Of a stretch of 64,000 bases of DNA, positions 1 to 64,000 are shown in pieces. Positions within the stretch are counted from its first letter, which is position 1, and each line of letters begins with the position of its first letter. The stretch lies in assembly GCA_025055765.1 (NCBI GenBank), contig JANWWS010000004.1:124001-188000 (forward strand). Direction: 5' to 3'. This DNA comes from Leptospiraceae bacterium (lineage in GTDB: Bacteria; Spirochaetota; Leptospiria; Turneriellales; Turneriellaceae). The position numbers were made by a program, and so were the translations under genes. The notes beneath the pieces are model-generated. The model did not search any database. It saw nothing but the letters and a program-made list of their open reading frames with translations, and was not told the origin of the DNA.

Positions 1-894
1 CACCCCCTACAATTGCGCCAACGGCGCAAAGAGGCTCTGAGGGAAGCTGACCTTATTTTCTTACTTGGCGTACCTGCCGATTTTCGACTTAATTACGGCG
101 CCCACATAAACCGCAAGGCAGTGCAGGTTAATGTCAATTTAAGTCGAAAAGATCTATACCTAAACAAAGCACCCGATTATGCCTTTGAGGAACATCCTGG
201 AGAATTTTTGCTCCACTTGGGGGAAATAATGGAATCTCCTCTTACAAGAGATACTTGGCTTGAAGTACTGCGCGCAAGAGAAAAGCAGCGCGAAGAAGAA
301 ATAAAAAAAGAAGCCCAGCAAAAGACTAGGTTCCTTAACCCCGTGGCTTTTTTTCTAAAAGCAAAAGATCTCTTCCCAGAAAAGACCATCTTTGTCGCCG
401 ATGGAGGTGATTTTGTCGCAACAGCCTCTTATATCCTTGAGCCGGGGGGTCCCTACTGTTGGCTCGACCCCGGTGTCTTTGGCACCCTTGGCGTTGGGGC
501 AGGTTTTGCCCTTGGGGCTAAGCTTGCCAAGCCAGACCACGAGGTAGTTATCCTCTATGGTGATGGCTCCTGCGCCTATAGCTTACTTGAATTCGATACC
601 TTTGACCGCCACAAAATTCCTATAGCCGCCATTATTGGCAACGACGCGTGTTGGATGCAGATTTACCGAGATCAGGTAGAGATCTTAAAAGACGATGTGG
701 GCTGCATGCTAAAATACTCAGATTATCATGAAGTAGTAAAACCCTTCCATGCCCAAGGCAGCAAGATTGACAAAGAGGGGCAAATAGCTTTAAAAATGGC
801 TGAGCTAAAAAGGGCACTAAAGGCTAGGAAAAGTTATGTTTTAAATGTGCTTTTAGGTAAAAGTGATTTCCGCAAAGGCTCAATTTCCATGTAG
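1..894 (+). CDS. ThDP-dependent 2-hydroxyacyl-CoA lyase-like protein (ILVBL/HACL2 type), 5' truncated
   Basis: The reading frame is open to the left window edge, so only the C-terminal 297 residues are present. The thiamine-diphosphate binding motif GDGSCAYS starts near residue 187 of the visible part and is followed about 25 residues later by the expected Asn (IIGNDA). The blocks WLDPGVFGTLGVG and DFRKGSI at the C-terminus look like the ILVBL/HACL2 branch of the acetolactate-synthase superfamily rather than true IlvB, which this window carries separately at about 24 kb. Family members cleave 2-hydroxyacyl-CoA to formyl-CoA and an aldehyde. The acyl-CoA synthetase only 10 nt downstream supports a role in acyl-CoA or 2-hydroxy fatty acid breakdown. 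The superfamily is certain; the substrate is inferred. Confidence 0.85.
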   Translation, partial: HPLQLRQRRKEALREADLIFLLGVPADFRLNYGAHINRKAVQVNVNLSRKDLYLNKAPDYAFEEHPGEFLLHLGEIMESPLTRDTWLEVLRAREKQREEEIKKEAQQKTRFLNPVAFFLKAKDLFPEKTIFVADGGDFVATASYILEPGGPYCWLDPGVFGTLGVGAGFALGAKLAKPDHEVVILYGDGSCAYSLLEFDTFDRHKIPIAAIIGNDACWMQIYRDQVEILKDDVGCMLKYSDYHEVVKPFHAQGSKIDKEGQIALKMAELKRALKARKSYVLNVLLGKSDFRKGSISM

Positions 895-904
895 AGGAGG
901 AAAC

Positions 905-2614
905 ATGAAGCTTGATCCAAAGAAGTTGCCCCGTCCCTGGCTAAAGTTTTATGATAAGGAGGTCCCTCCAACTCTAGACTATCCTAAGGAAAGTCTACCT
1001 GAGCTTTTCCAAAAAAGCTGCCAAGAAAACGGGCACAAAGTGGCCCTGAAATTTTTAGGCAAAAGCCTAACCTACGCCCAAATCGAGCGCTCGGCCAATG
1101 CTTTTGCCCATTTTTTTTCGAACCGAGGCATCACCAAAAATGACCGAGTGATGCTTATGCTGCCCAATAGCCCGCATTTTGTCATTGCTTACTACGCCTT
1201 GTTAAAGATAGGGGCCATCGTTGTACCTATAAGCCCACTCGATACCCCCGCTGAGGCCAATTATAAGTTTGAAAACTCTGATAGTAAACTATTAGTATAT
1301 CTTGATCTTTTGCATGAGAAGGTGAGTGATATATTGCAAAAATATTCTGCCTTAACTGCCGTAGTGGCGGATGTGGCCGAATTTCTTCCTTTCCCTAAGA
1401 ACATGCTTTTTCGGCTTCGCAAAAAAACCTTAAAAAAACCTCTACCGGATCTCACACGACCAAACACTTTTACCTTTGGCCAGGTTTTGCGCCAATACCT
1501 ACACGAAAACACATTTCCTACAGCATCTATAGATCCCCAAAAGGACCCTGCCGTGATAATCTACACGGGAGGAACAACAGGGGTCTCGAAAGGGGTGGTA
1601 CTCTCCCACTACGCCCTAGTGGTAAATATGACCCAGGCAAAATATTGGGGGCACCTGGAAAAAAGCGATGTGGCTTTAAATGTTCTCCCCTTTTTCCATG
1701 GCTTTGGTTTAAGTATTGGTTTAAACCTCTGCCTTGCCCATGGAGGGAGTATGATACTCATGCCCCGTTGGGATGCTGGCCAAGCCTTGCGTCACTTTGA
1801 AAAAGATGGGGTTACCGTTTTTGCTGGAGTTCCGACTATGTACCTCGATATGCTACACCACAAAAATTTTGCAAAACTTAAAAAAGCAAGGCTCAAGGGC
1901 TGCTATGTGGGAGCTGCTCCTGTGCCCGAAAGTCTCAAAAAAGCTTTTCATGAAAAAACCGGGGGTATCTTAATCGAGGGCTATGGCCTCACCGAAGCGG
2001 TCACTGCCAAATGTGCTAATCCCTACCTTGGACCCAAGAAGGAAAAATCCATTGGAATACCATGGCCTGATACGGTTATGGCCATCGTGGATGATAAAGG
2101 AAATCTGCAAAGAATAGGGAAGGAAGGTGAGATTATTTTACATTCCCCTGATCTCATGATGGGCTACTGGAAAAACCCAGACGCCACCAAGAAGACCATT
2201 CGAGGTGGTTGGCTCTTTACAGGTGATATTGGAAAAATGGACAAGGATGGCTATTTTTACATTGTTGACCGCAAGAAAGATCTTATCATTACGGGTGGGT
2301 ATAATGTCTATCCTGCAGAAGTGGAAGAGGTGCTTTATACCCACCCTGCTGTGAGGGAAGCTGTCGTTATTGGTGTCCCCGATGAGCGGCTAGGCGAGGT
2401 CCCGAAAGCCTTTCTTGTACTAAAAGAAGGCACTAGCGTTACCGAGGAGGAGATCCGAAATTTTTGCAAGCAAAAACTCATCCATTACAAGGTACCCCGC
2501 TATGTTGAGGTACGAGAGAGTTTGCCCAAAAGCCCCATTGGCAAAATCTTGCGCAAGGAGCTCAAAAAGGAACTAGCTACTTCCTCGGTAAAGAAGAAAC
2601 GTACCAGGAGCTAA
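905..2614 (+). CDS. fadD: long-chain fatty acid--CoA ligase (AMP-forming)
   Basis: 569-residue ANL-family adenylating enzyme that activates a carboxylic acid to acyl-AMP and then acyl-CoA in the cytoplasm. The P-loop TGGTTGVSKG lies near residue 220, the YGLTEA motif near 359, the TGDIG...DRKKD hinge near 440 and GGYNVYP just after it; the catalytic Lys is in the GKILRKEL block near the end. The ATG at 905 is chosen because AGAGGAGGAAAC, a nearly perfect ribosome binding site, sits directly upstream; an in-frame start at 863 would run into the preceding gene. It forms an operon with the ThDP lyase upstream, which suggests use of long or branched-chain acids. Substrate length cannot be read from sequence. 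Confidence 0.9.
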   Translation: MKLDPKKLPRPWLKFYDKEVPPTLDYPKESLPELFQKSCQENGHKVALKFLGKSLTYAQIERSANAFAHFFSNRGITKNDRVMLMLPNSPHFVIAYYALLKIGAIVVPISPLDTPAEANYKFENSDSKLLVYLDLLHEKVSDILQKYSALTAVVADVAEFLPFPKNMLFRLRKKTLKKPLPDLTRPNTFTFGQVLRQYLHENTFPTASIDPQKDPAVIIYTGGTTGVSKGVVLSHYALVVNMTQAKYWGHLEKSDVALNVLPFFHGFGLSIGLNLCLAHGGSMILMPRWDAGQALRHFEKDGVTVFAGVPTMYLDMLHHKNFAKLKKARLKGCYVGAAPVPESLKKAFHEKTGGILIEGYGLTEAVTAKCANPYLGPKKEKSIGIPWPDTVMAIVDDKGNLQRIGKEGEIILHSPDLMMGYWKNPDATKKTIRGGWLFTGDIGKMDKDGYFYIVDRKKDLIITGGYNVYPAEVEEVLYTHPAVREAVVIGVPDERLGEVPKAFLVLKEGTSVTEEEIRNFCKQKLIHYKVPRYVEVRESLPKSPIGKILRKELKKELATSSVKKKRTRS

Positions 2615-2653
2615 TCTGCTTGACAACACCGGCTAAAGCCAAAGCAAACGCCA

Positions 2654-3280
2654 ATGGAAAACAGAGGTTATGTGCGCAAGCAAATCTTAATTGATAAAAG
2701 TTTTCAAACCAAATTCATCATTAAAGCCATGGTGCCTTTGATAGTCTTTGTTCTGGCCATCACCATAGGCTTTTTTTGGGGGATTTACTACCTAGAACAA
2801 AACCTAAAGTTCGACAACACATCTGAGCTCATTATGAAAATTAGTGAAGGCTTGGGGACAGATTATAGCTCGGAGAAACTTTTTTCCTCGTTGCGTAACT
2901 TTGGACTCCTCTTTATCTTTGCGCTGGCGCTTCTCATTGGGCTCTACCTCTCCTACATCTTGCTCTTTTTTTCCCATCGAATTGCCGGTCCTATCTACCG
3001 TTTTGACAAAACACTGGGGGAAATCCTCAACGGCAATCTTACGGTTGAGGTTAAGCTACGTGCTGGTGATGAATTCCACAAAACAGCTGCTCAGTTTAAT
3101 GAAATGACGAAAGCTCTGCGCGATCGAGTTCGGCGCATCGACCAACTCAGCCAACATTGCCAAAGTCAAGTAAAAGACATGCTCACAAGTGCGGAAAACA
3201 CAGAAACCCGTGCCAAACTTGAGAAAACTCTGGATCTAATTCAAGGGATACGTGAGGCTCTTGGGCAATTCCAAATTTAA
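2654..3280 (+). CDS. membrane protein with two TM helices and a HAMP domain
   Basis: 208 residues. A basic N-terminus is followed by TM1 (about 22-45), a short periplasmic loop, TM2 (about 86-108) and a HAMP linker (about 108-160, with IAGPIYRFDK and the DEFHKTA block), then a short helical tail of about 45 residues. No kinase, cyclase or methyl-accepting domain follows, so the protein is a HAMP-only membrane module. It could be a degenerate sensor or a partner that couples to another signalling protein. The next gene starts on its stop codon (TAATG), so the two are probably translationally coupled. Topology is supported; function is unknown. Confidence 0.75.
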   Translation: MENRGYVRKQILIDKSFQTKFIIKAMVPLIVFVLAITIGFFWGIYYLEQNLKFDNTSELIMKISEGLGTDYSSEKLFSSLRNFGLLFIFALALLIGLYLSYILLFFSHRIAGPIYRFDKTLGEILNGNLTVEVKLRAGDEFHKTAAQFNEMTKALRDRVRRIDQLSQHCQSQVKDMLTSAENTETRAKLEKTLDLIQGIREALGQFQI

Positions 3281-4008
3281 TGGTAGAGGCTCCTGCTTAC
3301 ACGGCTTTTGCTCCTGTCTATGACTCCGCCATGGCCCAGGTGCCTTACGAAAAGTGGGCCATTTTTATTTACTACCTCTTTTCCCAATTAGGGCTTCGCC
3401 GTGATGAAACAGTGGTCGATCTTGGTTGTGGTACAGGCCGATTAACGGAACTCTTGCGGGAATTCTATCCGCATATCATAGGACTAGATCTCTCTTCAGC
3501 TATGCTAAGAGAAGCCCAGCAACGAAGCTTACATCGCCTGGTCAGGGGCAATATCCAGGCACTCCCCTTTCGGCCCAATTCTCTAGGAGCCGCTCTTGCC
3601 ACCCACGATGTGGTGAATTACCTTGAAAACAACGCAGCTCTACTTGCTCATCTACGCGAGGTTTACCAAGTCCTTAAACCAAAAGGTTACTATCTTTTTG
3701 ACACAAGCACCGAGGAAAATGTATTACGATATTACCACAAAAAGCTTTTCCGTGAATACCATAATGGAACCGAGCTTTTGTGGTATAACGAATACCATGC
3801 AGAGCAAAGACTCATATGCTCACGCCTTACGTTTAGGAATAAAAAGCAGATCTTTTGTGAAGAACACCGCCAATGCATCTTTAGCTTGTCCCAAATACGT
3901 CGCTCTGCTCATTCCGCTGGCTTTCGCGTTATAAAGGAGTTTGCAGATTACTCTTTTCTTAAGCGAAAAAATGCCCGCCTTTATGGTTTTCTTCTACAAA
4001 AAACCTAA
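3280..4008 (+). CDS. class I SAM-dependent methyltransferase
   Basis: 242 residues with the SAM-binding motif I VDLGCGTGRL near residue 46, an acidic LDLS strand-2 end (IIGLDLSSAM) and a THDVVNYL motif IV region, all typical of Methyltransf_11/25 proteins. The C-terminal half (about 150-242) carries an extra beta-rich cap like those in UbiE/glycine-N-methyltransferase relatives. The start overlaps the stop of the HAMP gene (TAATG). Its 3' end overlaps by 4 nt the 3' end of the convergent nuclease gene. The acceptor substrate cannot be determined from the sequence. Confidence 0.8.
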   Translation: MVEAPAYTAFAPVYDSAMAQVPYEKWAIFIYYLFSQLGLRRDETVVDLGCGTGRLTELLREFYPHIIGLDLSSAMLREAQQRSLHRLVRGNIQALPFRPNSLGAALATHDVVNYLENNAALLAHLREVYQVLKPKGYYLFDTSTEENVLRYYHKKLFREYHNGTELLWYNEYHAEQRLICSRLTFRNKKQIFCEEHRQCIFSLSQIRRSAHSAGFRVIKEFADYSFLKRKNARLYGFLLQKT

Positions 4009-5384
4009 AGGTAGTAGGTACTTTCATAACGCGGCAATTCAATCCGCGTGTCTTTAAGAAAAGTTAAGTGTCGAGCAAGATTTTCCCGGGATTCTTCTTC
4101 CCCGTGGTTTAAAAAGAGAATTTTCGGGGGAGCCTCCTCAAAATTTTTAGCCCAGCTTATTAGCCCATTTATATCGGCATGAGCTGAAAAAGAATTAATA
4201 GTCTCAATTTTACTACGCACTGGTATTTCTCGACCAAAGATCTTAATGCGGCTTGAACCATCAATTATCTGCCTCCCAATAGTACCTTCGCTCTGGTAAC
4301 CAACAAAGAGTACATAGTTCCGCCTATCCCAAAGACGATTGTAAAGGTGGTGCAATATCCTACCCCCACTACACATCCCTCCTGCGCTAATAATTACACC
4401 AGGCCCATTAAAATAGTTTAGCCTTTTAGATTCTGCCACGTCCTCAATAAGCCTAATTTTTTTGGACTGCAAGAATTCCAGATAGCCCTCTTTTAAAACA
4501 TGAGGCTGCAGTTCTTCAGGGAACTGCATGTATATAAGGGTAGCTCGACTAGCCATGGGCGAGTCAATAAAAATGGGCAGCTCGGGTATCTTTTTTTCCT
4601 CTATTAAGCGAAAAAAGACATAGAGAATAAGTTGCGTACGACCCACAGCAAAGGATGGAATGATCAGCATGCTTTTTTTCGATACGATATGTTTCACTGC
4701 TGCAATAATCTTAGAGCGGTAATTCTCTCTTTCGTAGGCACGGGAACCATAGGTTGACTCCATAATAACATAGTCCGCAAGGGGGGGCTTTTCCCGCCCA
4801 CGGTGCAAAATTGATTCTTCAGGACCAATATCACCACTAAACAAAATAGTTTTATCATCGACCTTTATTGTAAGGGAAGCTGCTCCTAAGATGTGGCCAA
4901 CCCAATGGTAACGCAGTACCATGCTTTTCACCCGCACATCTTGACCAAAGGGCACTACCTGGAGAAGCTTCAGAGTGTTGTGAACGTCTTCTTCGTTAAA
5001 AAGAGGACCGTCTAAGTCATATTCCTCAATTTTTTTCTTACTTAAAAACCGAAATTCCTCTTCCTGAATACGGGCAGCATCTGGCAAAAGGATGTGCAAA
5101 AGCTCTGCTGTCGCTGGGGTGCAGTAAATTTTCCCCTTAAAGCCCTTTTTTACCAGTAACGGCAAGAGACCGGAGTGATCAATATGGGCATGGGTTAAAA
5201 AGACAGCATCCATAGTACTAGGATCTGTCTCAAGAGGTTCGTAATTTTTTTCTTCTATGTAGCGCGGCCCTTGATAGAGCCCTGCATCCACATATACCCG
5301 GGTATCGTGTGTCTCGACAAGAGTACGAGAGCCTGTCACATAGCCCGTCGCCCCTAAAAACTGCAGCCGAACCTTATTCCTCAC
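4005..5384 (-). CDS. MBL-fold beta-CASP ribonuclease-like protein
   Basis: 459 residues. The metallo-beta-lactamase motif THAHIDH is at residues 64-70, further metal ligands come in the HILGAASL and FSGDIG blocks, and the C-terminal SAHADINGL and NHGEEESR blocks match the beta-CASP/RMMBL region of the CPSF73/Ysh1-type family. Members are zinc-dependent RNA (sometimes DNA) exo/endonucleases. The start is probably the GTG at 5384, as no ATG lies nearby in frame. A sigma70-like promoter sits so close (see 5396-5424) that the leader would be only a few nucleotides. It is transcribed away from ssb and converges on the methyltransferase gene. Confidence 0.85.
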   Translation of the reverse strand: MRNKVRLQFLGATGYVTGSRTLVETHDTRVYVDAGLYQGPRYIEEKNYEPLETDPSTMDAVFLTHAHIDHSGLLPLLVKKGFKGKIYCTPATAELLHILLPDAARIQEEEFRFLSKKKIEEYDLDGPLFNEEDVHNTLKLLQVVPFGQDVRVKSMVLRYHWVGHILGAASLTIKVDDKTILFSGDIGPEESILHRGREKPPLADYVIMESTYGSRAYERENYRSKIIAAVKHIVSKKSMLIIPSFAVGRTQLILYVFFRLIEEKKIPELPIFIDSPMASRATLIYMQFPEELQPHVLKEGYLEFLQSKKIRLIEDVAESKRLNYFNGPGVIISAGGMCSGGRILHHLYNRLWDRRNYVLFVGYQSEGTIGRQIIDGSSRIKIFGREIPVRSKIETINSFSAHADINGLISWAKNFEEAPPKILFLNHGEEESRENLARHLTFLKDTRIELPRYESTYYL

Positions 5385-5395
5385 TCCTGCATTGA

Positions 5396-5424
5396 AAAAT
5401 AATGTAGAGGCTTTTCCTTGTCAA
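5396..5424 (-). promoter_or_regulatory. candidate sigma70-type promoter for the beta-CASP nuclease gene
   Basis: On the minus strand TTGACA (5424-5419) is separated by 17 nt from TATTTT (5401-5396). The -10 box ends only 11 nt before the GTG start, so the predicted 5' leader is about 4-5 nt. Position and spacing are good but this is pattern matching only. Confidence 0.45.
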
Positions 5425-5433
5425 TTAATTGAA

Positions 5434-5452
5434 GGCCGGCCCATAGCCGGCC
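5434..5452 (-). terminator. GC-rich hairpin after ssb, candidate terminator
   Basis: Perfect 7-bp inverted repeat GGCCGGC / GCCGGCC with a 5-nt loop, 7 nt beyond the ssb stop codon on the minus strand. The sequence after it is AT-rich but has no continuous T run, so rho-independent termination would be weak. Confidence 0.4.
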
Positions 5453-5458
5453 CTATCC

Positions 5459-5830
5459 TTACGCTGCCTCAGGGCTTTCGCCGAGGACAGCTTGCCAATT
5501 TTGGGGTGGCTCGCAAACCAAAACACCTCGCATGACAAGGCGGAAGTCAGAGGCCTTTTTACCATCGGCCCTTTGCCAACGGCGCTGGACTAGGTCTCCT
5601 TTTACAATCACCTCCATACCTTTGCGAAGGTTTTTAGCCACATACTCAGCCTGCTTTTCCCAAGCTTCCACCTTCAGAAAACTCACAAGACTACCCTGTG
5701 CATCGGTCTTGTAGCGGCCCAAATAGGCAAGGTCAAAGACCGCAACGGTTTTTCCTGAAGGGGTTGTCTTAAGCTCAGGATCACGCACCAAACGACCCTG
5801 AATTTGCTGCATATGAAAGGGAAGAGCCAT
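5459..5830 (-). CDS. ssb: single-stranded DNA-binding protein
   Basis: 123-residue OB-fold protein. The motifs QGRLVRDPELK, TVAVFDLAY and VSFLKVEAW correspond to the SSB core, which binds ssDNA as a tetramer during replication, recombination and repair. It is short: the acidic flexible tail of E. coli SSB is reduced to a brief Glu/Ala-ending segment without the usual DDDIPF tip, so recruitment of partner proteins may differ. The start at 5830 (MALPF) is preferred over an upstream extension because GTGAGGTAAAT gives a ribosome site. Roughly 200 nt of AT-rich DNA separates it from the divergent lolA-like gene. Confidence 0.85.
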   Translation of the reverse strand: MALPFHMQQIQGRLVRDPELKTTPSGKTVAVFDLAYLGRYKTDAQGSLVSFLKVEAWEKQAEYVAKNLRKGMEVIVKGDLVQRRWQRADGKKASDFRLVMRGVLVCEPPQNWQAVLGESPEAA

Positions 5831-6027
5831 ATTTACCTCACACACAATTTTTTTGGCAAACGCCTTTGCGTATATAAAACCCCAAATTGGCAAAAAATTT
5901 GCAAGATTAAGACAAATAGTTAATAAAATTTATTGCTTTAGAAAATTTTTATAAATTCAGCGACATAACCAGATTTGAGATTACCTTGACAGGCCAATTT
6001 CATCTTTACTTTTGGCAAGGTATAGCT

Positions 6028-6702
6028 ATGCCCAATCGACTACTTCTCCTATCTTTGCCCGCCATGCTATGGGCAAGCGATAGGTTTGTCCATCCAACTG
6101 ATGTGGTTAGGGCAGTTCAACAGAGGTTTCAAAATTTAAAAACCTACAGTGCTAAGTTTTTTATTGAAATTAAAGAGAGCCAGAAAAACAAAGAAAGCTC
6201 TGGTCTCGTCTACTATCAAAAAGGGGGTAAGCTAAACTTTACCTTTCATCAGCCCCCAGGTGATGTCATCGTAAGCGACGGCAAAAAACTCTATGTCTAC
6301 GTAGCTAGATTGAGAGCTCTCGGCATTCAAGACCTGCAGCTCACTAAGGAGGGCAAAAACCTCTATGAAACTGCCTCCCCTGACGGTATGATGCGGCTTT
6401 TTCAAAGATATCATTATCGTTTTCAAAATCCACAGCAACCTGTCACCATAGAGGGAGCCACCTACTATGTGTTGGAATTAAAAGAGAAGGTAGCCTCGGG
6501 AAGTTACGAAAAAATTCTTGTTTATGTAAACCCACAAAGTTACTTAATTGAACGCATGGTCGCTTTCTCTCCCAGTGGGCGGGAAGTACGGCTGCGCTTT
6601 GCAAATATAGAACTGGACCGCGATTTGCCAGCTTCCCTTTTTCAGTTTCAGGCTACAGAGGGAATGAGAGTTGTGGAGAATCCCCTCGCTACAGAGGGTT
6701 AG
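6028..6702 (+). CDS. lolA: LolA-like outer-membrane lipoprotein carrier
   Basis: 224 residues with an N-terminal signal peptide (MPNRLLLLSLPAMLWA, cleavage near ASDRF). The mature part has the LolA pattern: VQQRFQNLKTYSAKF near the N-terminus, then GLVYYQKGGKLNFTF, PPGDVIVSDGKKLYVY and the C-terminal FANIELDRDLPASLFQF block. LolA ferries lipoproteins from the inner to the outer membrane through the periplasm, which implies a diderm cell. The ATG at 6028 is chosen because it begins the signal peptide; the earlier TTG at 5986 would add an implausible N-terminal tail. It leads an operon with rodZ-like and rimO, 8 nt and 1 nt apart. Family assignment is fairly sure. Confidence 0.8.
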   Translation: MPNRLLLLSLPAMLWASDRFVHPTDVVRAVQQRFQNLKTYSAKFFIEIKESQKNKESSGLVYYQKGGKLNFTFHQPPGDVIVSDGKKLYVYVARLRALGIQDLQLTKEGKNLYETASPDGMMRLFQRYHYRFQNPQQPVTIEGATYYVLELKEKVASGSYEKILVYVNPQSYLIERMVAFSPSGREVRLRFANIELDRDLPASLFQFQATEGMRVVENPLATEG

Positions 6703-6710
6703 GAGGGCTT

Positions 6711-7814
6711 ATGCGCGAAACCCCTGGCTCGCTTTTAAGAAAAGCAAGAGAAGAGAAAAAAATAACCTTAAAGCAAGCCTCGGAGGAGACAAGAATAACC
6801 CAACGCCACTTAAGTGCCATAGAAAGTGACAACTACAGTGTATTTCCAGGCGAAACCTACACCTTGGGTTTTTTGCGCAGCTATGCTAGCTATCTTGAAG
6901 TTGACCCTGAAAAGGTAATTCAGCTCTACCGCGGCACGCAGTTAAGTGAGAGTGAAGTTCCCCTGCAAGAGCTGACACGTCCCCCAGTTGCTCTGCGGGA
7001 TTACCTAGATAAGTACCTAAAGCCCTTACTTTTGGGAGCTGTAATATTGCTTTTAGTCGTCACTGCAGCTCTTCTTTTTGACCGGGAAAAAGAGGAAGAA
7101 AAAGTTCCTGAAAATCAAGACTTTGGTCAAATTGAAAGTCTCTTACGCCATTCGGCCAACCTCCCACCCATAGATACAGAAAATATAAAACTGCGCAGCG
7201 GCTTCTCCACAGCCGTTATTGAAACAGGTAAAGGTATCAACTTTTCTGTGGAAAACCAAGAGGTCTATCTTGTTCTCTTGGAGCTAACCTCACCCAAAGA
7301 GGGATCCGCCAAAGCCACCTTTGACTTTTACCCCAACAAGCGCCAAATAATTTTACAGGAGAATGAGCCTTACTTGTTGGAAGATCCCATCCTGCCACGT
7401 AAGATTAAGCTTACCCTAATTGGGGCAACCCCAAATACAGCAAAAGTCCAAATTGAGCTTGAAAACAAAACAGAAGCGGTTATGGAAGAACCTGTACGGA
7501 CAGAGAGAGGAGTAGCCAATCCTGACAATTTCATAATTCGCTTAGAAGCCGTTACTACGGGAGAAAACTTTGTGGAGTTTTTTATAGATGGCAAACCTGC
7601 ACACAGAGGGCAACTAGCCGCGGGGAAAGAAATTTTTTATGAAGCTAACGATAGCATTCAAATGAAAATTGGGGATGCAGGTGCCATTGTCTTGAAAATC
7701 AATGGAAAGATAGAAAACCTAGGCAGAAAAGGTAACACAGCTTGCAAAATCTATCGCAAAGTGCGCGATCCTGTGGAACAAACCAAGTTCCGTGTTGAGG
7801 GTCGGGACTGTTAA
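6711..7814 (+). CDS. RodZ-like helix-turn-helix membrane protein
   Basis: 367 residues. An HTH_25/Xre-type helix-turn-helix covers about 5-70 (LLRKAREEKKITL, TLGFLRSYASYLEV), followed by a linker and one TM helix at about 103-123. The large C-terminal periplasmic part contains a beta-rich domain ending near residue 345. This is the RodZ layout, which links the MreB cytoskeleton to the cell-wall elongation machinery. A good ribosome site (TAGGAGGGCTT) precedes the ATG. The gene sits between lolA-like and rimO and overlaps rimO at TAATG. The C-terminal domain is longer than in enteric RodZ and could have a lineage-specific function. Confidence 0.75.
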   Translation: MRETPGSLLRKAREEKKITLKQASEETRITQRHLSAIESDNYSVFPGETYTLGFLRSYASYLEVDPEKVIQLYRGTQLSESEVPLQELTRPPVALRDYLDKYLKPLLLGAVILLLVVTAALLFDREKEEEKVPENQDFGQIESLLRHSANLPPIDTENIKLRSGFSTAVIETGKGINFSVENQEVYLVLLELTSPKEGSAKATFDFYPNKRQIILQENEPYLLEDPILPRKIKLTLIGATPNTAKVQIELENKTEAVMEEPVRTERGVANPDNFIIRLEAVTTGENFVEFFIDGKPAHRGQLAAGKEIFYEANDSIQMKIGDAGAIVLKINGKIENLGRKGNTACKIYRKVRDPVEQTKFRVEGRDC

Positions 7815-9163
7815 TGGTTAAAGCAAGCGATCTCTCTTTTTACATTGAAACTTTGGGTTGCCCCAAAAATGAAGTAGACTCCCGGCGCATGCGCCATGCT
7901 CTGCTAGAAGCTGGCTTTCGAGAAGCAGCAAAACCACTAGAAGCAGATTTTCTGCTTATCAATAGCTGCTCCTTTATCCGCGAAGCCCAAGAAGAAACGA
8001 TTGAGAAAACCTTCCACGCCCTTTCCTTAAAAGGAAGAAGTCAAAAATTAAAAGTTGGCCTTGTGGGATGTTTTGTAGAACGCTTCCACAAGGAAGTGAG
8101 AGAGGAAATTCCTGAACTTGACTTTCTCTTGGGAACTGGCCGCTACCACGAAATACCATACCTCCTTTCACGAAAGTTTCAAATTAAATTAAGTCCTCAT
8201 GCCGCAGAAAATTTTGCCCTTAAAGCAGTAAAAAACGAAAAACCCTATGCCTTTATTAGGCTCTCCGAAGGATGCAATCGCAAGTGTAGCTTTTGCGTGA
8301 TTCCAAAAATTCGCGGAAAATTTACACCATATAATCTTGAGGAAATTAAAAGACAGTGGAGTGAAGAAAAAGCTCTCCGCCGAGGCCAAGCCATTCGGGA
8401 AGTAGTTCTAGTAAGTCAAGATACCATTAGTCAAAAACTTTATGATATTGAGGCCATTATCGATTACTTCTCGAAAATAGACGAGGTGCACTGGATCCGA
8501 CTTCACTATCTTTTTCCCGATAGACGGGTTTTGGATCTTTTGGAGCTTTTTCCCAAATACCCGAAGCTTGTCTCGTATCTAGATATGCCTATACAACATG
8601 CCAGTGAACGCATTCTAGCACGTATGAAAAGGCCACAAGACATGGGTCTTATTGACGATATTATTTCTCATGCCCGCAAGATGAGACCTAACTTAGAAAT
8701 CCGCACTTCCTTTATTGTAGGCTTTCCCGGTGAAGAAGATAGTGATTTTCAACAACTGTTTCATTTTCTTGAAAAACATAAAATTGAAAAACTCGCTTTA
8801 TTTCGCTATTCCCATGAAACCCATAGTAAAGCTTTCGAACTCTATCGCGACGACATTCCGGAAAAGGTAAAAATAGAGCGCATGAACGAACTCATGCGCT
8901 TTCACGAGCAAATGAGAGAAACGTTACGCCAAAAACTAATAGGAGGCCGTGCGACAATTATAATAGACAGCATAAACAAAAGAGAAGTTCACGGCCGGCG
9001 AGAACAGGATTCTCCTGAAATTGAAGAGACGGTTATACTAGACCGTAGAGAGCTCGGCAAAGAGCTAAGAGTAGGAGACCTCTGCGAGGTGGAAATCACA
9101 GATTTTGTGGGCTTTGACTTTCTAGCAAGTGTACCCAAGAAAGAGACTAGCCATAGCGTCTAA
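7814..9163 (+). CDS. rimO: ribosomal protein S12 methylthiotransferase RimO
   Basis: 449-residue radical SAM methylthiotransferase. The N-terminal UPF0004 domain has the three cluster cysteines in TLGCPKN, NSCSF and GCFVE. The radical SAM CxxxCxxC is at residues 154-161 (EGCNRKCSFC), followed by the RimO-type IPKIRGK. A C-terminal TRAM segment (about 370-440) would bind RNA. RimO adds a methylthio group to Asp of ribosomal protein S12. The spacing and the IPKIRGK block favour RimO over its tRNA-modifying paralogue MiaB. Its 3' end overlaps that of the convergent plsX by 17 nt. Confidence 0.9.
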   Translation: MVKASDLSFYIETLGCPKNEVDSRRMRHALLEAGFREAAKPLEADFLLINSCSFIREAQEETIEKTFHALSLKGRSQKLKVGLVGCFVERFHKEVREEIPELDFLLGTGRYHEIPYLLSRKFQIKLSPHAAENFALKAVKNEKPYAFIRLSEGCNRKCSFCVIPKIRGKFTPYNLEEIKRQWSEEKALRRGQAIREVVLVSQDTISQKLYDIEAIIDYFSKIDEVHWIRLHYLFPDRRVLDLLELFPKYPKLVSYLDMPIQHASERILARMKRPQDMGLIDDIISHARKMRPNLEIRTSFIVGFPGEEDSDFQQLFHFLEKHKIEKLALFRYSHETHSKAFELYRDDIPEKVKIERMNELMRFHEQMRETLRQKLIGGRATIIIDSINKREVHGRREQDSPEIEETVILDRRELGKELRVGDLCEVEITDFVGFDFLASVPKKETSHSV

Positions 9164-10148
9164 TATTTTCTTGAATGCGAAAAAGCACATCGTTTTTTGC
9201 AAATTCAAGAGTTACGCGAATGGCATTACGGATAGCCCAAGCATTTGAGGAGCCATGGCCAATTACAGTAATACCTGCCACCCCCAAAAGAGGAGCTCCT
9301 CCGTAACTTGCGTAATCCATTCTGTTTTTCACAGCCATAAAGGCTGGTTTCAACATGAGCGCTCCTGCTGTGGCTAAAGGTGATGCCTTAATATTTGTTC
9401 TCAATATATTGAAGATTGTCTTAGCAAGTCCCTCGAGAGACTTAAGTACAATATTTCCTATAAAGCCATCACAGACAATGACATCCACCGGCTTCCCTGT
9501 GCCAAAAAGATCCCGGCCTTCAACATTGCCCACAAAATCATAGGGTAGTTTTTTTAATTTCTGAAAAGCCTCGAGGGTTTGCTCGTTTCCTTTAATTTCC
9601 TCTTCTCCATTAGATAATAAGCCAATTTTAGGGTTTATTACACCTAAAATTTCGCGGGCATAGACTTCGCCCATAATGGCAAACTGAACGAGATATTCGC
9701 TCTTGCAATCCACATTGGCACCCGCATCTAAAAGCACATTGGCCCGTCCATCTTCTCTTGGTATGGGTGTGGCAATGGCTGGTCTTTTTACTCCCGGTAG
9801 GCGACCTAAATTGCTCAAAGCTGCTGCCATCGTAGCACCAGTATTGCCAGGCGAAAAGAAACCAACTGCCTCACTATCCCTTACTAAGCGCGCGCAAATG
9901 TTAACGGAGGCATTTTTCTTTGTCTTGACTGCCATAGCAGGATGTTCCTGCATGGTGACAACCTGATCTGTATGAACAAGCCTTACATTAGGGCGGATAT
10001 CAGGATAACTTTGCAAGAGCCTAGCCATCACATTTTCATCTCCCACTAAGATGACTTTCGCTCCCAGTTCCCGAACCGCCATAGCGGTACCCGCCATAAC
10101 GGTTTCGTAGCCTTGTTCCGCGCTCATTGCATCAACAGCAACCCACAT
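9147..10148 (-). CDS. plsX: phosphate acyltransferase PlsX
   Basis: 333 residues. The protein starts MWVAVDAMS, equivalent to the usual MxIAxDAMGGD but with the GGD replaced by AEQ. The internal blocks VKTKKNASVNIC, GFFSPGNTGATMAAA, PAIATPIP, DAGANVDCK and DVIVCDGFIGNIVLK are all PlsX signatures. PlsX converts acyl-ACP to acyl-phosphate for phospholipid synthesis. The start at 10148 aligns with the family; an upstream ATG at 10181 lies inside the end of nadE. The gene follows the two NAD synthetase genes on the same strand, without an obvious metabolic link. Confidence 0.9.
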   Translation of the reverse strand: MWVAVDAMSAEQGYETVMAGTAMAVRELGAKVILVGDENVMARLLQSYPDIRPNVRLVHTDQVVTMQEHPAMAVKTKKNASVNICARLVRDSEAVGFFSPGNTGATMAAALSNLGRLPGVKRPAIATPIPREDGRANVLLDAGANVDCKSEYLVQFAIMGEVYAREILGVINPKIGLLSNGEEEIKGNEQTLEAFQKLKKLPYDFVGNVEGRDLFGTGKPVDVIVCDGFIGNIVLKSLEGLAKTIFNILRTNIKASPLATAGALMLKPAFMAVKNRMDYASYGGAPLLGVAGITVIGHGSSNAWAIRNAIRVTLEFAKNDVLFRIQENIRRYG

Positions 10149-10168
10149 ACTTATCCCTATGGCCCCCT

Positions 10169-11023
10169 TCAGCTCATCCAATCCCTTGGGAAGCGAAATT
10201 CCCTTCCTAACGTACGCTGTGAGATTTTAAGAATGGTTGGCATAAGTCTTTTAAATTGGCTTTGTCGGACAAGCTGGAAAATCCGACGTGCGTCCTCCAG
10301 GGGCATTTTGAGATCACTAAGAGTGTTGCATATCCACTCCCGCGAGCGGCAGAGGTCTATGTATTGGTAGAGTATGCGATCAGCGAAGTCGTAAGTTATC
10401 CGCAGCTCTGCTTCATCACTTTGACCTGGCCAAAGATCCGCAGAGGGAGGTTTTTGGCAAATCTCTTGGGGAATGCCTAAATAATCTGCAAGAATTCTCA
10501 CCTGACTTTTGTATAGATCTCCTAAAGGATTTACCGCCGAAGCCATATCCCCCCAGAGGGTGGAGTAACCTAGGAGAAGTTCTGTTTTATTGCTTGTGCC
10601 AACAACAAAAGCTCCATGCTTAGCGGCCATGTCATAAAGCACAATCATACGTAGCCTGGCCAAGACATTGCCCTGGCGTAGTTGGTTTGAGATTGCTTGG
10701 CTTTCGAAATAGGGTTTGGCCATGCTGGTTATGTCGATAATTTCATAAGGCACAGAGAACTTTTCGCAGACTGTTTTGCCATGCTCTAAAGAAAAGGGGG
10801 AGCTTGCCTCAAAGGGCAAGAGATAGGCATGTACCTGTGAGGAGCCAAGTGCCTCCTTGGCAAGGGCTAGGGCAAGCGCTGAGTCAATCCCACCACTTAC
10901 CCCAATAACGGCCCTTTTTATTCCAAAACGCAAAAACTCATAGCGAAGACCCTCAACAAGAAGAGAGCTTACCTTACCTTTATCTACTCGGGGTAGAGGA
11001 AAAAGTTCTTCAAAAGCGAGCAT
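10169..11023 (-). CDS. nadE: NAD synthetase, ATP-pyrophosphatase subunit
   Basis: 284 residues with the PP-loop SGGIDS at 43-48 and the downstream blocks GTSNKTELLLGY, WGDMASAVNPLGDLYKSQVR and KPPSADLWPGQSDE, all diagnostic for NAD synthetase. It adenylates and amidates deamido-NAD. In many bacteria this domain is fused behind a nitrilase-type glutaminase; here the glutaminase is a separate gene immediately upstream, overlapping by 14 nt. The pair probably forms a two-subunit glutamine-dependent enzyme, though use of free ammonia is possible. Confidence 0.9.
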   Translation of the reverse strand: MLAFEELFPLPRVDKGKVSSLLVEGLRYEFLRFGIKRAVIGVSGGIDSALALALAKEALGSSQVHAYLLPFEASSPFSLEHGKTVCEKFSVPYEIIDITSMAKPYFESQAISNQLRQGNVLARLRMIVLYDMAAKHGAFVVGTSNKTELLLGYSTLWGDMASAVNPLGDLYKSQVRILADYLGIPQEICQKPPSADLWPGQSDEAELRITYDFADRILYQYIDLCRSREWICNTLSDLKMPLEDARRIFQLVRQSQFKRLMPTILKISQRTLGREFRFPRDWMS

Positions 11024-11861
11024 GATGAGATTTTTCGAGGAGAGCTTTATTTAAGCTAAAACAATCGTTTTGCCAGGGGCCACCCTTGGCAGCAGAGGCC
11101 TGGCGCTCTTCGAAGTCTAAAAGAAAAAGCTTATAGCGATTTTTTTCAAACTCCCCTTCTTCCAAGGCAGGGATGAGGCCACGTAGGGGTGAGACAAGAA
11201 AAACCTCGCCGGGAAACAACACTCCATCATCTATCCCTGCTCGATTTACATAAAGATAAAACTGGTTTAGGCTTTCGCTATAGCATAAAAGCCGGCCTTT
11301 CCATCTTTCGATATTTATTTCCCGCTCGTCCTGCACCCCTCGCATGGGAGAGGCCGACGGGACTACCACCAAAGAGACACCTGCTAAAAAGTGAGCATAA
11401 GGGAGGGGCAGATGCCATGCATCCTCACAAATCAAGACTCCCGCTCTTTCCTGTGAGTGAAACAAGAAATAATCCAAACTTTGGCCAAAACTAAAGTAGC
11501 GAGCTTCGTCAAACATGCCATAGGTGGGAAGGTAGATTTTGCGGTGCACAAAGAGAGGTTTACCTTGGGAAAAACCGGCGTAGGCATTATAAAAATGGCC
11601 ATTTTCGTAAAGCACAAACCCAGCAAAGACGGTTATTTGAGGAGGAAAGGAAGCAAAATAAAGCTCAAGCTCTTTTAAAGTTTTTCCACACTCATGGGCT
11701 AGATTTTCCAAAAGATACCCACATAAAGAAAGCTCTGGGAAAAACAAAAAATCAACCTTTGGGGCGAGATGCTCTGCCAAGCTGCGATGGCTTTGGAGGT
11801 TTTTTTCAAAGTCTCCTAAGTAAGGAGAAAAACTTACTGCCGCTAGCTTGACTTTTTGCAT
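11010..11861 (-). CDS. carbon-nitrogen hydrolase, probable glutaminase subunit of NAD synthetase
   Basis: 283-residue nitrilase-superfamily protein. The catalytic triad can be placed as Glu43 (FFPELSLCGY), Lys108 (HRKIYLPTYGMFDE) and Cys145 (LICEDAWH). The HRKIYLPTYGMFDE block is typical of the glutaminase half of two-domain NadE. Overlap with the nadE synthetase gene by 14 nt on the same strand supports stoichiometric expression and ammonia transfer between subunits. The alternative, an unrelated amidase, is less likely given this context. Confidence 0.85.
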   Translation of the reverse strand: MQKVKLAAVSFSPYLGDFEKNLQSHRSLAEHLAPKVDFLFFPELSLCGYLLENLAHECGKTLKELELYFASFPPQITVFAGFVLYENGHFYNAYAGFSQGKPLFVHRKIYLPTYGMFDEARYFSFGQSLDYFLFHSQERAGVLICEDAWHLPLPYAHFLAGVSLVVVPSASPMRGVQDEREINIERWKGRLLCYSESLNQFYLYVNRAGIDDGVLFPGEVFLVSPLRGLIPALEEGEFEKNRYKLFLLDFEERQASAAKGGPWQNDCFSLNKALLEKSHHARF

Positions 11862-11908
11862 GATCTCTTGGGCAAAGCTCTACCTTCCTTTTGGGGTGTA
11901 AAAGCTTT

Positions 11909-12682
11909 TTAGAGTATAAGTAACTTATTTCTTTGGATTTCATAGAGCAGGAGTGCACAAGCTACCGAAAGGTTGTAACTCTCCACTTTTTCATTTAAAG
12001 GGATCTTGACTAGTATATCACATCTTTTTTTCGTTAAATCTGCCATACCCTCTTCACAGCCAAACACAAGAAGTAGCGGCCGACTTTGGCTTTGCCATTC
12101 TTCAACGAGGTCTTTACGTAACGGAACACCTTCGAGATCCGCGCCTATGATATAAAAGCTAGGGTTTTTGTCTTTTAATTCTTGCAAAAATGATGCCATG
12201 GAACTTATGCGCAAGACCGGCAGCTTTAGCATAGCCGTGGCCGAGCTTTTCAACACACTGGCAGAATAAGGGGCTGTGCCATGTATCGTGAGAATGATGC
12301 CTGCCACCCCCAAGGCAAGGCTTGAGCGCAGGGCTGCTCCTAAATTACGGGGATCTTGCACCCTTTCCAGACCAACATAAATCAGGGAATTTCGTTCCTC
12401 AAAAAGAGATTGCTTCGTAAGCTTGGGGACTTCAAGAGGGCTTTTGCGCACAAGGACAATGCCCTGGTGGTTTTCGCTTTGGCATAGATCCGTTAATTGA
12501 GCATAGCTCATGTGCTTTATTGTGCCCTTGTGCTTCTTAAATTTTTGTAAAAGCCCTTTGAGCCTTCCTTCATCACGGCGGGCTAAATAAAGCTCATCCT
12601 CTTGCGTGGGGGCCCATAGAGAAAGTGCCTCCCTAACTGCATGAAAACCATAGACTATTTGCTCTGCTTTAGACTTTTTCAA
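11909..12682 (-). CDS. rlmB: TrmH/SpoU-family RNA 2'-O-methyltransferase, RlmB-like
   Basis: About 257 residues. An N-terminal substrate-binding domain (IVYGFHAVREAL) precedes the SPOUT methyltransferase domain with the three trefoil-knot motifs: VQDPRNLGAALRS, LLVFGCEEGM and IPLNEKVESYNLSVACALLLYE. RlmB methylates G2251 of 23S rRNA in E. coli; other TrmH relatives act on tRNA. The start is uncertain. A TTG at 12682 with AAGAGG upstream is chosen, and a GTG at 12712 would lengthen the overlap with cysS. The end of cysS overlaps the start, as in several bacteria where cysS and this gene are adjacent. Confidence 0.85.
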   Translation of the reverse strand: MKKSKAEQIVYGFHAVREALSLWAPTQEDELYLARRDEGRLKGLLQKFKKHKGTIKHMSYAQLTDLCQSENHQGIVLVRKSPLEVPKLTKQSLFEERNSLIYVGLERVQDPRNLGAALRSSLALGVAGIILTIHGTAPYSASVLKSSATAMLKLPVLRISSMASFLQELKDKNPSFYIIGADLEGVPLRKDLVEEWQSQSRPLLLVFGCEEGMADLTKKRCDILVKIPLNEKVESYNLSVACALLLYEIQRNKLLIL

Positions 12683-14093
12683 GAAAGGAACCCTCTTTGG
12701 TATCAACCACACGATAGCCTTGGGAGCTAATTTTTTCTCGCAGCAGATCGGCTAAAACAAAGTCTTTCTTTTTTCTAGCCTCAGTGCGTTTTTGGAGAAG
12801 TTCCATGAGTTCAGGTGGGATGTCTTGGCGGTAGTCGAAATCGTGAGCGTAAACCAAAAGCCCTAAGACCCGGTCAATATATTGAAAGAAAGAGAGGATC
12901 TCTTGTTTTTCTGCATGGGTAAGGACATCCTCTTTTTCATCAAGGAGAGCGTTTATTTGCCGCAATGCCTCAAAAACATGGGCAAGAGCACGCGGCATGT
13001 TGAGATCATCTTGTAACTCTCTTAAGAATCCTTCGCGATAGTTGGATAAGGCAAGCTTTTTATCATCTTTTTCTTCGGTTTTGGCTTTCTGAGAGCGCAG
13101 GTAGGTTTGTAAGATACGCCTAACTGCCTCTTTCGACTGATCCAGAGCTGCAAGGGTAAAATTAAGTTTTTGTCGGTAATGGGTTGCCATTAAAAAATAA
13201 CGAATTGCTGCAGGATGGTAACCCTTTTGGAGAAGATCCCTTAAAGTATAAAAATTGCCTTCGGATTTGGACATCTTGCGGCCATTCACTAACAAGTGTT
13301 CACAATGCAGCCAGTAGCGGACAAAAGGTTTTCCATAGGCTCCCTCACTTTGCGCGATTTCATTTTCGTGATGGGGAAAAATGAGATCAACCCCCCCCGT
13401 GTGGATGTCTATGGGACCTTGAAAAATACGCCGGATCATGGCCGAGCATTCAATATGCCAACCAGGACGCCCATGACCCAGTGGTGTATCCCAGGCCAGA
13501 CGAAAATCTCTAGGCTCTGCCTTCCATAAAACAAAATCCCGGATGTCGTCTTTGGTATATTCATCCGTACGATAACGAGTACCTGTTTTTACTTGGGATA
13601 GGTCTATGTGGGAAAGTCGGCCGTATTCAGGAAACTTGGCTATTGGGTAGTAGAGGGAGCCATCTACCTCATAGGCCAAGCCCTTTTCTTTTAACTTTTG
13701 AATTAAATCAACCATGACCTCGATATTTTCCGTGGCGTGGGGGTAAAAATCAAAGGGCTCAATATTTAAGATCCGTAAATCATCCCAAAAAGCTCGGCTA
13801 TAAAAAGCGGTATGTTCTCGCAGATCTTCTAAGGTCGCTTCTGGTTTTTTTTGGAGGGTTCCCTGAATGGTCTTATCATCTACATCCGTTATATTTAGGG
13901 CATGAAACACGCGTAGGGAAGCAAGCTTTAAGGCACGGCGCAGCACATCCGCAAAGATATAGCTGCGGAAATTCCCTATGTGAGCGTAGTCATAGACGGT
14001 AGGCCCGCAGGAATAAATGCGGACCTCCCCTTCTTTTAAGCTCGAAAAAAGCTCCTTCTTGCGGGTTTCTGTGTTATAGAAATAAAAGGACAT
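12669..14093 (-). CDS. cysS: cysteinyl-tRNA synthetase
   Basis: 474-residue class I aminoacyl-tRNA synthetase. The zinc ligand Cys29 is followed by the HIGH-type motif AHIGN (about 38-42). The WHIECSAM and THGG-type [15 protein letters not shown] blocks are CysRS signatures, and KMSKS occurs near residue 270. It charges tRNA-Cys. Length is normal. The gene precedes rlmB-like and overlaps its start. A tRNA-Pro gene lies 18 nt upstream on the same strand. Confidence 0.95.
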
Positions 14094-14111
14094 CCCATTT
14101 GGTCAAAACTT

Positions 14112-14183
14112 TCGGGCTGATTGGATTCGAACCAACGACCACACGCCCCCCAGACGTGTGCGCTACCACTGCGCCACAGCCCG
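14112..14183 (-). tRNA. tRNA-Pro (anticodon GGG)
   Basis: The minus-strand sequence folds into a cloverleaf: acceptor CGGGCTG/CAGCCCG with discriminator A, D arm GCGCAGTGGTAGCGC, anticodon loop CTGGGGG giving GGG, and T arm GTTGG TTCGAAT CCAAT. C1-G72 and G37 are typical of tRNA-Pro. CCA is not encoded. Confidence 0.95.
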
Positions 14184-14271
14184 AGCTTGGGAAATTCCAA
14201 TTACCCAAAGCGTTGCGTCAAGCACGAAAGTTTCTTGCCATCTAGCCAACAAGTTAAACAAACTCCACTTA

Positions 14272-15882
14272 ATGGAGCGCTATGTATCTGAGCTAAAAAC
14301 CACAAGTGACAATTTTCGCAAAAACAAAGAGCACAACCTCAAATTGCTAGCAGAAAGACAAAAATACATAGAGAAATTAAATCCTGCCCAACGCCAAAAA
14401 GCATATGAGCGGCACCGCTCCCGGGGGAAACTTTTTGTAAGAGAGCGCATCCGCGAACTTCTCGATGTGGCAAGCCCATTTCTTGAAATAGGAGCTTTTG
14501 CGGGTATTGATCTTTACCCCGGTGAAGATATCCCTGGTGGCACAGCCGTGGGAGGAATTGGTTTTGTCCATGGTCGACCTGTAGTCGTAGTTGCCAACGA
14601 TGCGACTTTAAAGGGAGGCACCTACTATCCTATAACGGTAAAAAAACATCTGCGCATGCAGGAAATTGCTCTTGAGAACCGTCTACCTTGTATCTATCTC
14701 GTAGATTCTGGCGGCGCCTTTCTCCCTATGCAAGAGGAAGTTTTTCCTGATAAAGAACACTTTGGCCGTATTTTCTACAACCAGGCCCGGATGTCTATGC
14801 TAGGAATACCCCAAATTGCCGTGGTCATGGGTAGCTGCACCGCTGGTGGAGCCTATGTCCCAGCCATGTGTGATGAGACCATTATTGTAAATGAGACTGG
14901 TACGATTTTCCTGGGAGGACCTCCTCTCGTACAGATGGCCACCGGCGAAAAGGTCAGTGCTGAGGAACTTGGGGGAGCAAGGCTGCATACGCAAAAATCA
15001 GGGGTGGCTGATCACTTTGCCTTGGATGACTTTGAGGCACTAAACAAAGCAAGAGACATCTTAAAGACCATAAACTACCCCGAGCCATCTCTTATACGTC
15101 GCCCATCTTTTGAAGAACCTTATTATGATCCCGAAGAAATCTTAGGTCTCATACCCACAGATGTACGCCAGAGTTTCGACAGCCGAGAGTTAATTGCCCG
15201 CCTAGTGGACGGCAGCCGTTTTTATGAATTTAAGAAAGACTACGGCACGACTCTCCTTACCTGCTTTGCAGAGATTCATGGCTACTTGGTGGGAATTTTA
15301 GCTAATAACGGGATTTTGTTTAGTGAATCAGCCTTAAAGGGGACTCATTTTATCGAACTTTGCTCCCAGAGAAAAATACCTCTTATCTTTTTGCAAAACA
15401 TCACTGGATTTATGGTGGGGAAAAAATATGAAGCGGGGGGTATCGCCAAGGATGGCGCTAAGATGGTGAGTGCAGTTAGCTGTACCCAAGTGCCCAAATT
15501 CACGATAATTGCCGGCGGTTCCTTTGGGGCAGGTAATTATGCCATGTGTGGACGAGCCTACTCCCCGCGTTTTCTTTTCATGTGGCCCAATGCCCGTATC
15601 AGTGTCATGGGAGGAGAGCAAGCAGCAGGGGTTCTTACTTTAATTAAGGAAAGCCAGCTCGAACAAGAAGGAAAGTCTTTTTCGGAAGAAGAAAAACAAA
15701 AAATGAAGGAGGCCATCCGTACAAGCTATGAGCAAAAGGGAAATCCCTACTTTAGCTCAGCTAGGTTATGGGATGATGGTGTTATCGACCCCCGAGATAC
15801 AAGAAAAGTACTTGCCTTATGCCTCATGGCTTCGGCCTACAGTAAAATAGAAGATTACTATCACCCTCTTTACCGCATGTAA
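14272..15882 (+). CDS. methylcrotonyl-CoA carboxylase-type carboxyltransferase (beta) subunit
   Basis: 536 residues with the two crotonase-like halves of biotin-dependent carboxyltransferases. The blocks [47 protein letters not shown] and [14 protein letters not shown] closely follow the MccB/MCCC2 subfamily rather than PccB or AccD. It would transfer CO2 from biotin to 3-methylcrotonyl-CoA in leucine/isovalerate breakdown; geranyl-CoA is an alternative. The ATG at 14272 matches the family start; upstream in-frame sequence runs over the tRNA-Pro gene. An enoyl-CoA hydratase follows after 9 nt. The biotin-carrying alpha subunit is not in this window. Confidence 0.9.
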
Positions 15883-15891
15883 GGAAATATT

Positions 15892-16701
15892 ATGAAACTA
15901 CCAGATACTTCTTCTATAAGACGCTGGCTCTTGCTTAAAGCCGAAGGTGAGGTTCTTTTTTGTTCTTTGAATTTTCCTGAAAAGCACAACGCTCTTTCCC
16001 CTGATCTCATACGGGCTCTCACTGAGTTCTTCTCTAGCCATTTTCTCGAAATGGGCATAAGGGTGATAATCTTAAAAGGTGAGGGTCCCTCCTTTTGCGC
16101 AGGAGCTGATTTACAGTACATGAAAGCCATGGCTAATTTTTCTCCACAGGAAAATTTGGCCGATGCCGAAAAGCTTTTCGAAATGTTCGAAACCGTGGTA
16201 AGCTGCGAAGTACCTGTTATAGCACTAGCTCACGGGAATGTCTATGGTGGGGGCGTGGGTCTTCTTGCCTGTTGTGACATATCTTTGGCATTAGAAAACA
16301 CCAAGTTTTGTTTTTCTGAGGTACGCTTAGGCCTTGCCCCTGCGGTTATTTCCCCCTTTGTGATGAGAAAAATGCAGCTAAGTTATGCACATAGATATTT
16401 CTTGAGTGCAGAGATCTTTGGGGCAAAGGAGGCCCAGAGCGCAGGTCTTATCTCTGCCTACGGAAGCGAAGAAGAAATGACCTTCTTAATGAAGCAAATC
16501 ACAGAAAATCTATTGGCGGGCGGGCCCCTGGCCCAAAAAGCCGTAAAGCAGATATTGCACCAAGATTTTCGCCAAAGTCTTCAAGACAAAAAGGCAACCA
16601 TGACTCAAATGATTAGCAATTTACGGGTAAGTGCAGAGGGACAGGAAGGAATGCGTGCCTTTTTTGAAAAAAGAAAACCAAATTGGCAGCAACAAAAGTA
16701 A
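15892..16701 (+). CDS. enoyl-CoA hydratase/isomerase family protein, probable methylglutaconyl-CoA hydratase
   Basis: 269-residue crotonase. The CoA-binding EKHNALSPDL and oxyanion-hole GPSFCAGADLQYM blocks are clear, as is VYGGGVGLLACCDISLA. The acidic residue expected of hydratases is in FSEVRLGLAPAVISPFV. Coupling to the MccB-like gene (9 nt, with AAGGAAAT before the ATG) suggests it hydrates 3-methylglutaconyl-CoA to HMG-CoA, the step after MCC. The substrate is inferred from context; the family is certain. Two tRNA genes follow downstream. Confidence 0.9.
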   Translation: MKLPDTSSIRRWLLLKAEGEVLFCSLNFPEKHNALSPDLIRALTEFFSSHFLEMGIRVIILKGEGPSFCAGADLQYMKAMANFSPQENLADAEKLFEMFETVVSCEVPVIALAHGNVYGGGVGLLACCDISLALENTKFCFSEVRLGLAPAVISPFVMRKMQLSYAHRYFLSAEIFGAKEAQSAGLISAYGSEEEMTFLMKQITENLLAGGPLAQKAVKQILHQDFRQSLQDKKATMTQMISNLRVSAEGQEGMRAFFEKRKPNWQQQK

Positions 16702-16752
16702 AGTACTTAAATGCTTTACGAGACAGCCTTACTCTAAGCAAAGTATTTATGT

Positions 16753-16824
16753 GCTACCTTAGCTCAACGGCAGAGCAGCTGATTCGTAATCAGCAGGTTG
16801 CCGGTTCAAGTCCGGCAGGTAGCT
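16753..16824 (+). tRNA. tRNA-Thr (anticodon CGT)
   Basis: Cloverleaf: acceptor GCTACCT/AGGTAGC with discriminator T, D arm AGCTCAACGGCAGAGC, anticodon arm GCTGA TTCGTAA TCAGC giving CGT, and T arm GCCGG TTCAAGT CCGGC. It is followed directly by tRNA-Ser, 1 nt apart, so they are surely co-transcribed. Confidence 0.95.
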
Positions 16825-16825
16825 G

Positions 16826-16913
16826 GGAGGAGTGGCTGAGTGGTCGAAAGCGGCGGTCTCGAAAACCGCTCTACCTGTCTCAGGTAGCGTAGGTTCGAAT
16901 CCTACCTCCTCCG
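16826..16913 (+). tRNA. tRNA-Ser (anticodon CGA)
   Basis: 88-nt class II tRNA: acceptor GGAGGAG/CTCCTCC with discriminator G, anticodon arm GCGGT CTCGAAA ACCGC giving CGA, a long variable arm (TACCTGTCTCAGGTA) and T arm GTAGG TTCGAAT CCTAC. Confidence 0.95.
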
Positions 16914-17971
16914 CTATAGGGAAAATCCCATTGCTGGTGCGTCAGCTTATTTTAGGAGCAAAATTCACTTTTTTGTCTTTTCTTTCCTGTTGATATATTA
17001 CTTTTGTTCCGTAGCCGCCAAAAAATTTCTTACGAAATGATAGGCTCTTTGATGGCGTAGATAATTTTCTCTGTTAAAATGAAACGCTTTTCGATAGAAA
17101 GGGCTTTTTAGCAAATGTGGGGCACAAAACATAGAAAGTTTATTTTTTGTTAGCTTTTGCTTCGTATCTCACCTCAAAATTTTCGTGTTTAGCTATTTAA
17201 TTCTATGATCACCCATAAGCAAGGGGGTTGGTGTGATAAAGTCTCCATGGCACATCTCGGGCACTTACAAAATCTTTAAATATCCCATGTTTTACAAACC
17301 ATAATATTTATTATGGATAATCTTCTTACCCTATTTCTTCGCAGGCTACTCTCTGCCTAGTACATTCACCCACTAATAAAGCTCTTCTACTCCATAAACC
17401 AGCAACCCCGTTTTTCTGTATACGAGCCAATTAGAAAGTGTCTACGCTTTGATGTTTTTGGGATTCCAGCGAAACTTTTAGGTCTAAGATAAAAACCTTT
17501 TTCTCTTCGAGGATATAAAAAGCCCTTCAGGCGTTGCAAACTTTAATGTTCCTATAAAGAAATCTTATTTGATTTTGACTTCCAAGTATTGTCATATTTT
17601 TAAAGCTTACTCCAAAAACCTTGACATTTTGCCGTCAGCAAAACCAAGGTTTCTTGATAACGATACCTTTTTCACTAACCTTGAGTCGTATGTTTCAACT
17701 TTAATTTTGGGACCCAATCTTTTGTGGCAATATCTTGCCTTGTGCGATATTTCATTTTCTCTCCTACTCTAATATAGAGGCATACAAAGAGAATAAAAAG
17801 ACCTCTGGCTAAAATCAATTTCGAGCCGACATTTTTCACATTCCTTGCGTTGCGCCTTCTGCATAGGCTCAAGTAAAGGGGGTGAAAAAAGGGGTTCATG
17901 AAAAATTTTGCCTGCCAAGCCAATACATAATTATCCCTATTTGGCTTTACATACTGGGTGAGCTAGCCCCC
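16914..17971 (+). other. gene-poor region, possibly a decayed gene on the minus strand
   Basis: About 1.06 kb after the tRNA pair without a convincing intact gene, in sharp contrast to the packed flanks. On the minus strand several short open stretches in shifting frames have protein-like composition. Examples are a 50-residue stretch ending about 16999 (SPFYRKAFHFNRENYLRHQR then NFLAATEQK) and one near 17230-17300 (FVKHGIFKDFVSARDVPWR). Stops and frame changes interrupt them. I do not recognise the family. No tRNA remnant, insertion-sequence ends or long direct repeats were seen. Confidence 0.5.
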
Positions 17972-19201
17972 ATGGACTCTATGATCTTTCCAAAAACGAG
18001 GTCTATTTTTTTTATCTTCTTTGTCGTCAAGCTTCACGCACTTGATTACCTCAAAATAGCAAGGGAAATCGAAAAGACCAATAAAGATCCCCAAATTAAA
18101 AAAATTGCTGTCTTACCTTTTGAAGATATAAACTACCGTGAATCGCGTCGCGGCTTAGAAATCCAGGAAGAGCTTACCTATGCCTTTGTTCGTCACAGTC
18201 ACTTCCAGCTTGTGGAACGATCGCAAGTTAATAAAATCTTGGAAGAACTTCAGTTTCAGCAAACAGGGGTTGTTGACGAAAGATCGGCGAAACAAATTGG
18301 CAAGGGTTTAGGTGTTGATGGCCTCGTTACGGGGAGCATTAAGACAGAAGGAGGGGAAACAAAGCTCTATGCACGCCTTATCCGGGTAGAGGACTTTGCC
18401 ATTGTCGCAGTAGCCTCTGATATTTCTCGAGTAACTAAAGAAACTCCCTATGACAAGAAAGCGAGTTATGAAACCTCTTACGGGCCCCAAGTAGAAATCG
18501 ATCTGTGGGGAACTCTTGGCCTAACTCAAATGTCTCTATCCTTTGGTAAACCTACTGGCGACTATCCCTTAGTAAATGCCAGCCATTTAGGACTTTTGGG
18601 ACTCTCTGGTAACTATCGTACGGTTGACATGAATCGTTTGCAGGAAAGACAAAGCCTTCCCCCTCTTGGACTGCGTCTTAGGTTTCATTCGAAAACACAA
18701 GGTTTTTATTTTTCTCCAGGTCTCTTCGAACTCATGTGGCAGAGGTCATACCTAAAAGCCCAAGAGGGCCAGATAATCTTCAATCAAGCCCAAGAAGTAT
18801 CCACTTATCTACCTGAGAGATATATGGACTTTAGCTCTCTCGACTTTACAATTCCTTTACTCTTGGGCTTTGAGCATACCACGTGGCGCCTATATTCTGG
18901 TGTTGGTCTGGGCTTTGTTCTTGGTTTTTTTAGCTCGGCATATATATTAAGCTACAACTACGCCTCCCAGACTTTTGAGAAAACCTCAAATCAGGTGGGC
19001 AGTGGTTTCCAAGGCTCTCTCTTCTTGGGCACCATGTACCACCTAAATTCCTTTCTCTCTATTATGCTAGAGACAAGGTATTTTGGAGCCTTTGCTGAAT
19101 TCAATCGAGACGGCGAAACGACCGGTTTTTTAATTAGTGAGGATATGACGGTATATCGCCGAGGCTTCTTATTTTTAGGGGGGCTCACTTTTCGCCTATA
19201 A
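17972..19201 (+). CDS. secreted protein with CsgG/FlgO-like domain and beta-barrel-like C-terminus
   Basis: 409 residues. A signal-like segment (FPKTRSIFFIFFVVKLHA) is followed by a domain (about 35-160) with KKIAVLPFED, ELTYAFVRH, FQLVERSQVNKILEE and GLGVDGLVTGSI. These are the classic features of the CsgG/FlgO/TolB-N type periplasmic/outer-membrane proteins. The remaining 240 residues alternate hydrophobic and polar positions with many aromatics and end LTFRL, as in outer-membrane barrel proteins. The combination suggests a surface or secretion-related outer-membrane protein. The start at 17972 has GGTGAG upstream; 17981 is also possible. Flanks are gene-poor on both sides. Confidence 0.65.
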   Translation: MDSMIFPKTRSIFFIFFVVKLHALDYLKIAREIEKTNKDPQIKKIAVLPFEDINYRESRRGLEIQEELTYAFVRHSHFQLVERSQVNKILEELQFQQTGVVDERSAKQIGKGLGVDGLVTGSIKTEGGETKLYARLIRVEDFAIVAVASDISRVTKETPYDKKASYETSYGPQVEIDLWGTLGLTQMSLSFGKPTGDYPLVNASHLGLLGLSGNYRTVDMNRLQERQSLPPLGLRLRFHSKTQGFYFSPGLFELMWQRSYLKAQEGQIIFNQAQEVSTYLPERYMDFSSLDFTIPLLLGFEHTTWRLYSGVGLGFVLGFFSSAYILSYNYASQTFEKTSNQVGSGFQGSLFLGTMYHLNSFLSIMLETRYFGAFAEFNRDGETTGFLISEDMTVYRRGFLFLGGLTFRL

Positions 19202-19525
19202 TCACGCAAACAACTCTCGCGCCTCATCTCTCCTGCAACATAAACCATGTTGAAAAGCAAACCAATAGCCAAAAGGTGAAGCTATGAGGGAGGAGAGGCT
19301 AGTAAAAGATGTCGTAAAGCTAGTCATTGTGATGATCCATCTTCCAACGATGTTGCTTTGCGATACCAGGGCAGTCTCCTGTACATGAGCTGGCAGCTTC
19401 TGGTTTGGCGTCTTTTTCAATTCAAAGATGATTTTTCGCTCTTTTTGCACGTACAACTTGATAGCCAAAATAGGCCTCTATCAAACGTGAAGATATAAAT
19501 ATATGCTAGCTCAGCCTTTGTCACT
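19202..19525 (-). other. 324-nt stretch without an intact gene downstream of ccmB
   Basis: An 88-codon minus-strand frame (19468-19202) exists but has no recognisable domain or ribosome site. Given its place right after ccmA-ccmB, where ccmC is often found, short hydrophobic pieces here (for example GLLFNMVYVA in another frame) could be a decayed remnant of such a gene. I cannot demonstrate this. No terminator hairpin was evident. Confidence 0.35.
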
Positions 19526-20191
19526 CTAGTCTCGCAGCAAATGTTCGTAGAAGAAAATTCCAAGAGAAAAAAAGAAAAAAAACAAAGAAGTCAAAAAAAA
19601 CCCCTCCCTACCAATTTTGCCATATAGGGCTAGGGTCCGGTAAAAAGTTGCTGCGGCAATCCCCACAGGTAAAATGAGGGGAATGTAAATAAGAAACATG
19701 ATAAGCTCTCTGTAGCGAGTCTGAAAAGATATCCCCGATGCAAGGGCTCCAATGGCGGAAGCATTCATGGACAAAAAAAAGCCTGTTCCTAAAAAAGACC
19801 AAACTATCAGGTTATGGCTTGTAAGCTTGAAAAACAAAAAGCCGATGAGATGTAAGATTAGCCATAGGACCATGAGCGCCATAAAATAGGCCACAAGTTT
19901 TGCTAAATAAAGAGCAAGGGGAGAGACTCTTAACTGCAAAATATAAGCTATGGCATTCCATTCCCTTTCCCAAACCTGACCAAAAAGCAGCAAAAATACC
20001 GATGCGGTTAGTTGGGTAGCTACCATAAAAGATACACCTACCGCGAGGGGCGTCTCTTGCGGAGGCAAACCGAGACGCAGTAGAGCAAGGTAGCCCCCTA
20101 CAAAAAGAGTAGTCGCCCAAAAACTTGCTCGGCTTCTAAAGAAAAGCACTAAATCTTTTTTCAAAATTAAATAAAATATCTTTAAGCGCAT
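19526..20191 (-). CDS. ccmB: heme exporter-like ABC permease CcmB
   Basis: 221 residues, six predicted TM helices. The N-terminus (LILKKDLVLFFRSRASFW) and the PLILPVGIAAATF block near residue 165 match CcmB, the membrane subunit of the CcmAB transporter of cytochrome c maturation system I. It follows ccmA by 5 nt on the same strand. Other Ccm proteins (CcmC, CcmE, CcmF) are not in the window, so the system is incomplete here or scattered. Confidence 0.75.
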   Translation of the reverse strand: MRLKIFYLILKKDLVLFFRSRASFWATTLFVGGYLALLRLGLPPQETPLAVGVSFMVATQLTASVFLLLFGQVWEREWNAIAYILQLRVSPLALYLAKLVAYFMALMVLWLILHLIGFLFFKLTSHNLIVWSFLGTGFFLSMNASAIGALASGISFQTRYRELIMFLIYIPLILPVGIAAATFYRTLALYGKIGREGFFLTSLFFFFFSLGIFFYEHLLRD

Positions 20192-20196
20192 TCGGC

Positions 20197-20832
20197 TTAT
20201 GGCCTCATTTCACTTAATCTACCTTCATGCAAAATCCAAACTCTCTTGCCAAGACGAGCTACTAGTTCTTCCTGATGCTCTACTAAGACAAGGGTAGTAT
20301 ACCTCCACGAAAGCTCGTCAATCCCTCCTTGCTCGAGAGCTTGCACTAGTTTTGGACGAAAATAATTGTCAAGGGAGCTAAAAGGCTCATCTAAAAGCAA
20401 AAATTCGCTTTGACAAAGCACAAGCCTTGCCCAGGCTAGACGTTGTAACATTCCTTTAGAAAAATGAGCCGGGATATCATGGCGTCTCTCATAAAGGCCA
20501 AAATAAAAAAGAACATCCTTTATGCGCTCTTGCTTCATTGAAACCCCAGCTAGGTGCATAAAAAATAAAAGATTCTCCCAGGCACTTAACTGGGGATAGA
20601 ACATAGGCTCATGGCTAATAAAGCCTCGGGAAATCTGGGCAATATGAACAAGTCCTTCGCTTGGTCTCAAAACCTCGGCAAAGATTTGCACTAGGGTTGT
20701 CTTGCCCTGCCCATTCTCTCCTAAAAGAAAAATACGCTCTCCTTCCTCGACAACCCCATTCAAATGACGGAAAACAAATTTTCCCGAAAAGCGTCGCCCC
20801 AGGTTTTCAAAGCGCACGACCTTCTTTGCCAT
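20197..20832 (-). CDS. ccmA: ABC transporter ATP-binding protein CcmA
   Basis: 211 residues. Walker A is GENGQGKTT (about 38-46), the Q-loop region precedes FSKGMLQRLAWARL (degenerate signature near 125-138) and Walker B plus D-loop is LLLDEPFSSLD. The short single-domain build and pairing with CcmB-like permease support CcmA, which releases holo-CcmE during cytochrome c maturation. Its first codons overlap the last 26 nt of the preceding gene in a different frame. Confidence 0.8.
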   Translation of the reverse strand: MAKKVVRFENLGRRFSGKFVFRHLNGVVEEGERIFLLGENGQGKTTLVQIFAEVLRPSEGLVHIAQISRGFISHEPMFYPQLSAWENLLFFMHLAGVSMKQERIKDVLFYFGLYERRHDIPAHFSKGMLQRLAWARLVLCQSEFLLLDEPFSSLDNYFRPKLVQALEQGGIDELSWRYTTLVLVEHQEELVARLGKRVWILHEGRLSEMRP

Positions 20833-21949
20833 TTTCTAAAAACTCCTCTAGGGTTTTTATGCGGCGCTCAAGCTCCTTCAGTTTTTCCTCCTTTACCCTA
20901 GAAAGCGCTATAGTCTTTTCTTCTTGCCACAAGAGCTTTTCTGCCTCAAGCCTAATTTTTTCCTTAAGGTAAATTTTCTTAAGCCAGAGAGGCTTTTTGT
21001 AAGCTACGTAAGCTACCCCCAAGAAAAATAAAAGGGAAAGCATCGCCAAAAGAAGCTTTTCTTCACGAGCCAATGGAGAGCTTACCTCAAGGGGTGCTTC
21101 GCGAGGAGCTTCAAGACGAGTGCCACCCCTTAAAACAATAGTTTTTTCTACCGGAAGATCATAGATGTTGCGCTCTAGACTTTCTTCGTAACGAGGCTTA
21201 AGAGGCTTGTCGTTTAGCAATACCTCGAGATCTTGCGGGTCAACCATGAGCTTGGGATTTTGCGACCAAGCATAAGGGGAGATAAATCGAACGCTGGCTT
21301 CTTTCTTAGGGTATGGGAGGCGGTATGATACCTCAAAGAGCCTCTCTCCTGGCTTTACGGGATAGGGGAGCGTAAACCAACCATCAGACATCTTTTGGGG
21401 ATTTAGGCGCAACCAATTGAGTTCCTCTGTCGAGAGAGCCACTGTGGCCGAAACATCTTCCGCTTTTTCCGGAAGGAAAACCTCAACACCACCAAGGGAA
21501 TTAGCATAAGTTTTTTTCGTAGAGTTTACAAAGTAATAGAGGTGATAAACGGAGAGATAGCCCTCATCTTGGTAGCGCACAGCCGCAAGAAGTCGAAGGG
21601 AGAGAGAGCTTTTTGCCTTCGTTTTCTCATAAACCACTACCTCTATTCTTGCGGGTGAGCGTATCCCTGTAAGGTTCTGGCTGTAAATAACCCCCTGGTA
21701 TTGTACCTGTACGAGGTAGGGAGCTCCTTGGGGTTCAGGCAGATTGGCAAAAATAACCGGGTTTTGCGCTTTCTCTTGAACGGCTACCTCCTTCATCCCT
21801 TCCGCGGCTAGGATTACCGCAACTCTTTCGGGTAAAACCTTTTTCTCAGGAGAGGTGCCATTTCTTACGTTAACTACAATCTCATACGAATAGAGACTTA
21901 TAGTGCCGATAAGAAAGCTAAGGGCTCTAATACGTGTTTCTTTCTTCAT
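20807..21949 (-). CDS. membrane protein of unknown function in the ccm cluster
   Basis: 380 residues: an N-terminal signal segment (about 8-24), a large beta-rich extracytoplasmic region (about 30-300), one TM helix near 308-328 and a highly charged helical cytoplasmic tail rich in Lys/Glu (about 330-380). The extracytoplasmic part contains repeated Ig/carboxypeptidase-regulatory-like beta segments (GVIYSQNL, KPGERLFEVSYRLPYP). The position between a CcmI-like gene and ccmA suggests a role in cytochrome c maturation or apocytochrome handling. There is no direct motif evidence. It overlaps both neighbours by about 25 nt. Confidence 0.6.
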   Translation of the reverse strand: MKKETRIRALSFLIGTISLYSYEIVVNVRNGTSPEKKVLPERVAVILAAEGMKEVAVQEKAQNPVIFANLPEPQGAPYLVQVQYQGVIYSQNLTGIRSPARIEVVVYEKTKAKSSLSLRLLAAVRYQDEGYLSVYHLYYFVNSTKKTYANSLGGVEVFLPEKAEDVSATVALSTEELNWLRLNPQKMSDGWFTLPYPVKPGERLFEVSYRLPYPKKEASVRFISPYAWSQNPKLMVDPQDLEVLLNDKPLKPRYEESLERNIYDLPVEKTIVLRGGTRLEAPREAPLEVSSPLAREEKLLLAMLSLLFFLGVAYVAYKKPLWLKKIYLKEKIRLEAEKLLWQEEKTIALSRVKEEKLKELERRIKTLEEFLENGKEGRAL

Positions 21950-22199
21950 GGATGTTTTGGCGTAGCTTTTGCCATTCCCCCAGGATTTCTTTTTTTAGTC
22001 TTTCATAGTCTTCTATGCTAATTTTTCCGAGCCGATAGTCGTTTTCTATATCAGCCCAGTTTTGCCGCAGAACATCAAGATCCTCCAAGCCCTTGGTTTC
22101 TACGGCTTTTTCTTGCGCGGGAGCTGCTCCCTGCACCAAGGGTAAGAAAAGATAGACTAAGGATAAAACCAGTAATATGCAAAAAATAAGGTAGATCAA
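21927..22199 (-). CDS. CcmI-like small membrane protein
   Basis: 90 residues: one N-terminal TM helix (about 3-23) followed by an amphipathic helical segment, LRQNWADIENDYRLGKIS then YERLKKEILGEW. This pattern matches the N-terminal part of CcmI/CycH, which chaperones apocytochrome c, but without the TPR domain. It starts with TTG overlapping the upstream stop codon (TTGA). Position beside ccmAB supports the call. Confidence 0.6.
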   Translation of the reverse strand: MIYLIFCILLVLSLVYLFLPLVQGAAPAQEKAVETKGLEDLDVLRQNWADIENDYRLGKISIEDYERLKKEILGEWQKLRQNIHEERNTY

Positions 22200-23263
22200 C
22201 GCCCCTCCTCTATTTCTACCCCTTTTTGAAAAATCGCCAGACTTACTTCAGGGGGAAGCTTTCCCGAATATTTTAAAATAGAGCCAAGCGGGCTCAAAAG
22301 GAGTAATTTGTTGTCTGCCGAGAGGGCAATATCCCTTGCCCAAAAAGGAAGTTCTCTTTTGTCAGCTCCTTTCACTTCAAATGGCTGGAGACGGCGCAAA
22401 TAATAGTAATGATTTTGCTCACCCTGGAGAAAAGCTGCGTAGCCAGATACAGCAGAGAACCGCTCTATTTGCGCTTTTCCTTTTTCAAAAAAAACCACCT
22501 CGTAACTACCTGCACCCCCCGTAAGAAAACCCATGAGCCTACCATGTGCAAAAGCTTTGGGTAAAGCCACATCTCTGCGTAGAAGTTTTAAGCTATCCTT
22601 CTCTAAATAGTAAAGGTAGTAAAGGCCGGCAAGACCATAGGTAAAGTATAAATGGTCTTCATAGTCAAAGAAAAAGGCGGATTCTGCCGGCAACTTACCA
22701 CCTTTTTCCAATTTTTTTCCTGACGTATAGACAAGCTCGCCCGTGATTTGGTAAAGCACAAGCTTTTCATTTTCCACAAGTGGAACCAAGCCTTCCTCGG
22801 AGATACCTGGAACCATCCCACATGATATCTTTTGGGGTAATTTGTAGAACTTTTCTTTTAGAAAAGAATATACCCGCATCAAGCAAGAGTCATCGGAGAG
22901 ATAACTAAAAATAAGGTAGTTTCCCCTAGGAGAAAAACTCATTTTTTCGGGGATGTATGGCAACCTAAGCTTTCCTTCTTTTCCTCCTTCCGTATCATAA
23001 ATATAAAGTGACTTTTTATCTTCTTTTAAAGCAAAGATCTTATTGGGCTCTCTTAAAGAAACTATGAGTTCGTATTTTTCGTGGCGTGGGCGAAAGAAAA
23101 ATTCATTTGGTAGGGAAAGCTCATAAGCCTCTCGAATATATTGGAGGGCTTCACTAACGTTTTCCCGGCCAAGCTCTTCTTTTGCCTTTTCTAACAAGGC
23201 CTCCTTGGATTTTTGACAATATAGAGTCAAAAGCCCTAGAGAGAAAAAAATGAAAAGCTTCAC
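22196..23263 (-). CDS. predicted lipoprotein with propeller-like repeats
   Basis: 355 residues from the GTG at 23263. The N-terminus KLFIFFSLGLLTLYCQKS has a lipobox (LTLYC) and should be lipid-anchored. A short helical, TPR-like segment (LLEKAKEELGRENVSEALQ) precedes a beta-rich domain with WD40/PQQ-like repeats (SFSPRGNYLIFS, LSADNKLLLLSPLGS) that probably fold as a propeller. The start just after the ilvN stop is chosen because longer versions run through ilvN and lose the lipobox. It overlaps the CcmI-like gene by 4 nt. Function unknown; it may belong with the ccm cluster. Confidence 0.65.
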   Translation of the reverse strand: MKLFIFFSLGLLTLYCQKSKEALLEKAKEELGRENVSEALQYIREAYELSLPNEFFFRPRHEKYELIVSLREPNKIFALKEDKKSLYIYDTEGGKEGKLRLPYIPEKMSFSPRGNYLIFSYLSDDSCLMRVYSFLKEKFYKLPQKISCGMVPGISEEGLVPLVENEKLVLYQITGELVYTSGKKLEKGGKLPAESAFFFDYEDHLYFTYGLAGLYYLYYLEKDSLKLLRRDVALPKAFAHGRLMGFLTGGAGSYEVVFFEKGKAQIERFSAVSGYAAFLQGEQNHYYYLRRLQPFEVKGADKRELPFWARDIALSADNKLLLLSPLGSILKYSGKLPPEVSLAIFQKGVEIEEGR

Positions 23264-23264
23264 T

Positions 23265-23759
23265 TTAATTTCGAACCTTGCGGGCGGTTGGGAACTCAAG
23301 CGCAATGGTGCCTGTTCTTGCCATCTCCACAATGTGAAACTTTGAAAATGTCTGCAAAAAAGACGAAATCCTCCGAGGATTGGCTACAAGCTCGATCATA
23401 ATTTCTTCTTCCGTCATATCCACGACAGTGGCTTTAAATACATCAATTAAAGTTAAAATCTCAGCTCTCTTTTCTGGACTAAAGCGCACCGTAAGCAAAA
23501 TCAACTCCCTTTTTAAAGAATCCTCTCCCGTGAGATCACGAATTTCCAAGACATCCACCAGTTTATAAAGCTGCTTCTCAATTTGCTTAACCATTTCCTC
23601 ATCTTCGGATATAACAAGTGTTATAATAGATTTGGTAGGATCCTGGGTCTCCCCCACGGAAAGAGAGTCAATGTTATAGGATCGACGAGTAAAAAGCCCT
23701 GAGACATGACTCAAAACGCCGGCATGATTGTTCACGAGTACCGATAAAACATGTTTCAT
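23265..23759 (-). CDS. ilvN: acetolactate synthase small (regulatory) subunit
   Basis: 164 residues with an N-terminal ACT domain (HVLSVLVNNHAGVLSHVSGLFTRR) and the family block YNIDSLSVGETQ, then the C-terminal IlvN domain (LILLTVRFSPEKRAEIL, RTGTIALEF). It binds valine and controls the catalytic subunit encoded directly upstream, 3 nt away. Length and motifs are normal for a long-type IlvH/IlvN. Confidence 0.95.
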   Translation of the reverse strand: MKHVLSVLVNNHAGVLSHVSGLFTRRSYNIDSLSVGETQDPTKSIITLVISEDEEMVKQIEKQLYKLVDVLEIRDLTGEDSLKRELILLTVRFSPEKRAEILTLIDVFKATVVDMTEEEIMIELVANPRRISSFLQTFSKFHIVEMARTGTIALEFPTARKVRN

Positions 23760-23762
23760 AAA

Positions 23763-25511
23763 CTAAATTTTGATAAACTCTACCTCACGGTTGGGAATGG
23801 TGCTGTATTCCTCCTCTCCAGGGAGGGGCTCACCTACCTCCGTCATTGTCTCATACCTTTGCCCAGAAGCTATCATAGGATAAACCTTTTCAGCCTGTGG
23901 TATCATGACTTCCAATAGCGCCGCATCTTCACTTTTGAGGAGAAAATCAAGCCCTTTATCGATTTCCCTTTCATGCTCTATACGCATAGCGGGGATGTCA
24001 TAGCCTTCACAAATTTTGACAAAATCAGGATTGTAGTCCATATCGGAATGGGAAAAGCGTTGGTTGTAAAAGAGTTCCTGCCATTGGCGCACCATGCCTA
24101 AAAAGCCATTATTGAAGAGAATAATTTTAACTGGGATATCATACATCCTAGCTGTCGCCAACTCCTGCATATTCATTTGAAAAGAGCCATCTCCCGTGAT
24201 AACCACAACTTCTTTTTCAGGCCGACCTAATTTTGCTCCCAGGCCAGCCGGGAAGCCAAAACCCATAGTGCCTAGCCCGCCTGAGGTAAGCCACTGGCGT
24301 GCTTCATTTATAGGATAGTACTGCGCAGCCCACATTTGATGCTGCCCTACATCGGTAGATATGATTGCCTGCCCACGTGTTTTTTCCCATAATTTTTCTA
24401 TAACAAGTTGTGGCTTGATATCACCGCGGCCTCTAAAATAACGGAGAGGATGCTTTGCCTTAAGCGCCTGGATGCGTTCCACCCACGAGGTTCGGTTTTG
24501 AGCTTTGATGCGCTCGACGAGTATACTTAGCACATCGGCTAGATCTCCTGACACCCAAATGTCCACCTTGACCCTTTTATTGATTTCGGCTAAGTCAATA
24601 TCCACCATAGCCCGCACAGCCTGCTGCGCAAAGGAGGGAGCATGAAGGGCTACTCGGTCATCAAAGCGTGCCCCTAGAGCTAATATCAGGTCACACTCCA
24701 TAACAGCCTTATTGGCATAGGCCGTACCATGCATACCTAGCATGCCGAGGGAAAGCCTGTGGTTACCAGGAAAGGCTCCGATCCCCATGAGGGTCGTAGC
24801 AACGGGAATACTCCCCTTTTCCGCCAAGAGGCGCACCTTTTCCGCAGCATTGGCGGTGATGGCCCCTCCCCCCACATAGAGCATGGGAGAACGGGCACGG
24901 TCGAGAGCCTCAATTAATCGATCGAGGTCCCCTGTAATTGCCGGTTTTTGCCAATGGCGGGGATGGATTTTCAAGGGGCCCGGCTGCAATACTTCGGTCG
25001 TAGCTGTCTGGATGTCTTTAGGAAAATCAATAAGAGCGGGCCCGGGCCTTCCACTCATAGCCACGGTGATAGCTTCCTGAGTAATACGTGCTACATCATC
25101 CACATTCTTCAGCAAAGCATTGTATTTGGTTATCGGTAGGGAAATCCCGTATATATCACATTCTTGGAAAGCGTCACTTCCAATCGCCGATGTAGGCACC
25201 TGCCCAGTGATAGCTAAGATGGGAACACTGTCCATTTTCGCATCGGTTATGCCCGTGACTAGGTTTGTAGCACCTGGTCCTGATGTAGCGATGGCCACCC
25301 CTAGCTTCCCGGTCGCCTTCGCATACCCTTCTGCGGCATGGGCTGCTGCTTGCTCGTGGCGTACCAATATATGGCGGATCCTATCCGCATAATGAAACAA
25401 AGTATCGTAGAAAGGTAAAATTGCGCCACCCGGATAGCCCCAACAAATCTCTACCCCGTTGCGCAGGAGTATGTCTATCATAACCTCTGCGCCTGTCTTG
25501 CGCCCAGCCAT
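23763..25511 (-). CDS. ilvB: acetolactate synthase large subunit
   Basis: 582 residues. The ThDP glutamate is in [14 protein letters not shown], the FAD/central domain follows, and the ThDP-binding motif is [12 protein letters not shown] with the downstream [13 protein letters not shown] block, all diagnostic for IlvB-type acetohydroxyacid synthase. It condenses pyruvate with pyruvate or 2-oxobutyrate in valine/leucine/isoleucine synthesis. The start at 25511 (MAGRKTGAE) has TAAGGATT upstream; a longer start at 25550 lacks support. It heads the ilvBN-ccm gene string and is divergent from the VWA-STAS gene. Confidence 0.95.
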
Positions 25512-25521
25512 AATCCTTACT

Positions 25522-25550
25522 AATATACGAAAGTGAAGCGTCAACGACAA
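25522..25550 (-). promoter_or_regulatory. candidate promoter for ilvBN
   Basis: On the minus strand TTGTCG (25550-25545), a 17-nt spacer and TATATT (25527-25522) lie just upstream of ilvB. The -10 box is 10 nt from the ATG, which would give a leader of about 3-4 nt and cut off the AAGGA site; either the transcript is nearly leaderless or the real promoter is further upstream. Confidence 0.3.
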
Positions 25551-25645
25551 GAATGCTTACCTCTCTTATTTGATTTTAAAGGACAAAAAAGGCTTGAAAG
25601 AATAAGCTCCGCGGATAAAGCCGCCGATACAACCTATTCAGACTT

Positions 25646-27196
25646 ATGCAACTGCAAGCAAACTGGGAATTTTCGCAAATCACTCCTCAAAAAGCAATCC
25701 GCAATCCCCTCCTTTTGGAGCTTACGACCCCGCCGCAAAAAAGTACCGTGCGCCAATTGGTTGTTGTATTAGCGGTGGACCGCAGTTGGTCCATGAAAGG
25801 TGAAAAAATGCAGGCCGTCACCGATGCAGCTATTTTGTTTTTGAACTGGCTTACGCGCAACGATGTTTTAGGTATTGTAAGCTATGCACAAGATGTCAAA
25901 GTAGAGCAAAACCCAATTCCTCTCACAGAAAAATCCACAATTGCGGATAAGATACGGCGTATGAGCTTAGGTACCTCCACAAATCTTAGTGGTGGTTGGC
26001 TTACGGCCCTGCGCCTTGCGGAAAACTATCAAAGTCCTAACGCTGTTAGGCGTGTAATTTTGCTTACGGACGGCCAAGCCACTATGGGTATTCGCGAAGA
26101 GGATAAACTTGTTGAAATAGCTCGCCAATACGCAGCAAAAAACATCGTTACAAGTACCATTGGTGTTGGTGCAGACTTTAACGAACAGAACTTAAAAGAA
26201 ATTGCACGAGCAGGGGGCGGCTCGTTTTATTTTATGCAAACACCTGAAGAGGCTTCTGATATATTTTACCAAGAATTTGGAGCTATCCGGAGTTTATATG
26301 CTCAGGCAGCTGAGGTACGCCTTTATTTTCACCAACCCATTTCCTTAAACCAGGTATTGGTGGATGCCGATATTGAAAAGCATTCTGATGGTCTTACCTT
26401 GCGCCTTGGGGATATTCCTTCCGATGATAGTCGCAAAATGGTATTCGAATTTGATGTTGGACCAACTAATGAGGAGCTCATGGTTTCAGGTGAGCTTACT
26501 TTTTTTAATGTCAGCGAAGATCTGAAGGAAGAAAAAATAAAATTTAACATCCCCCTAAAAGTTGGTCCTACTCAAGCTCTCCCTAATAAACTTGTCTGCC
26601 AGGAATACCTGTTGGCCCACTCAGCCAGAGAAATCGAGCGTATATCTTTAATTGCTCGCCAAAATGTAGAAGTAGCTCTAAACGAGCTTAAGAATTTGCA
26701 GCACGAGGTCAAAAACTATCTTACGGAAAAAAACTTAGAGCTGAGCTGGCTTGAAGAAAGACTTATGCAAATGGCAGAAAAATTGGCACGAGATACGAAC
26801 CTAGCGGCTAAGCAACTCTTGTCTGAAAGCACTAAGATGTATCGTGAAAAAACCGCGACCATTACCAAAGCAGCGGCTGGTGAAATTTTAACTTACAAAA
26901 TGCAAAGCCAGCTTGATCTCTATAAAGTACCCGAATTTAACGAAGAGATGAATGGCTATCTCCAAAAAGGAATACGGTTTGTGCTCATTGACATGCAAAA
27001 TTGCCCCTTCCTTGATTCTTCTGCCATTGGCGCCTTAATCCAACTTTCTAACTCACTCACTAAGAGAGCTGGGCTTTTGATTTTCTATAACGTACCGACA
27101 GGCTTACAAAAAATCATTGCAGCAACAAGACTTGATAAATATATCCCTCTCGCTCCAAATGAGAGCGAGGCACGTAAACTCATCCCCATGGAATAG
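25646..27196 (+). CDS. von Willebrand factor A domain protein fused to a STAS domain
   Basis: 516 residues without signal peptide or TM helix, so probably cytoplasmic. The VWA domain (about 38-205) has an intact MIDAS metal site: DRSWS from Asp45, the Thr in GTSTN near 112, and LLTDG near 146. A beta-rich segment (about 215-315) and a long helical, coiled-coil-like stretch (about 320-400) connect to a C-terminal STAS domain (about 405-516) with IDMQNCPFLDSSAIGALI. This is the anti-sigma-antagonist core with the phosphorylatable Ser position. A VWA-STAS fusion suggests regulated protein binding feeding a partner-switching system. Divergent from ilvBN, convergent with HMG-CoA lyase (17-nt overlap). 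Confidence 0.8.
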   Translation: MQLQANWEFSQITPQKAIRNPLLLELTTPPQKSTVRQLVVVLAVDRSWSMKGEKMQAVTDAAILFLNWLTRNDVLGIVSYAQDVKVEQNPIPLTEKSTIADKIRRMSLGTSTNLSGGWLTALRLAENYQSPNAVRRVILLTDGQATMGIREEDKLVEIARQYAAKNIVTSTIGVGADFNEQNLKEIARAGGGSFYFMQTPEEASDIFYQEFGAIRSLYAQAAEVRLYFHQPISLNQVLVDADIEKHSDGLTLRLGDIPSDDSRKMVFEFDVGPTNEELMVSGELTFFNVSEDLKEEKIKFNIPLKVGPTQALPNKLVCQEYLLAHSAREIERISLIARQNVEVALNELKNLQHEVKNYLTEKNLELSWLEERLMQMAEKLARDTNLAAKQLLSESTKMYREKTATITKAAAGEILTYKMQSQLDLYKVPEFNEEMNGYLQKGIRFVLIDMQNCPFLDSSAIGALIQLSNSLTKRAGLLIFYNVPTGLQKIIAATRLDKYIPLAPNESEARKLIPME

Positions 27197-28046
27197 AAGG
27201 AAATTTTTCTCTCAAGTCTTTATAGGTTTTTTCTATCTTTTCCCAGTCATATCCATGAGAAATGCCCATCTTTTCCGCTACCTTGAGCACAGTGCGGGTA
27301 TCCACATTGCCGCGAGCCCCTGGCATAAAGGGACAGCCCCCAACACCAGCAAAAGAGCTATCGTAACAATAGTAGCCTGCTTCTAACGCTAGCTCAATGA
27401 GCTGGGGCGAGTGACCGTAGGTATCATGGAAATGCCAAAAAATGCGAGATTGGTAATTTTTGGAAGAAAGCCACAAGAGAAGCTCTTCCATTTGGTTTGG
27501 CTTTCCCCGGCCCGTCGTGTCAGCTAGGGAAATCTCATCAAAGAGATCAAAGTATGCCTCCATTGCTGCCAGATCGTGGGTAGGTTTTTTTTCCCCCTCA
27601 TAGGCACAGTGGAAGATTGTCGAGACATAAAGCCTTAGTTTCACGACACCCTCGTTACGCGCTTGTGCTGCCATCTGTTCGATCATTTTTAGGGATTGCT
27701 CTATCTCCTGACCTGTATTTTTTCTTTGAAAGGTAGCCGAGGTGGCTGTAAAAAAAGCAAGGTACCGTGCCCCTAGTTCCAAAGCTCGCCGCAACCCGAC
27801 CTCATTGGGCACCAAAAGCCAAGGCTCGGCATTTGGGTACTTTTCTCTAATTTTGGCAAATAGTTCATCACTTTTTGCCATGGCTGGTACCTTTTGTTCT
27901 TTTACAAGAGAACCAACTTCTATTTTCGAAAACCCTGCTTCAATGAGCCGAGAACAAAGGTAAAATCGCTCCTCAACAGAAAAAACAGAATTTAAACTCT
28001 GCAAGCCATCTCGGGGTGAAACCTCTCTTATCTCAAGGGCCCTCAT
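27180..28046 (-). CDS. hydroxymethylglutaryl-CoA lyase
   Basis: 288-residue TIM-barrel enzyme of the DRE-metallolyase family. EVSPRDGLQ near the N-terminus holds the metal/base Asp-Gly motif, the HFHDTYGHS block gives the two His ligands, and GVGGCPFMPGARGNV is the HMGL active-site loop with its essential Cys. It splits HMG-CoA into acetyl-CoA and acetoacetate, the last step of leucine degradation begun by the MCC/hydratase genes at 14-16.7 kb. The loop reads CPFMPGARGNV instead of the usual CPYAKGASGNV, a modest divergence. It overlaps the upstream MBL gene by 14 nt. Confidence 0.85.
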   Translation of the reverse strand: MRALEIREVSPRDGLQSLNSVFSVEERFYLCSRLIEAGFSKIEVGSLVKEQKVPAMAKSDELFAKIREKYPNAEPWLLVPNEVGLRRALELGARYLAFFTATSATFQRKNTGQEIEQSLKMIEQMAAQARNEGVVKLRLYVSTIFHCAYEGEKKPTHDLAAMEAYFDLFDEISLADTTGRGKPNQMEELLLWLSSKNYQSRIFWHFHDTYGHSPQLIELALEAGYYCYDSSFAGVGGCPFMPGARGNVDTRTVLKVAEKMGISHGYDWEKIEKTYKDLREKFPSIPWG

Positions 28047-28986
28047 GGTTTTTTTTCTTCTGGCGCATGGCTGAAAAAACTAATCCCTGAGCGTTAATAT
28101 TTAAATCAATGCCGAGCATCTTCCATTCTTCATCGCTAGGATATATCCCTCGTCTCTCGAGTTCTCGAGAAAAAAGCCTTTCAAAGCCAGCTTGGGCAAA
28201 ACTATGGGCCTGCTCATAAGAGATATCTCTCGATAAAATATCCTTGTAGATCTCCTCAATTTCAAGTAAAAGACGGTGTAACTCCTTGCGCCCGAATTCT
28301 ACATCCACCCATTCGCCAAAGTGGGTTAGCATAACTCTCCTTGGCTTTAGGTCCGCAATTAGGTCATAACTTTTGTGGGCTTCTTCGGGATCAAAGTCGG
28401 TAGGTGTCGTTGAGGGGTAAATAAAGGGAAAAGACCCTTTTTGTAGCAAAGGGTAACCAATGCCAAAGGAATCTCCTGTATAGACTGTCTGGTCGGCTTC
28501 GTCAAAGATAACAAAATGGTGGTTGGCATGGCCCCGGGTATAAAAGAATCGCAGAGCCACACCGCCAAGATACAACATAGAGCGATCTTCTGGAATGAGG
28601 ACCCTGTCGGGGGGGACTGGCAAAATTTGCCCATAAAGTTTATCAAAAAGCTCATCTCCATAGACCTGACGGGCGCTTTGGATTAAGCGAGAGGGGTCTA
28701 TGACATGTCTTGCGGCTCGTGGATGAGCTACCACCTTTGCCAGGGGAAAAGTTTGGGCTAGATGGCCCGTAGCACCCGCGTGGTCGAGATGCACATGGGT
28801 GATAATAATGTACTTGACCTGCTCTTTGCCTACACCGCGCTCTTCTAGAGCTTTGAGCAAATAAGGCAGGGCGTGGGTTGTGTTATTCTCAATAAAGGCA
28901 TACTCGTCTTTGTAGCCCAAAAGAAAGGCTGCTGCCGTTTGGGGATAGACATAGTGGCAGTCTATTATAGTGACAGGATCAGCCAT
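28033..28986 (-). CDS. MBL-fold metallo-hydrolase
   Basis: 317 residues. The zinc-binding motif THVHLDH is at residues 63-69, with later ligands in RGHANHH, YTGDSFG and LTHFGEW. This set resembles the glyoxalase II-like/flavodiiron-like MBL branch often annotated as 'MBL fold metallo-hydrolase'. The C-terminal 100 residues are helical. The start at 28986 (MADPVTIID) overlaps the wzz stop by 8 nt; a longer frame would run through wzz. Coupling with HMG-CoA lyase downstream may mean a thioesterase-like role in acyl-CoA metabolism, but this is inference. Confidence 0.8.
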   Translation of the reverse strand: MADPVTIIDCHYVYPQTAAAFLLGYKDEYAFIENNTTHALPYLLKALEERGVGKEQVKYIIITHVHLDHAGATGHLAQTFPLAKVVAHPRAARHVIDPSRLIQSARQVYGDELFDKLYGQILPVPPDRVLIPEDRSMLYLGGVALRFFYTRGHANHHFVIFDEADQTVYTGDSFGIGYPLLQKGSFPFIYPSTTPTDFDPEEAHKSYDLIADLKPRRVMLTHFGEWVDVEFGRKELHRLLLEIEEIYKDILSRDISYEQAHSFAQAGFERLFSRELERRGIYPSDEEWKMLGIDLNINAQGLVFSAMRQKKKNHEGP

Positions 28987-29749
28987 CTTTGACAAACCAT
29001 TTTGCCCTGATAAGCGCCACAAAAACTCCCAAGAATAACCCTGCCATAAAGCTTGCCATGATAACCAACTTGCCTGACTGATAATCGGGCTCCTCGGGCA
29101 GATCTCCATATTCCACCCGCAAAATTTCAAAATTACCTACAAGGTCCTTTAGGAGTTGTTCTCTTTGCTGCCATTCTATATCTGTTTCAAAAATATCAAA
29201 GCCCAAGTTCAGCTGGCGCCCCTGGCGAAGGGCTTCTTTCACCTTAGCCATAAGCTCTCGATCGGATCGCAAATAACGAATCTGTTGCTCGCTAAGATCG
29301 CGAAATATCTTCTTATAAGTAGCCACGACCTCGCGCGACACAAGGGCATTCACCACAGTTTCGGCCTTTTTGCGTACTTCTTCTCTGGATTTCCCCTTAA
29401 CTTCAATGGCTATAAAGTTGTCTTGTGAGCGCTCGTTTACTATCTTAAAAGCGGGGATTTCTCGATAGTTAGTTTTTCTTGCCTTTTTCTCTAATATTTT
29501 GAGCTCGGCTACAAATACCCCCCTATCTGGGAAGGGGATCTCCGCTTTTGAGAACTTAAGGGTAATGGGATGGACATAGAACTCATAGCGGTAGGTAAAA
29601 CCAAAGATGATATAATAAATTAAAGTAAGAGCAACTGGCACGAGACTAAAAAGGCCAAGCGTAAGCTTCTGCTGCCATAAAATTTCCCAAAGCTCTTTTA
29701 AGTCGATTTCATCGCTTGATCGCGTTTCTGCGTAAGATGTCTTCTCCAT
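28979..29749 (-). CDS. Wzz-type chain-length determinant protein
   Basis: 256 residues. An acidic N-terminus with IDLKELWEILWQQ precedes TM1 (about 33-53). A periplasmic alpha/beta plus coiled-coil region (about 55-225) and TM2 (about 229-247) complete the standard Wzz layout, in which two TM helices flank a large periplasmic part. Such proteins set O-antigen or capsule chain length. It is divergent from the GT9 gene and close to the ligase-like pair, supporting a polysaccharide role. No C-terminal kinase is fused. Confidence 0.8.
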   Translation of the reverse strand: MEKTSYAETRSSDEIDLKELWEILWQQKLTLGLFSLVPVALTLIYYIIFGFTYRYEFYVHPITLKFSKAEIPFPDRGVFVAELKILEKKARKTNYREIPAFKIVNERSQDNFIAIEVKGKSREEVRKKAETVVNALVSREVVATYKKIFRDLSEQQIRYLRSDRELMAKVKEALRQGRQLNLGFDIFETDIEWQQREQLLKDLVGNFEILRVEYGDLPEEPDYQSGKLVIMASFMAGLFLGVFVALIRAKWFVKDG

Positions 29750-29782
29750 TGTAGACCTCGCTACGTAAGATGATTTTCTACT

Positions 29783-29810
29783 TTTACACCTGTCGCCGAA
29801 TTGACATTAT
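29783..29810 (+). promoter_or_regulatory. candidate promoter for the GT9 glycosyltransferase gene
   Basis: TTTACA (29783-29788), 16-nt spacer, CATTAT (29805-29810), in the short divergent gap between wzz and the GT9 gene. The match is moderate and the spacer slightly short. Confidence 0.3.
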
Positions 29811-29825
29811 GTTGTAAAGCCTCAT

Positions 29826-30905
29826 ATGTCTTTTACGAGAAAGTCGAGAGGAGGGGTATCTTGCATAGCTGTCGTAAAGTTGGCAAGTCTAGGGGATGTC
29901 ATACAGGCAAGCCATGTTCTGCCCCTACTTAAAGAATATGGCTATGTGGTTCATTTTTACACAAGTAAAAGCTGCACCCCCGTCCTAGAACATAACCCCT
30001 ATGTGGACCGTGTTTTCGCCCTGGCCAACGTGGGGGGATCTATACGAGAAAGTCTGCTTGGGCTTCTCTCCCTTCTTTGGCATATGCTGTGGCACCAATA
30101 CAAAAGGGTGCTTCTCTTACACCGCAGCCCAATACTCTCATTTGTTCTCTGGCTTGCCGGCAAAAAAACCGTAGGCTTCTACCACAAGGAGAAAAATCCC
30201 TTTCTCTTTCAAAAAATCTACTTTAACCTCTCTGCGCACAGAATGGAACATAACCATGAGATGCTTTCTCAAGCTCTTGGCATAACCCAGAAAAATTATA
30301 ATATGGTCTACTTTTGTACTAAAGAAGAAAAAAGGTGGGCACAAGAGCTGCTAAAACCCTCAAAAAAATACCGCTATTTGGCGTTAAATGCCGGGGGAGC
30401 TGTTAATCTCCAAAGCTCCATGCCATCTCGCCGCTACCCCCCTCAATCATATGCCGAGGTATTAAATAAGCTAGCCCAGGAATTTCCCAAATATGTTTTT
30501 GTATTTTTGGGAGCCAAAACAGATCTAGCAATTCACAAAGAAATTATGGACAAATTAAGTCCCCAAGCAAAACATCTTGACTTTACCGGAAAACTAAGCA
30601 TAAGGCAAAGTGCAGCTCTCTTGTCTGCTTGCCATGTTTACATAGGGAACGATTCCTTTTTACTTTTTGTAGCTATTGCCTTGGGGATAAAAAGTTTTGG
30701 TATCTTTGGGCCAACAAAGGGGGAGCTTATCATGCCTACCCTACCCCATTGTCGCTTCATACAGGCGACACATCCACTCTCGGGTTGTTACAATCCTACA
30801 GAGGGAACGAAGGGGCTTGCTTACCAAGAAGAAGCTATGGGTATCATGCGCGCCTTAAGACCTATTGATGTCTATCGTTCTTTAAGAGCCTTTTTAAAGG
30901 AATAG
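29826..30905 (+). CDS. glycosyltransferase family 9 (ADP-heptose:LPS heptosyltransferase-like)
   Basis: 359 residues with the GT9 N-terminal motif IAVVKLASLGDVIQASHVLPLL, the acceptor-side HNPYVDRVFAL block, and the donor-binding segment YIGNDSFLLFVAIALGI with FGPTKGE, where the family normally has GxDxGxxHxAAAxG. The last motif is degenerate: Asp is present but the usual His is replaced. It would add heptose or another sugar to LPS core on the inner membrane's cytoplasmic face. It stands alone on the plus strand in the polysaccharide block. Confidence 0.8.
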   Translation: MSFTRKSRGGVSCIAVVKLASLGDVIQASHVLPLLKEYGYVVHFYTSKSCTPVLEHNPYVDRVFALANVGGSIRESLLGLLSLLWHMLWHQYKRVLLLHRSPILSFVLWLAGKKTVGFYHKEKNPFLFQKIYFNLSAHRMEHNHEMLSQALGITQKNYNMVYFCTKEEKRWAQELLKPSKKYRYLALNAGGAVNLQSSMPSRRYPPQSYAEVLNKLAQEFPKYVFVFLGAKTDLAIHKEIMDKLSPQAKHLDFTGKLSIRQSAALLSACHVYIGNDSFLLFVAIALGIKSFGIFGPTKGELIMPTLPHCRFIQATHPLSGCYNPTEGTKGLAYQEEAMGIMRALRPIDVYRSLRAFLKE

Positions 30906-30911
30906 CTCCAC

Positions 30912-32192
30912 TTAGCTCTGGCTTACTTTTTCGTTGGATAGAAGAACCTGCCACAAGAACAAATGATAGCTAATCAGAAACCACAAGGTGTGGAAGTTAT
31001 AGCCAAAGGCTAAGGCAAGCAAAGCTAAGAGCCATATTTTTTGAGAACGTGAGCCTTTTGAGTAGGCTTTGCTGTAGCTATAAATCCAGTAGAGAGATCC
31101 TGCAAGACCTCCCCAGAGAAAAACATTGGTTAAAAGGCTTTCTACATCAGCATGGCTGTGGACGGAAAATGACGGATTTTCTTTTGTTCCAGGTACATAA
31201 GTGTGGAAAAAAGAACCCGTCCGTCGGTAGCCAAAACCAAATATAATTTCCCCCAAAGTTGCTCGAGAAAGATAATACAAAGAAGAAAAGTAACTCAAAT
31301 GAAAAACAGCACTATGGGAATTAGCCCCAGGTCGTAGCAAAAAGCCTAAAAGAAAGAAAAAAACCAACCCTGCCAAGGGCGCCGCGCTTTCAAGCCATCT
31401 GCGCATTGTCTTAGGAAAAGAATCCAAAATCCCCCAGAAAAACTTACTCACCGCATACGCCAAAAGGCCCCCCCAGGCTGTTTTTGATGTCGAGATGAGG
31501 ATTGCCACGAAAAGCAATGCCAGACCCGTCCGACGCCATGGTACCTCGAGCATACCTTCAAAGACTAGTATGAATACAAGAACTAAAGCGGGGGTGGTAA
31601 GACCAGGATCCCAGCTTAGCCCCCCTGGCCGAAAAAGGGGGCGACCAAGGTAGGGAAAAAAAGTATAATCTTCGTTAAAATAAGTGTGATCCCCAGCAGC
31701 TCGTAACATAAATTCGGGAAATAGTATGAGGTTCAAGGCTTCGTATCTAAAAAAATGCATGCCAACTTCAAATAGCATGTATAGAGATGTAAAAAGACTA
31801 CTATACCAAAGACCTTTAAAATAGCTTTCACTTAACCGTGGTATATCCTCCTGCCCCAAAAACGCGGTGTAGGCCGAGAAAAGAAAAACAGATAAATAAA
31901 CAATAGCAGGGGGCATACCTGCCAGCTGGCGATGAAACAGGGCCACCCCTGTTACCACAAAAAAATAAAGTAAAGCGAAAAGAAAAAACCTACTATTGAC
32001 CTTGATAAAAACAAACCACTTTTTTTTCGGCTGATATAAGACAAAGTAACTGATTACCAATAGAAGGTAAAGTCCCCAAAATAAATAGGGGAGATTCAAA
32101 CGATAATAACCCGGAATAAGCCAAAGGGAAAAAAAACCTAAAAGAAAAAGGATTTTTTGAAGATTTTTGGTCAGAATTTCCTTAAACACCAC
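30912..32192 (-). CDS. O-antigen ligase/polymerase-like integral membrane protein
   Basis: 426 residues with about ten to twelve predicted TM helices and a large periplasmic loop between the halves, as in WaaL/Wzy-type proteins. It shares blocks with the neighbouring upstream gene: RPGGLSWDPGL, IFGFGYRRTGSFF, VESLLTNVFLWGG and FGYNFHTLWF. The Arg-rich GFGYRRTG loop and H-containing loops may be catalytic. It starts with GTG 11 nt inside the end of its paralogue. Ligase and polymerase cannot be told apart by sequence alone. Confidence 0.65.
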   Translation of the reverse strand: MVFKEILTKNLQKILFLLGFFSLWLIPGYYRLNLPYLFWGLYLLLVISYFVLYQPKKKWFVFIKVNSRFFLFALLYFFVVTGVALFHRQLAGMPPAIVYLSVFLFSAYTAFLGQEDIPRLSESYFKGLWYSSLFTSLYMLFEVGMHFFRYEALNLILFPEFMLRAAGDHTYFNEDYTFFPYLGRPLFRPGGLSWDPGLTTPALVLVFILVFEGMLEVPWRRTGLALLFVAILISTSKTAWGGLLAYAVSKFFWGILDSFPKTMRRWLESAAPLAGLVFFFLLGFLLRPGANSHSAVFHLSYFSSLYYLSRATLGEIIFGFGYRRTGSFFHTYVPGTKENPSFSVHSHADVESLLTNVFLWGGLAGSLYWIYSYSKAYSKGSRSQKIWLLALLALAFGYNFHTLWFLISYHLFLWQVLLSNEKVSQS

Positions 32193-33468
32193 TTTGAGGT
32201 TCCTCTCGTTTTAATTGGTGCCACAAAAAGCTAAGATAAAAAAATAAAAACCAAACGGTATGAAAGTTATAGCCAAAACTTAAAAACATGATCACCAAGA
32301 GCAAAAGGCGCTCTTGCCTTTTGGAGCCCATATAGGCCTTGACATAACTGTAAAGCCAGAAAAGAGAGCCCATAGCCCCCCCCCAAAGAAAAACATTGGT
32401 TAAGAGACTTTCTATATCTGCATAGGGATCAAACTGTTTATCTTGTTGAAACCAGGGAACATGATTTAAAAGAAAATACCCCGTACGCCGATAACCAAAA
32501 CCAAAGAGTATGTCCCAAACTGAGGTCTTCACTAAATAAACGACTGAGCCTAAATATTTGAGATGGCGAGAGTAGGTCATGGGCAAAGCTTCATAGGCAA
32601 AAAAAAAGCCAATATGAAATAGAAATAGAAACAATAGTAAAGGAAACCATCTTTCCATAAAGCTCTGGGCTTTCTCTTTGTGGCGCAGAACAAAAAAAAT
32701 GCCTTTTAGCAATAGGTAGGCCAGACAAGCTATAACCGACGTCTTGGAAAAAGAAAGGAAAATCCCTAAAAGCAAGAAAAAGCGAACTAGCCTATTGTAC
32801 TTCATGATAAGCAAACCTTCGTTGATTACCACAAAGGCTATCACAAGCGCAGGTATGTTGAGACCCGGATCCCAAGAAAAGGCAGCAGGACGCAGGGGAT
32901 GCCAAAAAGACAAATAGGGCGCTAGAGGATGGTCTGTGTTTATGAGTACATGCTCCCCCGCAGGGGTAGTTAAAAAGGTGGGTAAATACTGCAAAAGTAT
33001 TTTACCGCTTGTGCGATAAAGCCAGACATCCACTAGCAAAATAAAGGAAGTTACCACGGCACTATGACAAAAACCCCGCAAAAAAAATAGAAACAGGGTA
33101 TTTTGGCCCTGCTCTTCCATGAAATAAACAACAGCCGCCCCCCAGAATACCCCTAAGAACATGAGAGAAGCAAGTAGCCCCATCGGGTTTTTTTCTTTCA
33201 CAGCAGCTATACTGGTGCTTATAAAATATAGCAGTGCCAACAAGGCAAAGAGTCGATTTTTCTTAAGAAAGCTTAGAAACGGCATCACAAGCTTAGCGCT
33301 TACAAGCCAAGAAATAAGATAAAGGGCAAAGATAGTGAAAAAAAGGTGGGCTAGGGTCAGTCGGCCAAGGGCAGGCAAGAGAAAAAGACTTACAAGACCC
33401 AAAAGATAAAGCAATTTGGGGGCAAAAGTTGGTTTTTTTTGAGGGGTGCCAAAACTAACCTCCAACAT
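32182..33468 (-). CDS. O-antigen ligase/polymerase-like integral membrane protein, tandem paralogue
   Basis: 428 residues, polytopic, with the same conserved blocks as the downstream paralogue (AFSWDPGLNIPALVIA, FGFGYRRTGYF, IESLLTNVFLWGG, FGYNFHTVWF). The two genes arose by tandem duplication and have diverged. Overlap by 11 nt suggests co-expression. One copy could act as polymerase and the other as ligase, or they may use different glycans. They lie in an operon with the GT2 gene upstream. Confidence 0.65.
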   Translation of the reverse strand: MLEVSFGTPQKKPTFAPKLLYLLGLVSLFLLPALGRLTLAHLFFTIFALYLISWLVSAKLVMPFLSFLKKNRLFALLALLYFISTSIAAVKEKNPMGLLASLMFLGVFWGAAVVYFMEEQGQNTLFLFFLRGFCHSAVVTSFILLVDVWLYRTSGKILLQYLPTFLTTPAGEHVLINTDHPLAPYLSFWHPLRPAAFSWDPGLNIPALVIAFVVINEGLLIMKYNRLVRFFLLLGIFLSFSKTSVIACLAYLLLKGIFFVLRHKEKAQSFMERWFPLLLFLFLFHIGFFFAYEALPMTYSRHLKYLGSVVYLVKTSVWDILFGFGYRRTGYFLLNHVPWFQQDKQFDPYADIESLLTNVFLWGGAMGSLFWLYSYVKAYMGSKRQERLLLLVIMFLSFGYNFHTVWFLFFYLSFLWHQLKREEPQSGV

Positions 33469-33480
33469 TACTTCCTTAGC

Positions 33481-34464
33481 TCATAGTTTTACGACACTTG
33501 CCTTTGCCGGATTAACCCCAAAACCATGCCACAAACCCCAAAGTGGGTTAAGAGTTTCCTTTTGGGGACCAAAGCGATGAACAAAAAAGAAAAAGAGCCT
33601 TACAGCAGAAGCCAGATAATAGCCATAAGCTAAGAAATTATATCGGTGGAATTTTTTGATAAACCAGATTTTATTTCGATAGTGGTAGTAAAACTTGTAG
33701 AGATCCTTTAGAGTAAGCTCGGCTTGTCGGTCACGATGGATCATAATTACATCAGGCAGAAGCAAGAGCTTTCCGTGCCGGCTCAGGCGGTAGGTATATT
33801 CTGTGTCATCTCCCCGTATAAAAAATGTGGGCTCTGGGAAACCTAACTTTTCCACGAATTTTCTGCTAAACAAGGGACCGACGAAGGAATTCGTATCGAG
33901 CAAAATATACTTTCCCCATTTTTTGCGGCATTGGTACCAGGGACGCTCTTGTAAGAAAGGGCTTGTTACACATTTATGGTGGTCTTCCTGGTAATAGCCC
34001 GACTCATGCTGGACATGGGGGCACAGAGCTGCTACGGCATGCCTGCTTTCCTGCAATTCCTCGTATGCCGTGAGGAGCTGCGCTAGGGTGTCTGGGGGAG
34101 CTAAGGCATCATCATCCATGAGCCAGATATGGGAATAACCTGCCCCATAGGCAGCCTTCATGCCTTCAGCAAACCCCCCAGCCCCCCCTAGGTTCTGGGC
34201 AAGCCTTTTATAAAAAAAAAGCACCTTTTCTTTGCCAAAATAGAGGGTTGTTTTAGCCTCCCCGAGAGTTCCTTTTTTGAGAAAACCTTTTCTTATTAGG
34301 TAATCAGGTGTACCATCTTGACTGGCGTTGTCTATGACATAGATAGCATCAGGTCTTCGCTTCTGTCTTATGAGAGAGTTGAGGCAATCGACTAAAAGCT
34401 CCTTGCGGTTATAGGTGACTACCACTGCTGCAACAGTGAAGCTCTTATGAGATTTCCCTTTCAT
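33481..34464 (-). CDS. glycosyltransferase family 2
   Basis: 327 residues. The GT-A fold starts VVTYNRKELLVDCLNSL, VIDNASQDGT follows, and the metal-binding DxD is in WLMDDDALAP. The NLGGAGGFAEG block and the later FFIRGDDTEYTYRL resemble rhamnosyl/galactofuranosyl-type transferases such as GlfT/RfbF-like enzymes. A C-terminal hydrophobic segment near 285-305 may touch the membrane. Its ATG overlaps the upstream FAD-oxidase stop (ATGA). It would build the glycan handled by the ligase-like pair downstream. Confidence 0.85.
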   Translation of the reverse strand: MKGKSHKSFTVAAVVVTYNRKELLVDCLNSLIRQKRRPDAIYVIDNASQDGTPDYLIRKGFLKKGTLGEAKTTLYFGKEKVLFFYKRLAQNLGGAGGFAEGMKAAYGAGYSHIWLMDDDALAPPDTLAQLLTAYEELQESRHAVAALCPHVQHESGYYQEDHHKCVTSPFLQERPWYQCRKKWGKYILLDTNSFVGPLFSRKFVEKLGFPEPTFFIRGDDTEYTYRLSRHGKLLLLPDVIMIHRDRQAELTLKDLYKFYYHYRNKIWFIKKFHRYNFLAYGYYLASAVRLFFFFVHRFGPQKETLNPLWGLWHGFGVNPAKASVVKL

Positions 34465-35792
34465 CGTAAGATCCCATGCGGGTCAAAAATGCTTTCCACT
34501 TGCTGCTGGAAATGAAAATTTTGCGGAAAAAATTTGGCATACCAAGAACGTTTCAATTGCCCAAGTCCATGCTCAGCGCTTAGGGAGCCTCCTGCGGCAA
34601 TAACCTGCTCATAGACCCACAGGTCAAGTGAGTTGTGTTCAATGGCCTTCTCTTTTTCATCTAACAGAAAATTTAAATGGACATTGCCATCGCCTAGATG
34701 TCCAAAAACCACCATGTTAAGTGTGGGATAGATCTCGGGGGCATTCCTTTGCAAGTTACGAAGAAAATCGCTCAGTCGAAAAGGGGGGATGGAGATATCG
34801 TATTTAAAGACCTTATTGCCATGACTGAGGCTTTCGCTAATACGCTCGCGGTACTTCCATAGCTCTTTTCGAGCAAGGGCGGTCTCAGCATACAGAGCAT
34901 CTTCAATAAGGGAGCAGCTAAGAGCTTCCTCTAAAACGCTCTGAACCTCTTGGGATTCTGCCTCCCATTCTATTAAAACATAGTAGGCGAAATCTCGGTT
35001 AAAAAGAGGCCGCAGAGAGGACTTTTTTTCAAGAATTTTTTGACATGCAAGATCCCAAAATTCAAGGGCATGTAGACTTGCCTTTTGGCGGGCCAGTTTG
35101 GCTAGGGGTGCAAGAGCCGCAAGGCAAGAGAGCGCACAGAGCACACAAACGAGGCTTCGCGGGATGGGCACAAGGCGGAGGTAAGCCCTTGTTATTATCC
35201 CTAATCTTCCCTCAGAGCCAATGAAGAGGTCCTTAAGGGAAAGGCCGCTTGCATCTTTAAGAACAGCAGAGCCAGTATTTAAGACATCGCCCCTGCCAGT
35301 GACAACCTCAAGGGAAAGAACCTGGGCTCTCGTGGTACCATAGCGCAGAACATGAACACCACCCGCGTTTGTGGCGATGTTACCACCAATTTGGGAGCTA
35401 CCCGTTGCCGCAAATTTCACAGGATACATAAGGCCCTCTCCAGCAGAAAGCTCGGTAATAGCATCGGTTATAATCCCTGCCTCTACATGAATGATGGCAT
35501 CCTCTTTAAAAAAATCAAGCACCCGATTCATTTTTTCGAGCGAGACTACCACACCACCGCGGGCATTAGCCGCTCCTGAGTAACCTGTTCGCCCGCCCAC
35601 TACACTAAGCTTTTTTTTCTTTTCCATGCAAAACTCTACAACTTTCTCAATATCAGAGCGACTATGCGCAAAAACAAGATATTCCGGAATGGTATAGGAA
35701 AGACCGCTTTTGTCGTGAAAGTAAGCCTCGTAGTCATATAGTTCCTGACCCGTGATAACCGCACCTTCAATCTGGGCAAGTAAATGCGCCAT
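34461..35792 (-). CDS. FAD-linked oxidase, GlcD/D-lactate dehydrogenase family
   Basis: 443 residues. The PCMH-type FAD-binding domain is visible in LSVVGGRTGYSGAANARGGVVVSL, GLMYPVKFAATGSSQIGGNIATNAGG and LFIGSEGRLGIIT. The C-terminal part has the FAD-linked oxidase domain with FGHLGDGNVHLNF and LSAEHGLGQLKR. Members oxidise 2-hydroxyacids such as D-lactate, glycolate or D-2-hydroxyglutarate. No Fe-S domain is fused. The ATG at 35792 has AGGAAT upstream; a TTG at 35825 would add 11 residues. The GT2 gene begins on its stop codon, an unexpected pairing with surface-sugar genes. Confidence 0.85.
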   Translation of the reverse strand: MAHLLAQIEGAVITGQELYDYEAYFHDKSGLSYTIPEYLVFAHSRSDIEKVVEFCMEKKKKLSVVGGRTGYSGAANARGGVVVSLEKMNRVLDFFKEDAIIHVEAGIITDAITELSAGEGLMYPVKFAATGSSQIGGNIATNAGGVHVLRYGTTRAQVLSLEVVTGRGDVLNTGSAVLKDASGLSLKDLFIGSEGRLGIITRAYLRLVPIPRSLVCVLCALSCLAALAPLAKLARQKASLHALEFWDLACQKILEKKSSLRPLFNRDFAYYVLIEWEAESQEVQSVLEEALSCSLIEDALYAETALARKELWKYRERISESLSHGNKVFKYDISIPPFRLSDFLRNLQRNAPEIYPTLNMVVFGHLGDGNVHLNFLLDEKEKAIEHNSLDLWVYEQVIAAGGSLSAEHGLGQLKRSWYAKFFPQNFHFQQQVESIFDPHGILR

Positions 35793-35881
35793 ATTCCTAG
35801 AGAGGAGATAAGGCTCAGGGGTCAACTGTGTTTTAAAAAGCGATATGGAAAATTTTTTGCAAAAATACCGATACTAAAGCA

Positions 35882-36691
35882 GTGCACCGCCTCTTTTTTC
35901 ATATAGCCCTTTGGCTTGTCTTCAAAACTTTTTTATTGGCCTATGTACCAGACCGTGCCGGAATTGAACGCAAACTAAAAGAAAACCGCTATTTCCTAGA
36001 GTTTATCAATGCCGGTATAAGTAACTTTGGCGATGAAAAAAGCCGCCAGCTCCTTCAAAAAGCAGCTACTGAACACTATCGCGCTTACCGAGCTTACCTA
36101 CAAGGGCATTACGACATCTCTCATGATTATATTCGCCAAAGCCAGCTCATTTTGCGCGACCTTTATGTCTACATGTATGATAACATTTACCGCCGAGATG
36201 CCCTTTATCTCTTGAAGAGCAATTCTGTAGTGGTGGTCTCAAGCCGTGACGAACGAGCAATTAAACTACTCAATTTGGGCTACCGAGATGTCAAACACGC
36301 AGACATCTACCGAAAGAAGGGCTACCACTATCCGGAACATCTCTACTCCATTAAAATTTATTCCTATATTGATGGCATAAAGTACCTTCGCCAAGCCAAG
36401 CGCTATGCCTTTTTAGCCATTATTGAAACACACACCCCCTTGCCCGACAAGGCCGATTTCAAAAAACAAACGCCGGATGATTACTTTAATAGAGAAAAAG
36501 CTGAATTTTTAGAGGACTACTTGCGGGTAAAAAACATCCTTACCAATATGATTGATCGCAAATATATTATCAACGACTATGACTATTTTAGCCATCACGA
36601 CGACAATTATGGGTATATCTCCTATGAAAAGCCAAATTTACTTGAGAAATACCTCAATGAAGCCGAAGCTTATCTGGCTAAGCAAAAGTAG
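35882..36691 (+). CDS. secreted helical protein, candidate FcpA-like flagellar sheath protein
   Basis: 269 residues from a GTG start. The signal peptide (FFHIALWLVFKTFLLA) is followed by an all-helical mature protein rich in Tyr, Lys and Arg. Blocks such as LEFINAGISNFGDEKS, YLQGHYDISHDYIRQSQ, LLNLGYRDVKHADIYRKKGY, YIDGIKYLRQAKRYAFLA and SHHDDNYGYIS recall the Leptospira flagellar-coiling protein FcpA from memory. FcpA is a periplasmic-flagellum sheath component. I could not run an alignment, so this is a hypothesis; the alternative is an unknown spirochaetal periplasmic protein. A small basic gene follows after 15 nt. Confidence 0.5.
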   Translation: MHRLFFHIALWLVFKTFLLAYVPDRAGIERKLKENRYFLEFINAGISNFGDEKSRQLLQKAATEHYRAYRAYLQGHYDISHDYIRQSQLILRDLYVYMYDNIYRRDALYLLKSNSVVVVSSRDERAIKLLNLGYRDVKHADIYRKKGYHYPEHLYSIKIYSYIDGIKYLRQAKRYAFLAIIETHTPLPDKADFKKQTPDDYFNREKAEFLEDYLRVKNILTNMIDRKYIINDYDYFSHHDDNYGYISYEKPNLLEKYLNEAEAYLAKQK

Positions 36692-36706
36692 GCTTTTAAG
36701 AAGGAC

Positions 36707-36904
36707 TTGGAGAGAGCCGAAAATCACTATATGGAGTATAATTTATCCCCCCGAGATGCAAAGATCTATGTGAAAAGAGAAAAAACCTCGGCCTCTCAAA
36801 GGAAAACCACAAAAGACATGCTTTACCTTGATCCAAGGCCTATACGTCATACAGAGCGCATGAGTGATCTCTTTTATGTGCTCTTTCGTCGGGAAAAACC
36901 CTAG
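36707..36904 (+). CDS. small basic hypothetical protein
   Basis: 65 residues from a TTG start with AAGGAC just upstream; an ATG at 36731 would give 57 residues. It is rich in Lys/Arg (KIYVKREKTSASQRKTTK) with a hydrophobic C-terminal DLFYVLFRREKP. It is same-strand and 15 nt after the FcpA-like gene, so it could be its co-transcribed partner. No family recognised. Its end overlaps the convergent gene by 4 nt, consistent with this window's compact gene ends. Confidence 0.5.
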   Translation: MERAENHYMEYNLSPRDAKIYVKREKTSASQRKTTKDMLYLDPRPIRHTERMSDLFYVLFRREKP

Positions 36905-38157
36905 GTTTTTTGTTTTTTCGGCTGCGCGGCCGGCATAAAGATATTGTTTAAGATCAAGCGATAGCCGGGCGAATTTTTGTAGAGCCTGAGATCCGTAGGA
37001 GGGTCTCCCACTAGATGTTGGTAATCTTCGGGATCATGCCCTCCATAAAAAGAAAAAAAACCCCTACCGTAGCTGCCGTAAATGTATTTTACCCGCTCAC
37101 TGCCTAGGGTTTGACCCAAAATAAGCACTCGCGGCTTGATTTTGCTAAGCCGAAAAGCCGTAGTCTGCCCTAAAAAACCCCTGATTTGCCTTACATGATT
37201 TTGCGTTAATAAGGTCGGAATGGGATCTGTTTTCGCATTAAATTCAAATAAAGTAAAAAAGTCTTTGCTTTGGGCAATACCCTCTTCTTGAGGATTAATG
37301 TCGATGTCTGAAAATTCATAGATAAAGGGATCTGTGATTACTTGAAACTCGTAAAAAGCCAGGGTTTTATTGAAGTCTAATTTTTTTTGGTAGCCGTCTG
37401 TTACAGGAGTGTGGTCTAAAAGGGGATCGACAATGTCAATGTTTTGGGCAGCCAAGGCGATGTCGAGGGAATCGGTGGCTGAGCACATAGCAAAGAGAAA
37501 GCCCCCCTTAGAGACATAGTCTTGGATGGCCAAGGCCACTTCTTTTTTTAACTCTGGAACGCGCGAAAAACCCAGCTTGCGGGCCAACTCTTCACTTTCT
37601 AGGCGGCGCTCTTGGTACCATTCCTGGTTACGGGCAAAGCCGTAGAATTTTCCATACTGGCCAGTGAAATCCTCATGGTGCAGGTGTAGCCAATCATAGC
37701 GGGAAAGCTCTCCCCTTAAGACCTCCTCATCATAGAGGGTATCATAGCGAATTTGGGCGAAATCTAAAACAAGTTGGACCGCATCATCCCAGGGATCGGT
37801 TCCTGGTGGTTTGTAGATAGCAATGCGAGGGGCTTTTTCTAACTTAAGCCGCTCCAGGTTTTCTTTTTCCCTTTGCTTTTCAAACCTATAAAGATCCTCT
37901 TCGCCAAAACGCTCCCAACTAATACCGTAGCGATGGAGGAGCTCCTGCAAAGCCTCACTTTCTTCCAGCAGGAAAGAACCACCTCGGAAATTAAGCAAAA
38001 CCTCGGCCGTATACCCCTTATCTAACATTTGGTAGACAGCCCCGTAGGCCTGTAAGTGGTTTAGTTGATCCCGATCCATAGGTATAAGTATAAAAGTAGC
38101 CAATACGGGCTCTAAGACAAAAAGCTTGAGAGTGAGAAACCTCCCATGAGTTGCCAT
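36901..38157 (-). CDS. conserved protein of the Bacteroidetes 'asparagine synthetase B' family (GATase1-like)
   Basis: 418 residues. The sequence closely follows a family annotated in Bacteroidetes as 'asparagine synthetase B', though it lacks the normal AsnB domains. Shared blocks are IPMDRDQLNHLQAYG, LHLHHEDFTGQYGKFY, GGFLFAMCSATDSLDIALAA, TLLTQNHV and FYGGHDPEDYQH, ending PPTDLRLYKNSPGYRLILNN. The Cys in FAMCSATD and the His in YGGHDPEDYQH suggest a class-I glutamine-amidotransferase-like fold. An N-terminal hydrophobic segment (about 8-27) may be a signal or anchor. Activity is unknown. Strong conservation with a distant phylum hints at transfer. It abuts kdsC (1 nt). Confidence 0.75.
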   Translation of the reverse strand: MATHGRFLTLKLFVLEPVLATFILIPMDRDQLNHLQAYGAVYQMLDKGYTAEVLLNFRGGSFLLEESEALQELLHRYGISWERFGEEDLYRFEKQREKENLERLKLEKAPRIAIYKPPGTDPWDDAVQLVLDFAQIRYDTLYDEEVLRGELSRYDWLHLHHEDFTGQYGKFYGFARNQEWYQERRLESEELARKLGFSRVPELKKEVALAIQDYVSKGGFLFAMCSATDSLDIALAAQNIDIVDPLLDHTPVTDGYQKKLDFNKTLAFYEFQVITDPFIYEFSDIDINPQEEGIAQSKDFFTLFEFNAKTDPIPTLLTQNHVRQIRGFLGQTTAFRLSKIKPRVLILGQTLGSERVKYIYGSYGRGFFSFYGGHDPEDYQHLVGDPPTDLRLYKNSPGYRLILNNIFMPAAQPKKQKT

Positions 38158-38158
38158 T

Positions 38159-38635
38159 TTAGCCTCGCTTTAGCAAATAGTCGATGAATTCGCGCACAGC
38201 TCCCCTGCCCGCAGGCAAATCGCAGACATAATCCACCGCCTCACGTACCTGAGGATGAGCATCGACAGGGCAAGCCGACAAAGCCACGAGTTTCATGGCT
38301 TTTAGGTCGTTTACATCGTCACCTATATAGGCTGCCTGATGTTTTTCGAAACCATGACTTTGTAGCCATTCTTTAACCAAAGTAGCTTTATCTTGTACAT
38401 TTTGGTAAAGCTCACTTATCCCCAGTTCTGCAAAACGGCTTTTAAGACTATCGCTTTGTCGTGAACTAAGTACAACAACTATGCGGTTGTTTTGGAGCCA
38501 GTCCCGAATCCCTTGCCCATCGTGCACGTGAAAGACCTTTATGATCTCACCATTGGCACTATAATACAACGATCCATCGGTTAAGGTGCCATCCACATCG
38601 CAAAACAAAACTTTGATGTCCCTGCGCTTGCCCAT
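38159..38635 (-). CDS. kdsC: KdsC-type KDO-8-phosphate phosphatase
   Basis: 158-residue HAD phosphatase without cap domain: motif I CDVDGTLTDG (catalytic Asp pair), motif II VVLSSRQSDS, and motif IV YIGDDVNDLKAM. The LTDGSLYY and SRQS signature is typical of KdsC, which makes 3-deoxy-D-manno-octulosonate for LPS core. Other KDO-pathway genes are not here. CMP-sialic acid pathway or NeuA-type phosphatases are possible alternatives. It supports an LPS-bearing outer membrane. Confidence 0.8.
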   Translation of the reverse strand: MGKRRDIKVLFCDVDGTLTDGSLYYSANGEIIKVFHVHDGQGIRDWLQNNRIVVVLSSRQSDSLKSRFAELGISELYQNVQDKATLVKEWLQSHGFEKHQAAYIGDDVNDLKAMKLVALSACPVDAHPQVREAVDYVCDLPAGRGAVREFIDYLLKRG

Positions 38636-38683
38636 GCGACCTCCACGGGCTCTCTTTCACATAGACGTAGAAAGTCAACTGAG

Positions 38684-39637
38684 CTAGGAGAGGCTTTCAA
38701 GGTAGCGCTCGGCTTCTATGGCCGCCATGCAGCCAGAACCGGCCGCTGTTATGGCCTGTCGATAGTAGCTATCTTGCACGTCTCCACAGGCAAAAACCCC
38801 TGGGATCGAGGTAGCTGTCCTGCCAGGTAGGGTCTTAATATACTTTTTTTCATCAAGTTCCAGCTGACCTTCAAAGAGCTTCGTGTTGGGATCATGACCA
38901 ATGGCAATAAAAAGCCCCTGTACGGGGAAATCCATGATTGTCCCGTCCCGACTATCTCTGAGTTTTAGTCCTGCCACAGTACCTGTCTTTTCATCGCCGT
39001 AGATTTCCGCTACTTCTTTAAATAGCAAAAATTCAATTTTTGGATTTTTTTTTGCCCTCTCCAACATAATTTTACTTGCTCGAAACACATCGCGGCGATG
39101 GATAATGGTGACTTTTGTGGCAAATTTTGTTAGGAAATTAGCCTCTTCCATCGCACTATCTCCGCCTCCCACCACAGCCACTTCTTTACCACGAAAGAAA
39201 AAGCCATCACAGGTAGCACAAGCACTTACCCCACGGCCTTTAAAGGCTTTCTCCGAGGGGATATTGAGAAAACGAGCACTCGCCCCTGTGGCAATAATCA
39301 CAGCATTAGCGGTATATTCTTCTCCTTCGCTGTAAACTTTAAAGGGCCTACCTTGGTTTAAAACAACCTTATCTGCTAGTTTTGTGATGAGCTTCGCTCC
39401 AAAGCGCTCTGCCTGAGCTCTAAATTTTTCCATGAGCTCCGGACCCAAAATACCCTCTGGGAAACCGGGATAGTTCTCCACCTCACTTGTAATCATGAGT
39501 TGTCCGCCGCGTTCAATACCCTCTAGAACCAAGGTGTTTAAATTTGCTCGACCCGCATAAATAGCCGCTGTATATCCAGCTGGCCCCGAACCTAAGATTA
39601 TCACATCATAGTGGTTTGGATAATGGCTCATGCTCAT
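38684..39637 (-). CDS. trxB: thioredoxin reductase
   Basis: 317 residues: N-terminal FAD dinucleotide fold ([19 protein letters not shown]), redox-active CATC in [14 protein letters not shown] fold ([14 protein letters not shown]) and C-terminal [21 protein letters not shown]. This is the standard low-molecular-weight TrxB that reduces thioredoxin. Length is usual and all key residues are present. No thioredoxin gene adjoins. Confidence 0.95.
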
Positions 39638-39694
39638 ATTATAACTATGGTCTCATCTTCTGTCTAGAAATTCTGTCATACCCTATTGGGTATA

Positions 39695-40717
39695 TCACTT
39701 TAACCTCTCTAAGGCCCTTTTTCGATTTTGGGCTCTTGGCAAATATATTTGAGCTTCGCTGTTTTCAGGATCAATTAACAAGACCTTTTCCATGAAGGAA
39801 ATACATTGTTCAAAATCTGATCTTTCATAAGCGGCTATGCCCTGGGCAAGCAGGGAGCTAACCTGAGAGTTTAGACTTTCGCGCAGGCTCCTTAATTCCT
39901 GAACAGCCTCCGGGATATCGGGAGCTTGTTTTAAAAGCACAATGGCACGAAAGTGTCGGCCTGCTTCTAAATGGGCCTTGGCCTCCTGCCTTTTTCTTTG
40001 CTGGAATATAAGCGAACGGTATTTATCGATTAACACATCGTCTGGTGATTTTTGCTCTAATTCTTCAATTTTGCGTAATGACTCCTCGTACTCCCCCCTT
40101 TCATAATGGACAATAATGGCAGACTGCAAATCACCCATGGGATCTCTTGCTGTCTTCGTTAGGGGTGGAAGCCCCAATCTAATAGTTATACCCAAAGAAA
40201 TTGTCAGTTCCTCAAACAAAAGAGGGTCCCCTATAAAAAAGCCATTATGACCTATTCCCATTTCAAGCAATAGCTCCCTATACAAGGGGTAGCGTATCGA
40301 AATTCCTGTAACCAAGAGAGGATTCACAAAAGAAAGGCGCTTGTTTCGCTGAGCCATATAGTAAGAGCCATAGAAAGCCCCAAGACCAAACCGTGGATGG
40401 AGCACAAACTCGTAGGGTAAAAATACATCATACCCTAGGCTCACAAAGAACTGATAGAGATTTAAAACACTGGACGGGTGCCTGTCCATGGAATTGTGGC
40501 TGAGGCTCAACCCAACCGATGGTATGAGGCCCAGGGGCTGAAGAAAGGAAAAGTAAGGTTTTTTCTCTAATTCGCGTAGCCACACCTCACCACCTAGACC
40601 CCCCTCGAAGTGCTCTGCCAGAGCTCCTAGGGGAAAGCCATAGCGTGGTGCCAGGTAAATTTGTGTTTCTGCAAAAAGTGTGGAGTATATTGTTGTAAAT
40701 AAGAAAATTTTTTTCAC
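39695..40717 (-). CDS. outer-membrane-like barrel plus TPR protein
   Basis: 340 residues from a GTG that has AAGGA 5 nt upstream. A signal peptide (KKIFLFTTIYSTLFA) is followed by about 170 residues of alternating beta-strand character with aromatic girdles (IYLAPRYGFPLGAL, GLIPSVGLSLSHNS, RFGLGAFYGSYY), suggesting a small barrel. Residues about 190-340 form TPR-like helices (IIVHYERGEYEESLRKIEEL, GIAAYERSDFEQCISFMEKVL). The layout suggests an outer-membrane protein with a periplasmic protein-binding arm. Family unknown. The upstream sequence is the decayed sulfur region. Confidence 0.6.
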   Translation of the reverse strand: MKKIFLFTTIYSTLFAETQIYLAPRYGFPLGALAEHFEGGLGGEVWLRELEKKPYFSFLQPLGLIPSVGLSLSHNSMDRHPSSVLNLYQFFVSLGYDVFLPYEFVLHPRFGLGAFYGSYYMAQRNKRLSFVNPLLVTGISIRYPLYRELLLEMGIGHNGFFIGDPLLFEELTISLGITIRLGLPPLTKTARDPMGDLQSAIIVHYERGEYEESLRKIEELEQKSPDDVLIDKYRSLIFQQRKRQEAKAHLEAGRHFRAIVLLKQAPDIPEAVQELRSLRESLNSQVSSLLAQGIAAYERSDFEQCISFMEKVLLIDPENSEAQIYLPRAQNRKRALERLK

Positions 40718-40809
40718 ACCCATCCTTGGAGCAAGGCGCAAATATGGAGATCCCCATCGTTGTCACTTCCATTTTGCTCGTCAGCAAAGCCAGCTAGGCC
40801 AACTAGTAG

Positions 40810-41242
40810 TTACGAGGTAACACAATCTGGCCCCTTGCGCCAGCTATAAAATTCAGCTACGGTTATGATAGCATCCTCTTCACGAATAAAGTTATCTAGG
40901 GTCACTTTAAAAATGTCCAGCGTAGCCTCAGAAGCATAAAGATGACACCCCGAATCATGAATTAATTCTAAGACCTCATCTACAGGAGGGATATCTAGGA
41001 CTTTATTGCTTTTTTCATCCGCCAAGTCAGGCGAGCTCACATACCCGCAAATCCCCCAATCCATGTTGGGATAGGTATACCAGGGCTAGTGACGCTCGCA
41101 ACCTTTAGATTGTGGTATTTTTTTTGAATCGCATATAAGACAAAGAAAAAATCTTGAGCCAAGGCCTTGGCCAAATTTTTATCCCTGCCCCTCGATTTTT
41201 TAAATAGCCGTCATTATCTACTTCAAGAGCCTTGCCTGCCAT
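40810..41242 (-). pseudogene. fused remnants of a TusE/DsrC-like and a DsrE-like gene
   Basis: An ATG at 41242 opens KALEVDNDGYLKN, the N-terminal motif of TusE/DsrC sulfur carriers. After a frameshift DKNLAKALAQ continues the same motif (usual DWNxExAxxLAxxEG). The frame then runs into FFFVLYAIQKKYHNLKVA and SPGIPIPTWIGGFAGM, a pattern of DsrE-family proteins. A stop interrupts it, and another frame (41064-40810) continues with LDIPPVDEVLELIHDSGCHL and IITVAEFYSWRKG, the DsrE C-terminal half. In that half the usual active-site Cys (YACK) is replaced (YASE). A deletion seems to have fused two genes. Neither can make an intact protein. Identification rests on remembered family motifs. Confidence 0.65.
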
Positions 41243-41287
41243 GGTTTTTTGTCCCATCTTTAAACCCCCGCAAAGTTTTGAGATAGC

Positions 41288-42144
41288 TTAAATCTCGTCT
41301 ATGGTAAAATGGGGGTCAATGGGCAAGCTCTTAGCTAGCAAGAGACAACAAAAGTGGCGCAAAAGAAATTTTCCCCAGTGATTGCTTCTTGTTTCCTTGA
41401 GTGGTAGAAACAACCCCAAGATCGGATGGGGATAACGTCTAGGCCAAAGCTTCACATCATACCGAGAGTCAATGGGTAATTTCCCTCCTCTGTCTCCATA
41501 AAACAGGGGATCGAAGTCTTCCTCAAGTGGTTTTTTCTCTGAGAAAAGCACCAGGTTTTTGGCTCAAGCTTTAGCCTCGAAGTGAGCTAACGATTCTGCG
41601 TTACCTGTGGAGATCTTGGTAACATCAGCAAATGCAAAAACCTCGGCGTATATTTCTTCCTGCAGCCAATGGTTATTAACCTTAACGAAACCGAGATCAT
41701 CAACCACTTCTGTGTCTTTTAAAAAATGAGGTCCCGAATGTAAAGCTAACACTACCAAAGGTGAAATTCCACCTCGCCTTCATCTAGTACGAATCCTCAT
41801 CCAAAAATCCTTTTGCTTCTTGAAAATCGAAATGGCCATCCGTAGCAATGACCAAAACTTCTTAGTTCAGAAGTTTTTTTCTCTCCAAGACCATTTCTTC
41901 AATCAATGTTCACGGCAGATCTTGAATATATTCCAGACTCGACAAAAAGGTATTTTTGCGTTCTCGCAAAAAATGCTCTTCATGAGTTTACCCGAAAAGG
42001 AAAAAAGGGCCCCGGCTGGTAGAGGTGGTAGCCCTCTTTCTCCCCAACTTGAGTGGTGTATTTTAAGCCATGTTTTTTATTTTGGCGCATTAAGTGATTA
42101 GCCAAGATGGTGCCGCCACCTCCCACGAAGATTACAATCTTGTC
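41288..42144 (-). pseudogene. decayed sulfide:quinone oxidoreductase-like gene
   Basis: Immediately after the CoA-transferase stop the minus strand reads KIVIFVGGGGTILANHL, the FAD-binding start of SQR-type flavoproteins, followed by YHLYQPGPFF, the SQR signature HLYQPG. Stops then intervene. Further pieces are ARTQKYL, VLVIATDGHFDF (usual YDYLVIATG), VVDDLGFVKVNNHWLQEEIYAEVFAFAD (usual GFIPVDxYLxTxxxxNVFAAGD) at 41758-41564 and a C-terminal FYGDRGGKLPIDSRYD piece at 41551-41288. Order and spacing match a whole SQR gene broken by several frameshifts and stops. No start codon remains. The intact gene would have oxidised sulfide and passed electrons to quinone. Confidence 0.75.
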
Positions 42145-43335
42145 CTAAATCTCTCGATTTTGGCGAAGCTCTTCCATTTCTTTATCTGAGAAACCAAGTC
42201 CCTCAAGGATCTCCTTTGTATGCTCTCCGTGACCGGGAGGAAAAAAGCGATAGCTTATAGGGGTTTCACTAAAAAAGAAGGGCGAGCCAAGAGCCGTGTA
42301 TTCCCCTAGCCGGGGGTGGGGAAGTTTCACAATCTGCCCTCTTGCCTTAAGTTGCTCATCGTGAAAAACCTCCCCCAGTTCTTTTACAGGGGAAAGGCAG
42401 ACATCACTATGGCGAAAGAGATCTTCAAGCTCTTCTAGGGTTTTTTGACGAAAATAAGCCGAGATCTCACGGCGCACATAGTCAAGATCTTCTTCCTTTT
42501 CCCAATTTTTTCCCTCCAAGATTTCTTCTTTGCCTATTTGACGCAAAAAGGTGCGGAAAAAGCGCTCTTCGAGAGCAGCAAGCATAACATAGCGACCTTC
42601 TTTTGTTTTATAAATAGCATAGTTTGGTAGTTTTCCCGAGAGAACTTCATAGCCGGGACGAGGGTTTTTTCCCGTAGCTAGATATAGTGCTGCGTAAAGG
42701 TGAATGAGATTAAAAGCAGAGTCAAGCATCGAGACATCCACAAACTGACCACGACCCGTTTTTTCCCGTGCATAGAGAGCAGCTAGAATACCCGCTAGTG
42801 CGACAAAACTAGCAGCCACATCAGCTATCTGAAAACCAGGCAAGACAGGCTCTCCATGGGGCGTTTTGTTTAGTGACAAAAGCCCGCTACGAGCTTGGAA
42901 GTTTCCATCGTGGCCAGCCATGTCTCGTAAAGGGCCACTTGCTCCATAACCCGAAATAGCACAATAGATTAATCTGGGGTATTTTTCTTTTAGATCTTCA
43001 AAGCCAAGACCAAGCTCGGCCATCGTGCCTGGCCGAAATCCCTCAAGCAAAACATCGGTTTTTTCAAGTAGTTTTAAAAAAACCCTTTTACCCCCCTCTC
43101 TTTTTAAGTTCAGAGTAATCGATTTTTTGTTGCGGTTAAGTAGCAAAAACATGGCACTTTCTTCGGCTTGGTTCTGTTTTATTTTTTCGCCCAAGTAACG
43201 CGTGCCATCGCCTAATCGGGGATTTTCAATTTTAATTACCTCAGCCCCCATGTCGGCTAGGTGTTGCGAGCAAAGGGGGCCTGGCAGAAGCATACTGAGA
43301 TCCAGAACCCGCACACCGTCTAGAGGTCCTGCCAT
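42145..43335 (-). CDS. CaiB/BaiF (class III) CoA-transferase
   Basis: 396 residues. The N-terminal GVRVLDLSMLLPGPLCSQHLADMGAEVIKIE block is the family hallmark, and the catalytic Asp is in GHDGNFQARSG. GFQIADVAA and GQFVDVSMLDS complete the pattern, which is closest to alpha-methylacyl-CoA racemase-like proteins. The enzyme moves CoA between acids or racemises 2-methylacyl-CoA, fitting the branched-chain acyl-CoA genes elsewhere in the window. It lies upstream of, and once was probably co-transcribed with, the decayed sulfur genes. The start at 43335 (MAGPLDGVRVLDL) is standard. Confidence 0.9.
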   Translation of the reverse strand: MAGPLDGVRVLDLSMLLPGPLCSQHLADMGAEVIKIENPRLGDGTRYLGEKIKQNQAEESAMFLLLNRNKKSITLNLKREGGKRVFLKLLEKTDVLLEGFRPGTMAELGLGFEDLKEKYPRLIYCAISGYGASGPLRDMAGHDGNFQARSGLLSLNKTPHGEPVLPGFQIADVAASFVALAGILAALYAREKTGRGQFVDVSMLDSAFNLIHLYAALYLATGKNPRPGYEVLSGKLPNYAIYKTKEGRYVMLAALEERFFRTFLRQIGKEEILEGKNWEKEEDLDYVRREISAYFRQKTLEELEDLFRHSDVCLSPVKELGEVFHDEQLKARGQIVKLPHPRLGEYTALGSPFFFSETPISYRFFPPGHGEHTKEILEGLGFSDKEMEELRQNREI

Positions 43336-43406
43336 GGGATAGCCAAAAGAGAGCGTTTTTTACGTAAAGAGCTTTTCAATACCCAAAGTTCCCCAACTGC
43401 GGATAC

Positions 43407-43997
43407 ATGGTTCAAGAATTTTTTCTTTCCTTTGTACCACTCTTTGTTGCCGTAGATCCCTTTGGGGTATTACCACTTTACCTTTCCGTCGCTCAAAATT
43501 ATGAACCCAAGAAACGACAAAAAATCCTAACTCTCTCGATTACCACGGCTTTTCTCGTGGCTTTCTTGTTTCTCGCCTTTGGGCACATGGCCATGGCATT
43601 CCTGCGCATAAGTCTCGCTGATTTTCAAATTGCAGGAGGTATCATCCTCTTTGCCCTTGCCTTAATTGATCTTGTCATTGCCACAAAGACAAGACACTCA
43701 GCTGGGCTAGACAATTTAGGGGTGGTACCCCTTGGGGTACCTATATTAGTTGGGCCTGCTGTTTTTACCACCCTCATCTTGCTGCGCCACAACTATGGTT
43801 TAGAAGCACCTCTTCTTGCCCTTGTGGCGGTGATGAGCCTGACCTACCTTATTTTTTCGTTTGCTAGCTCGGTGGCTCGCTTTTTAGGGGAATCGGGGGT
43901 AAAAATCATCTCGAAAATAGCTATGCTTTTTCTTGCCTCCATTGGGGTGATGATGGTGCGCCGCGGAGTTAGCGAGCTTCTCCGAACTTGGGGCTAA
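43407..43997 (+). CDS. MarC/UPF0056 family integral membrane protein
   Basis: 196 residues with six predicted TM helices. FVPLFVAVDPFGVLPLYLS at the N-terminus, GGIILFALALIDLV and VPLGVPILVGPAVFTTLILL are MarC-family signatures. The transport or other role of the family is not established. It is a single gene between the divergent CoA-transferase gene and the convergent DUF1858 gene. Confidence 0.9.
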   Translation: MVQEFFLSFVPLFVAVDPFGVLPLYLSVAQNYEPKKRQKILTLSITTAFLVAFLFLAFGHMAMAFLRISLADFQIAGGIILFALALIDLVIATKTRHSAGLDNLGVVPLGVPILVGPAVFTTLILLRHNYGLEAPLLALVAVMSLTYLIFSFASSVARFLGESGVKIISKIAMLFLASIGVMMVRRGVSELLRTWG

Positions 43998-44006
43998 ATG
44001 AGTAAC

Positions 44007-44249
44007 CTAGCCTTCCTCTTCGAAAAGCGAATTAAGGCTTGCTAAAAGAGCATCCAGAGGAACACCATAGCCCCAGCAAATCTGCTCCAGGGTTTCGTAT
44101 TCGTTTATGCCGCAGTGGGAGCAGCCACCTAAGTGATAGCTAGCCAACACAAGCCCCACTTCGGGATGCATGCGCAAAGCCTCACCCACCGTCGTTTCAG
44201 GGGTAAATCGTTTTTTTTCTTGTGCTTTTTCTTGTGCGGTTTGTTCCAT
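44007..44249 (-). CDS. DUF1858 redox-disulfide domain protein
   Basis: 80 residues from the ATG at 44249. The domain has TTVGEALRMHPEVGLVLASYHLGGCSHCGIN, with a CxxC motif as in the small redox proteins (DUF1858, ScdA-N-like) found next to hybrid-cluster and Fe-S repair proteins. It probably shuttles disulfide/thiol or aids metal cluster handling. The gene has only a weak ribosome site. No obvious partner adjoins. Confidence 0.75.
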   Translation of the reverse strand: MEQTAQEKAQEKKRFTPETTVGEALRMHPEVGLVLASYHLGGCSHCGINEYETLEQICWGYGVPLDALLASLNSLFEEEG

Positions 44250-44292
44250 AACACTAACATACAACAGAGCTAACTATATTGCCAGTTTTTTG

Positions 44293-45207
44293 TTATTTGT
44301 AAGCGAAAAATACAGTACGCCATGGAGGGGGATATCCCTCTTTTGTTTGACCATTTGCCACTAAAAAGTCACTTAGGGGTTTTGCCTTGGCCCAAATAGT
44401 TGGCCTTTGCTCTTCCATGGTAAGCGGGGTGTGGGAAGTTTTTTCAATTCGGGAAAAACCTGTTTTTTTAAGCCACTCGTAGAGTGCCTCTGGTGAGGGA
44501 ATGTGGTAGACACCGCCTACATTGCAATAACTTTTTCCAGGAAAAAGGCAAAAAGGACCTTTAATATCTAATGTCAGGGATTCTATAATGGCAACCCCTT
44601 TATTTTTTAGCAGTGAGTGGATTTTGCGTAAAAGGGCAAAGGGATTTTCTTCGTGATAAAGTAGTCCCATACACAAAACTACATCGGCCACCCGCAAACC
44701 CTCAAGCTCTTCCCAAGATAGTGGCCAAAAGCTAATCACTTCCTTTGCGTAGAAATTCACCACTTGAAACTGAGCGTAATAAAGCAGGGACGGATCTACC
44801 CCAATAAGGTAGGCTGGTTTTTTTTCTAAAAGCCGAAAGAGGTAATAGCCATTTCCACAACCTATATCTAAAACGAGCCGTCCTTCGAGATTTGGCAAAA
44901 AAGGGGCTATCCTCTCCCATTTGTAAAAAGACTGCCATTCGCTGTCTATCCTAATACCAAAGAGTTCAAAGGGACCCTTGCGCCAGGGAGAAAGAGATTT
45001 CAAAATCTGCTCTAGCTTTTCTAAGGCGTTAGGTTCCGTTCTCTCTTGGGCGATAAGCCTTATGACCCGATCGTATTCCTTGCGAAGAACCACAATGGGG
45101 GGTAGCTCTTTCAATAAAGAACTATATTTGAGCGCAAAGCCCGTCCTTTGCTCTTTTTGGCGCGCTCTTTCCTCATGGCTAGCAAAAAAATCGCAGGTGC
45201 CCTTCAT
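44293..45207 (-). CDS. cmoB: tRNA U34 carboxymethyltransferase CmoB
   Basis: 304 residues. The conserved SPWRKGPFELFGIRIDSEWQS block matches the CmoB-specific RKGPF...DTEWRSxxKW motif, and the SAM-fold motif VLDIGCGNGYYLFRLL with GVDPSLLYYAQFQ follows. CmoB uses carboxy-SAM to turn 5-hydroxyuridine 34 into cmo5U in several tRNAs. Its usual partner CmoA, which makes carboxy-SAM, is not visible here. The ATG at 45207 is chosen over a TTG at 45258 that lacks family support. Confidence 0.85.
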   Translation of the reverse strand: MKGTCDFFASHEERARQKEQRTGFALKYSSLLKELPPIVVLRKEYDRVIRLIAQERTEPNALEKLEQILKSLSPWRKGPFELFGIRIDSEWQSFYKWERIAPFLPNLEGRLVLDIGCGNGYYLFRLLEKKPAYLIGVDPSLLYYAQFQVVNFYAKEVISFWPLSWEELEGLRVADVVLCMGLLYHEENPFALLRKIHSLLKNKGVAIIESLTLDIKGPFCLFPGKSYCNVGGVYHIPSPEALYEWLKKTGFSRIEKTSHTPLTMEEQRPTIWAKAKPLSDFLVANGQTKEGYPPPWRTVFFAYK

Positions 45208-45265
45208 AAGCAGTAATCTCTTCTTTGGTCTGGCCTGAAAAAGTTCTTGGCAAACCAAATTTTTC

Positions 45266-45293
45266 TTGTCAAAAATGCGTTACTCCTTAGATT
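45266..45293 (+). promoter_or_regulatory. candidate promoter for the DUF1554-GH18 gene pair
   Basis: TTGTCA (45266-45271), 16-nt spacer, TAGATT (45288-45293). The leader would be about 33 nt and includes AAAGGAGGAAAC at 45321-45332, an excellent ribosome site, directly before the ATG at 45333. Confidence 0.4.
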
Positions 45294-45332
45294 TCGAATC
45301 GTAAAAAAGGCATACCCTTGAAAGGAGGAAAC

Positions 45333-45982
45333 ATGAAAACAAGGTTTTTGGGTAACTGTTTAGTTCTGGTAATAGCATGGACCTCATGGCCTGTAGTAAC
45401 GATGAGGGATCCAACACAACAGGATCTTCGCTTGGTCTCCCCGACGATACCCCGAGAAAAAAAATGTTTTTAACCCAAAATAAATATAATGGAAATTTAG
45501 GGGGTATCGCAGGTGCTGACAGTAAATGCATGAGTGATCCCCAAAAGCCAAATGATGGAAAAACATATAAGGCCTTTATTGTGGGGGGTACAGGCACAAG
45601 CGAGCGCAGGGCTTGTCAGTCTTATCTATGTGAGACAAACAATCTAAATGAGCATTTAAACTGGATCTTAGACGTAAATACAACCTACACCCGCCCCGAC
45701 GGTACAGCAAGCTGGAGAACGGCTAGTAACCGAAAGGTGTTCTCTATCTTTCTTAACCGCTTTGTAACAACCAACACAGAAGATGCGCGGGAATTCTGGA
45801 CAGGGATGCTCGGTACCTGGGAAACGGCCTTGAACCTGACGTGCAACAACTGGACATTGAGTAATCCCTTATATAGAGGTCTGGCGGGCAATGCTTATGC
45901 AGACACCGAGGGGTACTTTGTGGAGGACGGAGGGCAGGAAACCTGCGATACTCAAAGGAAACTACTTTGCGTAGAGCAATAG
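45333..45982 (+). pseudogene. frameshifted DUF1554 lipoprotein gene
   Basis: The perfect ribosome site AAAGGAGGAAAC leads to an ATG at 45333 that encodes a signal-like start (MKTRFLGNCLVLVIAW), but this frame stops at about 45471-45473. A lipobox (LMAC, within MDLMACSNDEG from 45377) and the whole domain lie in another frame, requiring one missing base between about 45356 and 45377. The domain has the DUF1554 blocks KMFLTQNKYNGNLGGIAGAD, CNNWT and a final LLCVEQ. DUF1554 is a predicted surface domain best known from Leptospira. Either the gene is inactive, or the sequence carries an error, or translation starts at 45377 or shifts frame. The large GH18 gene begins 1 nt after its stop. Confidence 0.75.
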
Positions 45983-45983
45983 T

Positions 45984-48608
45984 ATGAGAGCTTTCACCTT
46001 TCTCCGAGGAGGCATAGGGGTCATAAGCGCGCTCTTTTTTCTGGAGCGCTGCTTTGTTGGCCATCCCCCCCTGCCCCAAGGAGAGAGGGCTACCTCCCGA
46101 GAGGGCTATGAAATCAGCGATGGTCTTACTTATGATTTTGAGCTCTACGACATCCGCGCACAGGTAGAGGGAAGCTCGGTCACCATCCAATGGAGGAGCG
46201 AATACCCCGCAACAAGCATTGTGGAGTGGGGACTGCAGGATCCCAGCGACAATAGATTTGAGCGAAATAATTATGTCACAGATCATGCCGTAACCCTCCA
46301 CAACCTCCCCGAGGGTCGCTATTTTTACCGTGTCAATAGCCGCACAAGGGATGGTAGATTTGCCCAACTCGACAATTTAAGGCTCTTTAGCTTTGAAATC
46401 CGAATATACCCCCAAATTTCTGGGCTCACTCATACCACAAACCAATCCGCAAAAAGTGTAACCATTAGTTTTACCACTGACAGACCCGCCATCGGTAGAA
46501 TAGAGCTGGGTACAGATACCACATACTCCTTACTCCAAACAGAGGAAAGCGACTTAACCCAGACCCATACCCTAACCCTAACTCTCCCAGCTTATGGAAC
46601 AACGTACTACTATCGGGTTATCGCCACGGATGAGCAGGGAGACAGCACCATAAATGACAATTCTGGTGCGGGCTACACCGTAAGCATACCCGAGCCTGCG
46701 CCGCCACCACCACCGGATGGAACCCATGCCAAACCCTTTATCATTGACACGGCAAATCTCACTCTCACAAACCCCATCATCTATACCCATAGCTATAATT
46801 CCAGCTATGCTCATCTAAACAGCATCTTCAATAAGTATAATCCCGCCACGCAAAATGAATACGGAAGGGAGGTAGTTTATAAATTTGACGTGAGCCAGAG
46901 TGTGCGTTTTCGCGCCGAACTTATCTCCGGCTATTGCTGTACACCCGACAACGACCTACATCTCTTAAGCTCTCTCAGCCATAGCAGTGGGAATGCCAAT
47001 CTTTACAACAACGATGCCACCTTCCGCAATGACCGGGCTATCCCTGCTCTCGGTTCCAACCCTAACTACAAAGAATTGCCAGCGGGAACCTATTATCTTG
47101 TTATTGACGGCTATGGCTCAGATACCTCGAAAAATGGCCCCTATACGCTTAGGGTAGAACTTAGCATAAGCTCCCCGGTACATTTTACCATAAATATCGG
47201 CACCCTGCCCTATACCTATACCGACTCGCGCAACACCGCTAATACCACCCCACCCCTACCTTCTGACAATATTAACTCATACCCACCATACCCCCAAAAC
47301 GAATCGGGGCCTGAATACGTCTATGAGTTTACGGTTCCTGCGGGGATGAGGTATAAAGTTACAGCAACTCTATCCTCTATGCCCTCCGGAACAGACATCG
47401 ACATTCATCTCCTGTCCTCGTTAAATCCGCTGCAAGTAATAAGTCGCAATGATGTCTCTCTCACCCAAACTCTCGAGGCGGGAACCTATTACCTTGTCGC
47501 AGATACCTACGTCACCTCCGCAGGTGTGGAAAAGAAGGGCCCCTACACTCTGACTGTGCAATTTCAAAATGTAACCCCACCCTCTCAAAGGGTGGTACAG
47601 GGTTATCTCACATACTGGTCTTCTTCCACAACGGGGATTCAATGGAACCGTTTAACCCATCTTCTCTATTTTTGCCTAGAACCAAACGCGGATGGTAGCA
47701 TAAAATCTCTTCACGGTTGGGATACCACCCCAGCTGTCACGGTGGCCAAAAACAATGGGGTGAAAGTGCTGATCTCTGTCTGCCTTTTTGGCTCGTCAAA
47801 TATTGCCACCATGGTAAACTCTCCCGCAAACCGGGCGCGCATGATCCAAAATATAAAAAACCAGATACTTGCCCGTGGAGCACATGGGGTTGATCTAGAT
47901 TTTGAGGTTCCCGGTAGTTCGGCACGAACGGGACTTGCCACTTTTGTCCAAGAGCTGCGCAGTGCCTTAAATGCCCTGGGCAATGCCCCCGATGGTCAAC
48001 CCTACCGCATCCACATGGCCTTAATGCCTATCGATTGGGCCAATGCCTACGATATGCAGGCAATTACCCCCCACATTGACTACGCAATGGTGATGGCCTA
48101 CGATGGACATAGCGCCAATTCCCCCCAGGCAGGACCCACCAACAAGCTTTACTCACCAAGGCCACCTTGGTCTCACCCCTTCTCGTTTCAGTATTTTTTT
48201 GACCATTGGCTTAACAAAATGGGAAGCGCTAACGCACCCAAACTTTTGGGGGGAATTGGCTATTACCTGCGTGATTATGCCACGGCTGGCTTTACTATCC
48301 CCTCCGCAAATCTAGGCTCTCAATATGTCATAACGCGCACCTACGCCACCGTCATCCCCATGGTAAAAAGTGTCGTAGCCGACGGGGTAACAAGGATCTT
48401 AGGTTATGACTCCACCATACACAACCCCTATTACTTTTACAAACAAGACAACCAACATCGTCAAATTTGGTACGACACAAAAGCGAGCTTAAAGATTAAA
48501 TACGACTACATTAAGTCGCGTAACATGGGTGGCATTGGTATTTGGGCTCTAGGCTTTGACCGAGGCGTAAGCGAAACCTGGGAGGCCATAGCCGAAAGCT
48601 GGTGGTAA
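45984..48608 (+). CDS. large secreted GH18 glycosidase with Fn3-like and PPC domains
   Basis: 874 residues. An N-terminal hydrophobic segment with LERC may be a lipoprotein signal. It is followed by two fibronectin-III-like beta domains (about 50-235: TSIVEWGLQD, YYYRVIATDEQGD), a Pro-rich linker, and two bacterial pre-peptidase C-type domains (about 245-400 and 405-530: LPAGTYYLVIDGYG, LEAGTYYLVADTY). A GH18 catalytic domain follows (about 540-874: QGYLTYWSS, VKVLISVCLFG). The GH18 acid motif DxDxE is Asp637-Asp639-Glu641 in GVDLDFEV. YAMVMAYDGH and GGIGIWALGFDRG complete the barrel. It would bind and cleave a chitin- or peptidoglycan-like glycan outside the cell. Confidence 0.85.
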   Translation: MRAFTFLRGGIGVISALFFLERCFVGHPPLPQGERATSREGYEISDGLTYDFELYDIRAQVEGSSVTIQWRSEYPATSIVEWGLQDPSDNRFERNNYVTDHAVTLHNLPEGRYFYRVNSRTRDGRFAQLDNLRLFSFEIRIYPQISGLTHTTNQSAKSVTISFTTDRPAIGRIELGTDTTYSLLQTEESDLTQTHTLTLTLPAYGTTYYYRVIATDEQGDSTINDNSGAGYTVSIPEPAPPPPPDGTHAKPFIIDTANLTLTNPIIYTHSYNSSYAHLNSIFNKYNPATQNEYGREVVYKFDVSQSVRFRAELISGYCCTPDNDLHLLSSLSHSSGNANLYNNDATFRNDRAIPALGSNPNYKELPAGTYYLVIDGYGSDTSKNGPYTLRVELSISSPVHFTINIGTLPYTYTDSRNTANTTPPLPSDNINSYPPYPQNESGPEYVYEFTVPAGMRYKVTATLSSMPSGTDIDIHLLSSLNPLQVISRNDVSLTQTLEAGTYYLVADTYVTSAGVEKKGPYTLTVQFQNVTPPSQRVVQGYLTYWSSSTTGIQWNRLTHLLYFCLEPNADGSIKSLHGWDTTPAVTVAKNNGVKVLISVCLFGSSNIATMVNSPANRARMIQNIKNQILARGAHGVDLDFEVPGSSARTGLATFVQELRSALNALGNAPDGQPYRIHMALMPIDWANAYDMQAITPHIDYAMVMAYDGHSANSPQAGPTNKLYSPRPPWSHPFSFQYFFDHWLNKMGSANAPKLLGGIGYYLRDYATAGFTIPSANLGSQYVITRTYATVIPMVKSVVADGVTRILGYDSTIHNPYYFYKQDNQHRQIWYDTKASLKIKYDYIKSRNMGGIGIWALGFDRGVSETWEAIAESWW

Positions 48609-48651
48609 AAAGCTGGCATTTAAATTCAAATTTTATAAATTGTAGGTGCGG

Positions 48652-50142
48652 ATGGAAATTTCTAAGCTACGGCTTTTAGGCTTCGGCTATCTTTCCCTTG
48701 TAGCCCATGCTTTAGGCTTTGCCTACCTCGACAAAATCGCCCAACTGCCCGAAAAATGGCTCTTTTGCAATCTTCCCTCCTCAAAAGAGCTTAGGGTAGA
48801 GTTAAACCCCAAGTCCACCCAAGAAAAAGACGAAGCTCGAGCCCAAAGCAACCCCTCGTTTGGGCAAAAAAACGAGGAAAACAATCCTAATGCTCTGGCT
48901 CAAGAAAAGTCCCAGGGTGAAGCCCAAGAACCAAACTTTGGGGAAGAATGGCAAGATTTAAGGGAGAGACTTAAGCAAAGCGAAAATCTACGCAGCCGGT
49001 TTCTCGAGCACTTTGACGGTCTTTTACCCGAAAGAGATGTGCCCCCATCTTACATCTATCGCAAAAGAGACTACGAAGACATTATTGTAAAAGATGTCTT
49101 TCCCACGCTAGATACCATCGACATCCCCTTCCAAGATATCGTAAAGAGGGCCCCTGAGGACTTACAAAGGCACAAAAAACGCAATGAACTTATCGAAGAT
49201 TATCGACTGTGGAAGGCAGGTGAACTTGAAGTGGATCGAAAGAAAGTAGAAATTATTCATGAAGAGGAGGGAAAACTTGAAGTTCTCCACTTCCCCAAAA
49301 GCGAGAGACAAAAATATCTTGACGAGACCTTAACCTTACCTAAGGAAGAACAACTAAGCTTATTTATCCGCAGATTCAGCCACTATGATCCCGACCGGGG
49401 GGATTTACCGTATGCTTTTCGTGACCTTTATTATGAAAACCTGCAACGGCTCGCTTACATCTTTAGTGCCGACCATAGTTATTTTACCCTGGACTATTAC
49501 CAAGAAAACCTAAATAAAGAAGATTATTTAAAAAATTCCTTGGCACTACTTTCGCGCTACCAGGCAAGCAAAACCGCAGCTGAGATACTTTTCACTCTAG
49601 AGAATATTTATGAAATCCAGCAAAGGGCTTGGTATAATTTCTTTGAATTTCAAAAGGCAGCCCCTTACATCACACCACAGCAGCGCAAGCAAATCCGCAT
49701 AGAAACCCTCCTTCGGGTGATGCATCGTTATACCCCTCTTGCTCGCCAAAAAGGCATTTCCTCTTATAAAGATGCGGTGGAGCTCTATACACAAAAAAGA
49801 CTTGAAATTATGGATTATGGGCTCTCTACTATTCGAGAAAATTACCGCCGCCATGATATGCTTTTTGAAAAAGGTCGGATCTATTGGGAGCGCTTTCGGC
49901 TACTTAAAGACCACCAGAGCTTAGAAAATGCCATCAAAAACTGGCAAAGCCTGCGTTATGAACCTTCTACGGGGGATTTTCTCAATAAAGAGACCTACGA
50001 AAAACTGCAGCCTTATTTAACCCTATCCACACGAGATTATTATACCTACGCCGGTATGGAAATCCAGGCAATCCTTGATCAGAGGCTAGAAAAAGTCCTC
50101 TCTCAAAAAAGAGATCGGGAATACCGCCTCTTGTGGAAGTAA
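48652..50142 (+). CDS. large membrane-anchored protein of unknown function
   Basis: 496 residues from the ATG at 48652 (AGGTG upstream). One N-terminal hydrophobic helix (about 6-26) is followed by a Gln/Glu/Asn-rich, low-complexity linker (about 55-100). A long charged helical region follows, rich in Tyr, Arg and Leu, with possible TPR-like pairs (LSRYQASKTAAEILFTLENI, AVELYTQKRLEIMDYG). The anchor-linker-helical layout recalls TonB-like or scaffold proteins, but no TonB C-terminal motif is present. No family recognised. It follows the GH18 gene by 43 nt on the same strand and could be part of the same envelope unit. Confidence 0.7.
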   Translation: MEISKLRLLGFGYLSLVAHALGFAYLDKIAQLPEKWLFCNLPSSKELRVELNPKSTQEKDEARAQSNPSFGQKNEENNPNALAQEKSQGEAQEPNFGEEWQDLRERLKQSENLRSRFLEHFDGLLPERDVPPSYIYRKRDYEDIIVKDVFPTLDTIDIPFQDIVKRAPEDLQRHKKRNELIEDYRLWKAGELEVDRKKVEIIHEEEGKLEVLHFPKSERQKYLDETLTLPKEEQLSLFIRRFSHYDPDRGDLPYAFRDLYYENLQRLAYIFSADHSYFTLDYYQENLNKEDYLKNSLALLSRYQASKTAAEILFTLENIYEIQQRAWYNFFEFQKAAPYITPQQRKQIRIETLLRVMHRYTPLARQKGISSYKDAVELYTQKRLEIMDYGLSTIRENYRRHDMLFEKGRIYWERFRLLKDHQSLENAIKNWQSLRYEPSTGDFLNKETYEKLQPYLTLSTRDYYTYAGMEIQAILDQRLEKVLSQKRDREYRLLWK

Positions 50143-51132
50143 CTAAATTTTTTTCATAAACTCAACCAAAGCTTTATGGATCTTCTCCTTATCGCTGGCC
50201 ACATATTCACTTAGCAAGACATGATCCCCATCAGGGATTTCCACAAGCCATTTTTTATTTTCGGGTGTGGAGAAAAATCCAAAGGCATGGCGCATGGCAT
50301 CAACCCGTGCGGAACCATCTTTATTTTGAGGATCCTTGTAATACACTAGCATAAGTACAGGACAGGATATTTTGCGATATATTTCCTCTCTTGCGGCAAA
50401 CCGGCGTAGATTTTCTAAATGCTCCACAGCTGCCATGTATTGGGGAACATACCAATAGTTTTCATATCCTTCCCGCCGTTTAGGGTCTTTTACGGCTTTT
50501 TTCTTTATTCGATATTTTCCCATGATAAGCTCGCCTATCTTGACCCCACCTGGTAGCTTTAGGATAATTGCCCTAGGATCAGCATAATCATAGAAGGGGG
50601 AAACGAGAACCAAAGCGTGCACAAGCTCCTTATGCGTGGCAGCAAGCCAGGTGGAAATAAGTCCCCCCATGCTTGTGCCAATAACCACAATTTTTTCTCC
50701 TAAAAGAGGCATGTGCCAGAGAGCTTCCTCGGCGGTTCTTAGGTACTCTTGAAAGCCATGTTGCAAGTGATCCTCAATATTCGTACCATGACCAGGCAAA
50801 CGGAGGTAATATACATTTGCTTGAAATTCCTTTGCCAGGCGATTAACCGCGTACTCTCCTTCCGCACGACTTGCCCCAAAACCATGCACATAGAGAATGG
50901 CATACTTGGCTTTTCCTGGACGGTTGCGCACCAATAGTTCCTCATTACCATGTCTTATGGTTAGCCCTTGGTTGCGTTGGTATACTTTTTGCAAAAAGCT
51001 CCCAAAATCTTTTTCAACCGTTATTTCCCCACTTTCATAGCTGGGCAGCGGCCGAAAGAGGGCATAGCCAAAATAGAAAACAAAGAAGGCTCCTATAAGA
51101 GCCAAAAAACCCTTGACAAATTTTCTTAGCAT
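50143..51132 (-). CDS. membrane-anchored alpha/beta hydrolase (serine esterase/lipase-like)
   Basis: 329 residues. An N-terminal TM helix (about 8-27) precedes an alpha/beta hydrolase domain: oxyanion loop YVHGFGASRAEGE, nucleophile elbow GTSMGG (Ser is the nucleophile), catalytic Asp in a YKDPQNKDGSARVD block and His in PDGDHVLL. The YLRLPGHGTN block resembles monoglyceride lipase/carboxylesterase proteins. Substrate unknown. The convergent neighbour ends on the adjacent base. Confidence 0.85.
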   Translation of the reverse strand: MLRKFVKGFLALIGAFFVFYFGYALFRPLPSYESGEITVEKDFGSFLQKVYQRNQGLTIRHGNEELLVRNRPGKAKYAILYVHGFGASRAEGEYAVNRLAKEFQANVYYLRLPGHGTNIEDHLQHGFQEYLRTAEEALWHMPLLGEKIVVIGTSMGGLISTWLAATHKELVHALVLVSPFYDYADPRAIILKLPGGVKIGELIMGKYRIKKKAVKDPKRREGYENYWYVPQYMAAVEHLENLRRFAAREEIYRKISCPVLMLVYYKDPQNKDGSARVDAMRHAFGFFSTPENKKWLVEIPDGDHVLLSEYVASDKEKIHKALVEFMKKI

Positions 51133-51177
51133 ATCTCTTTGTTTATGGCAAAATCAGTTTGAAAAGTTTTTTTAGTG

Positions 51178-52371
51178 CTATAGGACCTCAGGCGGGGTTG
51201 GTAGTTTATCCGAAAGTTGACATTTATCATATTCGCCCGGCAAAAGTTTCTCACCGAACCGGTTAATCACTTGGTTTTCTGTCTGGACAATAGTGATGCG
51301 ATTCGTGTGTTGTCGTAGAGGGCAGGCCACATGATGGTCTTTGCATAGTACCTGGGTGGCTCGAGGTTTGGGATAAGCCAAGGCAAAGCGTTCCCATTTG
51401 CACGCCTTCTCTACTTGGGCAATTTTTTGCCCATATTCAAAAAAGGAGAGATATTTCTCATAGTGATGAGCAAAGGCGCGACTTACAGCCAAGGGAAAAG
51501 CTCCATGCTCGCTTTGATGACCTAATTGAAAAAGAATATCTATAACCTTTTGTTCCGTTTCCTCACCGCCCAAAGTTCTTCTTAAAAAAGAAAAGTACTC
51601 ACATAGCAAGAGAATGTTTTGTGCTAGTTCTTCAAAGGTGAAAGTCCATTTAATTTTATTATCGCCTTGGTTTAAGTCTTCGTAACGGTTAGTTAATTTA
51701 TTGCTATGGCGCAAAATTTTAGGAATGACCTCGGGAATTTTTTTACCCTGCAAGAGAGCAGCTGACTCAATATCATGGCCATCGGAGGGAAAGCTATCCC
51801 GTTCCTCCCAGTTCTTATCGGAAAACAAAGCATAGTCGTGGAGCATCGCAGCCATGAAAATAACATTGATATCATTTATCCTAGCATTAGCCTCTAAATC
51901 TACATAGAGACCTACACTTAAAAGAGCTGTTTCCATGAGATGCCCAAGAATAGGTTGTCCCTCATAGAAAAGTTTGGCTAAGGTAATGAAAAAAAAGTCA
52001 TTATAGAGGCTTGCTCTCACTGTTTGAAAAATGTCCACATTCTTGCGCCGCATAAGCCAACCTGCAAAGGAAAAATCAGCTAACATGAGTTTCTTCTCGA
52101 TCTCCATGCTAATTTTGGATGCAAGAAAAGACCTTAAGTTCGAGGATTTCTCAATAACAAAGGTATATTTAGATAAATCCTGCCTATTTTCTAAGGCTAG
52201 TATAAGGTTTTCTCGAAGAGGTCTTTTGGCAGCAATAAGTACGTTTTTCTTCTCGTCTTGTATCGCATGCTCTAGAGATATATTTTGCAATCCCCCAAAA
52301 ACTTCGCCAAAGCGGATTAGCTCGCCCAGGGTGTCAATGGTAATGTGTTCGTCACTAAACTGTATAGCCAT
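51178..52371 (-). CDS. HD-superfamily protein with an extra N-terminal domain
   Basis: 397 residues. The central part (about 145-260) carries spaced HD-domain ligands: LGHLMETALLSVGL, MAAMLHDYALF (the HD pair), GHDIESAALL and ILRHSNK. This order resembles HD-GYP phosphodiesterases, but the GYP motif is absent. The N-terminal 130 residues (ITIDTLGELIRF) look like a regulatory domain of unknown type. The last 80 residues contain CKDHHVACPLRQHTNRI, a possible metal-binding Cys/His cluster. It overlaps ligA by 17 nt. It could be a divergent nucleotide or cyclic-dinucleotide phosphohydrolase; this is inference from the ligand order. Confidence 0.6.
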   Translation of the reverse strand: MAIQFSDEHITIDTLGELIRFGEVFGGLQNISLEHAIQDEKKNVLIAAKRPLRENLILALENRQDLSKYTFVIEKSSNLRSFLASKISMEIEKKLMLADFSFAGWLMRRKNVDIFQTVRASLYNDFFFITLAKLFYEGQPILGHLMETALLSVGLYVDLEANARINDINVIFMAAMLHDYALFSDKNWEERDSFPSDGHDIESAALLQGKKIPEVIPKILRHSNKLTNRYEDLNQGDNKIKWTFTFEELAQNILLLCEYFSFLRRTLGGEETEQKVIDILFQLGHQSEHGAFPLAVSRAFAHHYEKYLSFFEYGQKIAQVEKACKWERFALAYPKPRATQVLCKDHHVACPLRQHTNRITIVQTENQVINRFGEKLLPGEYDKCQLSDKLPTPPEVL

Positions 52372-54397
52372 TGGGTAATAAAGCGAGAAATTCCTCTTCT
52401 GTTAAAACTTTGACACCTAAAGAGCGAGCTTTTTCCAATTTAGAACCTGCTTCTTCTCCTGCCACCACATATGTGGTCTTACTACTCACGGAAGAGCTAG
52501 CCCTCCCCCCATATTTTTTTACTAGTTGTTCTGCCTGAGAACGCGTGAGTCGCTTTAAGGTACCTGTAAAGACAAAGATCTTCCCTTCAAATATAGCCGA
52601 TACTTTCGATGTCTGGGCCGGAAGGACACTAACCCCTGCCTGGCGAAATTTCTCAAGCAAACGCTGGTTTTCGCTATCGCGAAAATAGTTATAGACACTG
52701 CGAGCAATTTCAGGTCCTATTTCATAGACAGCTTGCAATTCCTCTCTAGACGCCTGCATGATTTTCTCAAGACTACCAAAAGCATTCGCCAAGACTTCTG
52801 CTATATGCTCACCAACATTAGGTATACCCAGGGCACACAAAAAACGCTCTAGAGCAACATTCTTTCTTTTTTCTATACTTTGGATCATTTTCTGAGGTAA
52901 AATATCCCCCATACCGGGAAGTTCAGCTAATTGACCTTCGCGAAGATAAAAGAAATCTGCCTCATCCTGTACAAGACCTGCTTTAAAAAGTTTTTCCACC
53001 CATTCCTTGCCAATACCTTCTATATCTAGACCCTGCCTTGAGACAAAGTACTCAAGCTGAGCAACGCGCCTCCCTTGGCAAGCACGGTTAGTACAACGGA
53101 TATAGACTTCTTCCCGTGTTAGTGTTTCGCTACAGACAGGACATGTCTCAGGAAAAAGGATCTCCTCCTCAGTCCCCTTTCTTTCTTCTAAAAGAACCCT
53201 GGTGATTTTCGGAATAACATCTCCAGAGCGTTGTACTTCGACCATATCTCCCAGCTTAACGCCAAGTCTTTTAATTTCGTCGTAGTTGTGGAGTGTGGCC
53301 CTTTTTACAATGACCCCCCCTATACCAATAGGGCGCAGTTCCGCAACTGGCGTGATAATGCCCGTGCGACCCACCTGAAAGCTAACGGCCTCAATCCGGG
53401 TTATAGCCGATCGCGAGGGAAATTTCAGAGCTATGGCATAGCGGGGGCTACGGCTTGTATGTCCAAGCAATTCCCAAAGAAGTAAATCATCCACCTTTAA
53501 AACTAGGCCATCTACTTCAAAGGGAATTTCACTACGTCTTTTTTGCATTTCAAGATAAAAATCTTTCACCTCAAATGGCTTGAGAAGACGATGATAGCTA
53601 GGCATGGCAAAACCCAAAGTAGGGAAAAAGCTTTGCCAAAGCTCACTTTGTTTTCGAGGCCAGTCTATCCCCTGGGCCTCCACTACCTGGTAGGGGAAAA
53701 ATACAATTTTTCGCTGAGCCGCTATGCGGCTGTCTTGCTGGCGCAAGGTACCTGCAGCTGCATTGCGGGGATTAGCAAAGGTTTTTTTTCCTGCCTTGGT
53801 AAGCTCTTCGTTAAGCCTCTCAAATTCGGATGTAGGCATCACCGCCTCACCCCTTATGCAAAGCCTTGGGCTATTCTCCATCAAATCTATTTTAAGGGGT
53901 AAATTCTTTAAGGTTTTCACATTATGAGTAATGTCCTCTCCAATTTCGCCATCACCGCGGGTTGAGCCCAAAACAAGATGGCCATGTTCATAAATAAGTT
54001 CGAGAGCAATTCCATCGAACTTCGGCTCCCCATGATAGAGAATCTTGCCTCCCTTCTCTCCAAGAAGCCTCTCCACACGCTCATGAAAGGCCAGAAACTC
54101 GCCAATATCCATCGCATTGTCAAGGGAAAGCATTGGTGGCTCATGACGAACCTGGGCGAACTCCTCCTTTACCTCACCTCCCACCTTTTGGGAAGGGGAA
54201 TCCAGACGCACCCATTCGGGGTGGAGTTCTTCTACTTGTAGCAAAAGGCGAAATTTGGCATCATATTCTGCGTCACTAATTCGGGGATTATCTTCGACAT
54301 AATAGAGTCGGTCATCTTCCTTAATATCTTCTACCAATGCATGATAGTCTTCTCGGGTAAACTCAGCAGGATTTAGGGGGTAGCCTCCCTTTGGCAT
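52355..54397 (-). CDS. ligA: NAD-dependent DNA ligase
   Basis: 680 residues. The order is Ia domain (YYVEDNPRISDAEYD), adenylation motif I KFDGIALELIYE (Lys nucleophile), OB fold (FQVGRTGIITPVAELRPI), four-cysteine zinc finger (CPVCSETL ... CTNRACQGR), helix-hairpin-helix repeats (LPGMGDILPQK, VGEHIAEVLA) and a BRCT domain at the C-terminus (FVFTGTLKRLTRSQAEQLVKK). It seals DNA nicks in replication and repair. All domains appear intact and the length is normal. The HD-domain gene overlaps its end. Confidence 0.95.
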   Translation of the reverse strand: MPKGGYPLNPAEFTREDYHALVEDIKEDDRLYYVEDNPRISDAEYDAKFRLLLQVEELHPEWVRLDSPSQKVGGEVKEEFAQVRHEPPMLSLDNAMDIGEFLAFHERVERLLGEKGGKILYHGEPKFDGIALELIYEHGHLVLGSTRGDGEIGEDITHNVKTLKNLPLKIDLMENSPRLCIRGEAVMPTSEFERLNEELTKAGKKTFANPRNAAAGTLRQQDSRIAAQRKIVFFPYQVVEAQGIDWPRKQSELWQSFFPTLGFAMPSYHRLLKPFEVKDFYLEMQKRRSEIPFEVDGLVLKVDDLLLWELLGHTSRSPRYAIALKFPSRSAITRIEAVSFQVGRTGIITPVAELRPIGIGGVIVKRATLHNYDEIKRLGVKLGDMVEVQRSGDVIPKITRVLLEERKGTEEEILFPETCPVCSETLTREEVYIRCTNRACQGRRVAQLEYFVSRQGLDIEGIGKEWVEKLFKAGLVQDEADFFYLREGQLAELPGMGDILPQKMIQSIEKRKNVALERFLCALGIPNVGEHIAEVLANAFGSLEKIMQASREELQAVYEIGPEIARSVYNYFRDSENQRLLEKFRQAGVSVLPAQTSKVSAIFEGKIFVFTGTLKRLTRSQAEQLVKKYGGRASSSVSSKTTYVVAGEEAGSKLEKARSLGVKVLTEEEFLALLPNGYTV

Positions 54398-54505
54398 AAA
54401 TCCACTGGAGAAAAAAAGGTTTTCATGTCAATCAAAGCTCGCCACCTACTCTTTACAAAAATAAAGAAATAGACGGGCTATGTAGCGCTTTTAAGTGTGT
54501 CCATC

Positions 54506-56356
54506 ATGGCGCGTCAGGTTTTTGAAGATATCGATGCAAAACCCCTCATCGTGCAATCAGATAAAACCTTGCTCTTAGAGGTAGATCATCCTCTCTTTGA
54601 GGAGGCCAGAGCTATTATCTCCCGCTTTGCCGAACTTGAAAAATCACCCGAATATCTGCATACCTATAGAATTACTCCTTTATCACTGTGGAATGCGGCG
54701 GCAGCTAAGATGAAGGCGGAAGAGATTATTGATGCCCTTTACCGCTATTCTAAGTACCCCGTTCCCCAGGTAGTTAATTCAGAAATTGTCACCCAAATTA
54801 GTCGGTATGGAAAGTTAAAATTAAAAAGAGATGAGCAAGGAAACCTCATTCTCTACTCCAAAGATACCGCGTACATAAAGGAAGTCTTGCGACATAAAAA
54901 AATCCAACCCTACCTAGAGGGGCCTAAAGATGAAAACACCATCTATGTAAAAAATGACTTTCGTGGTCATTTAAAACAAGCTCTTATTAAAATTGGCTAT
55001 CCTGTCGAGGACCTAGCTGGTTATGATGAGGGCAATGCTTTTAAATTTAACCTTAGGGAATACACAAGATCAGGCAAGAAATTTGAAATTCGAGACTATC
55101 AGCGTGATGCCATTGAGGCCTTTTATGCTGGTGGCTCGGTAGAAGGAGGTAGTGGGGTTATCGTCCTACCCTGTGGGGCAGGTAAGACCATTGTTGGCAT
55201 TGGCTGCATGCATGCTATTGGTACCCAGACCCTCATCTTAGTGACAAACACACTCTCCATACGCCAATGGAAGCAGGAGTTGCTTGATAAAACGGATATT
55301 AAGGAAAGTGACATTGGAGAATACTCTGGCGAGAAAAAAGAAATTCGGCCAATAACTATTGCCACCTACAACATACTTACTCACCGCCGCAAAAAGGGTG
55401 ATGAATTTACCCACTTTCGGCTTTTTTCTTCTAACAACTGGGGATTTATCATTTATGACGAAGTTCATCTCTTGCCAGCACCAGTTTTCCGCATGACAAG
55501 TGAGTTACAAGCCAAAAGGAGGCTTGGCCTTACGGCTACCCTTGTACGAGAAGATGGGCTTGAAGATGATGTCTTTTCTTTAATAGGCCCTAAAAAATAC
55601 GATGTGCCCTGGAAAGATCTTGAGAAAAAGCAGTGGATTGCGGAAGCTCGCTGCATAGAGGTTAGGGTGCCCATGAGAGAGATGTTGCGCAATGCGTATA
55701 GTGTTGCCGACGACCGCGAAAAATTCCGTCTCTCGTCGGAAAATCCTGAAAAAACACGTGTGGTGGGCACCCTCCTCCATTACCATCGTCAGGACCAGGT
55801 ACTCATCATTGGTCAATACCTCAACCAACTAAAACGCATCGCTGGCCGCTTCGGCATTCCCTTAATTACAGGCAAAACCCCCTTAAGCGAAAGGGAGCGG
55901 CTTTATCGAGAATTCCGCGAAAAGAAAATTCCCGCTCTTGTTGTCTCAAAAGTAGCTAATTTTTCTATAGACTTGCCGGATGCGAATGTAGCCATCCAAG
56001 TTAGTGGCACCTTTGGTAGCCGCCAAGAAGAAGCCCAAAGACTTGGACGGGTTCTCAGACCCAAAGAAAAAGGATTAAACCAAGCCCTTTTTTATTCTGT
56101 CGTTACTAATGAGTCAACCGAGGAACGCTTTGCCCATAATCGCCAGCTTTTTCTCACGGAGCAGGGTTACGAATATTTCATTTATTCTTATGAACAATTC
56201 AAGGAAGTTTATGGCAATTACCTTAAGATTATTGAGGAACAAAAAAAGCAGGGCACCTACCGCCCCATACCACCCAAAGCTACGCTACAGCTAGATGAAA
56301 AAGACAAAGAGGAAGACCAAAAAGAAGCTGCCCGTGAACTTGCCATGCAACCGTGA
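54506..56356 (+). CDS. XPB/Rad25-type superfamily 2 DNA helicase
   Basis: 616 residues (a GTG at 54497 would add 3). The N-terminal damage-recognition-like domain (about 1-200) leads to helicase motif Q/I GAGKT near 225, DEVH near 318, TATLVRED (the RED motif that marks XPB) near 347, and QEEAQRLGRVLRPK (motif VI) near 515. In eukaryotes and archaea XPB opens DNA for repair and transcription initiation; the bacterial role is not settled. It sits divergent from ligA, so a repair role is plausible. The partner nuclease Bax1 of archaea is not seen here. All catalytic motifs are intact. Confidence 0.9.
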   Translation: MARQVFEDIDAKPLIVQSDKTLLLEVDHPLFEEARAIISRFAELEKSPEYLHTYRITPLSLWNAAAAKMKAEEIIDALYRYSKYPVPQVVNSEIVTQISRYGKLKLKRDEQGNLILYSKDTAYIKEVLRHKKIQPYLEGPKDENTIYVKNDFRGHLKQALIKIGYPVEDLAGYDEGNAFKFNLREYTRSGKKFEIRDYQRDAIEAFYAGGSVEGGSGVIVLPCGAGKTIVGIGCMHAIGTQTLILVTNTLSIRQWKQELLDKTDIKESDIGEYSGEKKEIRPITIATYNILTHRRKKGDEFTHFRLFSSNNWGFIIYDEVHLLPAPVFRMTSELQAKRRLGLTATLVREDGLEDDVFSLIGPKKYDVPWKDLEKKQWIAEARCIEVRVPMREMLRNAYSVADDREKFRLSSENPEKTRVVGTLLHYHRQDQVLIIGQYLNQLKRIAGRFGIPLITGKTPLSERERLYREFREKKIPALVVSKVANFSIDLPDANVAIQVSGTFGSRQEEAQRLGRVLRPKEKGLNQALFYSVVTNESTEERFAHNRQLFLTEQGYEYFIYSYEQFKEVYGNYLKIIEEQKKQGTYRPIPPKATLQLDEKDKEEDQKEAARELAMQP

Positions 56357-57519
56357 TACACTTGAGGATTTGGCACCTAGCCTTATTCTTATTGCTTACC
56401 TTTCTGTGGTTACATATACCCTGGCATAGGAAAAAAGAAAGGTTTTTTTTACGGCCCCTTGTTTTCCGCTATGGGAATGAAATTGTCCTGGCTTTTTCTC
56501 CTAAACTTTCGAGGGAGATAGTATTCCACATACCAGCACCAGACCATAGTTTTGCCCAGTGCTTACGTTTTTCTCCACAAGGTGAAATAGCAAGCCGTTT
56601 CGAATTACCCCCACCGGAACTTGTTTTTCCCGATGGCAAAAAAGAGCGAAGAAGCTCACACAGAGGCTATCTAACCCACCCCCATGATGGGCAGTACTTT
56701 TTATGGTACCCGGCCATCGGCAACCGTATCTTGGTCTTTGACCGAGATGGAAAGCTATTATGGGAAAAAAGAGAAAGCCGCTATCTCCTAGCCTCCCCAC
56801 AAGGAAACTATATTCTAGCTGTATCTGGGGATCACTCGCGCTTTGAGGTGCTCACCCCTGCCTGGGAAAGCGTGGTCGAAGCAGAAGGGCTACTCTTTAC
56901 CCACTTTCAGTTTTCATTGGATAAGAAAGAAAGTTGGCTATGTGCCTCGTCACTAGGCACTGGTATTGTCTTAGCTGATTTGGTTCACAAGAAAATCATA
57001 ACAATTCCCCAAAAAGCTCTTATAAAGTCATTATACTGCAATTTTAAAGAAAATTATATCTTATTGCAAGAGATGCACCACGAAAATGAAAAATACATAG
57101 AGACACTTACCCAGCTCTTTTATAAGGCAAGTGAACGAGACATGAATTTTAATAACGAAATTCTTCTTACACACGAGCCAACACCGGCCTCGTGGCTATT
57201 TGCGCCCATCACAAATGACTATTTTGCTGTATTCCTGCCACGCCAGGATAACCCGACTCTGGCAAAACTCCTTATTCTTAAAAAAAACAGCAAGCCAAGA
57301 GAAGTAGCCGTCAGCCAGGAATTACCTCTAGCCGAAATTAGGCTCTATTCTTTTCCTTTGGGACTAGTGTTTCACACACGTCACTACCTAGGCTTTCTCG
57401 ATGAAGAAGGTATTACAGGACTTTACCGACGAAAAGAGATTATTTCCGTACAACAAGAAGAGTTGAATCTTTTTTTAGCAGATGTTCATTCCTTTTCCTT
57501 CTTTGAGACCCAGAGATGA
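56353..57519 (+). CDS. membrane-anchored beta-propeller-like protein of unknown function
   Basis: 388 residues from a GTG that overlaps the XPB stop (GTGA). One N-terminal TM helix (about 5-24) is followed by a beta-rich domain with repeated strand blocks (FSPQGEIASRF, RILVFDRDGKLLWEKRE, YLLASPQGNYILAVSGDHS). The pattern suggests a WD40/PQQ-like propeller of about six blades facing the periplasm. It overlaps the following acyltransferase gene by 4 nt. It resembles in style the lipoprotein at 22.2-23.3 kb. No family recognised, no catalytic motif seen. Confidence 0.65.
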   Translation: MIHLRIWHLALFLLLTFLWLHIPWHRKKERFFLRPLVFRYGNEIVLAFSPKLSREIVFHIPAPDHSFAQCLRFSPQGEIASRFELPPPELVFPDGKKERRSSHRGYLTHPHDGQYFLWYPAIGNRILVFDRDGKLLWEKRESRYLLASPQGNYILAVSGDHSRFEVLTPAWESVVEAEGLLFTHFQFSLDKKESWLCASSLGTGIVLADLVHKKIITIPQKALIKSLYCNFKENYILLQEMHHENEKYIETLTQLFYKASERDMNFNNEILLTHEPTPASWLFAPITNDYFAVFLPRQDNPTLAKLLILKKNSKPREVAVSQELPLAEIRLYSFPLGLVFHTRHYLGFLDEEGITGLYRRKEIISVQQEELNLFLADVHSFSFFETQR

Positions 57520-58601
57520 CTTTGCGACAAAGCCAAATTCTACGCTTTTGGTCAATGCTGGCGGTAATTGTTATACATGCCACGGGCCATGACGAAATTG
57601 TCTTTCAAAAAACTCACAACTATTTTTCTCTGGAGTTTCTCTCGGTTATCTTAAACCAGCTCTCTCGCTTTTGCGTACCTCTATTTGTTTTTCTCTCTGG
57701 CTATGCCTTAAGTGAAAAATACCAGAAGACTTTTTCCCTTGCTGACTTCATAAAAGACCGCTTCATGAAAATTGTCCTTCCTTTTATCTTTATCACGATC
57801 CTTAGTCTTATAATGCATAAGAAATGGAGCCTTGCTCAGAGCATAAAAGAAAATCTTAGTATTTTTCTAAGGGCGCTTACTATAGAGCAGGCAGATTACC
57901 ACCTATACTTTTTCGTAATCATTATCCAATGCTACTTCTTTTTTCCCCTACTTCGAAAAGTAAACAGCTATTTCTTACTTGGAATTTTACTTATGCCAAA
58001 TCTTCTCTTGTACTTTCCTGGCTATTTATTGCTTCAATCCCTTAACGCTCTCCCCCCGAATTGGCCATCTGCTTTTTTTCCCTACTGGCTTTTTTATTTT
58101 TATGGGGGGATTTTTTATTCCTCAAGAAAAAATGAAATAGAGCTCTGGCTTAAAAAAATACCTACCGTGACCCTACTCTTGCTCACCCTCATCGTTTTTT
58201 CTTTATTGCTCGTAGAATACTGCTATCGTTCCTATGAAAATAGTGAGCCTGGTTATTATAACCATTTTCACCGCCTAAGTGTGCTCAGCTACTGCGTTTT
58301 GTTTCTCGCCTTGTTTAGGCAATTTCCCAAGAGCCATACAAATGAGTCTCGCTACAGTGATTTCATGGAGAAGACTGCCAATCTTTCTTTCTTTATTTAC
58401 CTCTTTCATCCCTCGGTTCTGCGTCTTGTCGAATTTTTAAGTCTTCCCGGCCTTATTTTAATCCCTGTTGTATTTATGCTAACCTATCTTTGGGCAAGGT
58501 TAACAGACTTTTTGCTGCCAACAAAACCACAGCTCTTACGATTATGCCTAGGCTTACCCGTGAAGAAGCTACAAGCTAATCCGCTTCCGGGGAAATCGTA
58601 G
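57516..58601 (+). CDS. acyltransferase family 3 (OafA-like) membrane protein
   Basis: 361 residues with about ten TM helices. The N-terminal block RFWSMLAVIVIHATGHDE holds the conserved His of acyltransferase-3 proteins, and RFCVPLFVFLSGYALSEKY matches the family's FFxxSGY motif. These proteins O-acetylate or otherwise acylate polysaccharides on the periplasmic side. No SGNH domain is fused. The ATG overlaps the upstream stop (ATGA). Its 3' end overlaps the convergent gene by 33 nt. The acceptor may be the surface glycan made by genes at 29-34 kb, but this is inference. Confidence 0.8.
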   Translation: MTLRQSQILRFWSMLAVIVIHATGHDEIVFQKTHNYFSLEFLSVILNQLSRFCVPLFVFLSGYALSEKYQKTFSLADFIKDRFMKIVLPFIFITILSLIMHKKWSLAQSIKENLSIFLRALTIEQADYHLYFFVIIIQCYFFFPLLRKVNSYFLLGILLMPNLLLYFPGYLLLQSLNALPPNWPSAFFPYWLFYFYGGIFYSSRKNEIELWLKKIPTVTLLLLTLIVFSLLLVEYCYRSYENSEPGYYNHFHRLSVLSYCVLFLALFRQFPKSHTNESRYSDFMEKTANLSFFIYLFHPSVLRLVEFLSLPGLILIPVVFMLTYLWARLTDFLLPTKPQLLRLCLGLPVKKLQANPLPGKS

Positions 58602-59375
58602 CAGAGCCCTTGTTCTGCCTTGCTCCGTTACTATAGTGAAGTATTGGCGAGGATCCAGCCCTAACTCATAATAGACTTCATCAGCCAAGGCAATCCCAAG
58701 CCCAGCAGATTCTGTGGTATCAATATTTTCCATGGAAAAATAATGGTTTGATCTCCCCTCTAAATAGAGTTCATAATGGATGCGTCGGCTGCGCTCAATT
58801 CGCTGCATATCTTGGCGCATGATGGGACTGTCATTGACAACGGCAAAAGCAACTTGATGCGGAGCTATGCCAATTGTAAAAAAAATATTCATGTCTTCTT
58901 CCTTAAGCTTGTCATGAAATTCTTCTAGCATCTTATACTCTTCGCTTGTTAGAGAATCCTTCCTCGTACGTGCGATTTCTTCAAGCTTAAGCATATGCAT
59001 CGTTTGTTGTTTTAGCTTTTCCGATACAACAAAGCGAACTAGGTAATCGCGCAGAGCTTCTGTACGCAAGATGATGTGCATGATATCACTTAAATTTTCT
59101 CCTCGCACATGGTTTTTTATGCGCTTTTTTATCTCCTCTTGGTAAAAGATATACTTTACATTTGCCTTTATGGCATTAAAGATCACCTCTACAATAGCAG
59201 AATATATATTAAATAAGTACTCCACATTTAATTGAAACTCAATAAAAACACGATTGAAAATTGCCATAAGTTCTTCCCGGCCATTACGAGTAAGAGCATT
59301 TACCTGAAAAATTGCTATATTTTTTTCCTTTAAAAAATCCACCACCTTGTCTACTTTTGCTTCGCCTGTAACCAT
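58569..59375 (-). CDS. GHKL-like ATPase/anti-sigma factor-type protein
   Basis: 268 residues. The order of motifs suggests a degenerate GHKL (histidine-kinase-type ATPase) fold. An N-box-like EVIFNAIKANVKYIF lies near residue 63, a hydrophobic strand with Asn/Asp (AVVNDSPIMRQD) near 180, then SAGLGIALADEVYYELGLD (G-box-like) near 225 and a closing strand with ARFP-like RALLRFP. The gene directly follows a STAS gene (2-nt gap), as rsbV-rsbW pairs do, so it may bind and phosphorylate the STAS Ser. The long insert between N-box and G-box is unusual. Assignment is by motif order only. Confidence 0.55.
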   Translation of the reverse strand: MVTGEAKVDKVVDFLKEKNIAIFQVNALTRNGREELMAIFNRVFIEFQLNVEYLFNIYSAIVEVIFNAIKANVKYIFYQEEIKKRIKNHVRGENLSDIMHIILRTEALRDYLVRFVVSEKLKQQTMHMLKLEEIARTRKDSLTSEEYKMLEEFHDKLKEEDMNIFFTIGIAPHQVAFAVVNDSPIMRQDMQRIERSRRIHYELYLEGRSNHYFSMENIDTTESAGLGIALADEVYYELGLDPRQYFTIVTEQGRTRALLRFPRKRISL

Positions 59376-59377
59376 GG

Positions 59378-59728
59378 CTAACTACGCAATGCCTCATCCA
59401 GACTTTCGTAAATGGGAATATATTCTGTAAGACCAACTGTCTCTAATACTTTTTGAAAATGGCGGTTTAACCCTACCAGTTTGAGAGCCCCACCCGTTTC
59501 TGTTACCTTGTTTAGCAAACTAATGAGAGCAGCAATGCCAGCTGAGTTAATATACTGGGTTTGAGCTAGGTCAAGAATGATTTTGTCTCTTGACTCTTCG
59601 GGAAGAGCGTTCACGGCTTTTGCTAGCTCTTCCTCTGCATCGGAAACCATATCGCCTTTTAATTTTAGAACAGCTTTATTCTCACGTATCTCGGTTTCAA
59701 TTTGTAGTGAGGATTCCATTTTAACCAT
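59378..59728 (-). CDS. STAS-domain anti-sigma factor antagonist
   Basis: 116 residues (start uncertain; an ATG at 59719 is also possible). The single STAS domain contains AVLKLKGDMVSDAEEELAKAV and ILDLAQTQYINSAGIAALI, where the Ser in INSAGI is the phosphorylation site that controls binding to an anti-sigma kinase. The GHKL-like gene follows at once. The pair forms a typical partner-switching module, and no sigma factor gene is visible nearby. Confidence 0.85.
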   Translation of the reverse strand: MVKMESSLQIETEIRENKAVLKLKGDMVSDAEEELAKAVNALPEESRDKIILDLAQTQYINSAGIAALISLLNKVTETGGALKLVGLNRHFQKVLETVGLTEYIPIYESLDEALRS

Positions 59729-59751
59729 CTTGCCCGGCAATAAGCCTCACG

Positions 59752-60627
59752 TCAATACAATTTATTATCCCAAAACTTGAGAATCTTCTCATCTAGCTCT
59801 TCTCCACGACCCAGTCGAAAAATGGCCACAGCCGAAGAGCTAGTCTCTTCTATAAAGAGGGAAGGATGCTCTAATAAAAATGCGTCTTTTTTTGGTGCCA
59901 ATATACCTAGTTTTTTCACTTTCCTGAGAGCTTGTTGCCACTCGGAATAAATACTTTCTTGCTGCTGGGGTAAGCTAATGCCATAGGAGTGAACAAAATA
60001 GCGATCAAATCTTTCGTGAATATCTCTTTTCGGCAAAACAGGCTGCCACATCAAAAAAGTAGAAATCTTATCTGGATAGCTCAAGAGAAAATTTAAAGCC
60101 GCTGTAACTCCACTATTTATCGACAAGATATGGATTTCCACTGCTTTTTTGAGGTATGCCTGCAAAAAGTGAGGCAAAGCAAATGACAGTTTTTCCATGG
60201 CTTCTTTTTCGAGGGGCAAATAATTTTGCCTGAGACCCAAACTTTGCCCTATAATCCCCCACTGACGTGGTAAATGCAAAATCATAATGAGAGTATTTTT
60301 TCCATGGGCTCGGCGAAAAAACTCCGCAATATGGGCATAGCGGCGCGCCACAGCCCCCTGCCAGTAGTTATTGGGAAAAACAAGCAAAACCTTGGCTATC
60401 TCATTTAGAGGAGCACCATAGATATCAGCCTTAATTAGAGGCTTATCCACTAAGAGAATATCGCTTTTTATTTCAGCTCGGCTAAAACTAATCTTAATAG
60501 GTTTATGAGCAGCATAAGCCAGATATTCACGAATGAGCATGATGTTTTCTAATACATAGGCTACCATAGCTAGGCTTGAGATAAAGAGAAAAAACACAAG
60601 AGTTTTTATGGGAAAGCTTTTCTGCAT
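59752..60627 (-). CDS. membrane-anchored alpha/beta hydrolase-like protein
   Basis: 291 residues: one TM helix (about 8-28), then a fold with alternating hydrophobic strands and helices. The strand VEIHILSINSGVTAALNFLL sits where alpha/beta hydrolases have the GxSxG elbow, but reads SINSG, with Ser replacing the first Gly. No clear Asp or His partner is visible (the candidate is LFIEETSSSA). It could be an inactive scaffold or a divergent esterase. It precedes the STAS gene and overlaps prmC by 22 nt. Function unknown. Confidence 0.5.
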   Translation of the reverse strand: MQKSFPIKTLVFFLFISSLAMVAYVLENIMLIREYLAYAAHKPIKISFSRAEIKSDILLVDKPLIKADIYGAPLNEIAKVLLVFPNNYWQGAVARRYAHIAEFFRRAHGKNTLIMILHLPRQWGIIGQSLGLRQNYLPLEKEAMEKLSFALPHFLQAYLKKAVEIHILSINSGVTAALNFLLSYPDKISTFLMWQPVLPKRDIHERFDRYFVHSYGISLPQQQESIYSEWQQALRKVKKLGILAPKKDAFLLEHPSLFIEETSSSAVAIFRLGRGEELDEKILKFWDNKLY

Positions 60628-61481
60628 GAGAGAAACCGGTTCTTGTAAGCATAATCTTGGTGGACTTCCACATCACAAAATCCTAATTTCTCAAGAAGGC
60701 TCTTCTGCAAGCTAATTAGATTTGGTGATGTCTCCAGGAAGAGACGACCACCTATTTTTAGTATTGCTCCAACTTGACAAAACATATCATGAAAAAATCT
60801 TTTTGGGTTCTTCACAAGTAAAGCAAGCTTCGGCTCAAAAAAACGCACATCGGGAGAGACTTCTTCCCATTCCTCCTCAATTACATAAGGAGGATTACTT
60901 ACAACAACATCAAAGAAATTATGAAAAAGATAAGGAAATGGTTTTGTAAAGTCGTGATGTAAGAAAGTTACAGAACTTGTCCTCTCCCCTAAAAGCCGTG
61001 CAGCATTTTTACAAGCAATCTCAATAGCTTTACGCGAAATATCGCACAATAGCACAGTTTGACAGAAATTTTCCAAATAAAGAGTAAGGCCAAGACAGCC
61101 ACTGCCGCAGCCAAGATCCGCCAGATGGCTTACTGGCTGTGTCCTCAGCACAAGCTCGCAAAGTTCCTCCGTTTCAGGACGTGGGATAAGCACATGGCGA
61201 GAGACATAAAAATCCCTACCATAAAAGTTCTTTGTCTTCGCTAGATACGCAAAGGGCATCTTGCTTGCACGACTTTTTACGAGTTTTTCTAGCTTGGCCC
61301 TTTCTTTTTGCGAGAGCGGCTTTGTTGAAAGCGTAAAAAGCTTTGCCTTGTCAAGACCAAGTCCAAGACAAAAGAGAAGCTGGGCTTCTCGTGCCGCATT
61401 TTCAATGCCAGCCTCCTTTAAGAATTCTTCGGCTTCAAGAAGACACTCTTGTAAACTCTTGCCGTTAATAAACAAAGGCAT
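60606..61481 (-). CDS. prmC: release factor glutamine methyltransferase PrmC
   Basis: 291 residues. The N-terminal helical domain (LEEAEEFLKEAGIENAAREAQLL-like) precedes the methyltransferase domain with motif I HLADLGCGSGCLGLTL and the catalytic VVSNPPYV (NPPY). HVLIPRPETE is another PrmC signature. It methylates the GGQ glutamine of release factors RF1/RF2. Start and length are typical; the gene begins on the end of the UspA-like gene (1-nt overlap). RF genes are not in this window. Confidence 0.9.
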   Translation of the reverse strand: MPLFINGKSLQECLLEAEEFLKEAGIENAAREAQLLFCLGLGLDKAKLFTLSTKPLSQKERAKLEKLVKSRASKMPFAYLAKTKNFYGRDFYVSRHVLIPRPETEELCELVLRTQPVSHLADLGCGSGCLGLTLYLENFCQTVLLCDISRKAIEIACKNAARLLGERTSSVTFLHHDFTKPFPYLFHNFFDVVVSNPPYVIEEEWEEVSPDVRFFEPKLALLVKNPKRFFHDMFCQVGAILKIGGRLFLETSPNLISLQKSLLEKLGFCDVEVHQDYAYKNRFLSCRKAFP

Positions 61482-61930
61482 TAGTAATTAGGGGCACGGA
61501 TAATTTCAACCGAGCAGGGCGCATGGCTTGCTACATATAAAGAGACGGAACCTAAGAAAAGCTTTTCTAATCGCGATTGGCGATGCGAAGCCAAGCAAAT
61601 TAAATGGATTTTCTCTTCTTTTGCAAGAGCCACTATCTCCTTCTTGGCTGGCCCTTCGCGCAGAAGTTTCTTAATTTCATGAGGAAATTGGCATTCCTCC
61701 AAGTACTTGCTCGCCTCTTCTAAGAGTTGGCCACCCTTTTTGCGCAAATCATCTAATAGCTCTCCATAAAGATCAGGGGGGATAAATATTCCTTCCTGTA
61801 CCCCTGGATAGGGGATCTCCACGCAGTGGCACAGATAAAAGACACTTCCGTTGGGCCAAGGCCTTGCCGTTATTTCTCGTAGTAAAATGTCTTTTTCCTT
61901 ACCATGGTCTAGAGCCATTAAAATACGCAT
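61481..61930 (-). CDS. UspA-family universal stress protein
   Basis: 149 residues with a Rossmann-like fold: ILMALDHGKEKDILL at the N-terminus, and the nucleotide-binding pattern LICLASHRQSRLEKLFLGSVSLYVASHAPCSVEII near the C-terminus, equivalent to the usual GxRGxxG-9X-GSVS block. The first Gly is replaced by Ser-His-Arg, so ATP binding is uncertain. The family is common and its role here is unknown. Directly upstream of prmC. Confidence 0.8.
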   Translation of the reverse strand: MRILMALDHGKEKDILLREITARPWPNGSVFYLCHCVEIPYPGVQEGIFIPPDLYGELLDDLRKKGGQLLEEASKYLEECQFPHEIKKLLREGPAKKEIVALAKEEKIHLICLASHRQSRLEKLFLGSVSLYVASHAPCSVEIIRAPNY

Positions 61931-62076
61931 AGACGACTATCCTTGAATGCCGTTATTGATGAAAAAAGCAACATGACAATCAATTCTAGCAGATTTCTCG
62001 AAAATAAATATATACAAAAAAAAAGTATTTATAAAAAGAAAAACTGGCAGAGATGAAATATTTTTTGCACATATTT

Positions 62077-62105
62077 TTGAGAAAAAAAGTTTACAAAAAT
62101 AAGAA
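62077..62105 (+). promoter_or_regulatory. candidate promoter for the BFN-UVR gene
   Basis: TTGAGA (62077-62082), 17-nt spacer and TAAGAA (62100-62105) in a very AT-rich gap, 18 nt before the ATG. The gap is full of A/T runs, so a random match is quite possible. Confidence 0.25.
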
Positions 62106-62123
62106 ACTCTTTAGGGAAAGGCA

Positions 62124-62801
62124 ATGCTGGAAATTCAAATTGCTGAGCTATCCATAACTCGGTTGGGGCATTGCATTATTCTGGTACATCCGGGCAGGGA
62201 ACAGGTGGTGCCTATCTTTATCGGCCCGCTAGAGTCTTATGCAATCAATATCATGCTGGAGGGCATTAAGCCAGAAAGGCCGCTAACCCACGATCTTTTT
62301 GCCTCAGCCCTCCAAGCGATGAATGTGAAGGTTGAGAAGGTATTTATTGACGATTTTCGAGATGGTACTTTCTATGCAAAACTTTTCCTTTACTCAAAAA
62401 AAGATGGCAAAAGTTATGTTTTAGATGCTCGTCCATCAGATTCCATTGCTTTAGCACTGCGTTTCCAGGCTCCTATCTATATGGCCGAGCATGTTTACGA
62501 TCAGGCTGGCATTGATGCACTTTCCCTCATGGACAAGCGCAGTGAACAGGAAAGTCCAGAAACGTTAAGCCCTGAGGAGGAAAGTGAGTTTGTGGTAGAA
62601 CTAGAAGAAGCATTCTCAGGCTCAGAAGAAAGAGGTGAGGAACCTGACCTGCCCGAAGAAGAAGGACAGTTCCTAACGAAAAGACAGGCCCTAGAAAAAA
62701 TGCTTAAAGCCGCTATCCAACGAGAGGATTACGAGGAGGCAGCAAGACTTCGCGATGAAATCCGCCAGCTCGCAGAAGAAGAGGGCAAAGAAAACCAATA
62801 A
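62124..62801 (+). CDS. bifunctional nuclease-domain (DUF151) protein with C-terminal UVR motif
   Basis: 225 residues. The N-terminal BFN domain (about 1-135) has PIFIGPLESYAINIML, THDLFASALQAMNVKVEKV and LDARPSDSIALALRF, the diagnostic blocks of this small fold. A long acidic linker (Glu-rich, about 145-185) leads to a UvrB/UvrC-type motif (LEKMLKAAIQREDYEEAARLRDEI) at the C-terminus. The nuclease activity of the family is documented for some members; the UVR motif is a UvrB-UvrC contact helix. AGGGAAAGG gives a good ribosome site. The PAP2 gene follows after 2 nt. Confidence 0.9.
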   Translation: MLEIQIAELSITRLGHCIILVHPGREQVVPIFIGPLESYAINIMLEGIKPERPLTHDLFASALQAMNVKVEKVFIDDFRDGTFYAKLFLYSKKDGKSYVLDARPSDSIALALRFQAPIYMAEHVYDQAGIDALSLMDKRSEQESPETLSPEEESEFVVELEEAFSGSEERGEEPDLPEEEGQFLTKRQALEKMLKAAIQREDYEEAARLRDEIRQLAEEEGKENQ

Positions 62802-62803
62802 AG

Positions 62804-63739
62804 GTGCTTCTTCGGCGCTGGCAAAACCTTAGGGCCGTAGACGGCGTAACCTTTGTTTACATCATAGCCAACCTAGCCCTGCTGCTACTTTACACAGAAA
62901 ACATCCCAGGAAAAAAGCAAGCGTATCTCTCTTTCGGTAGTTTGCTTGTCCTGCAGTTTTGCATTTTGTTCTTACTGCCCGAATCTTACCGGATTGGTCA
63001 GTTCCTAAGAGATTGGTATCCCATACTCTTTTCCGTTGTCTACTACCCCATGATAGGGGTAATGAACCAAGCGGTTTTTCAGGGATTTTTCGATAACTAT
63101 CTTGTAAGGCTAGAGGAAAATCTTTTTGGTATGCAGCCAGCGCTGGAATTTTCCCAAAAATTCCCCCATATCATCATTTACGAGCTTATGCATTTGTTTT
63201 ATTTTTTCTACTACTTTTTTATCTTCGTAGCTGGGTATCTTTTGTCCCGATATAACGAGAATATTTTTCGGAAGCTTATCTTCTCGGTAATTCTCATGGG
63301 CACAGTGCAGTTTTATTTTTTTACTCTAATACCTACAGCTGGACCAAAATTTTTCTTTGAGGAACTCAAAAAGAACATGCACCTACCCCCAAGGGGGCCA
63401 TTTTCTTTTCTCATGTACCACATTTTAAGTAATGGAGAAATTGCCGGCGCTGCCTTCCCTTCGAGCCATGTCTCAGTGGCTCTCATGTCGGTGCTCTATG
63501 TACACGAGCATCTTGGCGCCAAGAAAAGCCTTTCTCTTTGGGTTATGTTTATTGGTCTCTTTTTATCCACTATTTATACCCGACAACACTACGCCGTTGA
63601 CTCCATAGCAGGGGTACTTTATTGTCTGCTTGCCTATTGGTTTACCGATAGTCTCTACGATCTCATAGACAAAATCCAGCGCCGGCTTGAGGAATACAAA
63701 GGCGGACTTTACCGACCTGAGACAAATTCCAAGCGATAA
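62804..63739 (+). CDS. PAP2-family membrane phosphatase/phosphotransferase-like protein
   Basis: 311 residues from a GTG start. About six TM helices. The catalytic blocks are reduced: FPSSHVSVALMS carries the PSSH motif and TRQHYAVDSIAG the His plus Asp of the third motif, but the first KxxxxxxRP motif is not clear. The layout resembles inositol-phosphorylceramide synthase-like/AUR1-related proteins. A lipid head-group phosphatase or transferase is likely. Its end overlaps the convergent right-edge gene by 31 nt. Confidence 0.75.
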   Translation: MLLRRWQNLRAVDGVTFVYIIANLALLLLYTENIPGKKQAYLSFGSLLVLQFCILFLLPESYRIGQFLRDWYPILFSVVYYPMIGVMNQAVFQGFFDNYLVRLEENLFGMQPALEFSQKFPHIIIYELMHLFYFFYYFFIFVAGYLLSRYNENIFRKLIFSVILMGTVQFYFFTLIPTAGPKFFFEELKKNMHLPPRGPFSFLMYHILSNGEIAGAAFPSSHVSVALMSVLYVHEHLGAKKSLSLWVMFIGLFLSTIYTRQHYAVDSIAGVLYCLLAYWFTDSLYDLIDKIQRRLEEYKGGLYRPETNSKR

Positions 63740-64000
63740 GACTCAAGAACAGCCAAAGCTTCTTGCGAACGTCCCATATAAATAAGAGCACTTGTATAAA
63801 GTAATATCGACATGAGCCCTACCTCTGTTAACTTTTGGCATTTTTGCAATTTTTGCTGGATTTCCTCCACATAGTTAATAATTGCCTCTTCACTACCGAG
63901 CTCTCGCACGAGGGTTGTCTTTAAGTCCGGTAAAGGGGTAAGCCCTTTTTGTGCCCGTAATAGCTCTAAAAGTTGCATAGCTTCCTGGTAAAAAGACTCT
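63709..64000 (-). CDS. hypothetical helical protein, truncated by the window edge
   Basis: The frame is open from the right edge (an ATG sits at 63978, but the frame continues upstream to 64000, so the gene may extend beyond). At least 89 residues are visible, helical and Leu-rich (LLELLRAQKGL, EEIQQKLQKCQKL, MGRSQEALAVLESYRLEF), suggesting TPR-like repeats. Family unknown. Its end overlaps the PAP2 gene on the other strand. Confidence 0.5.
   Translation of the reverse strand, partial: ESFYQEAMQLLELLRAQKGLTPLPDLKTTLVRELGSEEAIINYVEEIQQKLQKCQKLTEVGLMSILLYTSALIYMGRSQEALAVLESYRLEFVSGR

Follow-up and report, generated by a model that had tools for sequence, protein, structure and literature searches.

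The minus strand at positions 40810-42144 of the 64,000-nucleotide stretch of DNA analysed here (the window) is almost certainly a dead sqr-tusE-dsrE operon, in which the genes for a type III sulfide:quinone oxidoreductase (SQR), a TusE/DsrC-family protein and a DsrE-like protein have decayed. The relic is an ordinary pseudogene cluster, the product of gene decay of a known kind. It records the loss of a sulfide/persulfide module, and with it the predicted capacity for oxidising or detoxifying sulfide, in a single genus of a family related to Leptospira where the module is patchily kept, and its remains are still legible. The relic and the genes on either side of it are as follows:

42145..43335, minus strand: CaiB-type CoA-transferase (family III), intact, upstream (PF02515, E 8e-117)
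41300..42138, minus strand: type III SQR pseudogene (frameshift-aware alignment; NF049943; alignment with 13 intact relatives)
41151..41257, minus strand: N-terminus of a TusE/DsrC-family protein, 36 residues (alignment to G008; tblastn with G008 TusE, E 8e-7)
40819..41147, minus strand: DsrE-like pseudogene, C-terminal two thirds (alignments)
40810-41064, minus strand: surviving open frame, DsrE-like, 84 aa (open reading frame list)
39695..40741, minus strand: TPR-containing gene, intact, downstream of the relics (open reading frame list, Pfam)

Frameshift-aware alignment to the intact proteins of G008, a relative from the same family, placed SQR, the TusE/DsrC N-terminus and the DsrE-like protein in this order on the minus strand, with scores of 299 for SQR (window positions 42138..41300, 41% identity), 83 for TusE (41257..41151, 19/35 residues identical) and 283 for DsrE (41147..40819, 62/108 identical). 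The best SQR/TusE/DsrE scores were 49/42/46 in dinucleotide shuffles (n = 100) and 52/45/45 in other segments of the window (n = 46); on the plus strand at these positions they were 32/27/47. All three observed scores are far above those of the shuffles and the other segments, thereby confirming the homology. Searches by tblastn with the open reading frames of relatives reached E values of 1e-34 (SQR), 1e-22 (DsrE) and 8e-7 (TusE N-terminus). A sequence-only reading had named these three families, in this order and on this strand, from motifs that are visible in a three-frame translation of the minus strand. Its coordinates were correct to within a few bases, the families, order and strand agree with the alignments and with the intact clusters of relatives, and the interruption by several stops and frameshifts that it described is borne out by the alignment to G008. 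In total, five in-frame stops (TAA and TGA), no fewer than five frameshifts and large deletions disrupt the module, which lies between two intact neighbours. Ordered homology to the intact genes of relatives, combined with disabling lesions, identifies the operon as a pseudogene cluster.

The SQR relic has in-frame stops at 41990 (TAA), 41912 (TGA), 41864 (TAA) and 41566 (TGA) and frameshifts near 42009, 41792 and 41760, with a further, probable pair of frameshifts near 41506 and 41490 according to an alignment to G005. When its pieces were joined into a read-through query, X marking each stop and change of frame, the NCBIfam profile NF049943 (type III SQR) matched with E = 8.9e-33; the score of 113.7 bits falls below the cut-off of 525, as expected for a fragmentary pseudogene. 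The relic resembles type III SQR in the FAD region at the N-terminus and in the C-terminal third, whereas it is broken and its central part is deleted: approximately 110 residues, nearly a third of the protein, are absent between 41840 and 41784, and this gap takes in the IKCPVAP stretch, which holds the first catalytic cysteine. The catalytic pair of type III SQR is Cys159/Cys339 in the numbering of cable bacteria (PMC13047784). Both cysteines are invariant in 13 relatives and neither is found in the aligned frame of the relic, a CFMET-like stretch surviving only in another frame. Pfam, run on the SQR and TusE pieces individually, matched nothing, and their recognition depended on NCBIfam and on comparison with relatives; a PDB search returned a weak match for SQR alone and no match for DsrE.

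The TusE relic is interrupted by one frameshift near 41185, and the remaining 69 residues of the protein are deleted, including the penultimate cysteine that is present in the intact TusE of G008. The DsrC profile (PF04358) had no match in the genome, where only the 36 N-terminal residues are recognisable by comparison with G008. The DsrE relic lacks residues 1-42 and starts at residue 43, has a TGA stop at 41039 and a frameshift near 41000, and carries serine in place of the invariant active-site cysteine (YAC/YGC). TusE residue 36 is thus joined to DsrE residue 43; approximately 110 codons and the intergenic bases are missing at this junction, so the earlier suggestion that the two genes had been fused by a deletion is right. 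Compared with the TusE/DsrC (PF04358) and DsrE2-like (PF13686, NF047629) families, the relic shares the N-terminus of the former and the C-terminal two thirds of the latter but has lost the carrier cysteine of each and has the two joined. Counting against a dead operon are the shortness of the TusE piece taken alone (35 aligned residues) and the 84-aa DsrE-like frame, which could in principle still be translated.

That this frame (40810-41064) encodes a functional truncated protein is nevertheless very unlikely. It is open, has 45% identity to intact DsrE over 89 residues and gives a weak match to PF13686 (DrsE_2; E 0.0033, 17.8 bits versus a cut-off of 25); however, it begins inside the dsrE gene, is without more than a third of the DsrE domain and has serine where the persulfide-carrying cysteine should be. 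There is next to no likelihood that errors of sequencing or assembly have disguised an intact operon: although the assembly is a draft in 50 contigs, the genes next to the relic are intact, the deletions exceed 300 bases and are not a product of read errors, and neither the amino-acid identity of just 41-57% to the nearest intact copy nor the loss of invariant residues is of the sort that read errors generate. An equally negligible chance attaches to a recoded selenoprotein in which TGA specifies selenocysteine. The idea arises from the best-matching profile, NF049943, whose name refers to a type III SQR selenoprotein subtype; this subtype carries an HxxU motif (PMC13188914), but in all 13 aligned intact relatives the corresponding motif is HxNC, with cysteine and no stops in frame. 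Furthermore, the relic's TGA codons fall opposite non-cysteine positions, and TAA stops and frameshifts also occur in the SQR relic. Selenocysteine as an explanation of the stops is excluded by this alignment, since the relatives carry cysteine at that site and the relic has no stop there; the SQR of this module was a cysteine-type enzyme.

A search of 60 related genomes with NF049943 identified 14 intact genes above the cut-off and, in the window's own genome, recovered the relic as two pieces with TGA stops. Among 31 genomes examined, DsrC and DsrE2-like genes share one distribution, occurring in nine genomes that all carry the SQR as well. The sqr-tusE-dsrE genes are intact and on one strand in G003, G008, G011, G013, G026 and G028, while G014 and G016 have them spread over separate contigs; the Pfam domains DsrC and DrsE_2 were confirmed on the proteins of G008 and G005. 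The clusters of G008, G003, G013 and G026 match the relic in gene content, gene order and strand, but they are intact and occupy another chromosomal site, whereas only remnants are found here. Among the titles listed by a literature search, none described a sqr-tusE-dsrE operon in Leptospira relatives. In G005, the cluster has tusE and dsrE fused: an open frame of 199 aa (L034:6551-7150, minus strand) adjoins an intact SQR gene and encodes a nearly complete TusE without its penultimate cysteine, followed by the C-terminal part of DsrE, with the junction near a short CTGCA stretch common to both genes. The same two neighbouring genes have been joined by deletion as in the relic; in contrast to the relic, the frame is open, nearly all of TusE is kept and the junction is different, so the deletion was an independent event. 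There is a slim chance that such repeated fusion in the family means that the two carriers are dispensable, or that they can be reworked into one protein that functions without the penultimate cysteine of TusE.

Judging by the families to which its proteins belong and by studies of DsrEFH/DsrC, the most likely role of the intact cluster, putative in these bacteria, is to oxidise sulfide and to pass the persulfide on to some acceptor. Type III SQR would convert sulfide to sulfane sulfur and deliver the electrons to quinone, and the TusE/DsrC-type carrier and the DsrE-like protein would relay the persulfide on cysteines. In A. vinosum, DsrE holds sulfur on one cysteine (Cys78) and transfers it to Cys111, the penultimate cysteine of DsrC, and organisms lacking DsrAB usually have the penultimate cysteine alone (PMC3397948); the TusE sequence of G008 has the penultimate cysteine only. 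The operon of the relatives, comprising type III SQR, TusE and a DsrE-like protein and mostly without TusA, is predicted to be a minimal persulfide relay that can be tested. The window's genome (2.51 Mb, 99.4% complete) contains no DsrC, no DsrE2-like gene, no other SQR of the type III kind and no TusA. It has kept a haem-copper oxidase, indicating that a respiratory chain able to accept electrons from SQR is still there. As a separate observation, the sulfite/nitrite reductase domain PF01077, present in 24 of the 31 genomes examined, is absent from the window's genome (G000) and from G002 and G006, the two g3 genomes of its family, a possible sign that sulfur assimilation is reduced here too.

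The sequence-only reading further held that the lineage once used the module and then lost it recently. The lesions establish the loss; former use in the lineage and a recent date are inferred, and vertical loss is unproven, given that the site behind CaiB is not shared and the branch of the relic is long. The site behind CaiB differs from the operon site in the relatives, and synteny through CaiB did not reveal an ancestral operon site. In G004, which has the most similar CaiB, the gene directly after it encodes a response regulator and no relic is found there, and members of the family without SQR yielded no relics when probed with intact SQR and DsrE. Phylogenetically, the SQR relic clusters with the same-family genomes G005, G008 and G012 (support 1.000) and the DsrE relic with G005 and G008 (0.991). 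Because the CaiB site is unshared with the nearest relatives and the branch is long, transfer followed by loss stands alongside ancestral use and loss; it is possible, though somewhat improbable, that the operon was gained from a relative like those of genus g6 after divergence, landed behind CaiB and decayed. The position of the SQR relic next to G008 (SH-like support 0.963) and within the g6 clade (1.000), rather than as the outgroup of that clade, favours such a transfer, as does the arrangement in G004. However, the SQR branch measures 1.5 substitutions per site, which makes its exact place unreliable, the DsrE tree places the relic outside G005 and G008, and the candidate donors belong to the same family as the window's lineage.

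Apart from CaiB and the TPR-containing gene, a thioredoxin-reductase-like protein and MarC in the flanks are also intact. For the TPR-containing gene (39695-40741), the listed TTG start may be too early, an ATG six codons downstream, with a signal-peptide-like sequence after it, being the likelier start. The window also encodes, at 44007-44264, a small DUF1858-like protein with a CSHCG motif and a PF08984 match just below the cut-off, for which a possible redox or metal-binding role is predicted.
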